A stretch of DNA of 64,000 nt. Source: Bacteroidales bacterium (GTDB lineage: Bacteria; Bacteroidota; Bacteroidia; Bacteroidales; UBA932). The stretch is taken from positions 1 to 64,000 of the forward strand of contig JAFYYW010000018.1 in assembly GCA_017548985.1 (NCBI GenBank), written 5' to 3'. Below, piece by piece: positions 1-64,000 of the stretch. Each line of letters starts with the position of its first letter. The stretch's first letter is position 1. The notes beneath the pieces were generated by a model. That model saw only the letters and a list, made by a program, of their open reading frames with translations, was not told the DNA's origin and did not search any database. Made by a program: the position numbers and the translations under genes.

Positions 1-1
1 C

Positions 2-412
2 CCTCTCAAGGATGAGTTGTCTTTTGTCAATGACTATTCAAGGCTTGTTAGTTACAGGTTCTTCGGCGTGGAGATAACGATTGACGAAGACCTGAAAAAG
101 CTGGATGCGTTCATCTGCCCGGTCACCCTGCAGAGTCTTGTGGAGAATGCCATGAAGCATAACCGGCACGGGAAAGACGATAATCTATCCATTGATGTTT
201 CCCTCAACGGTGACTGGATTCGTGTGGCGAATAACATCCTGCCTCGTGAGGAAAAAACGGATGGAACCGGGAAAGGTCTCAAGACGTTGAGGGAGCGTTA
301 TGCCTTATTGACGGATAAGGATGTTTCTGTAATTAATGATGGGAAGACCTTCGAGGTCCGTATCCCTATCCTATATTTGGAGGACTTAGAAGATGAAAGC
401 ATTAATCATTGA
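2..412 (+). CDS. Sensor histidine kinase of the LytS/YehU type, C-terminal part (5' truncated)
   Basis: This is the ATP-binding end of a membrane sensor kinase; the reading frame is already open at the window edge, so the sensor segment and phospho-acceptor His lie outside. The visible part starts in the helix after the H-box (DELSFVNDYSRL). It has an N-box-like LQSLVENAMKHN motif and the ATP-lid glycine motif GTGKGLKTLRERY. This combination is characteristic of the His_kinase/HATPase_c proteins that pair with LytTR regulators. The stop overlaps the start of the next gene by 20 bp, so the two are very likely co-translated partners. The signal sensed cannot be inferred. Confidence 0.85.
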   Translation, partial: PLKDELSFVNDYSRLVSYRFFGVEITIDEDLKKLDAFICPVTLQSLVENAMKHNRHGKDDNLSIDVSLNGDWIRVANNILPREEKTDGTGKGLKTLRERYALLTDKDVSVINDGKTFEVRIPILYLEDLEDESINH

Positions 413-1151
413 GGATGAACGACCGATATCGGATGCCCTTATGGGATCCCTTCTTTCCTTGAGACCGGATATTGTGATAATCGGGGTTACGACCAATATC
501 AAGGATTCAGTGGGGGCAATTACCGCGAACCCTGATCTTGACATAATCTTTTCTGACATCAAGATAGATGATGGCCTCTCGTTCTCGGTATTCAGCGAAG
601 TCGAAACTGATGCGATGGTCGTTTTCACTACAGCATACGACGAGTATGCGTTAAAGGCCTTTGAATATAACTGTATTGACTACTTGCTCAAGCCGGTGTC
701 AGAGGAAGCGCTCCGGCGCGCTTTAAGCAAATGTGAATCATTTAAACCACAGGTTGATAAAGAGACGATAAAGTCAACCTCGGAAGCCGTTATTAATAAG
801 GATATTAAATATCGAAGAAAGATACTCCTTGAAATCGGTCGTGACACTATTATCCGCGACGTATCGGATATCTGCTATATCTTTTCAGAGAAAGGGAATA
901 CCCGTGTTTTCGTATCTGACGGGATATGGGGAAGTATTGACAACTCGCTCATCGATATTATCCATAGCCTTCCACCATCCGTATTCTATCGTGTCAACCG
1001 CCAGGCTCTTGTAAATATCAATTGCATAGACAGGATAGTCCCTGGTTTCGGACGCGAGTCATACGTCTGTTTGAAAGCGCCCTTTAACAAGGTGCAACTC
1101 AAGATTACCCAGGATATTAAAAAGGCTTTACTGAACATTCTAATGTCATAG
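393..1151 (+). CDS. LytTR-family response regulator
   Basis: This 252-residue protein has a receiver domain at about residues 1-120 and a LytTR DNA-binding domain at about 140-250. In the receiver the acidic pair is E7/D8, the phospho-acceptor is D55 (FSDIKIDDG), the switch residue is T80 and the conserved Lys is K100 in YLLKP. The C-terminal half has the LytTR landmarks (FSEKGNTRVF, FYRVNRQALVNI). It overlaps the kinase gene upstream and is its probable partner. LytTR regulators typically bind direct repeats near target promoters, but no autoregulatory site was identified here. Confidence 0.92.
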   Translation: MKALIIEDERPISDALMGSLLSLRPDIVIIGVTTNIKDSVGAITANPDLDIIFSDIKIDDGLSFSVFSEVETDAMVVFTTAYDEYALKAFEYNCIDYLLKPVSEEALRRALSKCESFKPQVDKETIKSTSEAVINKDIKYRRKILLEIGRDTIIRDVSDICYIFSEKGNTRVFVSDGIWGSIDNSLIDIIHSLPPSVFYRVNRQALVNINCIDRIVPGFGRESYVCLKAPFNKVQLKITQDIKKALLNILMS

Positions 1152-1275
1152 CGGATTAGGGGAAGACTATCCTATCCATAAACCGCATCGATAAAGCCTC
1201 GCAAAGTTAGGTAGAGATTCCTGCTTATTCTCAGAGTAATTTGTTACACATTTTGATACATTATAATAGAAAAAC

Positions 1276-1299
1276 CCATCCTAGAATATTCTAGAATGG
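1276..1299 (-). terminator. Intrinsic terminator of tmRNA
   Basis: Read on the minus strand, just after the tmRNA 3' end, there is a near-perfect 12-bp inverted repeat with one G-U pair, followed by a run of five T residues and an AT-rich stretch. Position and orientation fit termination of the tmRNA transcript. The remaining 1152-1275 holds no gene that I can see. Confidence 0.75.
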
Positions 1300-1306
1300 A
1301 TTTTCG

Positions 1307-1702
1307 TGGAGATGGGCGGAGTCGAACCGCCGTCCAAACAACGTACCCAGCAGCTTTCTACACGCTTATCCTTCCTTTGGTTGTCGGCTGCGGCCTGCCG
1401 GAAGGCGGGCTAACCGAAGCTTATCCTTTAAATCTTAGCCGGCTTTAGAGGAGTCCACCGGAGCGTCCTTCTTGAATGATACCCCGAACTCGGAACATAG
1501 AAGGCGTAAAGTCCGCGGGATACTCGTCCGGGCCGCAGCCTTGGCGACCGGGATTAAGCTAAACGACTTAGTCGATTAGGCAGCGAGCGCGTAGTTGTTA
1601 TCGGCAACTAAATTGTCGAGAGAACGGTTTGGCGGGCAGATCTCTCAGAAGCCCGGCGTGCTTACCACCCGGAATCATTGCTGTCAAAACCAGAACATCC
1701 CC
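1307..1702 (-). ncRNA. ssrA: Transfer-messenger RNA (tmRNA)
   Basis: tmRNA rescues ribosomes stalled on broken mRNAs and tags the unfinished peptide for proteolysis. On the minus strand the 5' end GGGGAUG pairs with CAUCUCC at the 3' end to form the acceptor stem. The T-arm GGTTCGACTCC-type sequence lies next to the 3' end. The mRNA-like part reads GCC GAU AAC AAC UAC GCG CUC GCU GCC UAA (complement of 1576-1605), giving the tag ADNNYALAA. The bases after the discriminator are CGA, so the 3' CCA is probably added after transcription. The length, about 396 nt, is normal. Confidence 0.95.
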
Positions 1703-1714
1703 ATTGTGGCGCGA

Positions 1715-1722
1715 CAAATATA
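1715..1722 (-). promoter_or_regulatory. -7 element of the tmRNA promoter
   Basis: The minus strand reads TATATTTG, an exact match to the Bacteroidota -7 consensus TAnnTTTG, 12 nt before the mature tmRNA 5' end. No clear -33 TTG is present at the usual spacing. The short extra 5' leader would be removed by RNase P. Confidence 0.55.
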
Positions 1723-1772
1723 CGGTGAATAATCTTAATTTGTTTCATCGATATTTTATTTAATTTCGCGAT

Positions 1773-2198
1773 ATGGAACAGGTCTGGGATCCGCTGCGGA
1801 AGAAACTTGTCGCCCTGACGCCCGAGGAGAAGGTGCGTCAGTGGTTTATCGGTGTCTTGAGAGATTCAGCCCAGGTCCCTGCCCACATGATGATGAGTGA
1901 GGTCGCCCTGAGATTCGGTGACAAGCCTTACCGGGCGGACATCCTGGTTTATGGCCGGGACACAGCCCCGTTGATGGTGGTCGAGTGCAAGAGGGAAGAT
2001 GTCCAACTGGATCGTGAGGTCTTGGAGCAGGCATTGAGGTACAATCTGGCACTCGGGGTCAAATACATCATTATCACCAACGGACGGAAGACTTTCGGTT
2101 TCAAGAGGGTGGAGACAGCAGGCCAGACCGGCCATGAGAATGAGGCTCCTTTCGAGCAGATGAACTCTTTCCCGACATGGGAAGAGATGCGGAAATGA
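1773..2198 (+). CDS. Stand-alone HsdR_N-like PD-(D/E)XK protein
   Basis: This 141-residue protein resembles the N-terminal domain of type I restriction HsdR subunits (HSDR_N family) but has no helicase part. A PD-(D/E)XK-type active site is visible: E43, D56 in YRADILVY, and E71-x-K73 in VVECKRE, so a metal-dependent nuclease fold is likely. It starts right after a promoter-like TTTG-N18-TAATTTCG, leaving almost no 5' leader. It is followed after 6 nt by the CCA-adding enzyme gene. No restriction modification or specificity subunit is nearby, so a role in restriction is not supported. Function in the cell is unknown. Confidence 0.8.
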   Translation: MEQVWDPLRKKLVALTPEEKVRQWFIGVLRDSAQVPAHMMMSEVALRFGDKPYRADILVYGRDTAPLMVVECKREDVQLDREVLEQALRYNLALGVKYIIITNGRKTFGFKRVETAGQTGHENEAPFEQMNSFPTWEEMRK

Positions 2199-2204
2199 TT
2201 GGTT

Positions 2205-3752
2205 ATGAGCGCTACGATAACACAAGGATACCTTGACAGCCCGATCTTCGGCATTGTCTCCCGAGCGGCGGAACAACTCGGGGTTCGAGCCTTCGTGATC
2301 GGGGGATATGTCCGTGACTGCTTCCTTGGACGGCGTAATGATGACATAGACATAGTTGTCGAGGGCAGCGGTATCGAGCTTGCCGAGAAAGTGGCGGAAA
2401 TAATCAGCGAGGAAGAGAAGCGTCATTGTAATGTCTCGGTTTTCAAGACATTCGGAACAGCCATGTTGAAATGGCATGGGGCTGAGATTGAGTTCGTCGG
2501 GGCCAGGAAGGAATCGTATCGTCATGATTCCCGAAAGCCGATTGTCGAGGATGGTACTCTTGAGGAAGACCAGCTGAGGCGCGACTTCACTATCAACGCC
2601 ATGGCTTTCAGTCTCCAGAAAGAGGACTACGGGGCTTTGGTCGATCCTTTCGGAGGAATAAGGGATCTTGCCACCGGTATAATCCGGACCCCTTTGGAGC
2701 CGGAGCAGACCTATAGCGACGATCCTCTCAGGATGCTGCGGGCGATCCGTTTCGCTGTCAAGCTGAGCACTCCGGAACAAAGCTTCACGATAGTTCCCGA
2801 GTCGCTTGCGGCTATGCGCAAAATGAAGGATCGGATGACGATCCTCTCTCATGAACGTATAGTTGAGGAGCTTAACAAGATACTTATTTGCGACAAGCCT
2901 TCCATGGGTTTCCGGCTTATGGACGAGACCGGCTTGTTGGAATATATTCTCCCCGAACTGTTGAGACTCAAGGGGATAGAGTCGGTCGACGGCAAAGGAC
3001 ACAAGGAGATATTCTCACATACTCTCCAGGTGGTGGACAATGTGGCGGCAGGGGAGATCTCAGCCATCGCTGAGGGTACACTCAAGGACTTCACCCCTCG
3101 CGAGGACGGTGATGGTTTCATCGAGAACGTAAGGACAAAGCCTTTTGTGTGGCTGCGCTGGGCCGCCCTTCTCCATGATATCGGCAAGCCTGCCAGCAAG
3201 CGTTTCGACCCTTCTGCCGGCTGGTCTTTCCATGGACATGAGGTGGTCGGAAGCAGGATGGTCCCGAAGATCTTCACACGGCTGAAAATGCCGTTGAACG
3301 AGAAGATGAAATATGTCCAGAAACTCGTCTCCCTTCATCACCGGCCTATAGCCCTTGTCGATGAGGAGGTTACGGATTCCGCTGTGAGGCGGCTCCTTTT
3401 CGACGCGGGCAATGAGATTGACGACCTGATGCTCCTTTGCAACGCCGACATCACCTCCAAGAATCCTGTCAAGGTGGCCAGAATAAAGGAGAATTTTGAG
3501 CTGGTAAAAAAGAAACTTGTCGAGGTGGAGGAGAAGGACGCCATCAGAAACTGGAAGAATCCTATTACCGGCGAGTATGTCATGCGAGTCTATGGCATTC
3601 CTCCGTGCAAGGAGATCGGCATTCTGAAGGAATATGTCAAAAACGCCATACTGGATGGTGAGATTGGCAACACATTCGAGGAAGCGGATAAGTTCATGCG
3701 TCTCAAGGCCACCGAAATGGGCCTGGAAGAGATCCTGCCGGACCAATCGTAA
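2205..3752 (+). CDS. cca: tRNA CCA-adding enzyme / poly(A) polymerase family nucleotidyltransferase with HD domain
   Basis: This protein adds or repairs the 3' CCA of tRNAs. The nucleotidyltransferase head contains the GGYVRD motif (residues 33-38) and the catalytic DxD pair D47/D49, followed by RRDFTINAMA, which is diagnostic of the class II family. A C-terminal HD domain (LLHDIGKP, with later His and Asp ligands) suggests an additional phosphohydrolase activity. The ATG at 2205 is preferred to an in-frame TTG two codons upstream. At 515 residues it is long, as is usual for HD-containing members. Many tRNA genes of this clade lack an encoded CCA, which makes the enzyme essential, but tRNA-Thr in this window does encode it. 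Confidence 0.9.
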   Translation: MSATITQGYLDSPIFGIVSRAAEQLGVRAFVIGGYVRDCFLGRRNDDIDIVVEGSGIELAEKVAEIISEEEKRHCNVSVFKTFGTAMLKWHGAEIEFVGARKESYRHDSRKPIVEDGTLEEDQLRRDFTINAMAFSLQKEDYGALVDPFGGIRDLATGIIRTPLEPEQTYSDDPLRMLRAIRFAVKLSTPEQSFTIVPESLAAMRKMKDRMTILSHERIVEELNKILICDKPSMGFRLMDETGLLEYILPELLRLKGIESVDGKGHKEIFSHTLQVVDNVAAGEISAIAEGTLKDFTPREDGDGFIENVRTKPFVWLRWAALLHDIGKPASKRFDPSAGWSFHGHEVVGSRMVPKIFTRLKMPLNEKMKYVQKLVSLHHRPIALVDEEVTDSAVRRLLFDAGNEIDDLMLLCNADITSKNPVKVARIKENFELVKKKLVEVEEKDAIRNWKNPITGEYVMRVYGIPPCKEIGILKEYVKNAILDGEIGNTFEEADKFMRLKATEMGLEEILPDQS

Positions 3753-3787
3753 GCGGCTTTTGGCAGCAAGTTTGCAGCGATCTCGTC

Positions 3788-4762
3788 ATGATGATTCCTG
3801 AAGAGTACATTGATTATATTTCCAAGGTCCGCAGGTTCTCGCCGCGGACTCGCGAATTGTACTCGGATGTGATCCGGGAGTTCCTTGAGTTCGCCCAGGC
3901 GAGTGATGATGAGGACATCCTGGATTCACTGACACCTTCCATGATAAGGTCATACGAAGTTCATCTGCTTGATTCCAGGAAACTGGATCCCAGGACTGTG
4001 AACCTTCACTTAAGCGTGCTGTCCGGTTTCTGCAAGTTCCTTATGAAAAACGGCCGGCTCAAGTCTAATCCCGCTCGTGTGGTATCCCGTCCGAAGATGG
4101 ATAAACGCCTGCCGGTTTTCTACCGGGAAGAGTCGATGAGGGAATATTTCGACCGTACCGAACATGACGCTTCGGAGGAGACCTTATCCCTTATCATAGG
4201 TAACGACAAGGTGTCTAAACAATTATATTCCAGGAGATTGGCCAGACTGATAGTGTCTATGCTCCACTCGACCGGAATACGCCGCTCGGAGCTTATCGGA
4301 CTCTCGATAGGGGATGTGGACTTCTCCAGGAGGGTGATGAAAGTCCGTGGAAAAGGGGACAAGACGAGAGAAATTCCTCTTGTACCTTCTCTTTGTAATG
4401 AAATTTCGTTATATTTACAATCAGTTGAAACGATAGAAGGCCGCGCGAGGTCCGCTTCAGACCCGCTTCTCGTGACCGTGAACGGCGCCAGGCTGTATCC
4501 GGTTTTCGTGGACAGGGTGATAAAGGACGAGCTTGGGAAGATCGGCAGTATAACAGGGAGGAAATCCCCCCATGTCTTGAGGCATTCATTGGCCACTGAG
4601 CTTCTTAATGAAGGGGCCGACCTCAATTCCATAAAAGAGCTGCTTGGACACTCCTCTCTCGCCGCTACGCAGGTCTACACGCACAATTCTGTCGAGAAAC
4701 TGAAAAAAGTGTATTTAACCGCCCATCCAAGGGCAAAAAGCGGAGGTAAAAATGGAGATTAG
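3788..4762 (+). CDS. xerC: Tyrosine recombinase, XerC/XerD type
   Basis: This protein probably resolves chromosome dimers at the replication terminus, or acts as a closely related site-specific recombinase. The N-terminal SAM-like domain covers about residues 1-90 and the catalytic domain about 110-310. Catalytic residues are R165 (TGIRRSEL), the beta-hairpin Lys in RGKGDK, H262 and R265 (HVLRH), H288 (LGHSS) and the nucleophile Y297 (VYTHNS). The 324-residue length is normal for Xer. An adjacent ATG three bases later is an alternative start. It overlaps the hpf start by 11 bp. There is no att-like repeat or phage gene nearby, so it is a housekeeping Xer rather than an integrase. Confidence 0.9.
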   Translation: MMIPEEYIDYISKVRRFSPRTRELYSDVIREFLEFAQASDDEDILDSLTPSMIRSYEVHLLDSRKLDPRTVNLHLSVLSGFCKFLMKNGRLKSNPARVVSRPKMDKRLPVFYREESMREYFDRTEHDASEETLSLIIGNDKVSKQLYSRRLARLIVSMLHSTGIRRSELIGLSIGDVDFSRRVMKVRGKGDKTREIPLVPSLCNEISLYLQSVETIEGRARSASDPLLVTVNGARLYPVFVDRVIKDELGKIGSITGRKSPHVLRHSLATELLNEGADLNSIKELLGHSSLAATQVYTHNSVEKLKKVYLTAHPRAKSGGKNGD

Positions 4763-5045
4763 AGTAAAATCCCTGAAGTTTGACGCAGACCAGAAACTGC
4801 TCGACTATGTTGAGAAGAAAGTCTCGAAGCTTTCCAGGTTCAGCGACCACCTCGATGAGATTGAGGTCACCCTGTCTTTGTTAAACGAGCCCGACAACAA
4901 GGAAGTCAAGATACAGACCAGGGCGTACGGACAGGATCTGCTGATCGAGAGAAGTGCCTCTACCTTTGAGGATGCGGTCACTGTGGCTGTCGATCTCATG
5001 AAAGAGAAGATCGTGAGAACGAAAGAGAAGACATTCGAAGCATAA
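4752..5045 (+). CDS. hpf: Ribosome hibernation-promoting factor, short form (HPF/RaiA)
   Basis: This 97-residue protein matches the sigma-54 modulation/S30AE family, which binds the 30S decoding centre and holds ribosomes inactive in stationary phase. The beta-alpha-beta-beta-beta-alpha pattern is visible, beginning MEIRVKSLKFDADQ and ending in a basic helix (KEKIVRTKEK). It lacks the C-terminal dimerisation domain of long HPF, so it is the short type. The gene overlaps xerC and sits 7 nt before holA, an arrangement that implies one transcript. Confidence 0.9.
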   Translation: MEIRVKSLKFDADQKLLDYVEKKVSKLSRFSDHLDEIEVTLSLLNEPDNKEVKIQTRAYGQDLLIERSASTFEDAVTVAVDLMKEKIVRTKEKTFEA

Positions 5046-5052
5046 TGAATAA

Positions 5053-6093
5053 GTGAAAACGTCGGTCAACGTCGCTTCCCAATGCCGTGACTTGATCGAC
5101 AAGATCAAAGCCGGAGAGTTCTCCCCCATCTATCTTCTGATGGGGGATGAACCGTATTATCCGGACATGGTTTGCGACGCTGTGATCGAGAATTCCCTGG
5201 ACGAGTTTTCCAGGGATTTCAATGAGACTATATGCTACGGCGCCGATGTCGATTCCGACACGGTCATCACAGCCGCCCGGCGTTTCCCGATGATGGCCGA
5301 GCGCCAGCTTGTCGTGGTGAAGGACGCCCAGGCCATGAGGGACCTGGAGCAGCTCTCGGTTTATTGTGAGAACCCGCTTGACTCCACTATTCTGGTCCTC
5401 CTTATGAGAGGCGCTTCAGCTGACAAGCGCAAGGCGCTTTATAAGCAATGCTCCAAGAATGGTGTTGTTGTGGAGTCTAACTCGCTGAGGGACTATGAGA
5501 TGCCGGGATGGATCAGCCAATATTACTCATCCAAGGGGATAGACATATCTCCAGACGCGGCTGCCCTCCTCGCTGAATATGCCGGGACAGACATGAGCAA
5601 GATCGTCGTGGAGACTGACAAACTGCTGAAGAACTTGCCGGAAGGTGTCACCAAGGTGAGCTCTTCTGACATTGAACGTAATGTCGGGATCAGCAGGGAG
5701 TACAGTGTCTTCGAGTTGACCAAGGAAATCTCCTTCAGGAATGGGGCTAAGGCTCTGGCGATCGCGAGCCGTCTCGGAGAGTCTCCCCGTTTCGCTATGC
5801 CTATGGCTGTGAGCGCGCTTTTCACCCATTTCTCACGTATCCTGAAATACGCGTCCTTGAAGGAAAAGACCCGGTATCCGGACAAGACACAGACAGCTGC
5901 CGCCCTTCAAGGTGTGAACCCTTTTTTCTGGAAAGAATATGACGCCGCTGTCGCCAACTATCCCGTGTCTAAGGCTATGGCCGCGATCTCACTATTATGT
6001 GATTACGATTACAAAGGCAAAGGAGGGGAAGCCGGGGAAGCCACCCCGGGCGAGCTATTGGTAGAGCTTATCGCCAAATTATTAAATTTGTAA
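5053..6093 (+). CDS. holA: DNA polymerase III subunit delta
   Basis: HolA is the clamp-loader delta subunit that opens the beta sliding clamp. The 346-residue protein has the family opening (FSPIYLLMGDEPYY) and a three-domain AAA-like layout without Walker ATPase motifs, as expected for delta. The start is a GTG: the codon immediately upstream in frame is a TAA, and the nearby ATG at 5046 opens only a three-codon frame. The downstream intergenic region carries the promoter for the ABC transporter. Confidence 0.88.
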   Translation: MKTSVNVASQCRDLIDKIKAGEFSPIYLLMGDEPYYPDMVCDAVIENSLDEFSRDFNETICYGADVDSDTVITAARRFPMMAERQLVVVKDAQAMRDLEQLSVYCENPLDSTILVLLMRGASADKRKALYKQCSKNGVVVESNSLRDYEMPGWISQYYSSKGIDISPDAAALLAEYAGTDMSKIVVETDKLLKNLPEGVTKVSSSDIERNVGISREYSVFELTKEISFRNGAKALAIASRLGESPRFAMPMAVSALFTHFSRILKYASLKEKTRYPDKTQTAAALQGVNPFFWKEYDAAVANYPVSKAMAAISLLCDYDYKGKGGEAGEATPGELLVELIAKLLNL

Positions 6094-6101
6094 ATTAATT
6101 A

Positions 6102-6131
6102 TTGTATTACGATAAATAATTATTATATTTG
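6102..6131 (+). promoter_or_regulatory. Bacteroidota-type promoter for the ABC exporter operon
   Basis: TTG at 6102-6104 and TATATTTG at 6124-6131 are separated by 19 nt, matching the -33/-7 consensus for the Bacteroidota housekeeping sigma factor. Transcription should start near 6135, giving a leader of roughly 14 nt before the ATG at 6149. Confidence 0.7.
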
Positions 6132-6148
6132 CGAAAAATATAAGAATT

Positions 6149-7063
6149 ATGGGACTTATAGAATGTAAAGGTATCACCAAACGTTTCGGGGAGAAGGTCG
6201 CCCTCGACGACCTGTCTGTTGACGTCCCGAAAGGGAAGATATTCGGTCTGCTGGGGCCTAACGGAGCGGGCAAGACCACTCTTATCCGTATTATCAACAG
6301 GATCACGATCCCGAATAGCGGTGAGGTATTGTTTGACGGGCGGCCGATCACGCAATCCGATGTCGAGAGAATAGGTTACCTGCCTGAGGAGAGAGGACTT
6401 TACCGCAAGATGGAGGTCGGAGACCAGGCCATGTATCTTGCCCAGCTCAAGGGTATGAGCGCCGCACAGGCCCGCAAGGAACTGAAGAGTTGGTTCGTGC
6501 GTTTCGGTATCCAGGACTGGTGGAAGAAGAAGGTGGAGGAACTCTCAAAGGGTATGGCCCAGAAGGTCCAGTTCATCACGACTGTTGTCCACAAGCCTTC
6601 GCTGATGATCCTCGATGAGCCGTTCTCAGGTTTCGACCCGGTCAACGCCGAGCTGATCCGCAAGGAGATCCTGAGGCTCAACGAAGAAGGCTCTACCATT
6701 ATCCTATCGACTCATAACATGGAGTCGGTTGAGGAGCTTTGCGACGATATCGCCCTCCTTAACAAGTCCAGGCTGGTCGTGACAGGCGGGGTCGATGAGA
6801 TCCGCCGTCACTACGGCAACAACAACATCGAGCTGATTTACACTGGTGAGCAGGCTATCGCCGGTGTGGAAGGAGTGTTCAAGGTTCTTTCGGATGAGAA
6901 TAATGTGGGAAGGCACACATCCGTCCTGTCCCTCGAGCCGGGAGTATCTTCCAATGATGTCCTCAGCTCGCTTCTTTCAGAGGGAGTTATGATCAACTCA
7001 TTCAAGGAACTCATCCCCAGGATGAACGACATTTTCATCAAACTAGTGACAGAGGAGGCTTAA
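6149..7063 (+). CDS. ABC transporter ATP-binding protein (NatA-like, DUF4162 C-terminus)
   Basis: This is the ATPase of an ABC-2 type exporter. Walker A is at residues 36-44 (GPNGAGKTT), the signature LSKGM at 132-136, Walker B at 152-158 (LMILDEP) and the switch His at 189. A C-terminal extension of about 80 residues matches the DUF4162-type tail found in NatA-like exporters. It lies 2 nt upstream of its membrane partner. The substrate is not evident; NatAB homologues export Na+, but the family is broad. Confidence 0.92.
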   Translation: MGLIECKGITKRFGEKVALDDLSVDVPKGKIFGLLGPNGAGKTTLIRIINRITIPNSGEVLFDGRPITQSDVERIGYLPEERGLYRKMEVGDQAMYLAQLKGMSAAQARKELKSWFVRFGIQDWWKKKVEELSKGMAQKVQFITTVVHKPSLMILDEPFSGFDPVNAELIRKEILRLNEEGSTIILSTHNMESVEELCDDIALLNKSRLVVTGGVDEIRRHYGNNNIELIYTGEQAIAGVEGVFKVLSDENNVGRHTSVLSLEPGVSSNDVLSSLLSEGVMINSFKELIPRMNDIFIKLVTEEA

Positions 7064-7065
7064 TC

Positions 7066-8463
7066 ATGGATTTCAGGATTATTAAAACAGTCATTTCTCG
7101 GGAGTATACCACCCGTGTCAAGAAAAAGTCGTTCCTTGTGACCACCTTCTTGGTGCCTATCCTTTTCGCGGCCATGATGGTCGCGATAGTCCTCATCATG
7201 GGCAACTCCAAAGAGAGGAAGATGGATGTGGCCGTGGTTGACCAGTCCGGTTTAGTGATGCCGCACCTTGAGAGCGGAGACAGGGTCACATACACTGATT
7301 ATTCCTCCGAGGTGCCTGATACCATCAAGGCCCACCTCAAGGATTATGGGAAGGATGCGCTGGTGGTCGTCTCTCCTCTCGACTCCGTGAAGAGGACAGT
7401 CTCAGTCCAGGCATATTCGAAAGATCCATTGGGAGTCGAGTTCACTGGGGGGCTTTCCCGCAAGGTCGATGACGCCGTGGAGGAGTACCGCATCGCCCAA
7501 TATGGCATCGACAATCTTCCCCAGATTATGGAGGATGTCAAGTCCAATGTCAAGGTGCTGGAATATACCCTTGATGAGTCTGGAAAGGAGAACGTTTCTG
7601 AATCAGGTATTTACATGATTGTCTCCATGCTCTTGGGTATCATCATATGGATGTTCATCATGATGTTCGGCGGGCAGGTGATGTCCAGCGTCATCGAGGA
7701 GAAATCAAGCAGGGTAGTGGAGGTCCTTATTTCCTCTGTCAAGGCGGTGGATCTAATGTTCGGTAAGATTATCGGAATCGCTCTGGTAGCTTTGACCCAG
7801 TTCTTTTTATGGATCATCCTCACGGTTATCCTCACCTCGGCCGCCAGCATGTTCATGGGCAAGGATATGCTCAAGAGTTTCTCAGGTGATCCCCAGATGA
7901 TGGCGCAGACCGTCGGGATGACTCCGGAACAGATGGAGGCGATCGGCGGTGTTGTCGCGGCAGCGGACACTACTGCCTCCACTGATGTCATCAATAGCCA
8001 ACCTGGCGGCTTGCAGACCGTCGTGGCTACCTTATCGAATATTCCTTGGACGAAGTTGATAGTCTCATTCCTTATCTTCTTTATCCTGGGTTACCTGCTT
8101 TACGCCTCGTTATACGCCGCGATCGGCTCCGCCGTGGAGAGCGTGGAGGACACCCAGCAACTCCAGATGCCGATCACGATTCCTTTGATGATCGCCTACA
8201 TGATTATTTTGATGGCTTTCCAGAATCCTGACAGTCCTGTGGTGGTTTGGACCTCGATGATCCCGTTCACATCTCCTATCGTCATGCTGGCCAGGATTCC
8301 CTATGGTGTCCCGATGTGGCAGCTTCTGCTCTCAATAGCCCTGTTGTTCTTCACTTTCGTGGGGTGCGCTTGGCTTTCCGCTAAGATTTACAAGGTCGGT
8401 ATTCTGATGTTCGGAAAGAAATCAACCTTCAAAGACCTTTGGAACTGGTTGAAACAAAAATAA
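7066..8463 (+). CDS. ABC-2 type exporter membrane protein (NatB-like)
   Basis: This is the permease partner of the preceding ATPase. Of 465 residues, one membrane helix lies near residues 20-45, then a large extracytoplasmic region runs to about 180, then five more helices. The second helix region (YMIVSMLLGIIIWMF) is followed by the conserved IEEKSSRVVEVLISS segment of ABC-2/NatB permeases. A Met- and Ala-rich extracytoplasmic loop (about 265-315) interrupts the distal helices. It ends 11 nt before the next start and is probably transcribed with it. Confidence 0.88.
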   Translation: MDFRIIKTVISREYTTRVKKKSFLVTTFLVPILFAAMMVAIVLIMGNSKERKMDVAVVDQSGLVMPHLESGDRVTYTDYSSEVPDTIKAHLKDYGKDALVVVSPLDSVKRTVSVQAYSKDPLGVEFTGGLSRKVDDAVEEYRIAQYGIDNLPQIMEDVKSNVKVLEYTLDESGKENVSESGIYMIVSMLLGIIIWMFIMMFGGQVMSSVIEEKSSRVVEVLISSVKAVDLMFGKIIGIALVALTQFFLWIILTVILTSAASMFMGKDMLKSFSGDPQMMAQTVGMTPEQMEAIGGVVAAADTTASTDVINSQPGGLQTVVATLSNIPWTKLIVSFLIFFILGYLLYASLYAAIGSAVESVEDTQQLQMPITIPLMIAYMIILMAFQNPDSPVVVWTSMIPFTSPIVMLARIPYGVPMWQLLLSIALLFFTFVGCAWLSAKIYKVGILMFGKKSTFKDLWNWLKQK

Positions 8464-8474
8464 TTATTTTACTT

Positions 8475-9320
8475 ATGAAAAGATTGTCACTTTTATTCGT
8501 TCCGCTGGCTTTTTGCCTGGGGGTATCCGCTCAGACGGTGGACATCACCTGGGAAAAACAAGCGGTCGCCGGCCTCCGTACAGGAGTTGTCGCCTCCAAC
8601 GCCTCAAATGTGGAAGAGGCGATGGGTTATGTCAAAGGTAAAACCTATTTCGCACCCAACGGAAGGAAATTCAAGGGTGGAGCCACCAGGGATGTCGCTG
8701 ATCTGATTATCAAGGCCCAACCCGCTATGGCGCAGGTGAAGCAGGTCATTGGATATTCCACCGAGTTTATGGACCGTATCTATCCCGAGTGCCCTCTTTA
8801 TGACTGGTATATCGACGAGCTCATGAGAGCCACGGCGGACAGTCTTGACAGGAAGGTGGACATCGGAATAGCCAACAGGGGAGGTGTCCGTATAGAAATG
8901 CCTCAAGGAGAGGTCTTTTATGACGATATCATGTCTATGTTCCCTTTCAAGAACAATCTCTGCTATGTGGCTTTGAAGGGTAAGGACGTGCGGGTTATTC
9001 TCGACCAGATGGCCGCGTCCTCGTTCCAAGTCATCGGTGGAGTCAAGGTGGTTGCCCAAAACGGAAAGATCATTTCCGCCACTGTCAATGGGGAACCTCT
9101 TGATGATGAGAAGGTTTACGGAGTGGCCACACTTAACTTCCTGCTTGACGGAGGTGATGGCTATTATGTCGCGAAGAACGCCCTGGAGGTTCTCCAGAGC
9201 AATGGATGGCTCTACGACACCATGATCCCTTATGTCCAGAGCCTCACAGCGGCCGGAAAACCTATAGAATTTGAGAACCAGCATTGGATCACCATCCTCG
9301 GGGAGGGGGACAACAAATGA
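8475..9320 (+). CDS. Secreted 5'-nucleotidase C-terminal-domain protein
   Basis: This is a separate protein corresponding to the substrate-binding C-terminal domain of periplasmic 5'-nucleotidases (UshA type). It has a signal peptide of about 20 residues ending CLGVSAQ, then the family landmarks GIANRGGVR, FYDDIMSMFPF and ATLNFLLDGGDGY. The start used is the ATG before KRLSLL, because the longer frame has no secretion signal at its front and overlaps the permease. The catalytic domain is encoded by the next gene, which overlaps by 4 nt. The domain order is therefore the reverse of UshA, and the two products presumably assemble in the periplasm. Confidence 0.88.
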   Translation: MKRLSLLFVPLAFCLGVSAQTVDITWEKQAVAGLRTGVVASNASNVEEAMGYVKGKTYFAPNGRKFKGGATRDVADLIIKAQPAMAQVKQVIGYSTEFMDRIYPECPLYDWYIDELMRATADSLDRKVDIGIANRGGVRIEMPQGEVFYDDIMSMFPFKNNLCYVALKGKDVRVILDQMAASSFQVIGGVKVVAQNGKIISATVNGEPLDDEKVYGVATLNFLLDGGDGYYVAKNALEVLQSNGWLYDTMIPYVQSLTAAGKPIEFENQHWITILGEGDNK

Positions 9321-10156
9321 GAACAGCAGTTAAAGCGATAGCCAGCGTGATTGTGGCGGTAGCCCTGATCCCTTCCGCTTCAGCCCAGAAACGCTTGACC
9401 ATACTTCATTTCAATGACACTCACAGCCACGTGGAGCCTGAGCGTTCCGGTGACAATATCGGCCATGGTGGTATTATCGAGCGAGCCGCCTACAGGGACA
9501 GTGTCGTGAAGGCTGACGGGAAGAAGAACGTGCTTCTCCTCCATGCCGGTGATTACAGTCAGGGAACATCTTACTTCAGTGTCCTGAAGGGTGACTTGGA
9601 GATTGAGTTGCTCAACGCCATGAGGTATGACTGCGTCACCCTCGGCAACCACGAGTTCGACAACGGAGTGGATGATTTGGCAAGGCGTCTGGCGAATTTG
9701 AATTGTGAGGTGGTTTGTGCCAACTATGATTTCTCCGCCCTTGAGATGGGCAAGTATGTCAAACCTTACACAGTCATAAAGAAAGCCGGAATGAGGATCG
9801 GTATCGTCGGTCTGATGCCTGATATCTCCATTCTTGTGTCCAAGGAGACTTCCAGCAAGATTCCCGCTTTCGATAATGCCGAGGTGGTCAACAAATGGGC
9901 GAAGGTCATGAGAGAGGAAGAGAAGTGCGACCTCATCATAGCGTTGACTCACATCGGGTACGAGGATGAGCCCTACACGGATTTCCGCCTCGTGAAGAAT
10001 ACCCGCGGGATAGACATCGTGGTTGGCGGACACTCGCACACCTTCATCAAGGAACCCGCTTATGAGAAGAACCTTGACGGAGAGTTGGTCCCGATCGTCC
10101 AGAATGGATGCTGGGGACTTGAGACCGCGAATATGAAAGTTTATAAGAAGAAATGA
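9317..10156 (+). CDS. Secreted metallophosphatase: 5'-nucleotidase catalytic domain
   Basis: This 279-residue protein hydrolyses phosphate esters, probably nucleotides or sugar nucleotides, in the periplasm. After a signal peptide (to about A23) all metal ligands of the calcineurin-like fold are present: D34/H36 (FNDTHSH), D79 (HAGDYS), N111/H112 (LGNHEFD), H212 (ALTHIGY) and H239/H241 (GGHSHT). It ends where UshA-type enzymes continue into their C-terminal domain, which here is the preceding gene. Its start overlaps that gene's stop, and its stop overlaps the next gene in an ATGA, so three secreted enzymes are translationally coupled. Confidence 0.9.
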   Translation: MRTAVKAIASVIVAVALIPSASAQKRLTILHFNDTHSHVEPERSGDNIGHGGIIERAAYRDSVVKADGKKNVLLLHAGDYSQGTSYFSVLKGDLEIELLNAMRYDCVTLGNHEFDNGVDDLARRLANLNCEVVCANYDFSALEMGKYVKPYTVIKKAGMRIGIVGLMPDISILVSKETSSKIPAFDNAEVVNKWAKVMREEEKCDLIIALTHIGYEDEPYTDFRLVKNTRGIDIVVGGHSHTFIKEPAYEKNLDGELVPIVQNGCWGLETANMKVYKKK

Positions 10157-12264
10157 GATTAAGGATAATCGCGGCTGCGGCCGTCTCGTTGGCCTTGTCC
10201 ATGGCGATGCCTCTTTTCGCTCAGATTAGGGGTATCCATCAGGAACGGCTTTCAACTTGGGAATTCAGTAAGGATGGAGTGAACTGGCGACCGGTAACGG
10301 TCCCTCACTCCTATAATGCGGAAGATGGCCATTCCCCCAGTTACTACCGGGGGGAGGCCACATATCGCTGCAATTTCAAGCCTGGTGATATCAAGCATCC
10401 GCACTATATCTTGTTCGAAGGGGCAGCCCAAGCCGCGATTGTCAAAGTGAATGGTGTCCAGCTGGCTTCCCATAAAGGCGGCTACACACCTTTCACAGTC
10501 AATATCACCGAGGCTCTGAAGAAGGGAGTCAACACACTTGAGGTCATTTGTGACAACAGGGAGGATCTCAACATGATTCCTGTCAGCTCGGATTTCAACA
10601 AGAATGGAGGTCTCCACAACCCCGTCTGGCTGATGGAGATGGAGGATGTTTACATATCGCCGGAAGCTTACGGTATGTACAGGCTGCATTGTGTGACTCC
10701 CGAAGTCTCTAAACGAAAGGTCGAGACCCGGATCAGGACACGTCTGGTCAACTCCTCGACTAAGAGCGCTGATGTGATGGTCAGGGTGCAACTGATCGAG
10801 AGAGACGGCACCCTTGGTTACCAGGCTGACCGGGAAATCCGCCTGGCGCCGAAGTCCGAGGTCGATTTTGAGCATGATTTCGAGGCCACGGGGATACGTT
10901 TCTGGAACGGCCTGAAAGATCCTTATCTTTACACCGCCAGGGTAGAGGTGTTCAGGGGCAAGAGGATGCAAGATATGGCCGAGGTGAAGATCGGTTACCG
11001 TTCTTTCGAGATGGATCCGGTCAGGGGTTTCCTTCTTAATGGGGAGCCTTATCCTCTACGTGGCGTGTGCATGCACCAGGACGCCGATGGAAGAGCCTCC
11101 GCGCTCAGAGATGAGGATATCCGCCGGGATTACCAGATCGTGCAGGAACTTGGAGCCAATTTCCTGCGTCTGGCCCATTACCCACATAATGATCTGGCCT
11201 TCAGGCTCTGTGATTCGCTCGGAATCGTGGTACAGACGGAGGTCCCGTGGGTCAATGTCTGCGGAACCAACGCCAAGCAAGCATATTTCAACAATATCCG
11301 CCATCAGATGGGAGAGATGGTCACCAATCTCTACAACCATCCTTCCATCCTGTTCTGGGGAATGTGGAACGAGCTCGACACATGGGGCAACAATGATGAT
11401 TTACAAGGTGCCTTTGACGGTTCCAAGGTTCTGACTGAGACAGGCCGCCTGTATGATTTCACGAAGAAGCTGGATCCTTACCGGGCGGTCGGTTTCACTG
11501 ACGATTCCAGGTTGGCAAGAGATGGCTATGCCGGGCTTGCGGGTGATTATTGTTCCCAGAACATCTATTACGGCTGGTATTGGGAACCTAATGATTTCAG
11601 CGGTTTTCTTCCGGCCATGCAGGATGTGAGGGAGCGCAGGAATGGCCCGCTCAACGTGTCTGAATATGGCGCCGGAATCAATCCTTTCTGCCACACTTGG
11701 AATCCTTCCAAGGCTGTCAGGGACAAAGAAGATGACTCCAAGCATTTCGAGGAATATGGCAACATGTTCCACGAGGCCTATGTCCGGCAGATTCTCAAGA
11801 TGCCTTGGCTTAATTTCACTTCGGCTTGGGTGCTTTTTGATTTCCCTGTGGCTAACCGGACAGAAGGGTACATGGATTCCGCCGATGGAGAGCGCTTTGT
11901 ACAGAATGATGCCCGGAAGTATATGAATGACAAGGGCTTGGTTACAAGGGACCGTCGCACGAAGAAGGATGTGTTTTACCTCTACAAATCCCTTTGGAAC
12001 AAGAAAGTGACCACAGTCCATATCACCTCTTCACGTCTTACCGGGATTCCTGAAGGGAAAGCATTCACGCTAAAAGTCTACAGCAACGCCAGGAATCTAA
12101 CCCTCTACCAGAATGGTAGGATCGTCACCAAGAAGTACAGCTCAGGAGAGGATACTGGAGTCGTGTGGACCTTTGAAGGCCTCAGGCTAAATAAGGAATC
12201 AGACACTTTCAGGGTGGTGGCCAACAACGGGGTCAAGGACGAGGTAACTTGGAAGCGCCTCTAG
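10153..12264 (+). CDS. Secreted glycoside hydrolase family 2 enzyme (beta-galactosidase-like)
   Basis: This 703-residue exo-glycosidase has a signal peptide (to about F22-A-Q) and the GH2 order: sugar-binding jelly roll, Ig-like domain, then TIM barrel from about residue 290. The acid/base is E407 in WGMWNEL and the nucleophile E504 in NVSEYGAG. A C-terminal Ig-like domain closes the protein. Substrate could be a beta-galactoside, beta-mannoside or beta-glucuronide; sequence alone does not decide. No SusCD pair is nearby, so it is not in a classical polysaccharide locus. Its last 32 bp overlap the convergent permease gene. Confidence 0.9.
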   Translation: MRLRIIAAAAVSLALSMAMPLFAQIRGIHQERLSTWEFSKDGVNWRPVTVPHSYNAEDGHSPSYYRGEATYRCNFKPGDIKHPHYILFEGAAQAAIVKVNGVQLASHKGGYTPFTVNITEALKKGVNTLEVICDNREDLNMIPVSSDFNKNGGLHNPVWLMEMEDVYISPEAYGMYRLHCVTPEVSKRKVETRIRTRLVNSSTKSADVMVRVQLIERDGTLGYQADREIRLAPKSEVDFEHDFEATGIRFWNGLKDPYLYTARVEVFRGKRMQDMAEVKIGYRSFEMDPVRGFLLNGEPYPLRGVCMHQDADGRASALRDEDIRRDYQIVQELGANFLRLAHYPHNDLAFRLCDSLGIVVQTEVPWVNVCGTNAKQAYFNNIRHQMGEMVTNLYNHPSILFWGMWNELDTWGNNDDLQGAFDGSKVLTETGRLYDFTKKLDPYRAVGFTDDSRLARDGYAGLAGDYCSQNIYYGWYWEPNDFSGFLPAMQDVRERRNGPLNVSEYGAGINPFCHTWNPSKAVRDKEDDSKHFEEYGNMFHEAYVRQILKMPWLNFTSAWVLFDFPVANRTEGYMDSADGERFVQNDARKYMNDKGLVTRDRRTKKDVFYLYKSLWNKKVTTVHITSSRLTGIPEGKAFTLKVYSNARNLTLYQNGRIVTKKYSSGEDTGVVWTFEGLRLNKESDTFRVVANNGVKDEVTWKRL

Positions 12265-13471
12265 AAATGATATTTTGCTTCACCGGCAGCAAAGCTATCA
12301 AATAACCTATCAGTGCCACTCCGGCGATTGTCAGGAGTATGTCTGACCATTGGACGATAACCGGGTAGGCGCTGACCAGGAAGTTCCCAGGCATCTTGAT
12401 GAAGCCGAATCTCTGCTGCAAGATGGCGAAAGATATTCCTAAAACCAGACCCGCGGCCAACCCAAGAAGAGAGATCAGCCAGCCTTCCAAGGTGAATGTC
12501 TTCCGGAGCATGTTGTCAGTGGCTCCGAGGCTACGGAATGTCTCGATATCGTCCTTCTTCTCGATTATAAGCATAGTCAGGCTGCCGAAGATGTTAAGGG
12601 CGATGATGATTATTACAAATATCAGGATGAGGAAGATCGCCGCTTTCTCGTAGCGCATCATCTTATATAGGGAGGTGTTCTGGCGGAACCTGTCAAGGAC
12701 CTTGTATTCCGGGCCGAGAATACCTTTGATCGAGTTGATTGTCTTTCGCAATTCTTTCTGTGACGCCCCTTCGGCAAGCCGTATCTCTATTCCGGAAACC
12801 TCTTTATCATAGCCGAGGAGTTGCCTCATCTGATCAAGGGGCATGATCATCAACTCTTCGTCAATCTGCTGGTTAACCGTGAAAACTCCAGCAGGCCTCA
12901 TGCTCACGGACTCAATTGACGCGGCCGGATTGGCGAGGGAGAAATTCCTGTCCCTGGCCGGGAAATAAATCGTGGCCGAGGATAGGAAGGCCGGATTCAT
13001 GCCCATCTTGTATGCCAGACCAGCCCCGGCAACCAGCTGGGGAACCTGGCCCTTATGCAAGGAGAACACCCCCGCGGTCATGTGCGAGACAAGAGGGGAA
13101 CTCATCTCATAGGCGCTGTCGACACCTTTCGCTTTAGCTACCCCCTGGTGCTCCTCGTAGTCGACAAACACATTCTCCTCCAGGACGTGAAAATATTCCT
13201 CAACCTCGGGAAGGGAAATGATCTTGTCGAAAGACTCTCCCTCCGGGATGAACACTTTCCCTTTGGATGGGGTGATAAGGATGTCGGGCTCAATGTTGCC
13301 GAGAGTGTCCTTGACAAGCTCGTCGAAGCCGTTGTAGACGGATAAGATGATGATCAGGGCCGCTGTGCCTATAGCCATGCCGATGGCGCTGATCGCGGAA
13401 ATGATGTTGATCACATTATGTGATTTCTTCGCGAACAGGTAACGCCTGGCTATGAACAGCGGCAGGTTCAT
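12233..13471 (-). CDS. FtsX/LolC-E-like ABC permease
   Basis: This 412-residue protein has the MacB/LolE layout: one membrane helix near residues 20-45, a periplasmic domain of about 220 residues, then three C-terminal helices (near 275-300, 320-345 and 370-395). The opening FIARRYLFAKKSHNVINIIS is close to the LolC/LolE consensus, so it probably helps release lipoproteins from the inner membrane. No ATPase partner (LolD) lies next to it. It is 6 nt downstream of glnS on the same strand. The 3' end overlaps that of the GH2 gene. Confidence 0.88.
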   Translation of the reverse strand: MNLPLFIARRYLFAKKSHNVINIISAISAIGMAIGTAALIIILSVYNGFDELVKDTLGNIEPDILITPSKGKVFIPEGESFDKIISLPEVEEYFHVLEENVFVDYEEHQGVAKAKGVDSAYEMSSPLVSHMTAGVFSLHKGQVPQLVAGAGLAYKMGMNPAFLSSATIYFPARDRNFSLANPAASIESVSMRPAGVFTVNQQIDEELMIMPLDQMRQLLGYDKEVSGIEIRLAEGASQKELRKTINSIKGILGPEYKVLDRFRQNTSLYKMMRYEKAAIFLILIFVIIIIALNIFGSLTMLIIEKKDDIETFRSLGATDNMLRKTFTLEGWLISLLGLAAGLVLGISFAILQQRFGFIKMPGNFLVSAYPVIVQWSDILLTIAGVALIGYLIALLPVKQNIISRGASKLPRP

Positions 13472-13477
13472 GGATGT

Positions 13478-15139
13478 TTACTCGGGTTTATATGAGTCTT
13501 TCAAGGCCGTCGTCTTGTTGTAAACCGGCTTCTCAGGTGTGCTGTCGGGATCCTTGAAATAGTAGCCGGTGCGCTCGAACTGCACGGCTATTCCGGAATT
13601 GTCCTCCAGGAGGGCAGGCTCGGCGAATCCGGTGATGACAGTCAGTGAATCCGGGTTGAGGAAGTCCTTGTAGTCCATTCCCTCGGGAATGGAATTCATG
13701 TCCTCTTTCGTGAACAGACGGTCATAGTTCCGTATCTCGATCTCCTTGGCGAGAGAGGCGGGAACCCAGTGGATCGTGCCTTTGACAGAGCGCCAGACTT
13801 CACCTCCGGGCCTTGTCGACGGGTCGTAGGTGCACTTGAGCTCTATGACATTCCCTTCCTCGTCCTTAACGACTTCCTCGCATTTGATGATGTAGGTATA
13901 CTTGAGCCTGACCTCACCTTCCGGCTTGAGCCTGAAGAATTTCTTGGGGGCATCCTCCATGAAATCGTCCCTTTCGATGAGAAGCTCGCCAGTGAAAGGA
14001 ACCTTCCTGCTGGCTCCCTCCGGCTCGGCGGGATTGAGGGGGCAGTCGAACCATTCGACTTTGCCAGGTTCCCAGTTGGTGATAGTGACCTTAAGCGGCT
14101 TCTGTACAACCATATAACGGTTGGATCTGGCGTTGAGATCCTGGCGTACGCACCACTCGAGGAGCTGGATATCCATCATCTGGTCTCTCTTGGAGACACC
14201 GATCTTCTCGCAGAACATCTTGAGAGCCTCAGGAGTGTAGCCCCTGCGCCTCACGCCACAGAGCGTAGGCATCCTCGGGTCGTCCCATCCGGACACGAGA
14301 CCTTTCTGGACGAGTTCCAGCAGCTTGCGCTTGCTCATGAGGGTGTAAGTCAGGTTGAGGCGGGCGAATTCATACTGATGGCTGGGATAGATCCTGAGAG
14401 CCTGTATGAACCAGTCGTAAAGGGGCCTGTGGACGTCGAACTCAAGGGTGCAGATGGAGTGGGTGATATGCTCGATAGAGTCACTCTGGCCGTGGGTATA
14501 GTCGTACATCGGATAGATGCACCACTTGTCTCCCGTACGGTGGTGGGAAGCGTGCTTGATGCGGTAGAGGATAGGATCCCTGAACATCATGTTAGGGGAA
14601 GCCATGTCTATCTTGGCCCTCAGAACCTTCTCACCATCAGCGTATTTGCCATCTCTCATCTCACGGAAGAGCCTTAGGTTCTCCTCGACACTCCTGTTCC
14701 TGTAGGGACTCTCGACCCCAGGAGTCTCGACCGTCCCGCGGCCCTTGCTGATCTCTTCTTGAGTCTGGTCGTCGACGTAGGCTATCCCCTCGTTGATCAT
14801 TTGTTCCGCCCACTCGTAGAGCTGGTCGAAATAGTCAGAGGCGTAGAGTTCCTTTTCCCACTTGAAGCCCATCCAACGGATGTCCTCCTTGATCGCGTCA
14901 ACATATTCGGTGTCCTCCTTCGTGGGGTTCGTGTCGTCGTAGCGGAGGTTGGTCTTGCCGCCGTATTTCTCGGCGAGTCCGAAGTTGATGCAGAGGCTCT
15001 TGGCATGGCCGAGGTGAAGGTATCCGTTGGGCTCCGGAGGGAACCTTGTCATGATGCTGTCCACCTTACCTGTCCTCAGATCTTCCTCAATTATCTCTTC
15101 AAGGAAATTCAGTTTCTTGGTCTCTTCCATTTTTTCCAT
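13478..15139 (-). CDS. glnS: Glutaminyl-tRNA synthetase
   Basis: GlnS charges tRNA-Gln with glutamine. This class I synthetase has HLGH (residues 42-45) as its HIGH motif and LMSKRKL as its KMSKS motif. It also has the GlnRS signatures RFPPEPNGYLH and DDTNP and the C-terminal anticodon-binding beta-barrels. A GlnRS means Gln-tRNA does not have to be made by transamidation here. The ATG at 15139 or the one at 15130 is the likely start. The longer frame to 15166 is rejected because it would begin upstream of the promoter -7 element. Confidence 0.93.
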   Translation of the reverse strand: MEKMEETKKLNFLEEIIEEDLRTGKVDSIMTRFPPEPNGYLHLGHAKSLCINFGLAEKYGGKTNLRYDDTNPTKEDTEYVDAIKEDIRWMGFKWEKELYASDYFDQLYEWAEQMINEGIAYVDDQTQEEISKGRGTVETPGVESPYRNRSVEENLRLFREMRDGKYADGEKVLRAKIDMASPNMMFRDPILYRIKHASHHRTGDKWCIYPMYDYTHGQSDSIEHITHSICTLEFDVHRPLYDWFIQALRIYPSHQYEFARLNLTYTLMSKRKLLELVQKGLVSGWDDPRMPTLCGVRRRGYTPEALKMFCEKIGVSKRDQMMDIQLLEWCVRQDLNARSNRYMVVQKPLKVTITNWEPGKVEWFDCPLNPAEPEGASRKVPFTGELLIERDDFMEDAPKKFFRLKPEGEVRLKYTYIIKCEEVVKDEEGNVIELKCTYDPSTRPGGEVWRSVKGTIHWVPASLAKEIEIRNYDRLFTKEDMNSIPEGMDYKDFLNPDSLTVITGFAEPALLEDNSGIAVQFERTGYYFKDPDSTPEKPVYNKTTALKDSYKPE

Positions 15140-15155
15140 TCTTTGATCAATCCAA

Positions 15156-15163
15156 CAAAGATA
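15156..15163 (-). promoter_or_regulatory. -7 element of the glnS promoter
   Basis: The minus strand reads TATCTTTG, matching TAnnTTTG, with a near-match TCTG 19 nt upstream as a possible -33 element. The predicted transcript starts about 13 nt before the ATG at 15139. Confidence 0.55.
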
Positions 15164-15213
15164 CAAAAAAGCGGGCTATTGTCAGATTATTTGGTTTATT
15201 TGTTTAAAATGGC

Positions 15214-16410
15214 CTACTCGTGCCGTTCCTTCTTGTTTCTTTCATATGCCAGCATCCTTGCATCTTCCGCTTTGGCCTTCTTCTCGTCGTATTGCCTGTC
15301 CCATTCCCGGTAAAACTCTAACTTCGGATCCTCGAAAAGGGACATCTGGATTGCGCTCTCATGAGTCAGTTTGGCGACACCAAGCCCCACCTGGCGGATA
15401 GGGGTGACACCGTCCCATACCTCTGTGAGCATCCTGCGAGCCTCGTTGAGGATCACCGCCGTAACGTCGGTAGGCTGGGTTGTGTGGCATTGCTTCTGGA
15501 CGACAGAGAAGTCCTTGTATTTGATGAACATAGAGACTGTCGAGGCCCGGAAATCGTCTCTGCGGATCCGGTGGGCCACGATGCACGCGACTTTGAAAAG
15601 TGCCTTGTCAATGTCTTTCGGATCAGTCAGATCTTTTGGGAAGGTACGCTCCGCACTATAGCTTTTCGCCTCAGCTATCTCTGTCTCCACAGGGGAGTTG
15701 TCCCGTCCGTTGGCATTCTCATGAAGCTGCAGGGCGAATTTCTGCCCGACAAGACTTGTGAGGGACTCCATCCCGAGATTCGCAAGGTCTCCGATAGTAT
15801 ATATGCCATTGGAAATCAGTTTTTCCTCAGTCTTCTTCCCGACCCATAGAAGATCCCTGACTCCCAGTGGCCACATTTTCTCACGCACCTCGCTGTCCCA
15901 CAAAGTGTGTACTTTGTCCGGTTTCTCGAAGTCGGATGCCATTTTCGCCAGCAGCTTGTTAGAGCCTACTCCGACGTTGACAGTGAAGCCCAGTTTTGTC
16001 TTTATCTCGTCCTTCAATTTCGTGGCTGTCTGCACCGGGTCTTTACCGAAGAGGCGGAACGTCATGTCAATGAAGCACTCATCGATCGAAAACTGCTGTA
16101 GGACAGGGGAGTAGCTTCGGCATATTCCTATAAAACCTTCGGAGCACTCCTTGTACCAAAGCCAGTCACCCCCGACGATCATAAGGTTGGGACAAGTGCG
16201 TAGCGCCATGGAAACCGGCTGGGCGGTCTTGATTCCCAGTTTCTTTGCCGGGATCGAGGCGGCAGTGATTATGCTCCGCCGGTCGTTGGGGTCACCTGAG
16301 ACGACTGAGGGTATGAGGCGGATGTCCGGATGACCTTCACGCATCATCTTCACCGCCGTCCAACTCAGGAAGGCGGAGTTGACATCGATATGGAAAATGA
16401 CTCGTCTCAC
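15214..16410 (-). CDS. dinB: DNA polymerase IV (Y family)
   Basis: This error-prone translesion polymerase has the first catalytic Asp at D9 (FHIDVNSAF) and the second carboxylate pair in SIDE (D110, E111), both diagnostic of DinB. The little-finger domain lies at about 240-350, and a short charged tail (KKAKAEDARML) follows. The start is a GTG. The gene is 7 nt downstream of the AlkD-like glycosylase and probably shares its transcript, grouping two DNA-damage functions. No SOS box was identified. Confidence 0.9.
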   Translation of the reverse strand: MRRVIFHIDVNSAFLSWTAVKMMREGHPDIRLIPSVVSGDPNDRRSIITAASIPAKKLGIKTAQPVSMALRTCPNLMIVGGDWLWYKECSEGFIGICRSYSPVLQQFSIDECFIDMTFRLFGKDPVQTATKLKDEIKTKLGFTVNVGVGSNKLLAKMASDFEKPDKVHTLWDSEVREKMWPLGVRDLLWVGKKTEEKLISNGIYTIGDLANLGMESLTSLVGQKFALQLHENANGRDNSPVETEIAEAKSYSAERTFPKDLTDPKDIDKALFKVACIVAHRIRRDDFRASTVSMFIKYKDFSVVQKQCHTTQPTDVTAVILNEARRMLTEVWDGVTPIRQVGLGVAKLTHESAIQMSLFEDPKLEFYREWDRQYDEKKAKAEDARMLAYERNKKERHE

Positions 16411-16417
16411 CCGATAG

Positions 16418-17122
16418 TCATTTCATCAGGTACAGTTTTCTTTTGTCTTCAGGGAACTTCTCTATGGCATAGCGAAGCATAGTTCTGGGCATAGTCTTGT
16501 ACCGGCTCTCAAGATATTCAATCAGAGCCGCTTCATCCCGTTTCCCGGCTTCCCTGAGCAGCCAGCCCACGGCCTTGTGGATCAAGTCATGAGGGTGGTG
16601 GAACAAAATGTCGGCGATGGCGAAAGTGTCTTCAAGTTGACCGTGCCTGATGAAGGTCATAGTGCTAACGATCCCGATCCTTTGCTCCCAGATCGTCTTC
16701 CCGTCACGGGCGAGTCCGTAGAGCAAACTCCTGTCCTTGTCGAGGAGCCATACTCCGAGAAGGGGATAGCAGGAGAGATCCACAAGATCCCAGTTGTTGA
16801 TCTTGTCTGTGTGGGAAAGATAGAATCCGACGCACTCTTCCTGGAAGGACCGATCCTTTTTTGAATGTGAGAACATCTCGACCAGAGCCAACAACGCGGC
16901 AAGGCGAACCTCATGGTACGGATTGGTGACGCATTCTTCCAGATCGTTGAGACTCAATTCTTTCCAGTACTCTTTCACGACACTTCTCGTGACGGGGACT
17001 TTGATTCCGAGGAATATGTCACCTTCCCCGTACTGTCCGGGTCCGGTCTTGAAAAAACGGGAGAGTCCCTCGACTTGCGACGGATCCTCCTTCAAAAGCA
17101 TCTCTTGCAGAAGCTTGTTCAT
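16418..17122 (-). CDS. AlkD-like DNA alkylation repair protein
   Basis: This 234-residue all-helical protein belongs to the DNA alkylation repair family, HEAT-like-repeat glycosylases that remove cationic alkyl purines. The characteristic NNWDLVDLSCYPLLG segment, containing the active-site Trp and Asp region, is present, as are the repeat helices around it. The gene directly abuts bcp upstream, with no base between stop and start codons, and precedes dinB. Co-transcription with a peroxidase and a translesion polymerase suggests a small stress-repair operon. Confidence 0.88.
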   Translation of the reverse strand: MNKLLQEMLLKEDPSQVEGLSRFFKTGPGQYGEGDIFLGIKVPVTRSVVKEYWKELSLNDLEECVTNPYHEVRLAALLALVEMFSHSKKDRSFQEECVGFYLSHTDKINNWDLVDLSCYPLLGVWLLDKDRSLLYGLARDGKTIWEQRIGIVSTMTFIRHGQLEDTFAIADILFHHPHDLIHKAVGWLLREAGKRDEAALIEYLESRYKTMPRTMLRYAIEKFPEDKRKLYLMK

Positions 17123-17578
17123 CTATCCCTCAAGAATCTGGCTCGCGGCGTTCTTTGTGTCCACTTTCTCGATGACACGCTCCAGTATACCGTTCTCGTC
17201 GAATATGAAGGTGCGCCGGAGCGTCCCCATAGTGGTCTTGCCGTACATCTTCTTCTCGCCCCAAGCTCCAAAATCCTGGAGCATCTGAGTGGAAGTGTCA
17301 GCCAGAAGACGGAACGGAAGCTCGTATTTGGCCCTGAACCCCGTGTGGGACTTGGAACTGTCCTTACTGACTCCCACGACATTGTATCCGGCGGCGGTGA
17401 GCTCGGCATAATTGTCCCTGAATGAACAGGCCTCGGCGGTGCAGCCGGAGGTGTTGTCCTTGGGATAGAAATAGATTATGGTCTTGCGGCCGTTTCCGAT
17501 AAAGTCGTCTGATTTGACGGTATTTCCGTCCTGGTCCAGGACCTCGAAGGACGGCATCTTGTCTCCAATCTTAAGCAT
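17123..17578 (-). CDS. bcp: Thioredoxin-dependent peroxiredoxin, Bcp type
   Basis: This 151-residue peroxidase reduces hydrogen and organic peroxides in the cytoplasm, using thioredoxin. The peroxidatic Cys is C46 and the resolving Cys is C51 in SGCTAEAC, the atypical 2-Cys arrangement of the Bcp/PrxQ family. The conserved YPKDNT motif precedes the active site. It is the first gene of the bcp-alkD-dinB block and faces away from the DUF4886 gene. Confidence 0.93.
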   Translation of the reverse strand: MLKIGDKMPSFEVLDQDGNTVKSDDFIGNGRKTIIYFYPKDNTSGCTAEACSFRDNYAELTAAGYNVVGVSKDSSKSHTGFRAKYELPFRLLADTSTQMLQDFGAWGEKKMYGKTTMGTLRRTFIFDENGILERVIEKVDTKNAASQILEG

Positions 17579-17636
17579 GGGTTTGATATCGCTTTTTTAT
17601 CTTGATTTCACTTTTACAAATATACGGAAAACGGAT

Positions 17637-17644
17637 TATCTTTG
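17637..17644 (+). promoter_or_regulatory. Probable -7 element for the DUF4886 gene
   Basis: TATCTTTG matches the -7 consensus 21 nt before the start codon at 17666. The -33 position shows only a T-rich stretch, so this call rests on one element. Confidence 0.45.
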
Positions 17645-17665
17645 TAGAAGGTAAAGCATAATCAG

Positions 17666-18439
17666 ATGAAAAAGATATTCCTTTCCGTCCTTGCCTGCCT
17701 GGTGTGCGGGCTGACGGCTTTCTCACAAGGGTTCCAACTGCCTGAGGGAGCGAAAGATCCCGGCGAGATTCAAGTGTTGTGCATAGGCAACTCGTTCACT
17801 TATGTCCATGACTCTGACATGATGCTCCGGGAAATAGCCAGGAGCCAGGGACTGGATGTCCGTATCGGGAAGTTCCTCGCGGGCGGCTACACTTTCGGTC
17901 GTCATCTTGAGAATGATGAATCCAGGGCGGCGGTTGATTTCGGGGGATATGATTTCGCCTTCCTTCAGGATCAGAGCGCCAATCCGGCCAGATATTCAAG
18001 GGATAAGGACAAACAGGTACTGAGTGATCTCAAGACCTTGAAGAAGAATGTTTTGGCTCATTCTCCCGGATGTGAGGTAATCCTTGAGAGGACTTGGACT
18101 TACAGCGGTCATGAGGCTGGTGGTTTCGGGACGGCGGAAAGTCTTGATTATCATCTCGGTAAAGGTGCCGCGAAGATGGCCAGGAAGGCTCGGACGGGGC
18201 TTTCTCCCATAGGTGACGCGTTTAATCTCGCTATGAGGACATGGCCGGATGCGAGACTGCTTGGCCCCGACAATCATCATCAGTCCCTGGAAGGGGCTTA
18301 TCTTAAGGCTTGTGTCAATTATTTGCTGATAGCCGGGAAACCTTTCTCCGGATCTCCCGCCTGCTGCGGAGTGGATCCGGAAGTGGCTTCCTTCCTCCGC
18401 GCGGTGGCCCAGGAGGCGGTTCTCGCCAATATCAAGTAG
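17666..18439 (+). CDS. Secreted DUF4886 protein, SGNH-hydrolase-like
   Basis: This 257-residue exported protein has a signal peptide to about residue 20 (LTAFSQG). The block-I-like motif VLCIGNSFT puts the candidate nucleophile at S43. A C-terminal D-x-x-H-like segment occurs in GPDNHHQSLEGAYL. This suggests an SGNH/GDSL esterase fold acting on acylated glycans or similar esters, but the substrate is unknown. It precedes yicC by 62 nt. Confidence 0.82.
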   Translation: MKKIFLSVLACLVCGLTAFSQGFQLPEGAKDPGEIQVLCIGNSFTYVHDSDMMLREIARSQGLDVRIGKFLAGGYTFGRHLENDESRAAVDFGGYDFAFLQDQSANPARYSRDKDKQVLSDLKTLKKNVLAHSPGCEVILERTWTYSGHEAGGFGTAESLDYHLGKGAAKMARKARTGLSPIGDAFNLAMRTWPDARLLGPDNHHQSLEGAYLKACVNYLLIAGKPFSGSPACCGVDPEVASFLRAVAQEAVLANIK

Positions 18440-18472
18440 CCCCGTTTTTTCGGTATATCCGTATTTATTCGT

Positions 18473-18480
18473 TATTTTTG
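18473..18480 (+). promoter_or_regulatory. Probable -7 element for yicC
   Basis: TATTTTTG matches TAnnTTTG 21 nt upstream of the yicC ATG. The -33 position lacks a clear TTG. Confidence 0.4.
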
Positions 18481-18501
18481 TATGATAACAAGAATCCGGA
18501 C

Positions 18502-19401
18502 ATGATTAAGTCAATGACAGGTTACGGCAAGGCCGAGGCCGTCCTGGAGACAGGAAAACTCACCATCGAGATAAAGACTCTCAACGGGAAGAACTCCGAT
18601 GCCAACATAAAGACCCAACTCCTTCCCAAGGATAAGGAACTGCTTGTGCGCCAGAAGCTTGCCGAGTCACTTGTTAGGGGTACAATAGATTTCTTCCTCA
18701 CTTGGGAACCAGGCGCCGGGGCAGCCAAAAGGATTAACGCGGAGATGCTCAAAGAGTATTTTGGCCAGATCAAGGAGCTCAGGAACCAGCTCACAAGTTA
18801 TCGCGCGGTCAATTTCGCCGATCAGGCGAGGATGGATAATGAGCTCATCACCACGATCACCCGTTTCCCTGATGTGATGGACACCTCCCGTCAGGATGTG
18901 GTCACGGAAGAGAACTGGCCATTGGTAGAGAAAGCCCTTGATGAGGCCATAAAAGCCGTCAACGAGTACAGGTCGAAAGAAGGTGAGGCACTTTACGCCG
19001 ATGTCACCTCCAGGGTCAAAGGCATCCTTGATCTGGAAGACCAGGTCGAGGCATTGGAGGGGGAAAGGCTGGAATCCGTACGGGAGAGATTGATCAAGAA
19101 TCTTTCGGACCTTGAGCAGAAGGTCGATCCGGCGAGGTTCGAGCAGGAGATGATATTCTATCTCGAGAAACTCGACATCAATGAGGAAAAAGTCCGTCTG
19201 CGCCAGCATTGCGAGTATTTCCTGGACACGATAGATGCTGAGCCTTATCCGGGGAAGAAACTTGGATTCATAATCCAGGAGATGGGCCGTGAGATAAACA
19301 CTACCGGCTCCAAGGCCAACCATGCCGGCATACAGCGGATAGTCGTCCGTATGAAGGACGAGCTGGAAAAGATCCGCGAACAATCCATGAATATTCTTTA
19401 G
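18502..19401 (+). CDS. yicC: YicC family endoribonuclease-like protein
   Basis: This 299-residue protein has the YicC_N opening SMTGYGKAEA and the C-terminal DUF1732 signature (QEMGREINTTGSKA). Family members are reported to be endoribonucleases that act on small RNAs. The start is the ATG before IKSMTGYG; an in-frame extension reaching back into the DUF4886 gene has no family similarity. The next gene, an epimerase, starts 3 nt after its stop; in many genomes yicC instead precedes guanylate kinase, which is absent here. Confidence 0.92.
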   Translation: MIKSMTGYGKAEAVLETGKLTIEIKTLNGKNSDANIKTQLLPKDKELLVRQKLAESLVRGTIDFFLTWEPGAGAAKRINAEMLKEYFGQIKELRNQLTSYRAVNFADQARMDNELITTITRFPDVMDTSRQDVVTEENWPLVEKALDEAIKAVNEYRSKEGEALYADVTSRVKGILDLEDQVEALEGERLESVRERLIKNLSDLEQKVDPARFEQEMIFYLEKLDINEEKVRLRQHCEYFLDTIDAEPYPGKKLGFIIQEMGREINTTGSKANHAGIQRIVVRMKDELEKIREQSMNIL

Positions 19402-19404
19402 CGT

Positions 19405-20586
19405 ATGGAAACTGAGGTCAATTTCGCCGCCATGGCGGCCCGCTATAGGGCGGAACTGCTTGATAATGTGTTGCCTTTCTGGCTTGATAAGTCACAGGAC
19501 AAGGAATTTGGCGGATATTTCACCTGCCTTGACCGTGACGGTTCCGTCTTTGACACCGACAAGTTCGTCTGGCTCCAGGGAAGGGAAGTGTGGATGTTCT
19601 CCATGCTCTACAACTCATTCCGGAAAGATCCCCGGTGGCTCGATTGTGCCACTCAAGGCGCCGAGTTCCTTCTCAAGTACGGTTATACTGGAGATTATGA
19701 TTTTTATTTCTCGCTGAACCGGGAGGGAAAGCCTCTGATCCATCCCTACAACATATTCTCGAACACTTTCGCTTGCATGGCTTTTGCCCAGCTTGCCAAG
19801 GCAACAGGCAGCGACCGTTACGCGACTGTGGCAAGGGAGACTTTCAGGAGGATCCTCGAGCGCCGTTCCAATCCAAAAGGATTGTGGCTGAAAGCCGTTC
19901 CTGGCACCCGTCCGATGAAAGATTTCGCGCTCCCTATGATTATATGCAATATGGCCCTGGAGGTTGAGGAGATTATCAATGATCCTGATCTGATGGAGAA
20001 TACGATAGAGGATTGTCTACATGAGGTTCTGGACGTATTCTATCAACCTGATCTCGGGGTGATGGTGGAAAACGTCTCCTCCGTTGACGGAAGCCTTGTG
20101 GACTGTTTCGAGGGGCGTAGGGTCAATCCGGGTCACGATCTGGAAGCGCTTTGGTTCATCATGAACCTTGGTCTGCGTAAGGATGACAAGGAGTTGATAA
20201 AAAAGGCGGTTGAGATTTCTCTCAGGGTGATCGATTACGGTTGGGACAAGGAATATGGCGGCATATTCTATTTCATGGACCGGAAGGGGTGCCCTCCGCA
20301 GGAGCTTGAGTGGGACCAGAAACTTTGGTGGGTCCATATTGAGGCCGCCATCGCGATGATCAAAGGTTATCAGTTAACTGGCGAGAGGAAATGTCTTGAG
20401 TGGTTCCTCAAATTAGATGATTATCTCTGGAACCATTTCAAAGACAAGGAATTCCCTGAGTGGTTCGGGTATCTGAACCGCCGTGGGGAAGTGCTCTTGC
20501 CTCTCAAGGGTGGCAAATGGAAGGGATGCTTCCATGTCCCCAGAGGTCTCTATCAGATCGGCAATATACTTGAATCTATACAATGA
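19405..20586 (+). CDS. N-acylglucosamine 2-epimerase family protein
   Basis: This 393-residue cytoplasmic enzyme has an (alpha/alpha)6-barrel and interconverts GlcNAc and ManNAc, or the glucose and mannose end of cellobiose-type disaccharides. The family landmarks WLQGREVWMFS, PGHDLEALW (H244) and WWVHIEAAIAM contain the conserved His residues of the pocket. No signal peptide is present. The stop overlaps the start of the following lipoprotein gene by 4 nt, so the two products are likely linked in one carbohydrate pathway. Confidence 0.88.
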   Translation: METEVNFAAMAARYRAELLDNVLPFWLDKSQDKEFGGYFTCLDRDGSVFDTDKFVWLQGREVWMFSMLYNSFRKDPRWLDCATQGAEFLLKYGYTGDYDFYFSLNREGKPLIHPYNIFSNTFACMAFAQLAKATGSDRYATVARETFRRILERRSNPKGLWLKAVPGTRPMKDFALPMIICNMALEVEEIINDPDLMENTIEDCLHEVLDVFYQPDLGVMVENVSSVDGSLVDCFEGRRVNPGHDLEALWFIMNLGLRKDDKELIKKAVEISLRVIDYGWDKEYGGIFYFMDRKGCPPQELEWDQKLWWVHIEAAIAMIKGYQLTGERKCLEWFLKLDDYLWNHFKDKEFPEWFGYLNRRGEVLLPLKGGKWKGCFHVPRGLYQIGNILESIQ

Positions 20587-22226
20587 CTCATTTCAAGAAG
20601 ATAAGCGCTGTTATAGCGGTGCTCTCCATCTTCTTCTCTTGCCAGTCCCGGAAGGAAGGAGAGTATCTCATCCCATATTCCCCGGTCGCTCCTGATATTC
20701 AGGGACTTCTGGATTCGCATGTATGGAGCGTTCTGACGCCGACGAGGGGTTTCCATGCCCCTTGGAACGGGCTTGACGACGAGACCGAGTTCCGGTGTAT
20801 GGTCACGGACAGCTTGTTTATCTTCCGTTTTGATGTGAAGGATTCCACGGTGACTTTGACAGAGGGGTTCAGTAACGAGAGAGATGTCGAGCCTGAAGAC
20901 AGGGCGGAGATTTTTTTCTCACACGCCGGAAAGCTTGATACCTACATCGGCGCCGAGATGGATCCGGCTGGAAGAATCCTGGATTATAAATGCTCTTATT
21001 ACCGGAAATTCGATTACGACTGGAATTTCAGCACATTGACGTATAACCATGAGATACGTCCGGACGGATATTCAATCGCCGGGAGTGTGACATTGGAGGA
21101 ATTGTCCCGTTTCGGGGTCGATTTCGATGGCGGTTTTCTCATGGGTGTGTTCAGGGCTGATTTCCGCCCGGATGGGAAAGTCAATTGGTATTCGTTGAAG
21201 TTAACTGATGACAAGCGAGCTGACTTCCACCAGCCCAGTGTGTTCTTCAAGGCTCGCGCTGACAAGGCTTCGGATTTCTCGATGAAGGGGGTGGTGCTGT
21301 CCGTTGAGGATCTTGAGACGGTGGACTGGCCAAAGATAGCCAAGGAGAACGGGATCAATACTATCGGGACCCACATCAGCCCCTCACAAGTGTTGGAGTT
21401 TATACGCTCGGAGAAAGGCCGGGTTTTCCTGGACGAGTGTTCCGCCTATGGCATAGATGTCGAGCACCAGCTCCATGCGATGGGAGAATTGCTCCCTCGT
21501 TCCCTTTTTGAGGAAGACTCGACGATGTTCAGAATGGACGCCGACGGACGCCGGGTGGCTGATTTCAATTGTTGCGCCCATTCGGAGAAGGCCCTTGGTT
21601 TGATAGCTTCAAAGGCCGCCGAGCTCGCGAGAGAGCTTCCGGCCACCAACCACCGCTATTATTTCTGGCTTGACGACAACTCTGAGCCGTGTTTCTGCCC
21701 GTCCTGCCGGGAGTTTTCCGCGAGCGAGCAGGCGCTTATCATAGAGAACAGGATGATTGAGGCCATCAGGGGAGTGGATCCTGAGGCGACTCTCGCTCAT
21801 CTGGCTTACCAGCAGACTATGGTTCCCCCTGAGAAGGTAAAGCCTTCTGAAGGAATATTCCTGGAGTTCGCCCCGATTGAACGGCAGTGGGACCGCCCGT
21901 TGACAGATCTGGACGCTCCTGGCCGGAAGGGCCGGATGTCCCACCGGGAGGTAATGGATCTGTTGGAGGCCAATTTGAGGGTCTTCCCCCCAGAGACCGC
22001 CGTGGCGCTGGAGTACTGGCTGGACGTCTCCCTGGCGAGCGGCTGGAAGAAACCTGCCGTAAGGCTTCCATGGCATCCTGAGGTGTTCAAGTCCGACCTC
22101 GAGACGTACAAGAGCCACGGGATCCGAAACATCACCTCATTCGCTGTCTACATGGACTCCACGTATTTCAATTCCTATCCTGGGCGGGAGTACCTTAATG
22201 ATTATGGAATTTTCTTATATTTGTAA
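20583..22226 (+). CDS. Lipoprotein with CBM9-like N-terminus and DUF4838-like body
   Basis: This 547-residue exported protein has a lipobox with the acylated Cys at C20 (IFFSC). Residues about 35-220 resemble carbohydrate-binding family-9-type domains (DDETEFRCMVTDSLFIFRF). The remainder resembles DUF4838-type proteins, with a distinctive Cys pair in FCPSCREF and the conserved WLDDNSEP. Catalytic activity is not established. Coupling to the sugar epimerase suggests binding or processing of an amino-sugar-containing glycan at the cell surface or in the periplasm. No SusC/SusD neighbour is present. Confidence 0.65.
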   Translation: MTHFKKISAVIAVLSIFFSCQSRKEGEYLIPYSPVAPDIQGLLDSHVWSVLTPTRGFHAPWNGLDDETEFRCMVTDSLFIFRFDVKDSTVTLTEGFSNERDVEPEDRAEIFFSHAGKLDTYIGAEMDPAGRILDYKCSYYRKFDYDWNFSTLTYNHEIRPDGYSIAGSVTLEELSRFGVDFDGGFLMGVFRADFRPDGKVNWYSLKLTDDKRADFHQPSVFFKARADKASDFSMKGVVLSVEDLETVDWPKIAKENGINTIGTHISPSQVLEFIRSEKGRVFLDECSAYGIDVEHQLHAMGELLPRSLFEEDSTMFRMDADGRRVADFNCCAHSEKALGLIASKAAELARELPATNHRYYFWLDDNSEPCFCPSCREFSASEQALIIENRMIEAIRGVDPEATLAHLAYQQTMVPPEKVKPSEGIFLEFAPIERQWDRPLTDLDAPGRKGRMSHREVMDLLEANLRVFPPETAVALEYWLDVSLASGWKKPAVRLPWHPEVFKSDLETYKSHGIRNITSFAVYMDSTYFNSYPGREYLNDYGIFLYL

Positions 22227-22246
22227 ATTGAATACTATCGCTTTGA

Positions 22247-23086
22247 ATGTTCAAGAAGCTTATAAATAGAGTTACGGAGATCAAGTTGTCGATCAGGACG
22301 AAACTGACGTTGAGCCTTTGCGCCATCGCCATCGCCTTGTTGACATCCAGCGTCATTTCCATAATGGAGTACTCCAGGATGAGTGACTATGTGTCCAGCC
22401 TTATCGCGGCAAATATCAGGAACATCGGTGTCGCCCAGAAACTCACGGAGGTCTCCAGCCAATATAACCTTGACATTCTCGCGGTCATCGGTGATGAGAC
22501 GGTGAGTGATATCCCGGATTTCCGGCAGCAGGAATTCGTGAATTATTGCGATTCCTTGAGGGCTTCAACAGCCTCGAACATGATCTCGCCGTTGACTGAT
22601 TCAGTTATGTACGCTTATTCGGCTTACATGTTGACTTCCTTGGAGCTGAGTGATGTTCTCCAGTCTGACTTCATTGACACCAGAACCTGGTACTTCGATC
22701 GTCTCCAACCTCAGTACCAGAGACTTAACGGGTATATTGACAATCTCAGCGACGCTGTCTACCTTGAGCTCAAGAAGAATTCGGAGACCTTCCAGAGAGG
22801 TTTCTACAGGAGTATCATTCCTGGCGCCGTGGCCGTGGCGGTAGGCCTGCTCCTCATTTTGATGCTGCTGTTCTTCCTTCTTGTGTACTATGTCAATCCT
22901 ATCTACAAGATGCTTGACGGATTGAGCAATTACCGGTCTTTCAACAAGAAGTACACTTACACCTTTGATGGGGACGACCAGCTTTCCGAATTGAACGACG
23001 GCATCACGGAACTCGTTGGAGAGAACCAGCAGTTGCGTAAGAGACTATCCGACCTCAGGAACAAGATCAAGGGCACCGGAGTATGA
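22247..23086 (+). CDS. Two-helix membrane protein resembling a chemoreceptor sensor without output domain
   Basis: This 279-residue protein has a membrane helix near residues 18-40 and a second near 183-212. Between them is a helical extracytoplasmic domain of about 140 residues, like the four-helix-bundle sensor of methyl-accepting proteins. After the second helix a HAMP-like and coiled-coil stretch (NPIYKMLDGL, then QQLRKRLSDLRNKI) ends the protein. No kinase, cyclase or methyl-accepting region follows. Its stop overlaps the trkH start in an ATGA, so it may regulate or anchor the K+ channel. I do not recognise a named family. Confidence 0.6.
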   Translation: MFKKLINRVTEIKLSIRTKLTLSLCAIAIALLTSSVISIMEYSRMSDYVSSLIAANIRNIGVAQKLTEVSSQYNLDILAVIGDETVSDIPDFRQQEFVNYCDSLRASTASNMISPLTDSVMYAYSAYMLTSLELSDVLQSDFIDTRTWYFDRLQPQYQRLNGYIDNLSDAVYLELKKNSETFQRGFYRSIIPGAVAVAVGLLLILMLLFFLLVYYVNPIYKMLDGLSNYRSFNKKYTYTFDGDDQLSELNDGITELVGENQQLRKRLSDLRNKIKGTGV

Positions 23087-24537
23087 ATGTGAAGGTGATA
23101 TCGAGGTATGTGGGCGTGGCGCTGCTGGTCAGCGCCCTGTTCATGTTTTTCTCCATACTGGTCTCGGTGGCGAACGGCAACGACAGCGCCCTCGCCGCCC
23201 TCCTGATTAGTTTCACCATTACTTTCACAGTCGGTATATTCCCCTTCATATTTGTCAGGAGGGCTCCAGAGATCAATCTCCGGGAAGGTTATCTCATCAT
23301 TTTCCTGTCATGGCTGCTGTCTTTCATTTTCGGCATGCTCCCTTACGCCCTTTGGGGCGGGCCCTTCACGATCGTGAACGCTTGGTTCGAGAGCGTGTCC
23401 GGATTCACCACCACAGGTGCCTCCATCCTTGATGACATCGAGGCTTTGCCGAAGAGCCTTCTTTTCTGGCGTTCATCAACCCATTTCATCGGAGGTTTGG
23501 GAGTCGTGGTCTTCCTCCTACTGGTCATACCTGGATCATCGCAGATGAAGCTCCGTCTGACCAATCTTGAGCTTTCATCCCTCTCCAAGAAGGAATACCG
23601 GTCCGGAAGCAACAGGACTGTAAACATATTCTCGAATGTCTACCTCGGGATGCTGGCGGCATCCTTTGTCTGCTATCTGATCGCCGGAATGAGCCCGTTC
23701 GACGCTATCAACCACGCCATGAGTGTGACCGCGACAGGAGGATTCAGCACCAGGAACCTTTCAATAGGAGCCTTTGATTCCGTGGCTATCGACTTGATAA
23801 CCATGTTCTTCATGCTTCTTTCCTCCATTCATTTCGGGATGGTCTATGTGGCGATAGTGACTAAGTCGTTGAAGCCTTTCAAGAACGATGTGTTCAAGTT
23901 CTATATCTGGATCATTATCGTGACCAGTATTATCGTGACTGTATCCCTCAAGGCTAACGGGATCGAGGAATCGTGGGGAAGGTCCATGCTCGCGAGCTCT
24001 TTCCATGTCATCAGCTACGCCTCGACCTCCGGTTTCGGAATATCTGACAATGGCGTATGGCCTTCTCTTCCTTCCGCCCTGCTGGTGTTTGTGGGAATTT
24101 GGTGCGGTATGGCTGGCTCCACCACCGGAGGCATCAAGTCCGACAGGGCACTTCTGCTTTGCAAAGAGATTCATTACCGGCTCAAGACCGTGCTTCATCC
24201 CGCCTCAGTCAATGAGGTGAGGATCAACAAGAAGGTCGTCAGGCAGGAAGACATCGCCCCGCACATCCTCTATATCGCCTTGTATATGATGTTGATAATC
24301 ATCTCTTTGGCGATTAATCTGGCCGTGAATCCCGGTAATTCCAACGCGATAGCGGCCACATTCACCTCCTTGAGCAATGTTGGCCCGGCTATCAGGGATC
24401 TCGGGGTGTTCGGCAATTTCGGCGCTGAGCCTACCGGGGCCAAGTTGATTTATTCTTTTGACATGTTCCTGGGCCGTGTTGAGATCTATCCTGTGCTCGC
24501 GGTCCTGATGATGATTACCGGCAAGACCGCCAAGTGA
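23083..24537 (+). CDS. trkH: TrkH-family potassium uptake protein
   Basis: This 484-residue channel subunit of the Trk/Ktr superfamily imports K+. Four pore-loop filters are recognisable: SGFTTTGAS, TATGGFSTR, TSGFGISD and LSNVGPAIRD, each with the conserved Gly, surrounded by about ten membrane helices. The cytoplasmic gating partner (TrkA/KtrA) is not in this window. Translational coupling to the sensor-like gene upstream and to the helicase downstream places it mid-operon. Confidence 0.92.
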   Translation: MNVKVISRYVGVALLVSALFMFFSILVSVANGNDSALAALLISFTITFTVGIFPFIFVRRAPEINLREGYLIIFLSWLLSFIFGMLPYALWGGPFTIVNAWFESVSGFTTTGASILDDIEALPKSLLFWRSSTHFIGGLGVVVFLLLVIPGSSQMKLRLTNLELSSLSKKEYRSGSNRTVNIFSNVYLGMLAASFVCYLIAGMSPFDAINHAMSVTATGGFSTRNLSIGAFDSVAIDLITMFFMLLSSIHFGMVYVAIVTKSLKPFKNDVFKFYIWIIIVTSIIVTVSLKANGIEESWGRSMLASSFHVISYASTSGFGISDNGVWPSLPSALLVFVGIWCGMAGSTTGGIKSDRALLLCKEIHYRLKTVLHPASVNEVRINKKVVRQEDIAPHILYIALYMMLIIISLAINLAVNPGNSNAIAATFTSLSNVGPAIRDLGVFGNFGAEPTGAKLIYSFDMFLGRVEIYPVLAVLMMITGKTAK

Positions 24538-26024
24538 TGGACAGGAGCGGTTTTTTCTACAAGAGGTTCATGGCTTGTTTCCCTTATGATATCACCTCTG
24601 ACCAGGACCGGTTGTTCACTGACGTGGCGGAGTTCCTGGCCGGTGACGAGCATGACATCCTTGTTGTCAACGGGTATGCGGGGACCGGAAAGACGACCGC
24701 GATAGCCGCTGTGATCGAGGCCCTGGATGAGCTAAGGCCAGTCAGTCGGCAAGATGATGGACAGGAATATGAGGAGATATGCGTGTTGCTGGCTCCGACA
24801 GGAAGAGCCGCCAAAGTGCTGTCTCTTTACGCCCATAAGGCCGCCAAGACCATCCATAAATGTATATATCGCCAGAAATCAATAGGTTCTGATGGTTTCG
24901 GCCAGTTCTCACTTGCGCCCAACAAACAGTCACATAAACTGTTTATCGTGGATGAGGTTTCCCTGATCGGAATTGAGGATAGCGGCCGGCAAGGGACCGC
25001 CTCTTTCGGCACGGGGGATCTTCTCAAGGATTTGGTGGACTTCGTCAGGGCCGGGAATGATTGCCGTCTCATCCTGATCGGTGATTCAGCGCAGCTACCT
25101 CCAGTAGGTCTGGACGCGTCCCCGGCTTTGTCACCGGACTATATGGACGGATTCGGGGGAGTAATGTACAGCAGCCTCAAGGAAGTCGTACGTCAGCAGA
25201 AAGAATCAGGTATTCTATGGAACGCCACGAGGATAAGGGAGTTGATAACGAGTGATCCATACGGAGGGGAGACCTTCTCGCCCGATGAGATAGGCTTGTG
25301 GACTGAAGGCTTTGAGGACATAAAGCGGATCACGGGAGGGGATCTTCTGGACACTCTTAATCAGGCATATTACTCCGATTATTCCAAAGATGACACTATC
25401 GTCCTGTGCCGGTCGAACAAGAGGGCAAACCGCTACAACGCCGGGATCCGGGCTCAGGTGCTATACGATGAGGAGAGGCTCGTCAAGGGCGAGAAACTGA
25501 TGATCGTGAAGAATTGCTACCAATTCACCGGAGGAGTCGAGGGTATGGATTACATAGCCAATGGGGATATCGCCAAGCTGGTCTCCATCAAGAACTTCGA
25601 GGAAAGGTACGGGCTGAGTTTCGCTGACGCCAGGCTGAGTTTCCCTGATTTTGACGATGCCGAGATAACCGCCAAGGTCTGTCTGGATACTCTCTCCTCA
25701 GAGGCGGCATCCCTGACTTATGATCAGCAGAACCAGCTGTATAATGGTGTCAATGAGGATTATTCGCATATCACGACCAAGAAAAAGCGTTATGAGGCGG
25801 TACGTGAGGATCCGTATTTCAACGCTCTTCAGCTCAAGTACGCCAACGCCATCACTTGCCACAAGAGTCAGGGAGGGCAATGGAGCTGCGTTTTCGTCGA
25901 TAATCCTTTTTGGCAGGATGAGTTGACTGTGGATGACCTCAAATGGCTCTATACCGCCTTGACCAGGGCAGTGGAGAAAGTTTACCTGGTCAATTTCAAA
26001 GATGAATATTTTAGAGACAAATAG
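24537..26024 (+). CDS. RecD-like ATP-dependent DNA helicase (superfamily 1)
   Basis: This 495-residue helicase probably unwinds DNA or DNA-RNA forks 5' to 3'. The Walker A motif GYAGTGKTT lies near residue 50, motif II is VDEVSLIG, motif III is LIGDSAQLPPVG, and the UvrD_C_2-type motif VI region is LYTALTRAVEKV. It lacks the long N-terminal extension of RecD2 and resembles the short Bacteroidota AAA helicases. The ATG at 24537 overlaps the trkH stop by one base; a GTG three bases upstream is an alternative. Confidence 0.85.
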   Translation: MDRSGFFYKRFMACFPYDITSDQDRLFTDVAEFLAGDEHDILVVNGYAGTGKTTAIAAVIEALDELRPVSRQDDGQEYEEICVLLAPTGRAAKVLSLYAHKAAKTIHKCIYRQKSIGSDGFGQFSLAPNKQSHKLFIVDEVSLIGIEDSGRQGTASFGTGDLLKDLVDFVRAGNDCRLILIGDSAQLPPVGLDASPALSPDYMDGFGGVMYSSLKEVVRQQKESGILWNATRIRELITSDPYGGETFSPDEIGLWTEGFEDIKRITGGDLLDTLNQAYYSDYSKDDTIVLCRSNKRANRYNAGIRAQVLYDEERLVKGEKLMIVKNCYQFTGGVEGMDYIANGDIAKLVSIKNFEERYGLSFADARLSFPDFDDAEITAKVCLDTLSSEAASLTYDQQNQLYNGVNEDYSHITTKKKRYEAVREDPYFNALQLKYANAITCHKSQGGQWSCVFVDNPFWQDELTVDDLKWLYTALTRAVEKVYLVNFKDEYFRDK

Positions 26025-26030
26025 ATTATC

Positions 26031-28184
26031 ATGAAGAAACTTGTTTTACTGCTGTCCCTTTTTGCCGCTGTCGCGATGTCGGCTCAGGAGTTGAACCGCA
26101 TCCCGGCGATGTGGAGATGGACCGGTGACCACCAGGTCGCTTTCACCTATGATTTCAGAGGTGTGTCGAAGGATGATTTTGTCCTTGATGCCGCCACTCA
26201 CAAGCGCGGTGGGATTAACGTGGCTCCTGTCAGCAGGCCGATGCCTGGTATGCCTGGCATGCCTGGAGCCGGTGCCCCTTTCCAGGTGAAAGGTGCTGAG
26301 AATCTGAAGTATTCCCCGGATTCCACGAAGATGGCTTTCACAAGGGATAATGACCTGTGGATTATCGATGTGTCCACCAGGGAGGAGACGCGTTTGACTT
26401 TCGACGGCTCCGATGTGATCCTTAACGGCTATTCCTCATGGGTTTATTATGAGGAGATTCTTGGCCGTGGGACGAGGTATTGCGCCTTCTGGTGGTCTCC
26501 TGACTCGAAGAAGATCGGGTTCTACCGTTTTGACAACACCGAGGTGCCTTTCTTCCCGATTTATTCACCGGTGGCCACAGGAGCTGACCGCTCCGGACTC
26601 CAGCTAGGTTACGGGCAGAACGCGGGAGGAGCTGTCGACTTGGAGAACATGTCTCCGACCGGCGGTTCCGTCAGGATGACCCGTTATCCGAAGTGTGGTG
26701 ACGCCAACCCCAAGGTCAGGATAGGTATTGTCAACCTCGAGGACGGCCATACCGCCTGGGCGGACTTCGATGAGAATAACGACCAGTACTTCGGGACTCC
26801 TTTCTGGGGCGCGGACAGCAAGGCTTTCTTCATCCAGAGGGAGCCTCGTATCCAGAACACCCTTGATCTTTACGCGGTGTCTCCGGTTGACGGGTCCAAG
26901 ACCCACATCTACCATGAGACTTATAAGACTTGGCTGGATTGGATTTCCGGGATGGTTTTCGGACGTGACGGCCTCTATATGGTCCGTTCTTTTGAGACCG
27001 GATGGGAACAGGCATATTACCTCTCCTATGATGGAAAGACCTGCAAGCGTTTGACATCTGGGGACAACTGGAGGATGAACCTGGTATCTGTCAAGGAGGG
27101 CAAACCCTCGAAGAATTTCGATGGAACCACCTCTGAGGTGATCTATACCGCTGAGAGAGGCTCACATGTCAGGACTGGTATATTCATGGCCACAAAGGGG
27201 ACTGTCCGGGCGATCTCCGATCCTGGACTTAATGTCTCCCAGACGAGTGTGTCGCCTGACAAGAATTACATAGTGGCCACCCAGGGCAACTGCAACACGC
27301 CTGACCAGGTTTGGCTTTTCGATTTGGCCAAACCTTCCAAGTCCTTCAAGATCGCTGATTCCGCCGGGCCTGATTTCGATCCTTTGTCCCCGACTCTACC
27401 TAAGATAATCACGATGACGACACATGACGGTTTCGAGTTGCCAGCCCTTATCGCTTATCCCAAGGATTTCGACCCGTCCAAGAAGTATCCTGTCCATGTT
27501 GACCTTTATGGTGGCCCGGATAGTCCGCAGGTCCATGACCGCTTCCGTTCCACGAATCCTTACAAGTGGTACTCTGACAACGGCATCATAGAGGTCGTGT
27601 TGGATTGCAGGGCCTCCGGATACAATGGCAGGGCCGGTCTGGACATGATTTACAAGCGGCTTGACGAGGTTGAGGTTGAGGATTTCGTGGAATGGGCTGA
27701 GTATCTGAAAAAGCTGCCCTATGTCAATGGGGACAAGATCGGAGTCGAGGGTTTCTCATTCGGAGGCACCATGACAGCCCTTCTGGTGATGAAGCATCCG
27801 GACGCCTTCCACTATGGTATCGCCGGCGGCGGAGTCTACGAGTGGGCGCTTTATGACACTCATTATACTGAGCGTTTCATGTCTACGCCTCAGGATAATC
27901 CGGACGGTTATGAGCGGACAAAGGTTACCGCCGCCGCCAAGGATTATCCTGTCACTGACGAGAATTACGACGGATCTGTGATGTTGAAGCTTACCCATGG
28001 CACCGGAGATGACAATGTCCATTTCCAGAACACGCTCAAGCTCATCGACGCCCTTCATGCGGGAGGGAAGAAGTTCGAGCTGATGATCTATCCTGACGGC
28101 ATGCATGGTTACCGCGGTTACCAGGGTCGTCATTTCAGTGCCGCCAACAGGGCTTTCTGGCTGAAATATCTTAAAGGAGAATAA
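26031..28184 (+). CDS. Dipeptidyl peptidase IV, S9 family
   Basis: This 717-residue exported serine peptidase removes X-Pro dipeptides from peptides in the periplasm. A signal peptide (AAVAMSAQ) precedes a beta-propeller, then the alpha/beta-hydrolase domain from about residue 470. The triad is S576 (GFSFGG), D660 (HGTGDDNVH) and H692 (DGMHGY). The propeller carries the double-Glu region (YEEILGRGTRYCAFWW) that in DPP-IV binds the free N-terminus. A Met-Pro-Gly-rich stretch (near residues 64-82) is unusual. The gene shares one base with the next start. Confidence 0.92.
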   Translation: MKKLVLLLSLFAAVAMSAQELNRIPAMWRWTGDHQVAFTYDFRGVSKDDFVLDAATHKRGGINVAPVSRPMPGMPGMPGAGAPFQVKGAENLKYSPDSTKMAFTRDNDLWIIDVSTREETRLTFDGSDVILNGYSSWVYYEEILGRGTRYCAFWWSPDSKKIGFYRFDNTEVPFFPIYSPVATGADRSGLQLGYGQNAGGAVDLENMSPTGGSVRMTRYPKCGDANPKVRIGIVNLEDGHTAWADFDENNDQYFGTPFWGADSKAFFIQREPRIQNTLDLYAVSPVDGSKTHIYHETYKTWLDWISGMVFGRDGLYMVRSFETGWEQAYYLSYDGKTCKRLTSGDNWRMNLVSVKEGKPSKNFDGTTSEVIYTAERGSHVRTGIFMATKGTVRAISDPGLNVSQTSVSPDKNYIVATQGNCNTPDQVWLFDLAKPSKSFKIADSAGPDFDPLSPTLPKIITMTTHDGFELPALIAYPKDFDPSKKYPVHVDLYGGPDSPQVHDRFRSTNPYKWYSDNGIIEVVLDCRASGYNGRAGLDMIYKRLDEVEVEDFVEWAEYLKKLPYVNGDKIGVEGFSFGGTMTALLVMKHPDAFHYGIAGGGVYEWALYDTHYTERFMSTPQDNPDGYERTKVTAAAKDYPVTDENYDGSVMLKLTHGTGDDNVHFQNTLKLIDALHAGGKKFELMIYPDGMHGYRGYQGRHFSAANRAFWLKYLKGE

Positions 28185-29398
28185 TGAATATCAAGACCAT
28201 ATTCTGCGTCGCTTTAATGCTGTCGCTGTCATTCTCAGGGTCTGCCCAGAAGGTGACCAGGAGCCGGCAGGTGCCTGGTCTCAGGACCTACGATACCGAC
28301 CTTGCCGTGATGTCGAGGGAGGAGAAAGACTCGGTGAGGATGGTGACGGAATTGTGGAAGAATTATGTGGATTCCTATTCTTCCGCCTCTGTGTCCGAGC
28401 GGGACAGACGCTCAATGTGGGTTGATGGGACGCAGGACTACCTGGCTGAGTTCGACGATGGCGTGCTCCTGTATTCCTCCTTCAGGGAAAACAGGATCCT
28501 GGATGTGAGGAAGATCGCCCCCGGAGTCTATCAGCTGTCCGTGATGACAAGCAGCAAGCTTCCAGGCGAGGATTACTACGGGTGGAACGAGTGCGTGTAC
28601 CGGCTATGCGCGATGGCGGTGGCAAGGTCTGACGAAAAAGAGACGCGTTACAATCCTTTCAGGCTTTGCAATTGGTTGGACGCGGTGATTCCTACCCTTT
28701 CGAAGACGGAAGTGGGGAGATTGGACTATTACTGCGCTCCGGGATGCAAGGTTCCGCTTGCCGACGCCACGATGGTCGCTCGTTTCGTGGATGCCCTTTC
28801 AAAAGAATATGGGTTCGGTTTTGACAGCCGGATCCGTTATGTGGTGGCCCCCACGGTAGATCAATGTGAGCAGCTCTCCGGATTCCTGTTCAACGCGTAT
28901 TCGAACCCCATGATGAGTTCGGCGGTTCCCAAAGCGGCTGACTTCAAGTTCTACGGCAGGGCTTTCGGTTCGTCCACGCTGGTCTCCAACTATTATGATG
29001 ACATGCGCGACCTCGCGCTTATTGTTGTCCGTTCTTGCAGGCCGGAAGCCTTCGCTATGATTCAGGAAGGATTCGCCACCTTCCATGGCGGTTACATGAG
29101 TGAATCCTATGAATTCATGAAAGAGTCGCTGAAGCTATTCATCAAGTCGCGAGAGGATATTGATTATTCCGACGAGGATCTGTTCTATGACCTCACCATG
29201 CCTGTCAAGAGGGTGGATTCAACCGTCGTTGTTCCGCTTGAAGGTCTTCTAGGAGCCTTGTTCGTTGAACACGCTTGGAATAAAGGAGGAGCCTCCCTGG
29301 TCAAGGAACTCCTGGCATGTCATGACTATACGGAAGTTTTAAAGGTATTCAAAGTAAGTCCGGAGGAGGCCGGATCCTTTATCAGGAAACTTCTCTGA
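28184..29398 (+). CDS. Exported protein of unknown function, possible inactive gluzincin-like peptidase
   Basis: This 404-residue protein has a signal peptide to about residue 21 (LSFSGSAQ). I do not recognise the family. The segment AMIQEGFATFHGGYM resembles the 'EG-A-Y' part that follows the HExxH zinc motif in peptidase MA-like proteins, but no HExxH is present, so any peptidase fold would be inactive. Translation is coupled to DPP-IV, suggesting a shared role in peptide handling outside the cytoplasm. It ends one base before the methyltransferase gene. Confidence 0.55.
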   Translation: MNIKTIFCVALMLSLSFSGSAQKVTRSRQVPGLRTYDTDLAVMSREEKDSVRMVTELWKNYVDSYSSASVSERDRRSMWVDGTQDYLAEFDDGVLLYSSFRENRILDVRKIAPGVYQLSVMTSSKLPGEDYYGWNECVYRLCAMAVARSDEKETRYNPFRLCNWLDAVIPTLSKTEVGRLDYYCAPGCKVPLADATMVARFVDALSKEYGFGFDSRIRYVVAPTVDQCEQLSGFLFNAYSNPMMSSAVPKAADFKFYGRAFGSSTLVSNYYDDMRDLALIVVRSCRPEAFAMIQEGFATFHGGYMSESYEFMKESLKLFIKSREDIDYSDEDLFYDLTMPVKRVDSTVVVPLEGLLGALFVEHAWNKGGASLVKELLACHDYTEVLKVFKVSPEEAGSFIRKLL

Positions 29399-29399
29399 C

Positions 29400-30716
29400 A
29401 TGTGTGGCTTCGAGAGATTCATTTTGGAGAATGAGGAAGTCGGCACCTCCCGGCTTCTTCTCTCACGTGTCGATTGGCCGTCGCCACCGGATGATTCTCT
29501 TATCTCTTTTTTTGAAGGGAAAGAATTGGCCGTCAATACGATAGAGGCTCGCTTGAAGCTTCGGAACAAAGTCCCGGAGTGGTATTCGATTCCTTCTTTG
29601 GTCTATCCGTCCGCCCTTTGTGCCGAGCAGTGCAGCTCATCAGTGACGGCAGGTTACAAGGCCTCACTTTCCGGCAGGATCCTTGAGGGGGTTCCGGGCC
29701 GGATCGCCGACCTGACTGGTGGTCTTGGGGTGGACAGCTGGGCGTTCTCCTCAGTGGCCTCGGAAGTCCTTTACAATGAGCGTGATCCGCGACTTGTCGC
29801 GGCCGTAAAGTATAATTTACCCGAGCTGGGAGTCAGTAATGTCCGGTTCTCAAACCAGATTGTCACCCACGATTCCGTAGGCGCTGTCCTGGGGTCATTC
29901 AATCCGGATATTATATTCCTTGATCCGGCCAGGAGATCGTCTGAAGGGAACAAGGTGTTCCTTCTTGAGGATTGTTCTCCAGACGTCCTTTCTCTTTTGC
30001 CCTCGCTGCTGGCTCATTCGAGACATGTACTTCTGAAATTGTCCCCTATGGCCGACATAAGCATGGTCGTGGAGAGGATTGACAGGGCCTACGAGAAGCA
30101 TCTGGAATCAGTCTCCGGATCAGGATGGAACGGCAATTGGGTCAGGGAGATCCATGTCGTTGCATGTGGCGGGGAGTGCAAGGAGCTTCTTGTTTGGATC
30201 GACAGGGATTGGAAAGGGGATTATTCGGTTATTTGCCGTGAGGATGGGGGAGCGCTGGCTTTTGAGTTGGAGGAGATTCGCTCATCAAAGCCATCACTAC
30301 CTGAATCAGCCAATTTCAAATTTGTTTTCGAGCCTGGGAAATCACTGTTGAAGGCTGGGGTTCTCAACGCTTTATGCGAGCGGTCCGGTCTGGTCAAACT
30401 CGCCCGTTTCACCCAATTGCTTTCTTTCAGGGATTTCATTTCAAGGGATGAGGCGCTCGAGCGTCTCGGAGCTTTGGCTGGAATGGGGAAATTATTTGAG
30501 GTTGAGGAGGTTATGAAGATGGGGAAGGCGGCGTTCAAGGATGTCCGCAAGAGGTTTCCCAGATCTGAGGTCAGTGCCAGGAACATACCGATGTCCAGCG
30601 ATGAGTTGAGATCCCGGCTCGGTGTCAAGTCCGGAGATGACGCCCATGTTTTTGGGGTAAAAGTTGAGACACCTTTCGAATCAGCGAATTTCCTGCTTGT
30701 CTGTCACCGGATTTGA
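29400..30716 (+). CDS. Class I SAM-dependent methyltransferase, PG_1098/THUMP-like family
   Basis: This 438-residue protein has SAM motif I at residues 104-112 (DLTGGLGVD), an acidic ribose-binding residue in NERDP, and the post-I motif LDPARR (D175-P-A-R). C-terminal regions match the ferredoxin-like and THUMP-like domains described for Porphyromonas PG_1098 homologues. It probably methylates an RNA, but the target is unknown. It is the last clear member of the long co-directional run before the pgm promoter. Confidence 0.85.
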   Translation: MCGFERFILENEEVGTSRLLLSRVDWPSPPDDSLISFFEGKELAVNTIEARLKLRNKVPEWYSIPSLVYPSALCAEQCSSSVTAGYKASLSGRILEGVPGRIADLTGGLGVDSWAFSSVASEVLYNERDPRLVAAVKYNLPELGVSNVRFSNQIVTHDSVGAVLGSFNPDIIFLDPARRSSEGNKVFLLEDCSPDVLSLLPSLLAHSRHVLLKLSPMADISMVVERIDRAYEKHLESVSGSGWNGNWVREIHVVACGGECKELLVWIDRDWKGDYSVICREDGGALAFELEEIRSSKPSLPESANFKFVFEPGKSLLKAGVLNALCERSGLVKLARFTQLLSFRDFISRDEALERLGALAGMGKLFEVEEVMKMGKAAFKDVRKRFPRSEVSARNIPMSSDELRSRLGVKSGDDAHVFGVKVETPFESANFLLVCHRI

Positions 30717-30727
30717 AGTTTTTTAAG

Positions 30728-30735
30728 TATATTTG
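30728..30735 (+). promoter_or_regulatory. -7 element for the phosphoglucomutase gene
   Basis: TATATTTG matches the -7 consensus exactly, 15 nt before the ATG at 30751. No well-placed -33 TTG is seen. The element lies just before the frame used here and inside the longer TTG-initiated frame, which supports the shorter start. Confidence 0.5.
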
Positions 30736-30750
30736 ACAAAACCGTTTTTT

Positions 30751-32424
30751 ATGTCACAGGATTATAACGCAACGGCCCAAAAGTGGCTTGAAGGGGATTT
30801 CGATCCCGAGACCAAGATGAAAGTCCTCGAACTCAGGAATAACGATCCGGTAGGTTTTGAAGACGCTTTTTACAAGAACCTTGAGTTTGGCACAGGCGGC
30901 CTTCGAGGCATTATGGGTGTCGGCACCAACAGGATGAACAAGTACACTGTCGGTATGGCGACCCAGGGGCTCGCGAATTATATTCTGGGGCATGTCCAGG
31001 GTGATGATATCAGGGTCTGTATCTCCTATGACAGCCGCAACAATTCCAAGATGTTCGCCAAGATCGCCTCTGACATCTTGAGCGCCAACGGAATCAATGT
31101 TTTCTTGTTTGACAATATCCGTCCCACACCTGAGTTGAGTTATTCCATAAGGTATATGGGCGCTGTGGCCGGAATCATGGTCACAGCCTCCCACAACCCC
31201 AAGGAGTACAACGGCTATAAGGTTTATTGGTCTGACGGAGCCCAGATCGTCCCCCCTGTAGACAAGGACATAATCGCCGAAGTCGGAAAGGTTTCCGATC
31301 CTTCACAGGTCAAATTCGAGAAAGGGGAGCATTGCGGTGAGGTCCAGCTGATGGGCAAGAAGGTTGATGAGGCCTATATGGCTGATATCCTTTCCCTTAC
31401 CTTGAGTCCGGAATCCAGGGCCAGGCATAGTGACATCAAGATTGTTTACACGCCTTTACATGGCTGTGGCGTCAGGATAGTCCCGGAGTGCCTCAAGAGA
31501 CTGGGATTCACCAATGTGTATAATGTGCCCGCCCAGGATGTCAGCGACGGTGATTTCCCGACAGTCGTTTCTCCGAATCCGGAGGAGCCGGCGGCTATGA
31601 AGATGGCTCTCGAGAGGGCTGATGAGGTCGGAGCTGACATCGTGATGGCTTCCGACCCGGACGCTGACCGCCTTGGAATCGCCGTTCGTGACAACAACGG
31701 GAAGATGGTCCAATTCAACGGCAACCAGACCGCATCCATGCTCACGTATTACATCCTGACCCGCTGGAAGGAGCTCGGAAAGCTTGACGGGACCAAGTAT
31801 TGCGTCAAGACTATTGTCACCACCCAGCTTATCGCTGACATCTGCGAGAAATTCGGGGTCGAGTGCTACGATGTGCTGACCGGTTTCAAATGGATTGGCG
31901 AGGTTGTGCGCGAGAACGAGGGCAAGAAGGAGTTCATTTGCGGAGGCGAGGAAAGCTATGGGTTCAATATCGGCGAGTTCGTGCGTGACAAGGACGCTCC
32001 TATCGCCTGCGCCATGGTGGCCGAGTGCGCCACTTGGGCCGCTGACCAGGGCCTGACTCTTTTCCAGCTCATGGACAAGATCTACGATGAGTTCGGCTAC
32101 CGCAAGGAGTCCATGGTCTACCTTGTGCGCAAGGGCAAGTCCGGTGCCGAGGAGATCGCTAAGATAATGGAGGACATGCGTACCAATCCCGCCAAGGAAC
32201 TGGGCGGATCACCTGTTGTGAAGGTAGTTGATTACAACCAGCCCGAGAAGACCGGTCTCCCCAAGTCAAATGTCCTGCAATATTTTGATGCTGAGGGTGA
32301 TGTGGTGACAGTACGTCCTTCTGGAACGGAACCGAAGATAAAGTTCTATTTCGGTGCCACCGCCCCTGATTCAGCGGCTGTCGAGGCCAAACTTGAGGCT
32401 TTCAAGAAGCAGTTCCTGGGCTAA
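30751..32424 (+). CDS. Phosphoglucomutase/phosphomannomutase (phospho-sugar mutase)
   Basis: This 557-residue enzyme interconverts hexose 1- and 6-phosphates. The phospho-serine is S147 in TASHNPKEYNGY, the Mg loop is DPDADRLG, the sugar-binding loop is GGEESYGF and the phosphate-binding loop is RPSGTEPKIKFY. Length and the YNGYKVYW segment place it with PGM2-type mutases. The start is the ATG before SQDYN rather than a TTG 18 bases upstream. Its stop lies 8 bp from the convergent 4.5S RNA. Confidence 0.93.
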   Translation: MSQDYNATAQKWLEGDFDPETKMKVLELRNNDPVGFEDAFYKNLEFGTGGLRGIMGVGTNRMNKYTVGMATQGLANYILGHVQGDDIRVCISYDSRNNSKMFAKIASDILSANGINVFLFDNIRPTPELSYSIRYMGAVAGIMVTASHNPKEYNGYKVYWSDGAQIVPPVDKDIIAEVGKVSDPSQVKFEKGEHCGEVQLMGKKVDEAYMADILSLTLSPESRARHSDIKIVYTPLHGCGVRIVPECLKRLGFTNVYNVPAQDVSDGDFPTVVSPNPEEPAAMKMALERADEVGADIVMASDPDADRLGIAVRDNNGKMVQFNGNQTASMLTYYILTRWKELGKLDGTKYCVKTIVTTQLIADICEKFGVECYDVLTGFKWIGEVVRENEGKKEFICGGEESYGFNIGEFVRDKDAPIACAMVAECATWAADQGLTLFQLMDKIYDEFGYRKESMVYLVRKGKSGAEEIAKIMEDMRTNPAKELGGSPVVKVVDYNQPEKTGLPKSNVLQYFDAEGDVVTVRPSGTEPKIKFYFGATAPDSAAVEAKLEAFKKQFLG

Positions 32425-32432
32425 TAAAAAAA

Positions 32433-32529
32433 GGGAAAGCTTAGCACATCGCACCGCTACGACCTCCTACCCTTGCTGCCTTCCGACCCTGGGGGGATTT
32501 AGAGGGAGCTGGTCGTGTACGACTTTCCC
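32433..32529 (-). ncRNA. ffs: Signal recognition particle RNA, small (4.5S) type
   Basis: This RNA binds Ffh to deliver membrane proteins. On the minus strand, GGGAAAG at the 5' end pairs with CTTTCCC at the 3' end. The universally conserved apical domain (GGTCGGAAGGCAGCAAGGGT) is intact. A run of seven T residues directly follows the terminal stem and should act as the terminator. A -7-like TATATTCG lies just upstream. The ends are set from the closing stem and may be off by a few bases. Confidence 0.95.
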
Positions 32530-32543
32530 TGGACGCGAATATA

Positions 32544-33026
32544 CTACTTTTCGTTGAAACTGTCAAAAATGAATGGGAGTATATCGTCAACCTTCGAGAA
32601 TACCCAAGTTTTATTCTCGCCGAACATGATGATTCTCATTGGTTTGCCTCCAAGTGTCTGATACTCGGCCATCACCTGCCTGCATGCCCCACAAGGGGTG
32701 CAAGGCGTCTGGGCGATCATGTGGTCAAATCCGCCGACTATAGCTAAGGCTACCATCGCCTTCCCCGGATAATTGGAGTTGGCGGCGAACATGGCGGTCC
32801 GTTCGGCGCAAAGGCCGGACGGGTAGGCCGCGTTTTCCTGGTTCGATCCCCGCACAACGGTGCCATCCTCCAGCAGGATGGCTGCCCCGACGTTGAAACC
32901 GGAATAAGGGGCGTAAGAACTCTTCTGGGCTTCGATGGCCTCCTTTACCAGCATCTGATCCTCAGGACTCATCTCTCCAAGGGAGTTGTATTCCTCGTAG
33001 TTGATGTCAAGTTTGATAGTCTTCAT
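32544..33026 (-). CDS. cdd: Cytidine deaminase
   Basis: This 160-residue enzyme deaminates cytidine and deoxycytidine to uridine forms for pyrimidine salvage. The zinc ligands are C73 (CAERTA) and C112/C115 (PCGACRQ), with E75 as proton shuttle; substrate residues FNVGAA and NAAYPSG are present. The length fits the homotetrameric class with an N-terminal extension. The gene is transcribed away from mnmA and toward the 4.5S RNA. Confidence 0.94.
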   Translation of the reverse strand: MKTIKLDINYEEYNSLGEMSPEDQMLVKEAIEAQKSSYAPYSGFNVGAAILLEDGTVVRGSNQENAAYPSGLCAERTAMFAANSNYPGKAMVALAIVGGFDHMIAQTPCTPCGACRQVMAEYQTLGGKPMRIIMFGENKTWVFSKVDDILPFIFDSFNEK

Positions 33027-33069
33027 CAGCGCATTGATTCTAATGTGGCGATTTCAAATATAACAATAA

Positions 33070-33100
33070 TTGTTCAAATTCCAGCGATTGAGTATCTTTG
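33070..33100 (+). promoter_or_regulatory. Promoter of mnmA, positioned for a near-leaderless mRNA
   Basis: TTG at 33070-33072 and TATCTTTG at 33093-33100 are separated by 20 nt, a good Bacteroidota promoter. The start codon is only 8 bases after the -7 element, so the predicted 5' leader is about five bases or fewer. Confidence 0.65.
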
Positions 33101-33108
33101 CCTTGAAT

Positions 33109-34551
33109 ATGAAAGTTTGCGTCGGCCTGTCAGGAGGAGTTGATTCCAGTGTCGCCGCCCTGCTTCTGAAGCGGCAGGGCTATGACGTCTTCGCTATGTT
33201 CATGCAGAACTGGCATGACGCCGACGCGACCCTCCATGGGGATTGCGAGTGGGAGGAAGACCGGTTTGTGGCTGAGATAGTCGCCAGGAAGATCGGTATC
33301 CCGTTTTATTTCGTGGACCTCTCCAAAGAGTACCGCCAGAGGGTGGTCGACTACATGTTCAATGAGTATTCCTCCGGACGAACACCCAATCCGGACATCC
33401 TCTGTAACCGTGAGATAAAGTTCGACGCCTTTTATGAGGCCGCCCGCAAACTTGGCGCTGACATGGTTGCTACCGGGCACTATTGCCGCAGGGCCCCTCT
33501 GCTGGATTCCGATGGTAAGCAGATCGTGATTGACGGGCAACCGCAGTGGCGCATCCTGGAAGGGACCGATCCGAACAAAGACCAGAGCTACTTCCTTTGC
33601 CAATTGACTCAGGAACAGCTCGGAAAATCCCTTTTCCCTATAGGTCACCTTACCAAACCGGAGGTGAGACAGATCGCCCACCTCGCGGATCTGCCTTCCG
33701 CCGACAAGAAAGACTCACAGGGAATATGTTTTGTCGGCAAGGTTGACCTGCCGACTTTCCTGAAGCAGAAGCTGGAGCCGAAAGAAGGTGATGTGGTTGA
33801 GGTTTATGACAGGTTTTTCCAGGACAACGCCCAATACGCGTTTGTCCATGACACCTTGGCCTCGCTCCTTGCGACTCTAGGTGAGCCGGAGATGATCACA
33901 GCGTTCTCCTCAGAGGACTCAGGTGGCGCCTCTTTCAACAACCAACGTGTCGAGGTTACGGTGCCTGATCAAACGGCCGGAACAAACGTGTTTGACCCTG
34001 TGAAACTGGCGGAGTTGAGCGACGGGGACTGGATGAGACTTGCGGAACCCATTGATTATTCGGGAATAAAGTTCGAGACGGAGGTTTACCGCAGCGGCAA
34101 GAAGCATGTCAAGAAAGTCCGTTACAAGGAGAATCCTCTCGGTAGGATTGTCGGCCATCATGATGGAGCTCAGTTCTTCACGATCGGTCAGCGCAAGGGC
34201 CTCAATATCGGCGGCCACCAAGACTCCATATTCGTCATCGGAACCGATATTGAGAGGAATATCATATATGTCGGAGAAGGTCACGGCCACAAGGGCCTGT
34301 CCCGTTGCTGTGTCAGGATCGTCCCGGAAGACATTCACTGGATAAGGAGGGATCTGGAGATGATGGACGGCGAGGTACGTCGTTACCGTGTCCGGATCCG
34401 TTACCGGCAGCCTCTTCAGGACGCGTGGCTTGTGAAGCGGCCGGTAGGGATGTTCATCCTGTTCGACATGCCTCAGAGAGGATTGTCATCCGGACAATTC
34501 GCCGCATGGTATTCTGACGAGGATGAGATGCTTGGCTCTGGAGTTTATTAA
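33109..34551 (+). CDS. mnmA: tRNA-specific 2-thiouridylase MnmA with a large insertion
   Basis: MnmA thiolates U34 of tRNA-Lys, -Glu and -Gln. The PP-loop SGGVDSS (residues 8-14) binds ATP, and the two catalytic cysteines are C99 (ILCNREIKF) and C207 (GICFVGK). The C-terminal barrel begins at HHDGAQFFTIGQRKG. The protein is 480 residues, against about 360-380 usual for MnmA. The excess is a 113-residue segment (234-346) between EVYDRF and the HDG motif. The start is the ATG before KVCVGLSGG, as in homologues. Confidence 0.92.
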   Translation: MKVCVGLSGGVDSSVAALLLKRQGYDVFAMFMQNWHDADATLHGDCEWEEDRFVAEIVARKIGIPFYFVDLSKEYRQRVVDYMFNEYSSGRTPNPDILCNREIKFDAFYEAARKLGADMVATGHYCRRAPLLDSDGKQIVIDGQPQWRILEGTDPNKDQSYFLCQLTQEQLGKSLFPIGHLTKPEVRQIAHLADLPSADKKDSQGICFVGKVDLPTFLKQKLEPKEGDVVEVYDRFFQDNAQYAFVHDTLASLLATLGEPEMITAFSSEDSGGASFNNQRVEVTVPDQTAGTNVFDPVKLAELSDGDWMRLAEPIDYSGIKFETEVYRSGKKHVKKVRYKENPLGRIVGHHDGAQFFTIGQRKGLNIGGHQDSIFVIGTDIERNIIYVGEGHGHKGLSRCCVRIVPEDIHWIRRDLEMMDGEVRRYRVRIRYRQPLQDAWLVKRPVGMFILFDMPQRGLSSGQFAAWYSDEDEMLGSGVY

Positions 34552-34569
34552 TATCACCACATAACCACT

Positions 34570-35829
34570 ATGAAACGTCTGACACTGACTTTGTCGCTCA
34601 TTTTCACGTTCTTGAGCCTCCAGGCTGGCGGATCGTTGATCAGGGTCGCCGCGTCCAACTCTTCGGAAGCTGATAAGGCCTCCGCGGATTATGTCTGTGA
34701 CGGAAAAACCGATTGCGCCTTGCTGAACAACCTCATTGATGACCTGGCTTCGGCGAAAGGAGGAAAGATCACCCTCCTTCCCGGATCATATTACGTGTCA
34801 TCCCTCACGGAGATAGAGAGAGGCGGGAAGACATATAAGTACGGCTTGTTCTTCCCCCATAAGCCGGGACTCGTGACGATAGAGGGGGTGGGTGGAGCCC
34901 GAAAGGCTACCAACCTGTCTTTCAACTCGAATCATGACGGCGCTGAGTTCATCTTGACAAAGGAGTTATACGAAACCTTCACTGAAGATGATGACATCTC
35001 CATCATCGGCAGTGAGCCATCATGGATATATTCTCTTGCCAACTACAACTTGTTCGACCTGTCTTTCGTCATTCCCGGGTATTCGAAACGGTTGGTCGTG
35101 ATTGATGGCAAATATGCCTCTGAGATGAGTGTGAGGAATATTTTCATGGTGACTGGGGGAGACTTCAACAGCACCGCGGGGCTGAATCCCAGATGCGTTG
35201 GAATCAGGGCGTGTAATGGCGGGAACAACGGTTTCAATTATTTCATCTCCCATTGCAAATTGATCGGCCTGGGGACAGCGTTCCACCTTGCCGGAGAGCA
35301 CCTTATCATGGAGCAATGTACCGCTCAGCGGTGCCTTTACGGATTTGTTTTCGGCGAGATCGACGATATCGACAGTATCGGTGAGGGATCCAGGAACACC
35401 ACTGGAATCCATAATCTCACCCTAGTTAATTGTTGCGCCGAACATGTCAGACGTGCTCTCACATTTGGCGGCGGGCAGCTCAATACGGTGAGTATCATAG
35501 ATTTCAATTGCGAGGAGGGCGATGAGGACGTTTGGTATTGCGACTGGATAGCCAAAGATGTGGGAAATGGACGCTTCAGGGGATATATCTCTTATTACCT
35601 GATAGACTCTGTCACATGGACGACCTATGAGGGCAATATCTGGGGAGACCTGAGTGAGGGCGCCGGGGAATGGTTCCGTTCCGAGAACCTGATAGCAAGG
35701 AAAACCGGTCCCACCTCGATGAGACCGACTAACCTTGTGGATATTGGTTTCCCTTATTTTGACACCGATCTGGGCGAGATGGTATATAGGACCAGAACCG
35801 GCTGGAGCGATGAGAAGACTACCCCGTAG
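34570..35829 (+). CDS. Exported beta-helix-like protein with a phage-tail-fibre-like C-terminus
   Basis: This 419-residue protein has a signal peptide (to about L17-Q-A-G). Its body begins with a pectate-lyase-superfamily-like entry (DYVCDGKTDCALLNNLIDDL) and continues with short beta-rich repeats typical of right-handed beta-helices. Residues 385-412 carry the motif RPTNLVDIGFPYFDTDLG, ending near W412. This resembles the short segment that closes many phage tail-fibre and tail-spike proteins. No other phage gene is close. A glycan-binding or glycan-cleaving surface role is possible; no catalytic residues were identified. Confidence 0.6.
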   Translation: MKRLTLTLSLIFTFLSLQAGGSLIRVAASNSSEADKASADYVCDGKTDCALLNNLIDDLASAKGGKITLLPGSYYVSSLTEIERGGKTYKYGLFFPHKPGLVTIEGVGGARKATNLSFNSNHDGAEFILTKELYETFTEDDDISIIGSEPSWIYSLANYNLFDLSFVIPGYSKRLVVIDGKYASEMSVRNIFMVTGGDFNSTAGLNPRCVGIRACNGGNNGFNYFISHCKLIGLGTAFHLAGEHLIMEQCTAQRCLYGFVFGEIDDIDSIGEGSRNTTGIHNLTLVNCCAEHVRRALTFGGGQLNTVSIIDFNCEEGDEDVWYCDWIAKDVGNGRFRGYISYYLIDSVTWTTYEGNIWGDLSEGAGEWFRSENLIARKTGPTSMRPTNLVDIGFPYFDTDLGEMVYRTRTGWSDEKTTP

Positions 35830-35834
35830 CGACA

Positions 35835-36932
35835 TCAAATGTCACCGAGGTATTCCCGCATTTCTTTGAGATAGTCGAAGTAACCGTCGTCAAAGGCATC
35901 GTCATAATCCCGGAAGTTGTTGATTCTCAACTCTCCATCCTCAAGCTCGAGCTCAATCCACATCGTCTGGGGTTTGGACCCTGGCCAATTGGTGAACCTG
36001 ACGAAAGCTGTGGCATGGACATCGTCCAGTTCCTCCACCGAGATCTTTATGACCTTAAGATCCGGTGAGGGGTCTTGGCTGAATGTCCAGTAGTCGTGGT
36101 CGAAAAACCACATGTCCTCGGATCCCTCATCTTTAGCCATCACTCTGGCTACCGTGTTCCTCCAGAGGGTAGTCGTGTAGAGATTCTCGATATCCTGCGG
36201 GCTGGGATTCCCTTCACCACCGGCGTTGCGCCTCGCCACGTCCTGGAATATTTGTGAGATGCGGGCCTTGACATTGTTCTCGAGTTCAATCTCGTCATCT
36301 CCGCGGCCGTCTCCTCCCAATCCGTCAGGGTTGTTGAAGGCTTCCATGGCGTCACGGAAAGCCATAATACCTTTCACGAGTTGGAGATTGTATCGCTCTA
36401 TGACTGAAGGGTTTTGTTTATTCAATTTGTTTCTGGCCAAGTCATCAAGTTCGAGTGCGGAGCAACTCTCCAGAAGGGCGCTGTTGAGAAGCATCCCGTC
36501 AGCGAGATCATATAGGGATTGTGACTTGGCGAATTCCTGCTGCCCAAGGCAGTTTTTGAGGTTGTCTGGAGTGAGTGTCAGAATCTCCACTATGTCTCCG
36601 AATATACCGCTCACGGCCAGGAAGTTCATACCTTGCTGCCGGACATATTGGACGGGACTGTCAAACCCGGCTCCAGGGAAAGGGGAGTCGTCTGCTTGGG
36701 CGCTGGGTTCGAGGGTGTAGGCGCCTGCCTTGTCAGGAACTTTCTTGAGGGTCAGTTCCAGGTAGTCCCCGGCGGCGTTCTCTCCGGTCATATATACGAT
36801 ATTTCCCATCCGGATCTCCCGTACCGTGTAAAGAGTCTCCCCGTTGAAGAATTTGTTGCCTTTTTGGATTGTCTGGGCTTCGGCTTGGATGCCCATTGCC
36901 AGTACTGTGATTATAAAAAGTAGTTTTCTCAT
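35835..36932 (-). CDS. Exported protein of unknown function
   Basis: This 365-residue protein has a signal peptide to about residue 19 (MGIQAEAQ). I do not recognise the family with certainty. The C-terminal third (WFFDHDYWTFSQDP, then a beta-rich end with MWIELELEDGELRINNF) loosely resembles DUF3828-type domains, with a conserved aromatic-Asp-rich entry and a final beta-sheet. The middle is helical and acidic. The start is the ATG before RKLLFIITV; an upstream ATG would bury the signal. It converges on the beta-helix gene, 5 bp apart. Confidence 0.55.
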   Translation of the reverse strand: MRKLLFIITVLAMGIQAEAQTIQKGNKFFNGETLYTVREIRMGNIVYMTGENAAGDYLELTLKKVPDKAGAYTLEPSAQADDSPFPGAGFDSPVQYVRQQGMNFLAVSGIFGDIVEILTLTPDNLKNCLGQQEFAKSQSLYDLADGMLLNSALLESCSALELDDLARNKLNKQNPSVIERYNLQLVKGIMAFRDAMEAFNNPDGLGGDGRGDDEIELENNVKARISQIFQDVARRNAGGEGNPSPQDIENLYTTTLWRNTVARVMAKDEGSEDMWFFDHDYWTFSQDPSPDLKVIKISVEELDDVHATAFVRFTNWPGSKPQTMWIELELEDGELRINNFRDYDDAFDDGYFDYLKEMREYLGDI

Positions 36933-37016
36933 ATTCCGGGTGATTTGTACGATAGGCAAAGATAAAAATTTTGCGGAAAAAGATTATATTAGCGAATACA
37001 TCAAATAATACCCGCT

Positions 37017-38450
37017 ATGCTGAATATTCATGAAGAGGCGGCCCGCTGCCTGTTGTGCGAAAACGCACCCTGCTCGGCTGTTTGCCAGGATGGAGACCCC
37101 GCCAGGGCGGTCCGGGCGGTAAGGTTTGGAAATGAGAGAATCGCAGGCCAGTGGTTTGAAGGTTGCTCTGAGGAAGATCTTGCCAGGGCTGAGGCGGCCT
37201 GCATCCATTATGACAGACCTCTTTACCTGCGTAAGATGGCGGCGTCTCTGCCGGAGCAAATCAAGGAAGAGGGCCCTTCTCTCGAGATTGATTTCTGTGG
37301 AATACATTGCGAGAATCCATTCTTCCTGGCCTCTTCAGCGGTATGTACCAACTATCAGATGGTCGCTGAGGCATTTAAGGCTGGCTGGGCAGGGGTGTTT
37401 TTCAAGACGATTTGCAAGCAGGAGATTAACGAGGTCTCTCCCCGTTTCGATGCGATTAGGCTTCCTGGAGGCACTTTTGCCGGTTTCAGGAATATGGAGC
37501 AGCTTTCCGAGAACCGGAATGAGGAGGATTTCGAGACTTTGAGGCGCTTGAAGAAAGATTTCCCCACGAAAGTGGTGGTGGCGTCGATCATGGGCCAGTA
37601 CGAGGAGGATTGGATTGATTTGGCGAAACAAGTCGAGGCGGCTGGGGTCGACGCGATCGAGCTCAACTTCTCATGCCCCCAGATGCGTATAGCGGGAATG
37701 GGCAGCGATGTCGGACAGAATGCGGAGATGGTGGCTTTTTATACCGCTTATGTAAAGCAGGCGGTCAGTATTCCGGTAATCCCTAAGATGACACCAAATG
37801 TCGCTTCTGTCAATCCGATGGCCCTTGCCGCACATCTGGCCGGGGCCGACGGTATATCGGCGATAAACACAATCAAGTCCGTGACAATGGGAGGGGAGGT
37901 CTCAGGGAAGAAGACCACTTCCGGTTATTCCGGAAGGGCTGTGAAGCCCATCGCGTTGAGGTTCATCATGGAGATGGCGCAGAATCCGGTTTTACGGGAT
38001 ATCCAGTTGAGTGGGATCGGAGGCATAGAGGTTTGGAATGACGCCCTTGATTTCATACGTCTTGGATGCCGTAACGTCCAGGTGTGCACTTCTGTCATGG
38101 AATATGGCCACAGGATAATCGATGACTTGGTCTCCGGTTTGAGATCCTATTTGGCCGAGAGGGGAGTCTCTAAACTGGAAGATATTGTAGGAGAAGCGGT
38201 TGGAGATTTTGTCAGGCCTGCTGACCTGGATCGGGGGACTGTGGTTTATCCTGTTATTGACTTGGCCAAATGCATTGGCTGCGGGAGATGCTACCTTTCT
38301 TGCAGGGATGGAGGCCACCAGGCCATCAGTTTCGCTGAGGACCGGGTGCCCCATGTGAACGGGGCGAAATGTGTCGGTTGTCATTTGTGCACGCTTGTCT
38401 GTCCTGTAGACGCCATCAGCGTCTCAAAGCGTGTCCCGAAACGGCGTTAG
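37017..38450 (+). CDS. PreA-like dihydropyrimidine dehydrogenase subunit with extra N-terminal Fe-S domain
   Basis: This 477-residue protein has three parts. The N-terminus (1-90) has the Cys cluster C11, C14, C19 and C23 (CLLCENAPCSAVC) of the DPYD 4Fe-4S domain normally found in PreT. The middle is a DHOD-type FMN barrel with the PreA active-site signature LNFSCPQ. The C-terminus has two 4Fe-4S motifs (CIGCGRCYLSC and CVGCHLCTLVC). It probably reduces a pyrimidine or related ring, but the FAD/NADPH-binding PreT part is absent nearby. The stop overlaps the convergent metallophosphoesterase gene by 4 bp. Confidence 0.8.
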   Translation: MLNIHEEAARCLLCENAPCSAVCQDGDPARAVRAVRFGNERIAGQWFEGCSEEDLARAEAACIHYDRPLYLRKMAASLPEQIKEEGPSLEIDFCGIHCENPFFLASSAVCTNYQMVAEAFKAGWAGVFFKTICKQEINEVSPRFDAIRLPGGTFAGFRNMEQLSENRNEEDFETLRRLKKDFPTKVVVASIMGQYEEDWIDLAKQVEAAGVDAIELNFSCPQMRIAGMGSDVGQNAEMVAFYTAYVKQAVSIPVIPKMTPNVASVNPMALAAHLAGADGISAINTIKSVTMGGEVSGKKTTSGYSGRAVKPIALRFIMEMAQNPVLRDIQLSGIGGIEVWNDALDFIRLGCRNVQVCTSVMEYGHRIIDDLVSGLRSYLAERGVSKLEDIVGEAVGDFVRPADLDRGTVVYPVIDLAKCIGCGRCYLSCRDGGHQAISFAEDRVPHVNGAKCVGCHLCTLVCPVDAISVSKRVPKRR

Positions 38451-39259
38451 TCAGTGGTGGGGTGGAATTCTATCTCAAAGCCTTCTTTCCCGACCTTAAC
38501 CACGTTGAAGCCAGGTCTCCCGTGCCCTAAAGCCTCGCAGACCGGATTCGCGGCTACGAGTCGGATTCCTTGATATTCAATGTCGATGTCCTTGTGAGTA
38601 TGGCCCGCCAGGACCGCGTCGACACCATATTCCTTAAGAAGTGAGATGTACTTTTCCCTTTTCTCGATAGGGAAATTCTCGTAGTCATCCGCTTCAGCTA
38701 TATCCTTCTTGAATATGGGGCAGTGGAGGAACAGGAAAGTATAATTCGCCTTACGGGCTTTTCGCAACTCTCCTTCCAGCCAGCTTAACTGCTCAGCCTC
38801 AGCTTCTTCCGCCTTCTCTTTGATGCAATTGGTGTCTATCCCGATAAAGGCGCAGCCTTTTTTCTTGAAGGAGAACCTGTCGTAGCCTCTCAAGGCCACA
38901 TAGTCATCCCTAATCTGCTCCGTCCATTGTTTTTTGTAGTCGTGGTTTCCTGGAAGCAGGTAGACCGGAGGATCAAACTCGGCGACTCTTTTCTCGAAAA
39001 TGCTGTTCTGGATGGGATCGTCTATGTTGTCGACAAGGTCTCCGGTGATGACAACCACCTCTGGGGCCAAAGCGTTGACGGCGACAATGGCCGCGTTGAA
39101 CAGTGAGTCGGAATGCGTGAAACCTTCCGAATGGTCCATAAAGCCGATCTGGGTGTCCGTGCAATGGACGAAAGAGAAGACCTCAAACTTCTTGGAGCAA
39201 GAGGTCACTACCACTAATAGTGTAATGGCTGAAACAAGGGCAATACCATGGTTTCTCAT
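38447..39259 (-). CDS. Lipoprotein metallophosphoesterase, CPPED1-like
   Basis: This 270-residue calcineurin-like phosphoesterase has a lipobox (VVVTSC, Cys 21). Metal motifs are CTDTQIG in place of the usual DxH, then TGDLVDN, LPGNHDY, a FLHCP histidine and LAGHTHKD. The D-x-Q form of motif I is also found in the CPPED1/CSTP1 family. The substrate is unknown, perhaps a phosphoprotein or phosphomonoester in the periplasm. The ATG before RNHGIALV is chosen because the longer frame runs back without a secretion signal into the neighbouring gene. Confidence 0.82.
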   Translation of the reverse strand: MRNHGIALVSAITLLVVVTSCSKKFEVFSFVHCTDTQIGFMDHSEGFTHSDSLFNAAIVAVNALAPEVVVITGDLVDNIDDPIQNSIFEKRVAEFDPPVYLLPGNHDYKKQWTEQIRDDYVALRGYDRFSFKKKGCAFIGIDTNCIKEKAEEAEAEQLSWLEGELRKARKANYTFLFLHCPIFKKDIAEADDYENFPIEKREKYISLLKEYGVDAVLAGHTHKDIDIEYQGIRLVAANPVCEALGHGRPGFNVVKVGKEGFEIEFHPTTD

Positions 39260-39296
39260 AATAATACTCGTTTTAACAATAAGTACGGAACTGATT

Positions 39297-40703
39297 TCAA
39301 TTGAGCGATTTAGCCGCTGATTGACCGGCGAGTAAGCCGGTGGAGAAGGCGCACTGGAGATTGTAGCCGCCAGTGTCACAGTCCATGTCGAGGATTTCCC
39401 CGCATAGATACAGACCTTCCTGGAATTTGGATTCCATCGTCTTGGCCACGACCTCATCGGTGGAGACACCTCCGGCGGTGATGACACACCTTTCGTAACC
39501 CACGAAACCGGCGATATCAAACTTCCAATCCTTCAATGTTTTGGCCAGGAGGTCAAGATTCACGTCATAAGAACGATGTTGAGGTGAACCACCCCTTCTG
39601 GAACGATATTCAAATTTCTTTATCGTCGTCTTGAGGATATCCGGATTCCATGTCTGGAAACCGGGGATAAGGTCCCAAGGCATGAGTTTTCCAAGCAGAA
39701 TACGGTACATCTCTTTTCCATTTATCCCTCTACCGTCTTTCGCCTGTCTGGTTCTCGGGTCATTCTTGATCTCATTCCAGAGTGTCTTGACTCTTTCGGT
39801 AAGCTCTTCGATTGGAACGCCTGGCTTAAGATCCAGGGAGAAGGCCACCCGGCCTCCGTTGAGCATAGTCTTCACGCATTTGCGGCTGACTTGGAAACCT
39901 ATCGGCCCCTCGATGCCTCCGTCAGTGAAGTCTATGTCCCCGAACTCTGTCTCCTTGACGCTTCCATCGTAGGTGACAGTCAGGCTTATATTCTTGAGCT
40001 TGGCTCCTTTAAGTGCCTCTCCGGCCCCTGTCATAGGAGTTTCCCTGCTTATATGTCCTTTAAGCTCCGGCTCGCTGCCGTCAGGGATCTTATATCCCTT
40101 TGGAACAAGCGCCGTCAGGGATGGGAAACAGGATATGATCTTGTGGCCGAATAACTCCGCCCAACGGTACCCGTCTCCGGTTGATCCGGTCATGGGGTAA
40201 GAGAGGCCTCCTGTGGCGATGATAAGTTTGGTAGCCTCAAAGGTCTCTCCGCCTGCGCAGACCACCTCAAAGCCAGGCTTTATCTGACGCACTTCCCGTT
40301 CTGGAAGAAGGGTGACTCCTTGACGCATAACTGTTTCCACGATCGTGTCCAACACATCAGATGCCCTGTGGGAATATGGGAAAGCCCTGTCACCCCTCTC
40401 GACAACAGTCTCAAGACCATTCGTTTCCAGAAAGTCAATCATATTCTCCGGGGTGAAATTGAAGAAAGCCGGTTTGACGAAGTTCGGGTTCGTGCGGATA
40501 TGTTTGCTGAATTCGTTCCAAGGCTTGACATTGGTGAAGTTGCAACGCCCTTTGCCGGTGAAAAGGATCTTCCGTCCCGGACGGGGCATCTTCTCAAGAA
40601 TTGTCACTCTTGCCCTGCTCCCTTCCGGAAGGGCTTTTACGGCTCCGTATGCCGCCATAAGACCGGCGGCCCCGCCTCCTATTATGAGTATGTCAGATTT
40701 CAT
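39297..40703 (-). CDS. HI0933/YhiN-family flavoprotein
   Basis: This 468-residue NAD(P)/FAD-dependent oxidoreductase-like protein has the Rossmann FAD motif GGGAAGLMAA at its N-terminus and the family signature FTGKGRCNFTN. The C-terminal GEILDMDCDTGGYNLQCAFSTG is nearly invariant in the family. The physiological substrate of this family is not established. It is transcribed away from tRNA-Thr. Confidence 0.92.
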   Translation of the reverse strand: MKSDILIIGGGAAGLMAAYGAVKALPEGSRARVTILEKMPRPGRKILFTGKGRCNFTNVKPWNEFSKHIRTNPNFVKPAFFNFTPENMIDFLETNGLETVVERGDRAFPYSHRASDVLDTIVETVMRQGVTLLPEREVRQIKPGFEVVCAGGETFEATKLIIATGGLSYPMTGSTGDGYRWAELFGHKIISCFPSLTALVPKGYKIPDGSEPELKGHISRETPMTGAGEALKGAKLKNISLTVTYDGSVKETEFGDIDFTDGGIEGPIGFQVSRKCVKTMLNGGRVAFSLDLKPGVPIEELTERVKTLWNEIKNDPRTRQAKDGRGINGKEMYRILLGKLMPWDLIPGFQTWNPDILKTTIKKFEYRSRRGGSPQHRSYDVNLDLLAKTLKDWKFDIAGFVGYERCVITAGGVSTDEVVAKTMESKFQEGLYLCGEILDMDCDTGGYNLQCAFSTGLLAGQSAAKSLN

Positions 40704-40752
40704 CTTTTTGGGATTCTACCGCGAATTTAGTCTTAACTTCCGAAAAAATAAT

Positions 40753-40760
40753 TATATTTG
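40753..40760 (+). promoter_or_regulatory. -7 element of the tRNA-Thr promoter
   Basis: TATATTTG, an exact -7 match, lies 30 nt before the mature tRNA 5' end. A TTTAG about 20 nt upstream is only a weak -33 candidate. Confidence 0.5.
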
Positions 40761-40789
40761 CAGTCCATTTCCACCGAGAAATGTAGCAG

Positions 40790-40864
40790 GCCACTTTAGC
40801 TCAGCGGTAGAGCAGCGCATTCGTAACGCGCAGGTCGGGAGTTCAAATCTGCCAAGTGGCTCCA
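40790..40864 (+). tRNA. tRNA-Thr (anticodon CGT)
   Basis: A complete cloverleaf can be drawn. The acceptor GCCACTT pairs with AAGTGGC, the D-arm contains AGCTCAGCGGTAGAGC, the anticodon loop TTCGTAA gives CGT, and the T-loop is GTTCAAATC. The CCA end is encoded (T discriminator, then CCA at 40862-40864). It reads ACG codons. Confidence 0.95.
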
Positions 40865-40888
40865 TTTCATTGTTTTAGGAAAAGCAAT

Positions 40889-40926
40889 CAAGCCCACAGC
40901 GCGTTCCAGCGAGGTGGGCTTGTTTT
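40889..40926 (+). terminator. Terminator-like hairpin after tRNA-Thr
   Basis: A perfect 9-bp stem CAAGCCCAC/GTGGGCTTG with a 16-nt loop is followed by TTTT. It lies 24 nt after the tRNA and fits termination of that transcript. The rest of the gap to gdhA (40927-41054) shows no convincing promoter or gene. Confidence 0.65.
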
Positions 40927-41054
40927 CCATTTCATCGCGGCTAGCAAAACGATATAAATCCGGAAGTTCTTGGTAATAAGTGATCGATTTGTTTTATTTA
41001 TGTCTAAGGAATGGGACGGTCCGATTCCAGACGAACTTAAAATCTTCAATCACT

Positions 41055-42410
41055 ATGTATTACACTGCAGAGAACTACGTTAAGGTGTTCATGGACGACA
41101 TCGTCACTCGCAACCCCGGTGAGCACGAGTTCCATCAGGCGGTAAGGGAGGTCGTGACAAGCCTCGCCCCCTATCTTGAAGCGCATCAATACCTCATTGA
41201 TAGAAAGATCATGGAAAGGATAGTGGAGCCCGAGAGAATCGTGATATTCAGGGTTCCCTGGTTGGATGACGACGGAAGGGTCCAGATCAACCGCGGATTC
41301 CGTGTACAGATGAACAGCGCCATAGGACCATATAAGGGTGGAATCCGTTTTCATGCCTCCGTCAATCTTTCAATCATGAAATTCCTCGCTTTCGAGCAGA
41401 CTTTCAAGAATTCCCTGACTACATTGCCCATGGGCGGGGCCAAAGGCGGGTCCGATTTCAATCCCCGTGGGAAATCGGAGTACGAAGTGATGAAATTCTG
41501 CCAGAGTTTCATGACCGAGCTTTTCCGGCACATAGGGAAAGACACGGACGTACCTGCCGGTGACATAGGTGTAGGCGGGCGTGAGATCGGCTTCCTGTTC
41601 GGTCAATACAAAAGGCTCCGCGACGAGTTCGGCGGCGTCCTCACAGGGAAAGGCGCGGGATGGGGAGGCAGCCCTCTAAGACCCGAGGCCACAGGTTACG
41701 GGCTTTGCTATTTCGCCAGCGAGATGCTCTCCACCAAGGACGAGTCCTTCGAGGGCAAGACCATCCTGGTCTCCGGTGCCGGAAACGTAGCCCAATATGC
41801 TGTCGAGAAGGCCACCCAACTTGGCGGGAAGGTTGTCACGATGTCCGATTCTGACGGCTTCATCTATGATCCCGACGGAATAGACGAAGAGAAACTCGAA
41901 TATGTGAAGGAACTAAAGAACGTCTACCGCGGCAGGATCCGCGAATATGCCGGGAAATACCCCACATCGACATATTATCCCGGACAGCGGCCATGGGGCG
42001 TGAAGTGCGACATAGCCCTTCCTTGCGCCACCCAGAACGAAATCAATGAGGAGGAGGCTAAGACTCTGATAGCCAATGGTTGCAAGTGTGTGGCGGAGGG
42101 AGCTAACATGCCGTCCGAACCTGGAGCTATAGCTGTGTTCCAGAATGCCGGAATCCTATATTCGCCAGGCAAGGCTTCCAACGCCGGTGGAGTAGCGACC
42201 TCGGGTCTCGAGATGACCCAGAACTCGATGAGGCTCAAATGGACCCCGGAAGAGGTTGACGCCCAGCTGCACAGGATCATGAAAGACATCCATGAGGCTT
42301 GCGTCAAATACGGAACGGACGACAAAGGCCGTGTGAACTATGTTGATGGAGCCAACATCGCAGGATTCATCAAAGTGGCGGATGCCATGATGGCGCAGGG
42401 GCTTGTGTAA
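41055..42410 (+). CDS. gdhA: Glutamate dehydrogenase, hexameric type
   Basis: GdhA makes glutamate from 2-oxoglutarate and ammonium. At 451 residues it fits the hexameric bacterial class, usually NADP-specific. The motifs GGAKGGSDFNP (substrate Lys) and PAGDIGVGGREIG (catalytic Asp) are intact, and the Rossmann motif VSGAGNVAQYA follows. The start is the ATG before YYTAENYV; an upstream in-frame ATG would add a hydrophobic, non-homologous leader. It stands alone between tRNA-Thr and the fimbrillin locus. Confidence 0.95.
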   Translation: MYYTAENYVKVFMDDIVTRNPGEHEFHQAVREVVTSLAPYLEAHQYLIDRKIMERIVEPERIVIFRVPWLDDDGRVQINRGFRVQMNSAIGPYKGGIRFHASVNLSIMKFLAFEQTFKNSLTTLPMGGAKGGSDFNPRGKSEYEVMKFCQSFMTELFRHIGKDTDVPAGDIGVGGREIGFLFGQYKRLRDEFGGVLTGKGAGWGGSPLRPEATGYGLCYFASEMLSTKDESFEGKTILVSGAGNVAQYAVEKATQLGGKVVTMSDSDGFIYDPDGIDEEKLEYVKELKNVYRGRIREYAGKYPTSTYYPGQRPWGVKCDIALPCATQNEINEEEAKTLIANGCKCVAEGANMPSEPGAIAVFQNAGILYSPGKASNAGGVATSGLEMTQNSMRLKWTPEEVDAQLHRIMKDIHEACVKYGTDDKGRVNYVDGANIAGFIKVADAMMAQGLV

Positions 42411-42474
42411 AAGAACTGTGAAAACAGTTGCCCTTATGGGTTTCATCGCGTATTGAGACGATATTCTTATTCTT

Positions 42475-42505
42475 TTTGTCAGATCGTTGAAAATTATTAT
42501 ATTTA
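42475..42505 (+). promoter_or_regulatory. Promoter for the small-peptide/fimbrillin operon
   Basis: TTTG at 42475-42478, 19 nt, then TATATTTA at 42498-42505, one mismatch from the -7 consensus. The predicted start leaves a leader of about 40 nt before the small ORF. Confidence 0.6.
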
Positions 42506-42550
42506 AAAGGTTTTTAGAACCCGTTATCTGACAATAAGGGTAAGACTTAT

Positions 42551-42688
42551 ATGAACTACAGGAAGCAATCGTACGAGACTCCTACCGTTGAGATGTTGGA
42601 AGTCAACTTGGGGAATGGCCTTTTGCAGGCCAGCGTCAATTCAACTCGTGAAAGCTACGGCGAAGCTGTGGAAGACGAGTGGGCATAG
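42551..42688 (+). CDS. 45-residue peptide preceding the fimbrillin-like gene
   Basis: A short frame (ATG to TAG) encodes a peptide with a polar front (YRKQSYETPTVEML), a central hydrophobic patch (NGLLQASVN) and an acidic end with a Trp (EDEWA). Similar-looking short proteins, with a 'Y-x-P-P/T' opening, a small LLxAS core and an acidic C-terminus ending near Trp, occur before fimbrillin and lipoprotein genes of Bacteroidales. It has its own promoter and lies 12 nt before the lipoprotein gene. Function is unknown. Composition and context support a real gene, but the length leaves some doubt. Confidence 0.65.
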   Translation: MNYRKQSYETPTVEMLEVNLGNGLLQASVNSTRESYGEAVEDEWA

Positions 42689-42700
42689 GAGGACCGGAAG

Positions 42701-44215
42701 ATGAAACAGACTTTACACATCATTGCCCTTATTATCATGGGCGCCGCTTTCCTTCAGGGTTGCGCAAAGGAGATTGAGGCCGAGATATCCCCTGTAGAGA
42801 CGCCGGAACAGGTTATCGGGGGAAAGACCTATAAGATGTCCGTCGTCGCCGGCAAGGATGAGATCGGTACCAGGGCCCTTTCTTTGATTGATCGCACCCT
42901 CAACGCCACCTGGGCCGTAGGCGAAAAGGTCAGTGTATATAAAGTGGATGGCGAGGGATCTATGGAAATGGAATCGACTGAACCAGTCTTTACACTTACC
43001 GCCCAAGAAAGCGGAGCTACGACCACGCTTTCGGGTGAGTTACCATCCACCTATACGCCCACAGCAGGTTCGAAATTGAGACTGAAGTTTCTTTCTGGCA
43101 ACTACGACAACCAGAAGGGAACGCTTGACTACATCGCGGGCAATTGTGACTTCGCCGTGGCAGACGTGACCATCAGCGAAGTCGGGACCGATGGTCTTGT
43201 CACCACCACCGCGGCAAATTTCGTGAACCAACAGGCCATTGTGAGGTTTTCGCTGAAGAAGGAAGATGGAACCACCCCCATCGAGGTTACAAGCCTGGCG
43301 GTCACGGTGGGTGGCATGACGTACAATGTCACGCCAGATGAAGCCATTAGCGACATTTTCGTAGCCATTCCTAAGGCCTCCCAAAAAACCGTGACGCTTT
43401 CAGCCATCGGTGTCGATGGCCCCTACACCTATGAAAAAACGGACATTTCTTTCGATAATGGCAAGTACTACATCATAGGCGTGAAGATGAAGAGGGTTCC
43501 GTTGCTGGGTGACATCTACTACAGCGACGGCACTTTCAGCACAACACTTGAAACAGGCAAGACCCCCATTGGCGTGATTGCCTATATCGGCACTGATGTT
43601 TATAGCGAGAATGGTGTGACACTGCGTGACGGCATAACTACGCTCCAGAGTCGCGGACTGGTACTTTGCCTGAATGATGCCGGCAGAGTGCCCTGGAGGA
43701 GAGAAGGAATGACAAACGTTACGGACATTTTACATGATGCTTTAGTGGATGACACAGGCGATTTGAAGCGAAGCGTCAACGTCAGCGGTTATGCCAACAC
43801 GAAATTCCTCGCGGAGAAATCAATTGAGACAGTGGATTATCCCGCGGCCTATTACGCATGGAACTACACTGGGCTGGCGGCTCCCTCAGGAACCACGGGC
43901 TGGTTCTTGCCCAGCATCCAGCAATGGGTTAAGATATTGACTGCCCTAGGAGGATTAAGTGAAAGCGGCATCGTATGGCAGGGCTGGATAGACTCACCCA
44001 GAAACAGTTTGCATAACTTGGAAGCGGCGATGGCAAAAGCGGGGGCATATAATGACCTTGATCCCTATAATACGGCTTTATTGTCAAGTTCCGAGTCAAC
44101 GGCTGGTGTGGCCACATGCATCATCGTCAACACCAGTGGTGGCAATGTTGGAATCCAGTTTTCTTATACACCTAAAAGTTATAGCTGGTTTGTCCGTCCC
44201 GTGCTGGCGTTCTGA
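42701..44215 (+). CDS. Fimbrillin-like lipoprotein with a C-terminal FISUMP/DUF1566-like domain
   Basis: This 504-residue exported protein has a lipobox with Cys 21 (AAFLQGC). The N-terminal half (about 40-265) has the fimbrillin/Mfa-like pattern: TRALSLIDRTLNATWAVGEKVSVY, then beta-rich segments ending in NGKYYIIGVKM. The C-terminal half matches the domain ending in FLPSIQQW, SSSEST and FVRPVLAF seen in FISUMP/DUF1566-type surface proteins. It could be a tip or minor fimbrial subunit, or an adhesin. No anchor or chaperone partner gene (Mfa2 type) follows. Confidence 0.82.
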   Translation: MKQTLHIIALIIMGAAFLQGCAKEIEAEISPVETPEQVIGGKTYKMSVVAGKDEIGTRALSLIDRTLNATWAVGEKVSVYKVDGEGSMEMESTEPVFTLTAQESGATTTLSGELPSTYTPTAGSKLRLKFLSGNYDNQKGTLDYIAGNCDFAVADVTISEVGTDGLVTTTAANFVNQQAIVRFSLKKEDGTTPIEVTSLAVTVGGMTYNVTPDEAISDIFVAIPKASQKTVTLSAIGVDGPYTYEKTDISFDNGKYYIIGVKMKRVPLLGDIYYSDGTFSTTLETGKTPIGVIAYIGTDVYSENGVTLRDGITTLQSRGLVLCLNDAGRVPWRREGMTNVTDILHDALVDDTGDLKRSVNVSGYANTKFLAEKSIETVDYPAAYYAWNYTGLAAPSGTTGWFLPSIQQWVKILTALGGLSESGIVWQGWIDSPRNSLHNLEAAMAKAGAYNDLDPYNTALLSSSESTAGVATCIIVNTSGGNVGIQFSYTPKSYSWFVRPVLAF

Positions 44216-44241
44216 CGGGCAGTGATCCTCTTGAAATTAGA

Positions 44242-44754
44242 TTAACGGGCGTCCTTAAAGGCCTCAAGGAGGGTTGTGACGACCTGAAGATTATCCTTGC
44301 TTGGTCGGAGCATGCGCCATGCGCCATAGCCGCCTATGAGGGCGAGGCAAATAGTGATCCATCCGCTTCCGTCGGAGATGAACCATCCGAGCATTGCCCA
44401 GATTAAGACCAGGGCGAGGGCGACATATATTCCGACGTTGGTGTTCTTGTTTCCTTCTTTCAGGGAAGCGGCATAACGCCGGACAGGTTCCCCGTCTGAT
44501 GTCGCGCCCGCGGGGCCGGCATCTTCCAGGGTGCAGGTTATGTATTTTACTTTATATTTGGTAGACCTATCCAATAGAAGGTCGCAACCGACGGAGGCCG
44601 CGGGGAGGCCTTCTTTCGGTATCTCATTGGTCCTCAAAACCTTTCCATATTGAGACATCTCTGTCTTTATGCCTCCCAGCACCGTCCCGTAAGGCTTCTC
44701 CGTCTCGAAAAGCCTCATCCCGGCGTCCATCATATGCACTTTTGAGTCAATCAT
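44242..44754 (-). CDS. Membrane protein of unknown function with two C-terminal helices
   Basis: This 170-residue protein has a soluble N-terminal part (about 1-100) rich in charged residues, with two Cys (SVGCDLLL and YITCTLED). Two adjacent membrane helices follow (VGIYVALALVLIWAMLGWF and ITICLALIGGYGAW), then a short cytoplasmic tail. I do not recognise the family. The start is the ATG before IDSKVHMM, 10 nt after the esterase stop; the longer frame runs back into that gene. It converges on the fimbrillin gene. Confidence 0.6.
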   Translation of the reverse strand: MIDSKVHMMDAGMRLFETEKPYGTVLGGIKTEMSQYGKVLRTNEIPKEGLPAASVGCDLLLDRSTKYKVKYITCTLEDAGPAGATSDGEPVRRYAASLKEGNKNTNVGIYVALALVLIWAMLGWFISDGSGWITICLALIGGYGAWRMLRPSKDNLQVVTTLLEAFKDAR

Positions 44755-44764
44755 CGCTAAAAGA

Positions 44765-45637
44765 TTAAAGGTATGTTTCGAAGAACTCAAGGATAGCGTC
44801 GCAGGTGTCCATATCCTTGTCTGACCAGCTGTGGTTTCCGCCGATGACCTTATAGACGAGCACATCAGCGGCCCCGCCTTGGAAATGATAGAGAATCACT
44901 TGGTTACGTCCTTCTTTTCGAGGCAGTCTGGTTATTGTCTCGCTGACACAACCGTTAGCGGCGATAATGTGGCTCAAAGCCGCCGGGACGGCCATATAGG
45001 CTCCCCAGCCACCCTTGTTCTCCGGATCTCCGGTCCATTCCGAGGTCCGGTCCTCGGTTCCGTGGACTTCCATGAAGGGGACCGGCTTTTTATACCGGAG
45101 CGGCATCATGTCTGTCAGTGTCAGTCCGGCGATAGATGCGATGGCTTTGAAAGCCTCCGGCTTCCTCTGGGCTGTCAGGTAGCACATCTCGCCACCGTTT
45201 GACATACCGGTCAGGAAGGCCTCGCTGAAGCCGTATTCTTTCTTAAGACTTTTGGACAGTTTCGCTATGAAGTCCACATCATCCGCTTTCATTCCTTTCT
45301 GGAACGGGTAACCGACATTCCAACTTTTCTTTCCTTTTGGATCGAGGCTTCCGTCAGGATAGCAAATCGCGAACCCGTGGGTGTCGGCGGCGTCCATCAA
45401 CTCGACTTTACCATTAGCGGCGGAACCGCCATAGCCGTGGAGACAGAGGACCAGTGGTGCTCCTTCTTTCAGCCCGTCGGGGGTGTAGAGGTAATACTCC
45501 CTCGTCATTCCTTGATGCTTGAGGGTCCCGTGGACGCATCTGTCCTGAACTGGAGTCTGGCCGTAGGCTGAAAACAGAGCCAGTGGCAGTGACAGGAGGA
45601 TGAATATCGCGGCTGATATGATTTTTCCCTTCTTCAT
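44765..45637 (-). CDS. Secreted PHB-depolymerase-type esterase
   Basis: This 290-residue alpha/beta hydrolase has a signal peptide to about residue 26. The oxyanion motif is LCLHGYGGSAANG, the nucleophile is S146 in TGMSNGGEM, the acidic residue probably lies in EVHGTEDRTSEW, and the His is in GGNHSWSD. This order matches LpqC/PHB-depolymerase family esterases, many of which act as feruloyl or acetyl esterases on plant glycans. It is probably co-transcribed with the membrane protein downstream. Confidence 0.85.
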   Translation of the reverse strand: MKKGKIISAAIFILLSLPLALFSAYGQTPVQDRCVHGTLKHQGMTREYYLYTPDGLKEGAPLVLCLHGYGGSAANGKVELMDAADTHGFAICYPDGSLDPKGKKSWNVGYPFQKGMKADDVDFIAKLSKSLKKEYGFSEAFLTGMSNGGEMCYLTAQRKPEAFKAIASIAGLTLTDMMPLRYKKPVPFMEVHGTEDRTSEWTGDPENKGGWGAYMAVPAALSHIIAANGCVSETITRLPRKEGRNQVILYHFQGGAADVLVYKVIGGNHSWSDKDMDTCDAILEFFETYL

Positions 45638-45694
45638 TGTAGTGGTTTTAAAAGTTTATTCGCTGGCACTCAGAATGACAAGAGGTCGCGGGTA

Positions 45695-46639
45695 TCATGC
45701 GGTAAAAGTGACTTCCAGACCATCGTGGGCGGCTTTTAGTGGAGAGGGGAGGGTGGCGTCCAGTTCCGCTTGGGTACCATGGAGGGTGCGGGCGAGATGG
45801 GTAAGATACACAGGCTGTCCCGGGGGCGGGGTGTATCTTTTCTCCCTGAGCAGCATATGTACGGTACGTTCGACAGTCTTCACGCTCGAGTGGGTGAATA
45901 TTCTGAAGTCCTCGTCTCCATCCATTCCCATCGTGGCTTCCATAACCAGACCGGTTATGGCCTTTCCCTTGGCATGTGGGTCGATACCCACAAGGCGGGC
46001 GGCAACCGCGGGAATTCCGCCGGTGTCAGTGGCATAAAGAACCCTGACTTCCCGCTTCTCAATGAGATACATCAGAGTCTGCTCCTTGAGGTCACCGGTC
46101 GCATGGTTCGCCGGCAGGGTCGTGAGGGTCATTCCGCAGATTGTAACCTTGTCTCCAGGGGATAGCGGAACTATCTCAGGGACAGGGAGTCCGGTCTCTT
46201 TTGAGGCTTTCTCAAAGCCTGCTTTTGCCCTCTCAATCCAGGAAGAACCGAGGTGGATGCGCTTGAGACCCAGTTTCAGGGCAGCGACAGGATTGTAGTG
46301 GTCGCCGTGTGAGTGGGTGTAGAATATAACTTCGGGTTTAACTCCATCCGGTAGCATATCCTCGTCTGTCGGAGTGAAGTCGATCAGCACTTTGTCGTCC
46401 AGCAGGACGCTGGAAAGCCTTCTCAGCTCGCCTCTCTCATCCTTTCCGTTCCAGTCGGCGGCGCCTGTGCCTAAGAAACGCATGCGCAGGGGGCCCGGAT
46501 CCTCCACTCCGTCAATATAGTGAAGCGGATCGCCGGCATCCACGGTCCGGTAATTTCCCGCCTCCACGGGGATGACACCTGTCAACCCCGCGGTGACCAG
46601 CGCTCCGGTGCCGATATTCAAGAATTCACGTCTGTCCAT
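45695..46639 (-). CDS. MBL-fold metallohydrolase with Tat-type signal
   Basis: This 314-residue protein begins MDRREFLNIG, a twin-arginine-like motif followed by a hydrophobic stretch, so it is probably exported folded. The metallo-beta-lactamase motif THSHGDH is at residues 108-114, with later ligands in PANHA, YATDTGG and YLTHLARTLHG. Substrate unknown; the family includes phosphodiesterases and lactonases. The ATG before DRREF is chosen because the longer frame lacks a signal at its front. Confidence 0.82.
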   Translation of the reverse strand: MDRREFLNIGTGALVTAGLTGVIPVEAGNYRTVDAGDPLHYIDGVEDPGPLRMRFLGTGAADWNGKDERGELRRLSSVLLDDKVLIDFTPTDEDMLPDGVKPEVIFYTHSHGDHYNPVAALKLGLKRIHLGSSWIERAKAGFEKASKETGLPVPEIVPLSPGDKVTICGMTLTTLPANHATGDLKEQTLMYLIEKREVRVLYATDTGGIPAVAARLVGIDPHAKGKAITGLVMEATMGMDGDEDFRIFTHSSVKTVERTVHMLLREKRYTPPPGQPVYLTHLARTLHGTQAELDATLPSPLKAAHDGLEVTFTA

Positions 46640-46711
46640 ATTGCAAAGATAAATGTTTTCGGCGTCATTCGGACTATCAAATTGATGCCGGCTTGCCGCG
46701 GGATGAAACGA

Positions 46712-46745
46712 ATGAAAGCGCATGGATGGTTCCATACGCTTTCAT
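46712..46745 (-). terminator. Hairpin downstream of nqrF, probable operon terminator
   Basis: A 9-bp perfect repeat ATGAAAGCG/CGCTTTCAT with four or five further inner pairs lies 23 nt after the nqrF stop. The bases after the stem on the minus strand are only moderately T-rich (TCGTTTC), so termination efficiency is uncertain. Confidence 0.5.
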
Positions 46746-46768
46746 CACAATCAGTTCCGGTAAAAGAA

Positions 46769-48037
46769 CTACGAGAAGTTGTCGTACAGGATGCTCTCAG
46801 GCGGGACGCCGAGGCTGTCAAGCAGGTTGTTGACGGCACCGACCATCATAGGCGGTCCGCACATGAAGTACTTGATATCCTCTGGTGTCTCGTGATCCTT
46901 CAGATAGGTCTCGTACATCACGTTGTGGACGAAGCCAGGGGTGTACTTCACACCGGCGGCGTCCGCGGCGGGATCCGGACGGTCGAGGGCGAGGTAGAAC
47001 TTGAAGTTCGGGAACTCCCTCTCAATCTCAGCGAAGTCCTCAAGATAGAAGGCTTCGACAAGGGCGCGGGCTCCGTAGAAGAAGCTGACCTTGCGGCCGG
47101 TCTTCAAAGTCTTGAAGAGGTGCATGATATGGCTCCTCAGAGGGGCCATGCCGGCTCCACCACCAACGAATATGTACTCCTGTTCCACAGGATCGTCCTT
47201 CGGAAGAAGGAACTCTCCGAACGGTCCGCTGATCCACACTTTGTCACCTGGCTTGCGGGTGAACACATAGGATGAGGCGACTCCCGGAGGAACGGGCAGC
47301 ATCTTGAACACGCCCCTAGGCTGGCTCCTGTCAAAAGGAGGAGTCGCGATACGTACGTTGAGCTTGATAACGTTCTTCTCGGCCGGATACGAGGCCATGG
47401 AGTAAGCCCTGACCGTAGGGACGGTGTTCTTGTGCTTGATGCCGAAGAAACCGTATTTCTCCCAGTCACCCCTGTACTCGGGCGCGACGTCGATATCAGC
47501 GAAGTCGATGTCGTACTCAGGGATGTCGATCTGGATGTACTCGCCGGACTTGAAATCGATGTTCTCGCCCTCAGGCAGCTTGACAGTGAACTCCTTGATA
47601 AAGGTGGCCACGTTGTCGTTGCTGATAACCTCGCACTCAAGTTTCTTGACGCTGAGGGTCGAGTCAGGCACTTGGATCTTGATATTGTCCTTGATCTTGA
47701 CCTGGCAGGCGAGACGGTAGCCGTCCTTTATCTGCTTGCGGTTGAAGAAGCCCTTCTCGGTGGGGAGGATGGTTCCGCCACCCTCAAGAACCTGCACCTT
47801 GCACTGGCCGCAGTTGGCCTTGCCGCCGCAGGCAGAGGGGAGGAATATTCCCTGATCGGAGAGGGTGTGCATCAAGTCGCCGCCAAGAGGAACCTCCATG
47901 GTCTTCTTGCCGTCGTTGATGTTGATGGCGACAGAACCTGAAGGGGTGAGCTTTGCCTTGATGATAAGGAGGAGAGCCACGAGTATGAGCGTTACGACAA
48001 CTATTGTCGCGATAGCTCCGATGATTGTGTTGAACAT
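46769..48037 (-). CDS. nqrF: Na+-translocating NADH:quinone reductase subunit F
   Basis: NqrF oxidises NADH and passes electrons through FAD and a 2Fe-2S centre into the complex. This 422-residue protein has an N-terminal membrane anchor, a plant-ferredoxin-type cluster ([12 protein letters not shown], with a fourth Cys in RLACQVK), an FAD domain (RAYSMASYP) and an NADH domain ([11 protein letters not shown] and MCGPPMM). It is the last gene of nqrABCDEF, 14 nt after nqrE. Confidence 0.96.
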
Positions 48038-48051
48038 AGCTGAACCTCCTT

Positions 48052-48648
48052 TTAAAGTGATATACCCATGAACGTCATCATCGCGATAGCCATGAGGCCG
48101 ACGGTGATGAAGGTGATTCCAAGACCCTTGAGAGGGGCGGGAACCTTGCTGTAAGCCATCTTCTCACGGATCGCCGCGAGAGAGACTATGGCGAGGAACC
48201 AGCCGATTCCGGAGCCGAGAGCGTAAACAACCGACTCACCGACGTTAACGAAATCTTTCTGCTGCATGAACAGGGAGCCTCCCAGGATCGCGCAGTTGAC
48301 AGCGATCAGAGGAAGGAAGATTCCGAGAGCGGAGTAGAGAGACGGGCTGAACTTCTCGACGACCATCTCGACAATCTGAACGATCGCGGCGATAACGGCG
48401 ATGAAAATGATGAAGCTGAGGAAACTCAGGTCAACACCTTTGATCAGGGCGTCGGGCGCGAGGACATATTTGTTGAGAAGGTAGTTGATAGGAAGAGTCA
48501 CAAGCAGGACGAAGATGACAGCGACACCAAGGCCCGCGGCAGTCTTCACATTCTTCGATACCGCCAGGTATGAGCACATACCCAGGAAGTAAGCGAAGAT
48601 CATGTTGTCAACGAAGATTGACTTTACGAATAAACTGATGTATTCCAT
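48052..48648 (-). CDS. nqrE: Na+-translocating NADH:quinone reductase subunit E
   Basis: This 198-residue integral membrane subunit has six predicted helices. It shows the RnfA/NqrE signatures, including [13 protein letters not shown] and [11 protein letters not shown], whose Cys residues are thought to hold the intramembrane Fe centre together with NqrD. It lies 15 nt downstream of nqrD. Confidence 0.95.
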
Positions 48649-48663
48649 AACCTTGATGTTTAA

Positions 48664-49278
48664 CTATTTCTCCTGCAAGTCTTTCTGGATGCTCCTCTGG
48701 ACCCACACGATGCATCCGAGCAGGATGAGCGCGAAAGGAGGAAGGATCACCAGGTTGTTAGGTACATAACCGAGCCAGTTCAGCACATCGACTCCGAAGA
48801 GGGTGCCGCTTCCGAGAAGCTCGCGGAAGAAGGCGACGATCAGGAGGATCATGCCGTAGCCGGCGCCGTTGGCGACTCCGTCGAGGAATGACGGCCAGGG
48901 CTTGTTGCCGAGGGCGAAAGCCTCGATACGTCCCATCACGATACAGTTCGTGATGATGAGTCCGATATAGACAGACAGCTGTTTGTCAATGGCATAGGTG
49001 GCCTCGAAGGACTTAAGTACCTGGTCCACGAGAATAACCATCATGGCGACGACCACCAGCTGTACAATGATCCTGACACGGCTGGGAATCGTGTTTCTCA
49101 GCAGTGAGAGAATCAGGCTGGAGATGCCGCAAACAACTATGACCGAGAGGGCCATAACCAGGGCTCCTTTAAGGGTGACAGTGACTGCCAGCGAGGAGCA
49201 GATACCGAGGACAAGGACGGTGATAGGGTTGCCCTTGAAAATCGGATTCAGGATTGTTTCTTTCAATTTAGCGTCCAT
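48664..49278 (-). CDS. nqrD: Na+-translocating NADH:quinone reductase subunit D
   Basis: This 204-residue membrane subunit pairs with NqrE. The RnfE/NqrD motifs LGICSSLAVT and ITNCIVMGRIEAFA contain the Cys that with NqrE forms the Fe centre. It is separated from nqrC by 2 nt. Confidence 0.95.
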   Translation of the reverse strand: MDAKLKETILNPIFKGNPITVLVLGICSSLAVTVTLKGALVMALSVIVVCGISSLILSLLRNTIPSRVRIIVQLVVVAMMVILVDQVLKSFEATYAIDKQLSVYIGLIITNCIVMGRIEAFALGNKPWPSFLDGVANGAGYGMILLIVAFFRELLGSGTLFGVDVLNWLGYVPNNLVILPPFALILLGCIVWVQRSIQKDLQEK

Positions 49279-49280
49279 GA

Positions 49281-50108
49281 TTATTCCTCCTCAGTTTTGT
49301 TGTCTTCACAGCAGGACTTGTCTTCTTCGCAGGAATCACCTTCACAGCAGCAATCCTCATCCTTGGCGGTGGTCACGCCGAAGTAGGCGGCGTAGGCTCC
49401 GAGCCAAGTGTCGATCGCGGCGTCAAGACCGTTGGAAGTCATTGTGGCTCCGGTGATAGCGTCGATCTTATTATCGATGACGGAGGTGCCGTCAGGATTC
49501 TTGGGAGCGCCACCCTTCACGATGTCAAAGACATTGGTGTTGCTGAAGTCGGCTTTCTCGCCATTGAACTCGGCCTGGAACTCGGGGTCGTCCTTGATCT
49601 TGGCACCGAGACCGGCGGTCTCGCTCTCATGGTCGAAGTATGCGCCCTTGATGGCGTTGGAGTTCGGCTCGAAGGCTATGTAGCCCCAGACCGGACCCCA
49701 AAGACCGGCACCGTACACGGGAACAACCGTGACTCCGTTCTTGAATATAAACACGGGGATCTCAGCGTCGCTACCGTCTTTGATCTTGTAGTTCTGCTTC
49801 TTGAGTTCCTTCGGGGAGTAGACCTTGTCGAGGTCGAGGTCAGCTATTTTCTTTCCATCGGTGCCGACGGTGAAAGCGTTCTCGATTTCCTCAGCGTACT
49901 TGGCCAGAACGGCGGTGTTGCCCATTTTCTGGAGCTCCGCCTTGGTGGCGAACTTGGCGGCAGTCATCATCTGGGAGATGGTGTCGGCCTTCTCATTCGC
50001 TTCCTGCTTGGCTTTCAAGCCTTGAGAGACGAAAGCCAGGATCGCGGCGACCAATGTCACTATTATGGTCGTGTAAATGACCGTATATGTGTTACTGTTG
50101 GTATTCAT
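49281..50108 (-). CDS. nqrC: Na+-translocating NADH:quinone reductase subunit C with Cys-rich tail
   Basis: NqrC carries a covalent FMN in the periplasm. This 275-residue protein has an N-terminal membrane helix and the flavinylation motif TGATMTS (second Thr is the FMN site). A typical NqrC ends soon after the segment following that motif, but here about 23 more residues include six cysteines (EDCCCEGDSCEEDKSCCED) in a very acidic context. This tail could bind a metal or form disulphides. The covalent FMN would need an ApbE transferase, which is not in this window. Confidence 0.94.
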   Translation of the reverse strand: MNTNSNTYTVIYTTIIVTLVAAILAFVSQGLKAKQEANEKADTISQMMTAAKFATKAELQKMGNTAVLAKYAEEIENAFTVGTDGKKIADLDLDKVYSPKELKKQNYKIKDGSDAEIPVFIFKNGVTVVPVYGAGLWGPVWGYIAFEPNSNAIKGAYFDHESETAGLGAKIKDDPEFQAEFNGEKADFSNTNVFDIVKGGAPKNPDGTSVIDNKIDAITGATMTSNGLDAAIDTWLGAYAAYFGVTTAKDEDCCCEGDSCEEDKSCCEDNKTEEE

Positions 50109-50120
50109 ATCCTATTACAT

Positions 50121-51260
50121 TTAAGCGATCGAGACTTTTTTCGCCCTTCTTTTCGTGGCGCTGGAAACGACGCAATGGTCAATCAGCGGGGCGAATGTGT
50201 TCATAAGCAGGATGGCGAGCATCATTCCCTCGGCGTAGCCGGGGTTGAATAGCCTCACGACGATGCAGAGCGCTCCGATAAGGAATCCGTAGATCCACTT
50301 TCCGCATTCGGTCTGAGCCGAAGTGACAGGGTCAGTGGCCATGAATACTGTTCCGAAAGCGAAGCCGCCCATGACGAGCTGCACGTAAGCGGGGACATCG
50401 GTGACTCCGAAGGCGGTTCCGAGCCAGCCCACGAAGAGGGCTCCGGCGACGGAGGAGACCATGATCTTCCAGCTCGCGACTCCTGTCCAGATGAGGATGA
50501 AGGCGCCGATAAGGATGGCGATCACGGAAGTCTCACCGACTGATCCGGGAACTGTTCCGGCGAACATATTCCAGAAAGAGAAGTTCGCGCCGGTGATGGC
50601 ATCCATTCCTTCTGACATATAGGAGAGGGGAGTGGCGCCTGTGATGGCGTCAGCCCCGCAACGGCGAGCGATCCAGACCTGTGAGCCGGACATCGAGCTC
50701 GGATACGAGAAGAACAGGAAGGCGCGGCAGAGCAGGGCCGGGTTGAGGAAGTTCATTCCGGTGCCTCCGAAGACCTCCTTGCCGAAAATGACCGCGAAGG
50801 CCACGGCGAGGGCAAGCATCCAGAGAGGAACGTCCACCGGGACGATCAGAGGGATTAACATTCCGGAGACGAGGTAACCCTCGTTGACCTCCTCACCCTT
50901 GATCTGGGCGCTTGTGAACTCGATGCCGAGACCGACTATGTAAGCCACAAGATAGAGAGGAATGACTTTCCAGAGACCCCACCAGAACTGGTGCCAGAAT
51001 CCGGGGAGGTCGTTCATGATGAGGTTGTGCTGGTAACCGACGTTCCACATGCCGAACAGGGCGGCGGGAACGAGCGCGAGCACGACTATGATCATGACTC
51101 TCTTGATATCGATGGAATCGCGGACGTGAGAACCCTTGGCGGTCACGGTCGCGGGAACACGAAGGAAGGTGTCAAAGGCATCCCATGTGGAATGCAGCCA
51201 CCCTAATTTGCCGCCTTTTTCGAAAAGGCCGGGTTTTACTGTATTTTCTTCCATAGTCAT
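50121..51260 (-). CDS. nqrB: Na+-translocating NADH:quinone reductase subunit B
   Basis: This 379-residue membrane subunit holds the second covalent FMN at the Thr of ITGATPLSY and a riboflavin, and contributes to the Na+ path. About ten membrane helices are predicted, after an N-terminal cytoplasmic segment rich in charged residues. The first of two close ATG codons is preferred because AAGGCA sits just upstream. It follows nqrA by 7 nt. Confidence 0.95.
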   Translation of the reverse strand: MTMEENTVKPGLFEKGGKLGWLHSTWDAFDTFLRVPATVTAKGSHVRDSIDIKRVMIIVVLALVPAALFGMWNVGYQHNLIMNDLPGFWHQFWWGLWKVIPLYLVAYIVGLGIEFTSAQIKGEEVNEGYLVSGMLIPLIVPVDVPLWMLALAVAFAVIFGKEVFGGTGMNFLNPALLCRAFLFFSYPSSMSGSQVWIARRCGADAITGATPLSYMSEGMDAITGANFSFWNMFAGTVPGSVGETSVIAILIGAFILIWTGVASWKIMVSSVAGALFVGWLGTAFGVTDVPAYVQLVMGGFAFGTVFMATDPVTSAQTECGKWIYGFLIGALCIVVRLFNPGYAEGMMLAILLMNTFAPLIDHCVVSSATKRRAKKVSIA

Positions 51261-51267
51261 TGCCTTT

Positions 51268-52608
51268 TTATGCCATTTCCTTGATCATGAGATCGATGCC
51301 GTCCTGGATGATGGCCTGGATGTCGTTCTTGGAAGGATCCACGAACTCGCAAAGGGCCAGATCCTCAGGAAGGACCTCGTAGATTCCGAACTGCTCCATC
51401 TTGTCGATGTCGCCGGCGAGGCAAGCCTTGACAAGATAGACGGGGAATATGTCCATGGGCAGCACCTTGCCGTAGACATCGGAGCAGACAAAAGCCCTGA
51501 CTCCGCCGTGGGTGTTGGTGTCCATGTTGTACTTCTTCTTGGGAAGCAACCAGGAGAAATATGCCATAGAGGAGCTGAACTGGTTGAACCTGAGGGGATT
51601 CGCCCAGCCGAGGACTTCTCTTTCACGGCCTTCCTTGATAAGGGTCACCTGATTGTCGAAGAATCCGAGATAGCCATCTTTCCCGATGCTCTCTCCGGAG
51701 AGGACATCACCGCTGATGAACCTTGTCTCGACTGAAGAGTCGAAACAGTCCTCGATAGCGCTCATGGGAGTGCCGGGCATCGCGACAACGTACCCGGTCT
51801 TGAGAGCGGCGGGTCCTGTGACGGCGACTTTGCGGCAGAGATCCAGCTTGCCGTTGAGGAAGAGCTTTCCGATAGCGGCCAGCGAGAGAAGGCTTAGAGT
51901 CCAGACAGTCTCACCCTTCATGATGGGGGAGATATGGCTGATCTGCACGCCTACGTTCCCAGCGGGGTGCTTTTGGGCGATGACTGTGTGGAGAACCGCG
52001 TCCTGCAGCTTGGCGAAAGCGGAGGTCTCGGAATTCACGCAGACGTGAACCTTCGCGATCTTTGAGATCGCCGTGATTCCAGCCTGGATGGCCGCGAGGT
52101 CATCCTTGAAGACGAATTCGGAATCCGCCGCGAGCGGCGCTGTGGAGAAAGCGGAAACAAATACAGCCTTTGGAGTCTGAGCCGGGTCGGCCAGGACACC
52201 GTAAGGCCTCTGGATGATAGTTGGCCACAAACCACTCTTGAGAAGGGTCTCCTTTACCTCTTCAGCCTTCAGATCTTTCGGATCCTTGGCTCCGAAGTCC
52301 ACGGCCTCGTCGCCTTCAGCTTTGACGAGCACCGCGAGGAGCTTGCGCTTCTCACCTCTGACGATCTCCTTGACTGTACCGCTCACCGGGGATGTGAGGA
52401 GAATGTCGGGGTTCTGTTTGTCTGCCAAAACAGGCGATCCCGCAAGCACCTTGTCGCCCTCTTTCACCATGAGCCTGGGGGAGAACCCCTTGAAGTCCGT
52501 GGGTTTAACTGCGACAACGTCAGGCGCGATCGTTTTCATTGTCTCAAGGGCAGCTTCTCCGTTGATCGGAATGTTGAGCCCTTTTTTCAACACGATGTTG
52601 TTTGACAT
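51268..52608 (-). CDS. nqrA: Na+-translocating NADH:quinone reductase subunit A
   Basis: NqrA is the cytoplasmic quinone-binding subunit of the complex. This 446-residue protein has the family opening KKGLNIPINGEA, lipoyl-like and barrel-sandwich segments (SPVSGTVKEIVRGEKR) and the conserved RPYG region. It is the first gene of the operon, with the promoter upstream in the region shared with the divergent helicase gene. The six subunits together couple NADH oxidation to Na+ export. Confidence 0.95.
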   Translation of the reverse strand: MSNNIVLKKGLNIPINGEAALETMKTIAPDVVAVKPTDFKGFSPRLMVKEGDKVLAGSPVLADKQNPDILLTSPVSGTVKEIVRGEKRKLLAVLVKAEGDEAVDFGAKDPKDLKAEEVKETLLKSGLWPTIIQRPYGVLADPAQTPKAVFVSAFSTAPLAADSEFVFKDDLAAIQAGITAISKIAKVHVCVNSETSAFAKLQDAVLHTVIAQKHPAGNVGVQISHISPIMKGETVWTLSLLSLAAIGKLFLNGKLDLCRKVAVTGPAALKTGYVVAMPGTPMSAIEDCFDSSVETRFISGDVLSGESIGKDGYLGFFDNQVTLIKEGREREVLGWANPLRFNQFSSSMAYFSWLLPKKKYNMDTNTHGGVRAFVCSDVYGKVLPMDIFPVYLVKACLAGDIDKMEQFGIYEVLPEDLALCEFVDPSKNDIQAIIQDGIDLMIKEMA

Positions 52609-52655
52609 TATTGGTAGTAGATATTAAGTTGATAGTAATTTCAGCTTACATACCG

Positions 52656-52663
52656 CAAATGTA
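52656..52663 (-). promoter_or_regulatory. -7 element for the nqr operon
   Basis: The minus strand reads TACATTTG, an exact -7 match, about 48 nt upstream of the nqrA start. No clear TTG occurs at the -33 position. On the other strand TATTTTCG (52688-52695), a TTCG variant, is a candidate for the helicase gene. Confidence 0.5.
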
Positions 52664-52702
52664 CTCATTTTTTCGGTAAAAATTCCGTATTTTCGTGCCA
52701 TT

Positions 52703-55087
52703 ATGGAAAACATTGAGAAAGCTGTTTACGAGGGACTGAACGCGGAGCAGAGACAGGCGGTCAGCAGCATTGACGGACCGGTGCTTATAGTCGCCGGAGC
52801 GGGGTCGGGGAAAACGCGTGTGCTGACCAGCAGGATAGCTTGCATCATCGCCAGAGGAGGGGATCCGTCGAGGATACTCGCTTTGACTTTCACTAAGAAA
52901 GCGGCGTCTGAGATGAAGGAGAGAATAGCGGTCATGGTGGGCAAAAGGACCGCCTGGAAACTCCAGATGGGCACCTTCCATTCCATATTCGTAAGATTTC
53001 TTAGGGAGTATGCCGGTTCCTTGGGCTACCCCCCGTCTTTCACCATCTACGACCAAAGCGATTCCGTCAGCGCCATAAAGTCCTGTATCAAGGAGTTGCA
53101 GCTTGACGACAAGGTCTACAAACCCAAAGACGTGCTGTCAAGAATATCCTTGGCGAAGAATAATCTTGTGACCGCCACGGCCTACAGGAACAACCGGCAG
53201 GCGGTAGAAAGGGATATCGCCGGAAAGAAACCAAGGATTTGCGACATATTCACCCTTTATGCCGATAAGTGCCACAGGAGCGGTGTGATGGATTTCGATG
53301 ACATCCTCCTTAACATGAATATTCTCTTGAGAGACAATCCGGAGGCTCTTGAGGCGATCTCATCTCGTTTTGATTACATCCTGGTTGACGAGTATCAGGA
53401 TACCAATAGGGCCCAATATGTGATACTCAAGAAGTTAAGTGGTCCGGAAGGGAATATCTGCGTGGTCGGGGATGACTCCCAGTCCATCTACGCCTTCCGT
53501 GGGGCGAAGATCGAGAACATACTCAATTTCAAGAAGGATTATCCCACCTGCAAGCTGTTCCGTCTCGAAAAGAATTACCGTTCCACGGCGAATATAGTCG
53601 AGGCGGCAAACTCGTTGATAGCCAAGAATGAAGGCAGGATTCCCAAGAATTGCGTCTCTGTCGGCGGCCGGGGTGAGAAGATTTTGCTGATGAACAGTTT
53701 CTCCGAGCAGGAAGAAGCTATCAGGATCGCCTCGGAGATCATATCAAGGATGCGTTCCGACCATGCCCGCTATCAGGATTTCGCGATTCTTTACCGCACC
53801 AATTCCCAGTCCAGGGCTCTTGAGGAGGCGCTTCGGAAAAGGAACCTGCCCTATGTTATCTATTCGGGCAACTCCTTCTTCGACAGGGCTGAGGTGAAGG
53901 ATCTGATGGCCTATTTCAAGCTGGTGGTCAACATTCACGACGATGAGTCGTTCAAGAGGGTTGTGAATGTTCCTGCAAGAGGGATCGGTGACACAAGCCT
54001 GAACGCGTTGGCGACGATGGCCAGGGATAAGGGATTGTCCCTGTTTAAAGCCGCTTATCTGACTGATTTCGCCGATTATGGGCTCAAGGCTCCAGCGGTT
54101 GCCAGGATCCGGTCTTTCTGTGATATGATTGATGGCCTGGCCGCCAAGGCTGCCGGAACTGACGCTGACATCCTGGCTAAAGAGATAGCTGACACAAGTG
54201 GCCTGTATGCCCATTTCAAGGCTGACACATCGATTGAGGGGCAGTCCAGGGCATCCAATGTGGAGGAATTGGTGAACAGCGCTACACAGTTCGTGGAAGA
54301 GCGGCAGAATGACTATCTGCAGGAATACCTTGCCGACAGCGAGGTCGAGGATGTGACCCAGGTGGAGTATCCTGTGGTGACGATGGGGGATTTCCTGGAG
54401 AATATATCCCTTCTCTCCAACATCGACATGGAGGAAGGGGAAGACACAATGAACAAGATAGTTTTGATGACCGTGCATTCCGCCAAGGGACTTGAGTTCC
54501 CTTATGTCATCGTCGCCGGTCTCGAGGAAAACCTTTTCCCTTCCGGAGGGATGCTTGCTTCCCCCGCTGACATAGAGGAGGAGAGGCGTTTGATGTATGT
54601 CGCTATGACTCGGGCGAAGAAGGGTCTGTACCTTTCTTTCGCGAATACCAGGATGAGGAATGGCAAACATGAGTCCAATTCCCCGAGCCGTTTCATCCGT
54701 GAGATAGATCAGGAATATATCGCCAACCCTTTGAGGGACGAGGAACCGGACTCGGATGATCTGGTTTTCAGAGGTTTCGGCAGATCTTTCCAACGTTCTT
54801 TCAAGCCGAAGGTGTACAGACCTGAGCCTAAACCGTCTCCAGTCGCTCCGGTGACACGGGAATCTCTTCGGAACCGTCCTCTTCCGCCAAAGATTCCGGA
54901 TTCCGAGTTCACTCCGGTCCCGATGACCTCTTTGAGGGCGGGCCAGCGAATCGAGCATAACCGTTTCGGATTCGGGAAAATACTCGAGATCACAGGGCAA
55001 GTTCCCGATCTCAAGGCTAAAATCATTTTTGATGACTATGGCGAGAAAATTTTGCTGCTGAAATATGCGAAAATTCGTTTGGGATAG
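52703..55087 (+). CDS. UvrD/PcrA-type superfamily 1 DNA helicase
   Basis: This 794-residue 3'-5' helicase acts in excision repair and replication restart. Walker A is GAGSGKT (residues 32-38), motif II is VDEYQDTNRAQY, motif III is GDDSQSIYAFRGA, motif V is TVHSAKGLEF and motif VI is YVAMTRAKKGLYL. The C-terminal region ends in a tudor-like module (IEHNRFGFGKILEI) typical of PcrA. It ends right before the his leader promoter. Confidence 0.94.
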   Translation: MENIEKAVYEGLNAEQRQAVSSIDGPVLIVAGAGSGKTRVLTSRIACIIARGGDPSRILALTFTKKAASEMKERIAVMVGKRTAWKLQMGTFHSIFVRFLREYAGSLGYPPSFTIYDQSDSVSAIKSCIKELQLDDKVYKPKDVLSRISLAKNNLVTATAYRNNRQAVERDIAGKKPRICDIFTLYADKCHRSGVMDFDDILLNMNILLRDNPEALEAISSRFDYILVDEYQDTNRAQYVILKKLSGPEGNICVVGDDSQSIYAFRGAKIENILNFKKDYPTCKLFRLEKNYRSTANIVEAANSLIAKNEGRIPKNCVSVGGRGEKILLMNSFSEQEEAIRIASEIISRMRSDHARYQDFAILYRTNSQSRALEEALRKRNLPYVIYSGNSFFDRAEVKDLMAYFKLVVNIHDDESFKRVVNVPARGIGDTSLNALATMARDKGLSLFKAAYLTDFADYGLKAPAVARIRSFCDMIDGLAAKAAGTDADILAKEIADTSGLYAHFKADTSIEGQSRASNVEELVNSATQFVEERQNDYLQEYLADSEVEDVTQVEYPVVTMGDFLENISLLSNIDMEEGEDTMNKIVLMTVHSAKGLEFPYVIVAGLEENLFPSGGMLASPADIEEERRLMYVAMTRAKKGLYLSFANTRMRNGKHESNSPSRFIREIDQEYIANPLRDEEPDSDDLVFRGFGRSFQRSFKPKVYRPEPKPSPVAPVTRESLRNRPLPPKIPDSEFTPVPMTSLRAGQRIEHNRFGFGKILEITGQVPDLKAKIIFDDYGEKILLLKYAKIRLG

Positions 55088-55117
55088 TTGCGATTAATTG
55101 GAAAATACGTATATTGC
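55088..55117 (+). promoter_or_regulatory. Candidate promoter of the his leader
   Basis: TTG at 55088-55090 begins immediately after the helicase stop; 19 nt later comes TATATTGC, a one-step variant of the -7 consensus. A start near 55121 would leave only a few bases before the leader peptide ATG. Confidence 0.4.
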
Positions 55118-55125
55118 GGGCAGTT

Positions 55126-55173
55126 ATGATTATTAAGAATGCTCATAAGCACCATCATTCCCTGGCCTTTTAG
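55126..55173 (+). CDS. hisL: Histidine operon leader peptide
   Basis: A short frame encodes MIIKNAHKHHHSLAF followed by TAG. Four of the 15 residues are His, three of them consecutive (CAC CAT CAT), which is the hallmark of ribosome-mediated attenuation. The His codons lie inside the 5' arm of a pause hairpin, and a terminator sits between this frame and hisG. When charged tRNA-His is scarce the ribosome should stall on these codons and let the antiterminator form. Confidence 0.85.
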   Translation: MIIKNAHKHHHSLAF

Positions 55174-55219
55174 GTCTGGTAAGCGATGGTGTCTGTATAT
55201 TATCGAGGTGAAATGACAT

Positions 55220-55250
55220 CGGCTTGCCGGACAAGGCAGGCCGGTTTTTT
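55220..55250 (+). terminator. Attenuator terminator upstream of hisG
   Basis: A 9-bp stem CGGCTTGCC/GGCAGGCCG (one G-U) with the loop GGACAA is followed by a G and six T residues. It is the strongest intrinsic terminator shape in the his leader and lies just before the hisG start. Confidence 0.82.
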
Positions 55251-55254
55251 ATTA

Positions 55255-56112
55255 ATGAATATGTTAAGAGTCGCTATCCAATCCAAAGGGAGGCTGAACG
55301 AGGAAAGCCTCAAACTTCTCAAAGACGCCGGAATCGAAGTGGATGACACCAAGCGTAAGTTCATAGGCAAGGCATCCAATTTCCCGCTGGAATTGCTTTA
55401 TCTCAGGGATGATGACATCCCTGGAGTGGTCGCTGACGGTTCCGCTGACATGGGCATTGTCGGTTACAACGAGATCGCCGAGACCGGCGCGGATGTCAAA
55501 GTGATCCGCAAACTTGGTTTCGGTAAATGCCGCTTGTCTCTCGCTATTCCAAAAACAACTGATTATCAAGGACTTCAATGGTTTGAAGGGAAATCTATAG
55601 CGACCTCTTATCCATCTGTCCTCCGCGGATTCCTCCAGGAGAAAGGTATCTCGGCAGATATTCGTCAGATAATGGGCTCTGTGGAGATCGCGCCCGCGGC
55701 GGGCATAGCCGACGCTATCTTTGATATTGTGTCATCCGGAGGAACTCTCGTGTCCAACGGCTTGAAGGAGGTTGAGTCAGTCCTCGAAAGCGAGGCTGTC
55801 TTGATCTGCAGGAAGGACCTGCCGGAAGACAGGCTGGAGATCATGGACTCGGTGCTTTTCCGCATTGACGCCATTCAGGAGAGCAGGGGCAAGAAATATG
55901 TGCTTATGAATATTCCCACGGCGAAACTGCCTGAAGCTATGTCTCTCCTTCCTTCGATGAGAAGCCCTACAGTGATGCCGCTTGCCCTTGAGGGATGGAG
56001 CTCGCTTCATTCGGTCGTGGATGACTCTTCCATCTGGCAGACCGTCGAGGGGCTTAAAAGAATCGGGGCTGAGGGTATCCTCATCCTTAACGTTGATAAA
56101 ATAATCGATTGA
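55255..56112 (+). CDS. hisG: ATP phosphoribosyltransferase, long form
   Basis: HisG condenses ATP and PRPP in the first step of histidine synthesis. The protein is 285 residues and includes the C-terminal ACT-like regulatory domain (from about 210), so it is the hexameric, histidine-inhibited form that needs no HisZ. The opening LRVAIQSKGRL and the PRPP-binding region DIVSSGGTLVSNGL are typical. Starts at 55255 and 55261 (ATG AAT ATG) are both possible. An upstream in-frame ATG would lie inside the attenuator and is rejected. Confidence 0.94.
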   Translation: MNMLRVAIQSKGRLNEESLKLLKDAGIEVDDTKRKFIGKASNFPLELLYLRDDDIPGVVADGSADMGIVGYNEIAETGADVKVIRKLGFGKCRLSLAIPKTTDYQGLQWFEGKSIATSYPSVLRGFLQEKGISADIRQIMGSVEIAPAAGIADAIFDIVSSGGTLVSNGLKEVESVLESEAVLICRKDLPEDRLEIMDSVLFRIDAIQESRGKKYVLMNIPTAKLPEAMSLLPSMRSPTVMPLALEGWSSLHSVVDDSSIWQTVEGLKRIGAEGILILNVDKIID

Positions 56113-56115
56113 TAT

Positions 56116-57402
56116 ATGAGAATATATGTTGAACCGGACAGGATGCAATGGCCATCCTTGACAAGACGGGTCAGCCGTGACGACGCCATGTTGGACTGGA
56201 GGGTGACTGAGATCCTTAAGAGTGTCCGTGAAGGCGGGGACATCGCCTTGGATCAAGTTATCCGTTTCGTCGAGGGTTCTGCCCCGGACAATCTTAAAGT
56301 CACCCAAGAAGAATTTGACTCGGCTGAAGACCAGGTCCCTGAAGACCTTAAAGAGGCTATCAGGGTCGCGGCCCAAAGGATCAGGGCTTTCCATGAGAAG
56401 GAGATGCCAAATGATTCCGAGTGGGATGATGGCGGTGGAGTGGTTTGCCGTCGGAAATACCTGCCATTGAGGAGGATAGGGCTCTATGTGCCAGGTGGCA
56501 CCGCCCCTCTTTTCTCGACTGTCTTGATGATGGGTGTACCATCCTCTGTCGCCGGATGCCCGGAGAGGATAATTTGCACCCCTCCGGCGAAGGATGGGAG
56601 CGTTGCTCCCGCTATCCTGTTCGCCGCCAAGATTTGCGGGATAACCGATGTTTACAAGATTGGCGGGGCGCAGGCTATAGCCGCGATGGCTTATGGGACC
56701 GAGACGATAGGAAAGGTTGATAAGATATTTGGCCCCGGGAACAGATACGTCTTGAAAGCCAAGCAGATAGTTTGTCGTGAGGGGGTGGCGATCGACATGC
56801 CGGCCGGACCATCTGAGGTGATGGTTGTCGCCGATTGTACCGCCAGAGTGCCATTTATTGTCGCTGACCTTTTGTCACAGGCCGAGCATGGCCCCGACAG
56901 CCAGGTGATCCTGGTCTGTCAGGATTTGGCGATGGCTCGGGACGTCCAGCGTGAGATCACTGTCCGTAAAGCCTCGCTTCCAAGAGAGGAGATAGTTGAC
57001 ATGGCTTTGGCTGACAGCAGGATCGTGGTGTTCTCGAACTTGGAGGATGGCATTAGTTTCGCCAATGCCTACGCTCCGGAGCACCTGATCCTTTCGGTCG
57101 ATGATCCGGAATCGCTGGCATCTAAGGTGACCGCCGCCGGAAGCGTGTTCATGGGACATTTCTCTCCTGAGAGCGCCGGTGATTATGCCAGTGGCACAAA
57201 CCACATATTGCCGACGAAGGGCACCGCGGTCGCTTGGAGCGGTGTTGGCGTGGACACTTTCATGCATGCCATAACCTTCCAGTCGTTAAGCAAGGAAGGC
57301 CTTTCCAGGATTGGAGGGGCGATAATGACCATGGCTGAGGCTGAAGGTCTCCAGGCTCATGCGGAAGCCGTGCGTGTGAGACTTGTTGATGGAGGAGAAT
57401 AG
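56116..57402 (+). CDS. hisD: Histidinol dehydrogenase
   Basis: HisD oxidises histidinol to histidine in two NAD-dependent steps. This 428-residue zinc enzyme shows the metal-ligand and catalytic segments SQAEHGPDSQ, AYAPEHL and GDYASGTNH. It follows hisG by 3 nt. The stop lies 1 nt before the next start. Confidence 0.95.
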   Translation: MRIYVEPDRMQWPSLTRRVSRDDAMLDWRVTEILKSVREGGDIALDQVIRFVEGSAPDNLKVTQEEFDSAEDQVPEDLKEAIRVAAQRIRAFHEKEMPNDSEWDDGGGVVCRRKYLPLRRIGLYVPGGTAPLFSTVLMMGVPSSVAGCPERIICTPPAKDGSVAPAILFAAKICGITDVYKIGGAQAIAAMAYGTETIGKVDKIFGPGNRYVLKAKQIVCREGVAIDMPAGPSEVMVVADCTARVPFIVADLLSQAEHGPDSQVILVCQDLAMARDVQREITVRKASLPREEIVDMALADSRIVVFSNLEDGISFANAYAPEHLILSVDDPESLASKVTAAGSVFMGHFSPESAGDYASGTNHILPTKGTAVAWSGVGVDTFMHAITFQSLSKEGLSRIGGAIMTMAEAEGLQAHAEAVRVRLVDGGE

Positions 57403-57403
57403 T

Positions 57404-59059
57404 ATGGTACTGTCAGAAGTTTTGCTCCTCGCGAGGGAGAATATCAGGAATCTCACCCCTTATTCCACAGCCAGGGATGAGTACCGTGGCGAATTGGGAA
57501 TACTACTTGACGCTAATGAGAGCCCCTACGGCAAGGAAGGACTTAACAGGTATCCTTCCCGGAACCTCAGGGAATCGCTCATCTTGAAGATATCCAAACT
57601 TAAGGGTGTGCCGAGGGAGAGATTGTTCCTCGGGAACGGTAGCGATGAGACTATCGACCTGTGTTACAGGGTGTTCTGCCAACCGGGCAAAGATAATGCG
57701 GTGATGATCGCCCCGAGTTACGGGATGTATTCGGTCTGCGCCGGGATCAATGACGTGGAATGCCGCCAGATCCAGCTTGGAGAAGATTTCTCCCTGCCCG
57801 TGGAAGCTCTCCTGAACGCTTCCGACAACGGTACCAAACTGATGTTTTTGTGTTCCCCGAACAATCCCACCGGCAATGCCTTTCCCGAGAGTGACATCAG
57901 GCGTGTCCTGGACTCTTTTAAAGGGATTCTTGTCTTGGATGAGGCGTATGTCGATTTTTCCGGGGAAGGTTCGATGATGGGACTTCTGGATGAATATCCG
58001 AACCTGATCATCCTCCAGACTCTTTCCAAGGCTTACGGTATGGCTGGCCTTAGAGTAGGTATGGCTTTGGCTGACCCTTCCATAGTGGCCTTGTTCGATA
58101 AGGTACGTTATCCGTATAACATTGGTACGGACACTTTGCGTCTGGCCGCGGGAAGCATTAACCCTGAAAAAGTCGCTTCCGAGATAGGGATGATTAAAAC
58201 CCAGCGGGAGATTGTCACTGCGAGGTTGTCCGGGTTCAAATGTGTCGAGAAGATATTCCCGAGTGACGCCAACTTCTTGTTGGTCAGGGTGTCGGATCCG
58301 TTGGCGCTGTATTCCCACCTTCTCCGTGACGGGATCATAGTCAGGAACCGCTCCTCTGTCGCCGGTTGCGAGGGTTGCCTCCGTCTGACTGTGGGTACAC
58401 CTGAAGAGAACGTCAGGATGTTGAGGTCAATTGAGGCTTTCGAGAATCCTGAAGCGGTTGATAACGCTCCTGCCAGCGCGGGACGACGGGCGTGTCGGGA
58501 AAGAGTCACTCGTGAGACCAGGGTGCTGGTTGAGGCTGATCTTGACGGGAATGGCGAGTCCTCCATCAGTACAGGTCTCCGTTTCTTTGACCACATGCTT
58601 GAGCAGATTCCCCATCACTCTGGTATATCATTAAAGATAATAGCCGAAGGCGATCTTGACGTGGATGAGCATCACACCATGGAGGATGTGGCCATCACTC
58701 TTGGCGAGACCTTGTTGGAGGCCCTTGGGGACAGGAGGGGTATCGGACGCTATGGATTCGCCCTTCCCATGGATGAGTGTGACGCCTTTGTGACGATGGA
58801 TCTCGGGGGGCGTATCGATTTCAAATGGGATGTCGTTTTCACCAGGGAATATGTCGGAGACACTCCCACGGAGATGTTCAAGCACTTCTTCCAGTCGCTT
58901 TGCTCTTCGTTGAAGTGTAACTTGCACATTACCGCCAAGGGGGAGAACAACCACCATCTGGCCGAGTCCGTGTTCAAGGCTTTCGCCAGGACACTGGGAG
59001 CGGCTGTGAGGAAGGATCCTTTCAAGTATGATATTCCAAGCAGCAAAGGAGCGTTATGA
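57404..59059 (+). CDS. Fusion of histidinol-phosphate aminotransferase (HisC) and imidazoleglycerol-phosphate dehydratase (HisB C-domain)
   Basis: This single 551-residue frame encodes two pathway enzymes. Residues 1-346 are a HisC with all landmarks: DANESPYG, the N-x-P-T-G pocket and the PLP Lys at K209 (TLSKAYGMAG). A linker of about 20 residues follows. Residues about 367-551 are an IGP dehydratase with its manganese-binding repeats (DHMLEQIPHHS, DEHHTMED and ENNHHLAE). The usual HisB partner, the histidinol-phosphate phosphatase domain, is absent. The start has a GGAGGAGA ribosome-binding site 6 nt upstream. No ATG occurs in the linker, so a second, internal translation start is unlikely. 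Confidence 0.93.
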   Translation: MVLSEVLLLARENIRNLTPYSTARDEYRGELGILLDANESPYGKEGLNRYPSRNLRESLILKISKLKGVPRERLFLGNGSDETIDLCYRVFCQPGKDNAVMIAPSYGMYSVCAGINDVECRQIQLGEDFSLPVEALLNASDNGTKLMFLCSPNNPTGNAFPESDIRRVLDSFKGILVLDEAYVDFSGEGSMMGLLDEYPNLIILQTLSKAYGMAGLRVGMALADPSIVALFDKVRYPYNIGTDTLRLAAGSINPEKVASEIGMIKTQREIVTARLSGFKCVEKIFPSDANFLLVRVSDPLALYSHLLRDGIIVRNRSSVAGCEGCLRLTVGTPEENVRMLRSIEAFENPEAVDNAPASAGRRACRERVTRETRVLVEADLDGNGESSISTGLRFFDHMLEQIPHHSGISLKIIAEGDLDVDEHHTMEDVAITLGETLLEALGDRRGIGRYGFALPMDECDAFVTMDLGGRIDFKWDVVFTREYVGDTPTEMFKHFFQSLCSSLKCNLHITAKGENNHHLAESVFKAFARTLGAAVRKDPFKYDIPSSKGAL

Positions 59060-59646
59060 TAGCTGTGGTCAGATATGATGCCGGCAATGTCCTGTCGGTG
59101 GTGAATGCCTTGCGCCGGTGCGGAGTTGAGGGTTTTGAGCTAACCTCGGATCCTGAGAAAATCAAAAACGCAGACAAGGTTATCCTTCCGGGAGTGGGAG
59201 ACGCTTCAGTGGCGCTGGCCAGTCTGCGTTCCTTGGGTTTGGATCAGGTGATCCGATCCTTGACTTGTCCGGTTCTTGGGATATGTGTCGGTATGCAGGT
59301 CCTCTGCCGCTATTGCGAGGAAGGGGATGTGGACGGTCTGGGAATATTTGACGCTGAAGTCGGCCGTTTCAGCTTGGATGATCCCGATTTGAAAATACCC
59401 CATATGGGATGGAACCAACTGCGGGACATGCGGACTCCTCTTTTCAATGGTCTCCCTGACGGATCCTATGTGTATTTCGTCCATTCTTTCCGGGCCGGAT
59501 TGTCCCGTGACACCATAGCCACGACAGTTTATGGGACGGCTTTCAGCGCTGCCCTTGCCAAGGATAATTTTTACGGGACTCAGTTCCATCCAGAGAAAAG
59601 CGGTCATTCTGGAGCTTTGATAATCAAGAACTTCCTTGTGTTATGA
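59056..59646 (+). CDS. hisH: Imidazole glycerol phosphate synthase, glutaminase subunit
   Basis: HisH supplies ammonia from glutamine to HisF. This 196-residue class I glutamine amidotransferase has the nucleophile C77 (GICVGMQVL) and the His-Glu pair in TQFHPEKSG. The start overlaps the hisCB stop by 4 nt (ATGA), and the stop overlaps hisA in the same way. Confidence 0.95.
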   Translation: MIAVVRYDAGNVLSVVNALRRCGVEGFELTSDPEKIKNADKVILPGVGDASVALASLRSLGLDQVIRSLTCPVLGICVGMQVLCRYCEEGDVDGLGIFDAEVGRFSLDDPDLKIPHMGWNQLRDMRTPLFNGLPDGSYVYFVHSFRAGLSRDTIATTVYGTAFSAALAKDNFYGTQFHPEKSGHSGALIIKNFLVL

Positions 59647-60368
59647 TACAAATTGTTCCAGCCATTGACATCATCGGAGGGCGTTGCGTCCGCCTCAGCC
59701 AGGGGGATTTCTCAAGAGAGACATCTTATGAGACGACTCCTGTGGAGATGGCGTCTCGTTTTATGGATAATGGCTTCAGCAGTCTGCATGTGGTTGATCT
59801 TGAGGGGGCCAAGAACGGGAAACCAGCCAATCTGGACTCTTTGAAGGAACTGGCATCCTTGGGAGATGTCCGGATCGAGTGGGGTGGGGGAATCAAAACC
59901 CGCCGGGATCTGGACGCGGTTCTGGAGGCTGGAGCTTCCAGTGTTGTCCTCGGGACTTTAGCGGTCCGTAATCCGTTATTGTTCAAGTCTTTCCTTGATG
60001 AATACGGTCCTGACAAAATCACCCTTGGGGCTGATGTGCGCGGAACGAAGGTGGCTGTCGGAGGATGGATGGAAACCTCTGATGTTGATTTGTCCAGTCT
60101 GATAAGGTCATTCCTGCCGGGACTGTCAAGTGTGATCGTCACGGAGATTTCCAGGGATGGCATGTTCTCAGGGTCTAACCCTGTCTTTTTCCAGAGTCTT
60201 ATGGCCGATTTCCCCGAGGTGGTCTTCACCGCGAGCGGGGGTATAGGCTCCATTACTGATATCGAGGCCTTGGACAAGGCTCTTGTCCCGAGAGTGATTG
60301 TCGGTAAGGCATTGTACGAGGGAAGAATTAAATTGGAGGATTTGGCTCTATGGTCGCGAAGAGGATAA
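59643..60368 (+). CDS. hisA: Phosphoribosylformimino-AICAR isomerase
   Basis: HisA performs the Amadori-type isomerisation that yields PRFAR. This 241-residue (beta/alpha)8 barrel has the catalytic Asp D9 ([14 protein letters not shown]) and a second one in [10 protein letters not shown]. Phosphate-binding loops appear as WGGGIKT and ASGGIGS. It is coupled to hisH before it and overlaps hisF by 19 nt after it. Confidence 0.95.
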
Positions 60369-61108
60369 TCCCTTGTCTTGACGTGAAGGACGGCAAGACT
60401 GTCAAAGGAATCAATTTCCTTGGACTCAAGGAGGTTGGGGATCCTGTGGAACTGGGCGCTGAATACGCCGCCCAGGGAGCTGACGAGCTTGTATATCTTG
60501 ACATCAGCGCCACCTTGGAGGGTCGGAGGACTTTCACCGAGCTCGTCAGATCCGTCGCCATGAGGTTGGATATTCCTTTCACAGTCGGTGGTGGGATATC
60601 CTCTCTCGCGGATGCCGCGAGGCTTCTTGAAGCCGGGGCTGACAAGGTCAGCATCAATAGCGCCGCTTTGAGGAATCCCGATCTGATAGGAGAGATCGCC
60701 GGACACTTCGGCAGCCAGTTTGTTGTAGTGGCTATCGACGCCAGGACTATGGCAGACGGCCGGTGGCTCGCGACGACCCATGGAGGAAGCGTACAGACCG
60801 ACAAGGAGTTGTTCTCATGGGCGAAGGAGTCACAGGAGCGGGGAGCCGGAGAGATCTTGTTCACCTCGATGGATCACGACGGGACTAAAAAAGGTTATCC
60901 TTGTGAGACTTTCGCCGCTCTTTGCGGCAGCCTCTCAATACCTGTCATCGCTTCCGGAGGAGCTGGTAATGCTGAGGACATCGCTCAGGTTTTGACTGAG
61001 GGGAAGGCCGACGCGGCCTTGGCGGCGAGTATCTTCCATTATGGGGAAATCACTGTCCCAGAGCTGAAAAGGTACTTGGCGGACAGGGGTATAAAAGTCA
61101 GATTGTAG
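60350..61108 (+). CDS. hisF: Imidazole glycerol phosphate synthase, cyclase subunit
   Basis: HisF makes imidazole glycerol phosphate and AICAR from PRFAR and ammonia. This 252-residue barrel has the catalytic pair D11 (IPCLDVKDG) and the Asp in VVAIDART, plus the phosphate loops VGGGISS and ASGGAGN. The start lies inside hisA, 19 nt before its stop. Confidence 0.95.
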
Positions 61109-61119
61109 TATTTATTGAT

Positions 61120-61719
61120 ATGGAAAAGAAAGGAATTGATTTCGGCAAGAATCCGGGCGGTTTGGTTCCGGCGATTATCCAGGACGTGGACACAAGGAAG
61201 GTCCTGATGCTGGGTTATATGGACAAAGAAGCATATGAGAAGACTGTTGATAGTGGCCTCGTGACATTCTGGAGCAGGTCCAGGCAAACCTTGTGGACAA
61301 AGGGGGAGACCAGCGGCAATTTCCTTCACGTGAAAGAGGTTTTCGTTGATTGTGACTCTGACACGCTATTGATATTCGCCAGGCCCGACGGCCCTACTTG
61401 CCATAGGGGTACGGTCTCATGTTTCGACACACCCGACGAGGAGGGTTTTCTCGGCAGGCTGCAGCAAGTTATCCAGGGACGTCATGAGGAGATGCCGGAA
61501 GGACATTACACTACCCGCCTGTTTTCCGCCGGAGTCGCCAAGATCTCGCAAAAGGTTGGAGAAGAGGCGGTTGAGACCATTTTGGAGGCGATGAGAGGTG
61601 ATCGTGAAAGGTACATCTACGAGGCGTCTGACTTGTTATACCATCTCCTTGTGTTAAACGAGCAGATGGGAATCGGAATGGATGATCTAGAAAAAGAATT
61701 GTTGTCCAGGCACAAGTGA
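61120..61719 (+). CDS. hisI: Bifunctional PRA-CH/PRA-PH (HisIE)
   Basis: This 199-residue protein combines two steps. The N-terminal phosphoribosyl-AMP cyclohydrolase (to about 105) has the metal ligands in DCDSDTLL and GPTCHRGTVSC. The C-terminal phosphoribosyl-ATP pyrophosphatase has the helical KVGEEAVETILEA motif. It is the last gene of the operon. A histidinol-phosphate phosphatase (hisN or HisB N-domain) and hisZ are absent. Confidence 0.94.
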   Translation: MEKKGIDFGKNPGGLVPAIIQDVDTRKVLMLGYMDKEAYEKTVDSGLVTFWSRSRQTLWTKGETSGNFLHVKEVFVDCDSDTLLIFARPDGPTCHRGTVSCFDTPDEEGFLGRLQQVIQGRHEEMPEGHYTTRLFSAGVAKISQKVGEEAVETILEAMRGDRERYIYEASDLLYHLLVLNEQMGIGMDDLEKELLSRHK

Positions 61720-61761
61720 AATATTTTTTTTAACGGATTCGCAAAAAAACAATTCAAATAA

Positions 61762-61791
61762 TTGTTAGTATCAAAAGAATTCGTATATTTG
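61762..61791 (+). promoter_or_regulatory. Promoter in the intergenic region after the his operon
   Basis: TTG at 61762-61764, 19 nt, and TATATTTG at 61784-61791 give a full Bacteroidota promoter. It fires toward a strong terminator about 40 nt downstream, not directly into a gene. Confidence 0.65.
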
Positions 61792-61795
61792 ACTC

Positions 61796-61868
61796 GAAGT
61801 TTTTCATAGTTTAAGTTTAGGTTAAGTAGCGGAGCGATCGCAGTGACTGCGATTGCTCCGTGTTTTTT
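61796..61868 (+). ncRNA. Candidate small RNA, about 70 nt
   Basis: The start is inferred from the promoter ending at 61791 and the end from the hairpin with six T residues at 61831-61868. No ORF or ribosome-binding site lies between. The sequence could instead be an early-terminated leader of the lipoprotein operon, or the terminator could simply belong to hisI with a coincidental promoter match. The rest of the gap to 62010 has a second -7-like TAGTTTTG at 61954-61961. Confidence 0.4.
61831..61868 (+). terminator. Strong intrinsic terminator after the his operon
   Basis: A 13-bp stem (GGAGCGATCGCAG with CTGCGATTGCTCC, one G-U) and a 3-nt loop TGA is followed by GTG and TTTTTT. It is the strongest terminator hairpin in the window, about 110 nt after the hisI stop. 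Confidence 0.85.
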
Positions 61869-62010
61869 ACCCATACTTCAGATAAAAAACGGAAATATCT
61901 TTTTTCGCGTCCTTTTTTTTCTGTTCCTGATCATTATTTCCGTTTAGTATCCATAGTTTTGCCAACGGTCAGCGACAATCGCGGCCGTTAACTATTCTTT
62001 CACAAAAACT

Positions 62011-63105
62011 ATGAAGACCTTTACTCGTTTTTTCAGAGATTCGGCCCTTGTTGGGATAGCGTTTTGGGCCCTGTTTTCCTCCTCATGCGACAAATTCCCT
62101 CCCGAATCAGGGCAGGGAACATTATGCTGGAACTTCTCCTCCGGTGTCCCCACTCGGGCTATGGACCTGCCGGACACCGATTTGTTCAGACTCCGGGTTG
62201 TCAACTCGGCGAATGAGATCTTATATGATGGTAAATACGGGGATTCTCCCGAAACAATGCTCGTCAATCCCGGAACATATTCAGTCAGCGTCGTTTCCAG
62301 AGACTTTACGGTTCCGGAGTTCGAAGCTCCGCAATTCGGGGATGAGCAGGTGGTCGTTGTCAAGGCTGGCGCTGTCACAAGGGTGCTTCTGGCTTGCTCC
62401 CAACTGAATTCTGGACTCCGTCTGAAAATTGACCCTGACTTTGAGAAAACTTATCCGGGAGGCTCCCTGTCTGTATCTTCCACAGGGGGCTCACTCATAT
62501 ATGTTCCATCTGAGAAGCGTACCGGCTATTTCAAGCCTGGCGATATTTCCATATCCCTGAAAGAAGGGGACAAGACCACCCGTTTGTTGACCAGGAATCT
62601 GGACGCGAAGGAGATTCTCACTCTAGGCATCACTTGCCCGTCCGGTTCCGGATCTGTCCAAGGAGGTTCCCTCTCGATAACAATTGACACCTTAAGGACT
62701 TGGACCAATTATGATTATGAGATTGGCTCTGAAGCTGCTGGAGACGCCGGAACCAGTCGGGATAGAGCGTATGGTGTCGCCCAGGTGAAGGATCATGCCG
62801 GTGAGAAGGCTGTTTGGGTGACAGGTTACATTGTCGGAGGCGACCTGTCATCTGGCAAGAACGGGATAAAGTTCGAAGGCCCTTTCGAGTCTTTGACCAA
62901 TATAGCCATCGCGGCCCGTTCATCCGTGACGGAGAAATCTTCCTGCGTCTCTGTCCAGTTAGTCAAGGGTCCGATGAGGGACGGATTGAACTTGGTCGAC
63001 CATCCCGGCCTCCTGGGGAAGAAAGTGTATCTGAAAGGGGACCTTCAGGAGGCTTACTACGGCATCCCCGGAATCAAGAATCTGACTGAATATTCATTCG
63101 AATGA
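62011..63105 (+). CDS. DUF4493/DUF6359-type lipoprotein
   Basis: This 364-residue exported protein has a lipobox with Cys 26 (LFSSSC). The N-terminal domain (about 35-230) has the DUF4493 pattern (LFRLRVVNSANEILYDGKYG, then NPGTYSVSV). The C-terminal part (about 255-364) matches DUF6359, an OB-like domain with VWVTGYIVGG and GKKVYLKGDL, ending YYGIPGIKNLTEYSF. Both occur in cell-surface proteins of Bacteroidota, and function is unknown. It precedes an ompA-family gene by 36 nt. Confidence 0.8.
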   Translation: MKTFTRFFRDSALVGIAFWALFSSSCDKFPPESGQGTLCWNFSSGVPTRAMDLPDTDLFRLRVVNSANEILYDGKYGDSPETMLVNPGTYSVSVVSRDFTVPEFEAPQFGDEQVVVVKAGAVTRVLLACSQLNSGLRLKIDPDFEKTYPGGSLSVSSTGGSLIYVPSEKRTGYFKPGDISISLKEGDKTTRLLTRNLDAKEILTLGITCPSGSGSVQGGSLSITIDTLRTWTNYDYEIGSEAAGDAGTSRDRAYGVAQVKDHAGEKAVWVTGYIVGGDLSSGKNGIKFEGPFESLTNIAIAARSSVTEKSSCVSVQLVKGPMRDGLNLVDHPGLLGKKVYLKGDLQEAYYGIPGIKNLTEYSFE

Positions 63106-63141
63106 GTATAGGTACCAATTGTAAACAGTAACAACTGACTG

Positions 63142-64000
63142 ATGAAAAACAAACTGATCCTGATGGCAATGTCCATCATCTTGCTATGCCCTTCGAGGGC
63201 ATATTCACAAAACTCCTCCCATGCCTTCGAGTTCGGACTTGGGGGATCGGCCATCAACCACACCAGGAATATGGTCTCGGATTTCCACCAGACCCCAGGA
63301 GGTGATTATGTGTTCACGCTGGAGGAGAAACTTCTTTATGGAGGTGTCAACCTCTATTCCGCCTACGAGCTCAGACAATGGCTTTACGCTGACCTTCAAG
63401 GGATTCTCGGCTTGGCCAGGTTCTACGACTCAGGCTCTTTAAGGCAGGGTTATTCCATCCTGGCGGGGCCTGGGATCCAATTCCGCCCTTTTGTGAGGAG
63501 CGAGTGGATCCAGCCATACATCCGTCTGGGAGTGAGCTATTACCACAAGAACTTCCCGGCTTTTTATTTCGGGCAATTCGATGGGGATCTCACCAAGGAG
63601 TCTGTATGGAAGGCTGAGGACGCCTGGAATAAGGGGACCACTTTCGACTCTGACAATTTCGTTCCGGTGACTGCCGGAATAGGTCTGGTCGGATGGCTCG
63701 GAGAAAGAGTAGGTGTCAGGATTGGAGGTGATTATATGAGATCCCTGGGATCCAAGGGAGCGAATTTCGCCATGGGCTCCGCCGGTGTGGTGTTCAGGTT
63801 TGGTGGCAAGGGAAAGAGGAGTATGCCCCAACCGGTGGAGACTGTGGTTGAGAAGATTGTGGAGAAGGAAGTTGTGAAAGAGGTCCCAGTGGAGATCGTC
63901 AAGGAAGTGGTAAAGGAAGTACGCGCCCAAAAGACTCTCGCTGAGCTGATGGATAATGTGACATTCGATTTCGACAAGTCTGTTATCACTCCGGAAAGCG
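63142..64000 (+). CDS. OmpA-family outer membrane protein (3' truncated by the window)
   Basis: The visible 286 residues comprise a signal peptide (LLCPSRAYSQ), an outer-membrane beta-barrel of about 200 residues and a Val/Glu/Lys-rich linker with repeated VEKEV/VKEV units. The start of the OmpA-like peptidoglycan-binding domain (MDNVTFDFDKSVITPES) follows, and the frame is still open at the window end. Such proteins tether the outer membrane to peptidoglycan. A leading DUF4493-type lipoprotein suggests a surface-protein operon continuing past the window. Confidence 0.85.
   Translation, partial: MKNKLILMAMSIILLCPSRAYSQNSSHAFEFGLGGSAINHTRNMVSDFHQTPGGDYVFTLEEKLLYGGVNLYSAYELRQWLYADLQGILGLARFYDSGSLRQGYSILAGPGIQFRPFVRSEWIQPYIRLGVSYYHKNFPAFYFGQFDGDLTKESVWKAEDAWNKGTTFDSDNFVPVTAGIGLVGWLGERVGVRIGGDYMRSLGSKGANFAMGSAGVVFRFGGKGKRSMPQPVETVVEKIVEKEVVKEVPVEIVKEVVKEVRAQKTLAELMDNVTFDFDKSVITPES

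Follow-up and report, generated by a model that had tools for sequence, protein, structure and literature searches.

A probable ribosome-mediated histidine attenuator upstream of hisG in a Bacteroidales bacterium

The his operon and its upstream region

We analyzed a window of 64,000 nucleotides from a Bacteroidales bacterium (contig JAFYYW010000018.1, positions 1 to 64,000). It carries a his operon on the forward strand, preceded by a short ORF rich in His codons and by segments that can form alternative RNA helices. The features are the following, with the evidence for each in brackets:

55088..55118, + strand: probable promoter (-33-like TTG at 55088 and variant -7 box TATATTGC at about 55110-55117)
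55126..55173, + strand: His leader peptide ORF, MIIKNAHKHHHSLAF* (sequence; counterparts in relatives)
55150..55191, + strand: pause stem, 1:2 (folding; two-sided changes in 14 relatives)
55174..55232, + strand: antiterminator, 2:3 (folding, retained pairing, arm-swap test)
55218..55250, + strand: intrinsic terminator, 3:4 (terminator scan; covariation; hairpins in relatives)
55255..56112, + strand: hisG, encoding ATP phosphoribosyltransferase and opening the regulated operon (matches to TIGR00070 and TIGR03455 above cut-off)
56116..61719, + strand: hisD, hisC-hisB(IGPD) fusion, hisH, hisA, hisF and hisIE (NCBIfam, Pfam)

Within the operon, a single frame (57383-59059) joins hisC to the IGPD (dehydratase) part of hisB; the histidinol-phosphatase part that hisB usually has is missing. 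The continuous frame was found in two of the 30 sampled congeners (G017 and G013), the other carriers keeping the genes apart. All matches to Histidinol-ppas (TIGR01656) were below cut-off; a HisJ-family gene that scores above cut-off elsewhere in the genome (G000:C33:214551-215318) could supply the missing phosphatase. A hisG match was present in 29 of 61 sampled genomes of the genus and in 50 of 120 of the family, with nearly complete genomes also among those without it, which suggests that histidine synthesis has frequently been lost. Elsewhere in the window, a tmRNA (1304-1702) and a Bacteroidales small SRP RNA (32429-32536), both on the minus strand, are ordinary.

The leader ORF

The sequence-only reading of this DNA had pointed to a 15-residue frame with four His codons before hisG, and the frame is indeed there. 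It runs from the ATG at 55126 to the TAG stop codon at 55171-55173 (ATG ATT ATT AAG AAT GCT CAT AAG CAC CAT CAT TCC CTG GCC TTT TAG), with His codons at 55144, 55150, 55153 and 55156. Four His codons in 15, placed before a his operon, make it a short ORF rich in codons for the operon's own amino acid, as in amino-acid leader attenuators. The leader begins 38 nt 3' of a UvrD/PcrA-like helicase gene that ends at 55087, and no Shine-Dalgarno sequence is apparent by eye 5' of its start. When the whole window was scanned for further leader peptides with a downstream T-run, the His leader alone was convincing; the eight other matches, rich in R, K or S, seem to be chance occurrences.

Three mutually overlapping helices

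The pause stem, the alternative antiterminator and the T-tailed terminator proposed in the same reading could all be located. In the pause stem, 55150-55156 pair with 55185-55191 and, further in, 55164-55167 with 55173-55176, the His codons making up the 5' arm. The antiterminator joins 55174-55184 to 55222-55232 by 11 contiguous pairs, with a second helix inside that extends the stem, and its 5' arm starts directly after the leader stop codon. As in amino-acid leader attenuators, an intrinsic terminator lies between the leader ORF and the first gene: its stem has 11 pairs (55218-55228 with 55235-55245) and is followed by a T-run (T6, 55245-55250), the tetranucleotide ATTA and the hisG ATG at 55255, so that the proposed spacing of 4 nt between terminator and hisG is exact. 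The sharing of bases between stems, also proposed, holds as well: 55222-55228 are common to the antiterminator and the terminator, and 55174-55176 to the pause stem and the antiterminator. Folding the region computationally, which had been put forward as a check, gave a minimum free energy of -47.2 kcal/mol, better than that of shuffled sequences (-33.2 +/- 3.6; z = -3.9), none of 200 being as good.

We then folded the leader in the states that an attenuator would pass through, assuming a ribosome whose footprint extends 12 nt past the first base of its A-site codon (energies in kcal/mol). With the RNA transcribed to 55234 and a ribosome at any of the four His codons, the antiterminator is the minimum free energy structure (-25.7). 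For the full-length leader, it is favoured for stalls at the first and second His codons (-38.8 vs -34.8 and -36.0 vs -32.1), whereas at the last two the terminator (-29.3) is slightly ahead of the antiterminator (-28.0 and -26.3), by 1.3 and 3.0, so that switching there would have to depend on kinetics. Once the ribosome occupies the stop codon, a single one of the 11 antiterminator pairs stays free and the terminator forms; in untranslated RNA, the pause stem together with the terminator is best (-43.0 vs -41.2 for the antiterminator). The modelled energies thus fit the attenuation states, except for full-length stalls at the last two His codons. By sequence and folding, the antiterminator would be reached upon stalling and would exclude the terminator, as in the class of amino-acid leader attenuators.

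Conservation of the leader and its helices

We gathered hisG upstream regions from matches in the genus, family, order and phylum and from the contigs of the genome. Fourteen loci with a divergent HisG (L261-L274), none of which has a His leader, were left out, as were near-identical regions and a handful of duplicates or sequences of insufficient length; 219 regions remained. The rule for a His cluster was an ATG-started ORF of 6-50 codons, within 300 nt upstream, with three or more His within six residues. Such an ORF is found in 174 of the 219 non-redundant Bacteroidota regions, compared with a mean of 2.75 (maximum 8) in dinucleotide shuffles and 3 on the opposite strand, and the same rule applied to any other residue gave at most 39 of 219. 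The His cluster of the leader is not due to chance. The peptide sequence outside the cluster differs widely among relatives.

Among the 45 regions without an ATG-started His ORF, a His cluster does occur in several, but in a frame that lacks a suitable ATG; in others, a different ORF stops no more than about 30 nt from hisG, which may therefore follow other genes in its operon there. The leader was found also in loci classed as same class and same phylum. From these sequences, the device can be traced through the class Bacteroidia, Bacteroidales included, and is conserved across the phylum.

A T-tailed, terminator-like hairpin (median -17 kcal/mol) is present in 168 of the 174 loci with the leader, 11 to 170 nt from hisG (median 35). 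The 2:3 pairing was examined by an arm-swap test, in which the segment surrounding and following the leader stop codon is paired with the terminator arm of its own locus or with those of other loci. Own arms pair more strongly (median -13.7 vs -9.8 kcal/mol for swapped arms; Wilcoxon p about 1e-22, n = 165 loci), a p value that is only indicative, since the loci are related and their kinship is uncorrected. The comparison with relatives that the sequence-only reading had called for was thus favourable: His codons, terminator and antiterminator pairing are all conserved far beyond chance. We considered whether the leader stop codon lies inside the antiterminator as a general rule, and found no support for it: the codon is fully in duplex in 29% of loci, against 24% with swapped arms.

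Covariation in the three stems, which had been suggested as evidence to look for, was found in two of them in an alignment of 14 close relatives. The terminator has 14 cells with two-sided changes, compared with 4.8 in shuffled alignments (0 of 500 shuffles as high), and the pause stem has 8 compared with 1.4, with two-sided changes in three pairs. No covariation above shuffles was found for the antiterminator among these 14 closest relatives: it is paired in 92.9% of cells but shows almost solely one-sided changes, as expected of arms that are bound by two pairings and nearly invariant. The case for the antiterminator as a conserved helix comes instead from its retained pairing and from the arm-swap test. 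Across relatives, conservation falls into blocks that coincide with the His codons and with the arms of all three helices.

A covariance model built from the leaders of the 14 relatives matches, in this genome, the hisG site only. Of its secondary matches in congeners, we looked at five. One of them (L283, G012:C75:5041-5198) is a Thr leader peptide, MRFNLTTTTTTTTGQFYWHG*, which together with a T-tailed hairpin stands before a homoserine kinase gene that we named thrB-like by eye; no Thr leader was found at seven other loci of the homoserine kinase gene in the genus. In the remaining four, a T-tailed hairpin is present without such a leader, and we read them as plain terminators.

The probable promoter

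The probable promoter lies in the 38 nt that separate the leader from the helicase gene. The match of the promoter scan at the site (TTGCGA-16-TATATT) is at chance level taken alone. The Bacteroidota -7 consensus is TAnnTTTG (PMC7366714), and exact copies occur within 80 nt upstream of the leader at 123 of 168 loci, against 9.7 in shuffles, with two favoured ranges of distance to the leader (about 4-10 and 16-22 nt). The variant box TATATTGC lies about 8 nt before the leader ATG, so the 5' untranslated part of the leader mRNA may be only a few nucleotides long.

Proposed mechanism and alternative explanations

We interpret the locus, with a probability of roughly 93%, as a ribosome-mediated transcription attenuator that would sense charged His-tRNA upstream of the hisG operon. 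The leader ORF would be translated while being transcribed. When His-tRNA is scarce, the ribosome would stall on the His codons and mask the 5' arm of the pause stem; segment 2 (55174-55184) could then pair with segment 3 (55222-55232), blocking the terminator and letting the his operon be transcribed. When histidine is ample, the ribosome would reach the stop codon at 55171, right against segment 2, and mask that segment, so that the 3:4 terminator would form. Without translation, the pause stem would hold part of segment 2, and the terminator would again be expected to form. The model implies coupling of translation to transcription, ribosome stalling and histidine-dependent read-through.

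The same parts could be read in other ways. The leader might act on translation, with the 3:4 hairpin hiding the start region of hisG and the antiterminator freeing it. In its favour, about 10 nt separate the end of the hairpin from the hisG ATG, the T-run stops 4 nt short of that codon, and attenuators of translation have precedents (mentioned in PMC9413887); however, the distance from hairpin to hisG varies widely in relatives, and the hairpin carries the T-tail that a terminator needs in nearly all loci with the leader, so we regard this explanation as very unlikely. If the hairpin instead simply ended transcription of the helicase gene upstream, and the His ORF were fortuitous, one could point to the end of that gene about 130 nt away with no other terminator-like site between. 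Against this stand the promoter motif in front of the leader and the recurrence of the His cluster across the phylum together with 2:3 pairing; this conservation in practice refutes the idea, to which we give next to no credence.

His-rich peptides can bind metal, and the short ORF might encode a functional small protein of this or another kind rather than a sensor. The wide variation of the peptide outside its His cluster, the T-tailed hairpin that follows the ORF in most loci and the Thr-rich leader likewise placed before thrB in a congener all speak against such a role, which we consider extremely improbable. For an uncharted riboswitch or T-box, sensing histidine or tRNA directly, we found nothing beyond the presence of structure. 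The conserved blocks correspond to His codons and three-helix arms, no relevant Rfam match to the leader was obtained at the gathering score in the window and 20 relatives, and neither the T-box models nor RF00514 (His_leader) matched the site even at E values up to 10; direct sensing is thus barely conceivable here.

Returning to the attenuator, a leader ORF that begins a few nucleotides after the transcription start, with no Shine-Dalgarno sequence, implies that the ribosome would have to load early. It is possible, although we put it forward tentatively and think it somewhat doubtful, that the leaders form a phylum-wide His attenuator family, without Rfam match, adapted to translation in Bacteroidota: a nearly leaderless mRNA without Shine-Dalgarno sequence, on which the ribosome would load soon enough to remain coupled with RNA polymerase. 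A His attenuator would also indicate, indirectly, that translation keeps close behind RNA polymerase in Bacteroidota.

Comparison with known systems

The mechanism proposed here is ordinary and already known; what is new is the Bacteroidales instance, which is unusually well supported by comparison. It would extend a classical attenuation device, with comparative support, to Bacteroidota, which are major gut bacteria and in which gene callers can miss leader ORFs of some 15 codons. Vitreschak et al. reportedly predicted some amino-acid attenuators in Bacteroidetes/Chlorobi in 2004.

In the transcriptome of Flavobacterium psychrophilum, a 5' element of hisG that is conserved in other Flavobacteriaceae and has no Rfam family has been described, and leader-peptide attenuation was suspected at amino-acid operons of this species, in the parts of that report available to us (PMC9723704). 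Our leader resembles that element in gene, phylum and lack of an Rfam match; in those same parts, however, conservation is given within one family and no three-helix switch is described, whereas here the device can be followed through Bacteroidia. His attenuators have also been described in Firmicutes (PMC9413887), including hisZ and hisS leaders (PMC2965389); they share a His leader peptide with alternative terminator and antiterminator, and differ in phylum.

The closest parallel in design is the enterobacterial his leader (RF00514), with its His-codon peptide before hisG, a pause stem containing the His codons, an antiterminator and a T-tailed terminator that follow the same logic. The leader described here would work like that family but is not filed in it, its covariance model giving no match at the gathering score in the window and 20 relatives, nor at E up to 10 for the site, and the T-box model of Rfam does not match it either. 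It has four His codons, whereas the Salmonella his leader has a run of seven. Unlike the enterobacterial leader, it has an antiterminator arm that begins right after the stop codon, a Bacteroidota -7 promoter motif and no apparent Shine-Dalgarno sequence.
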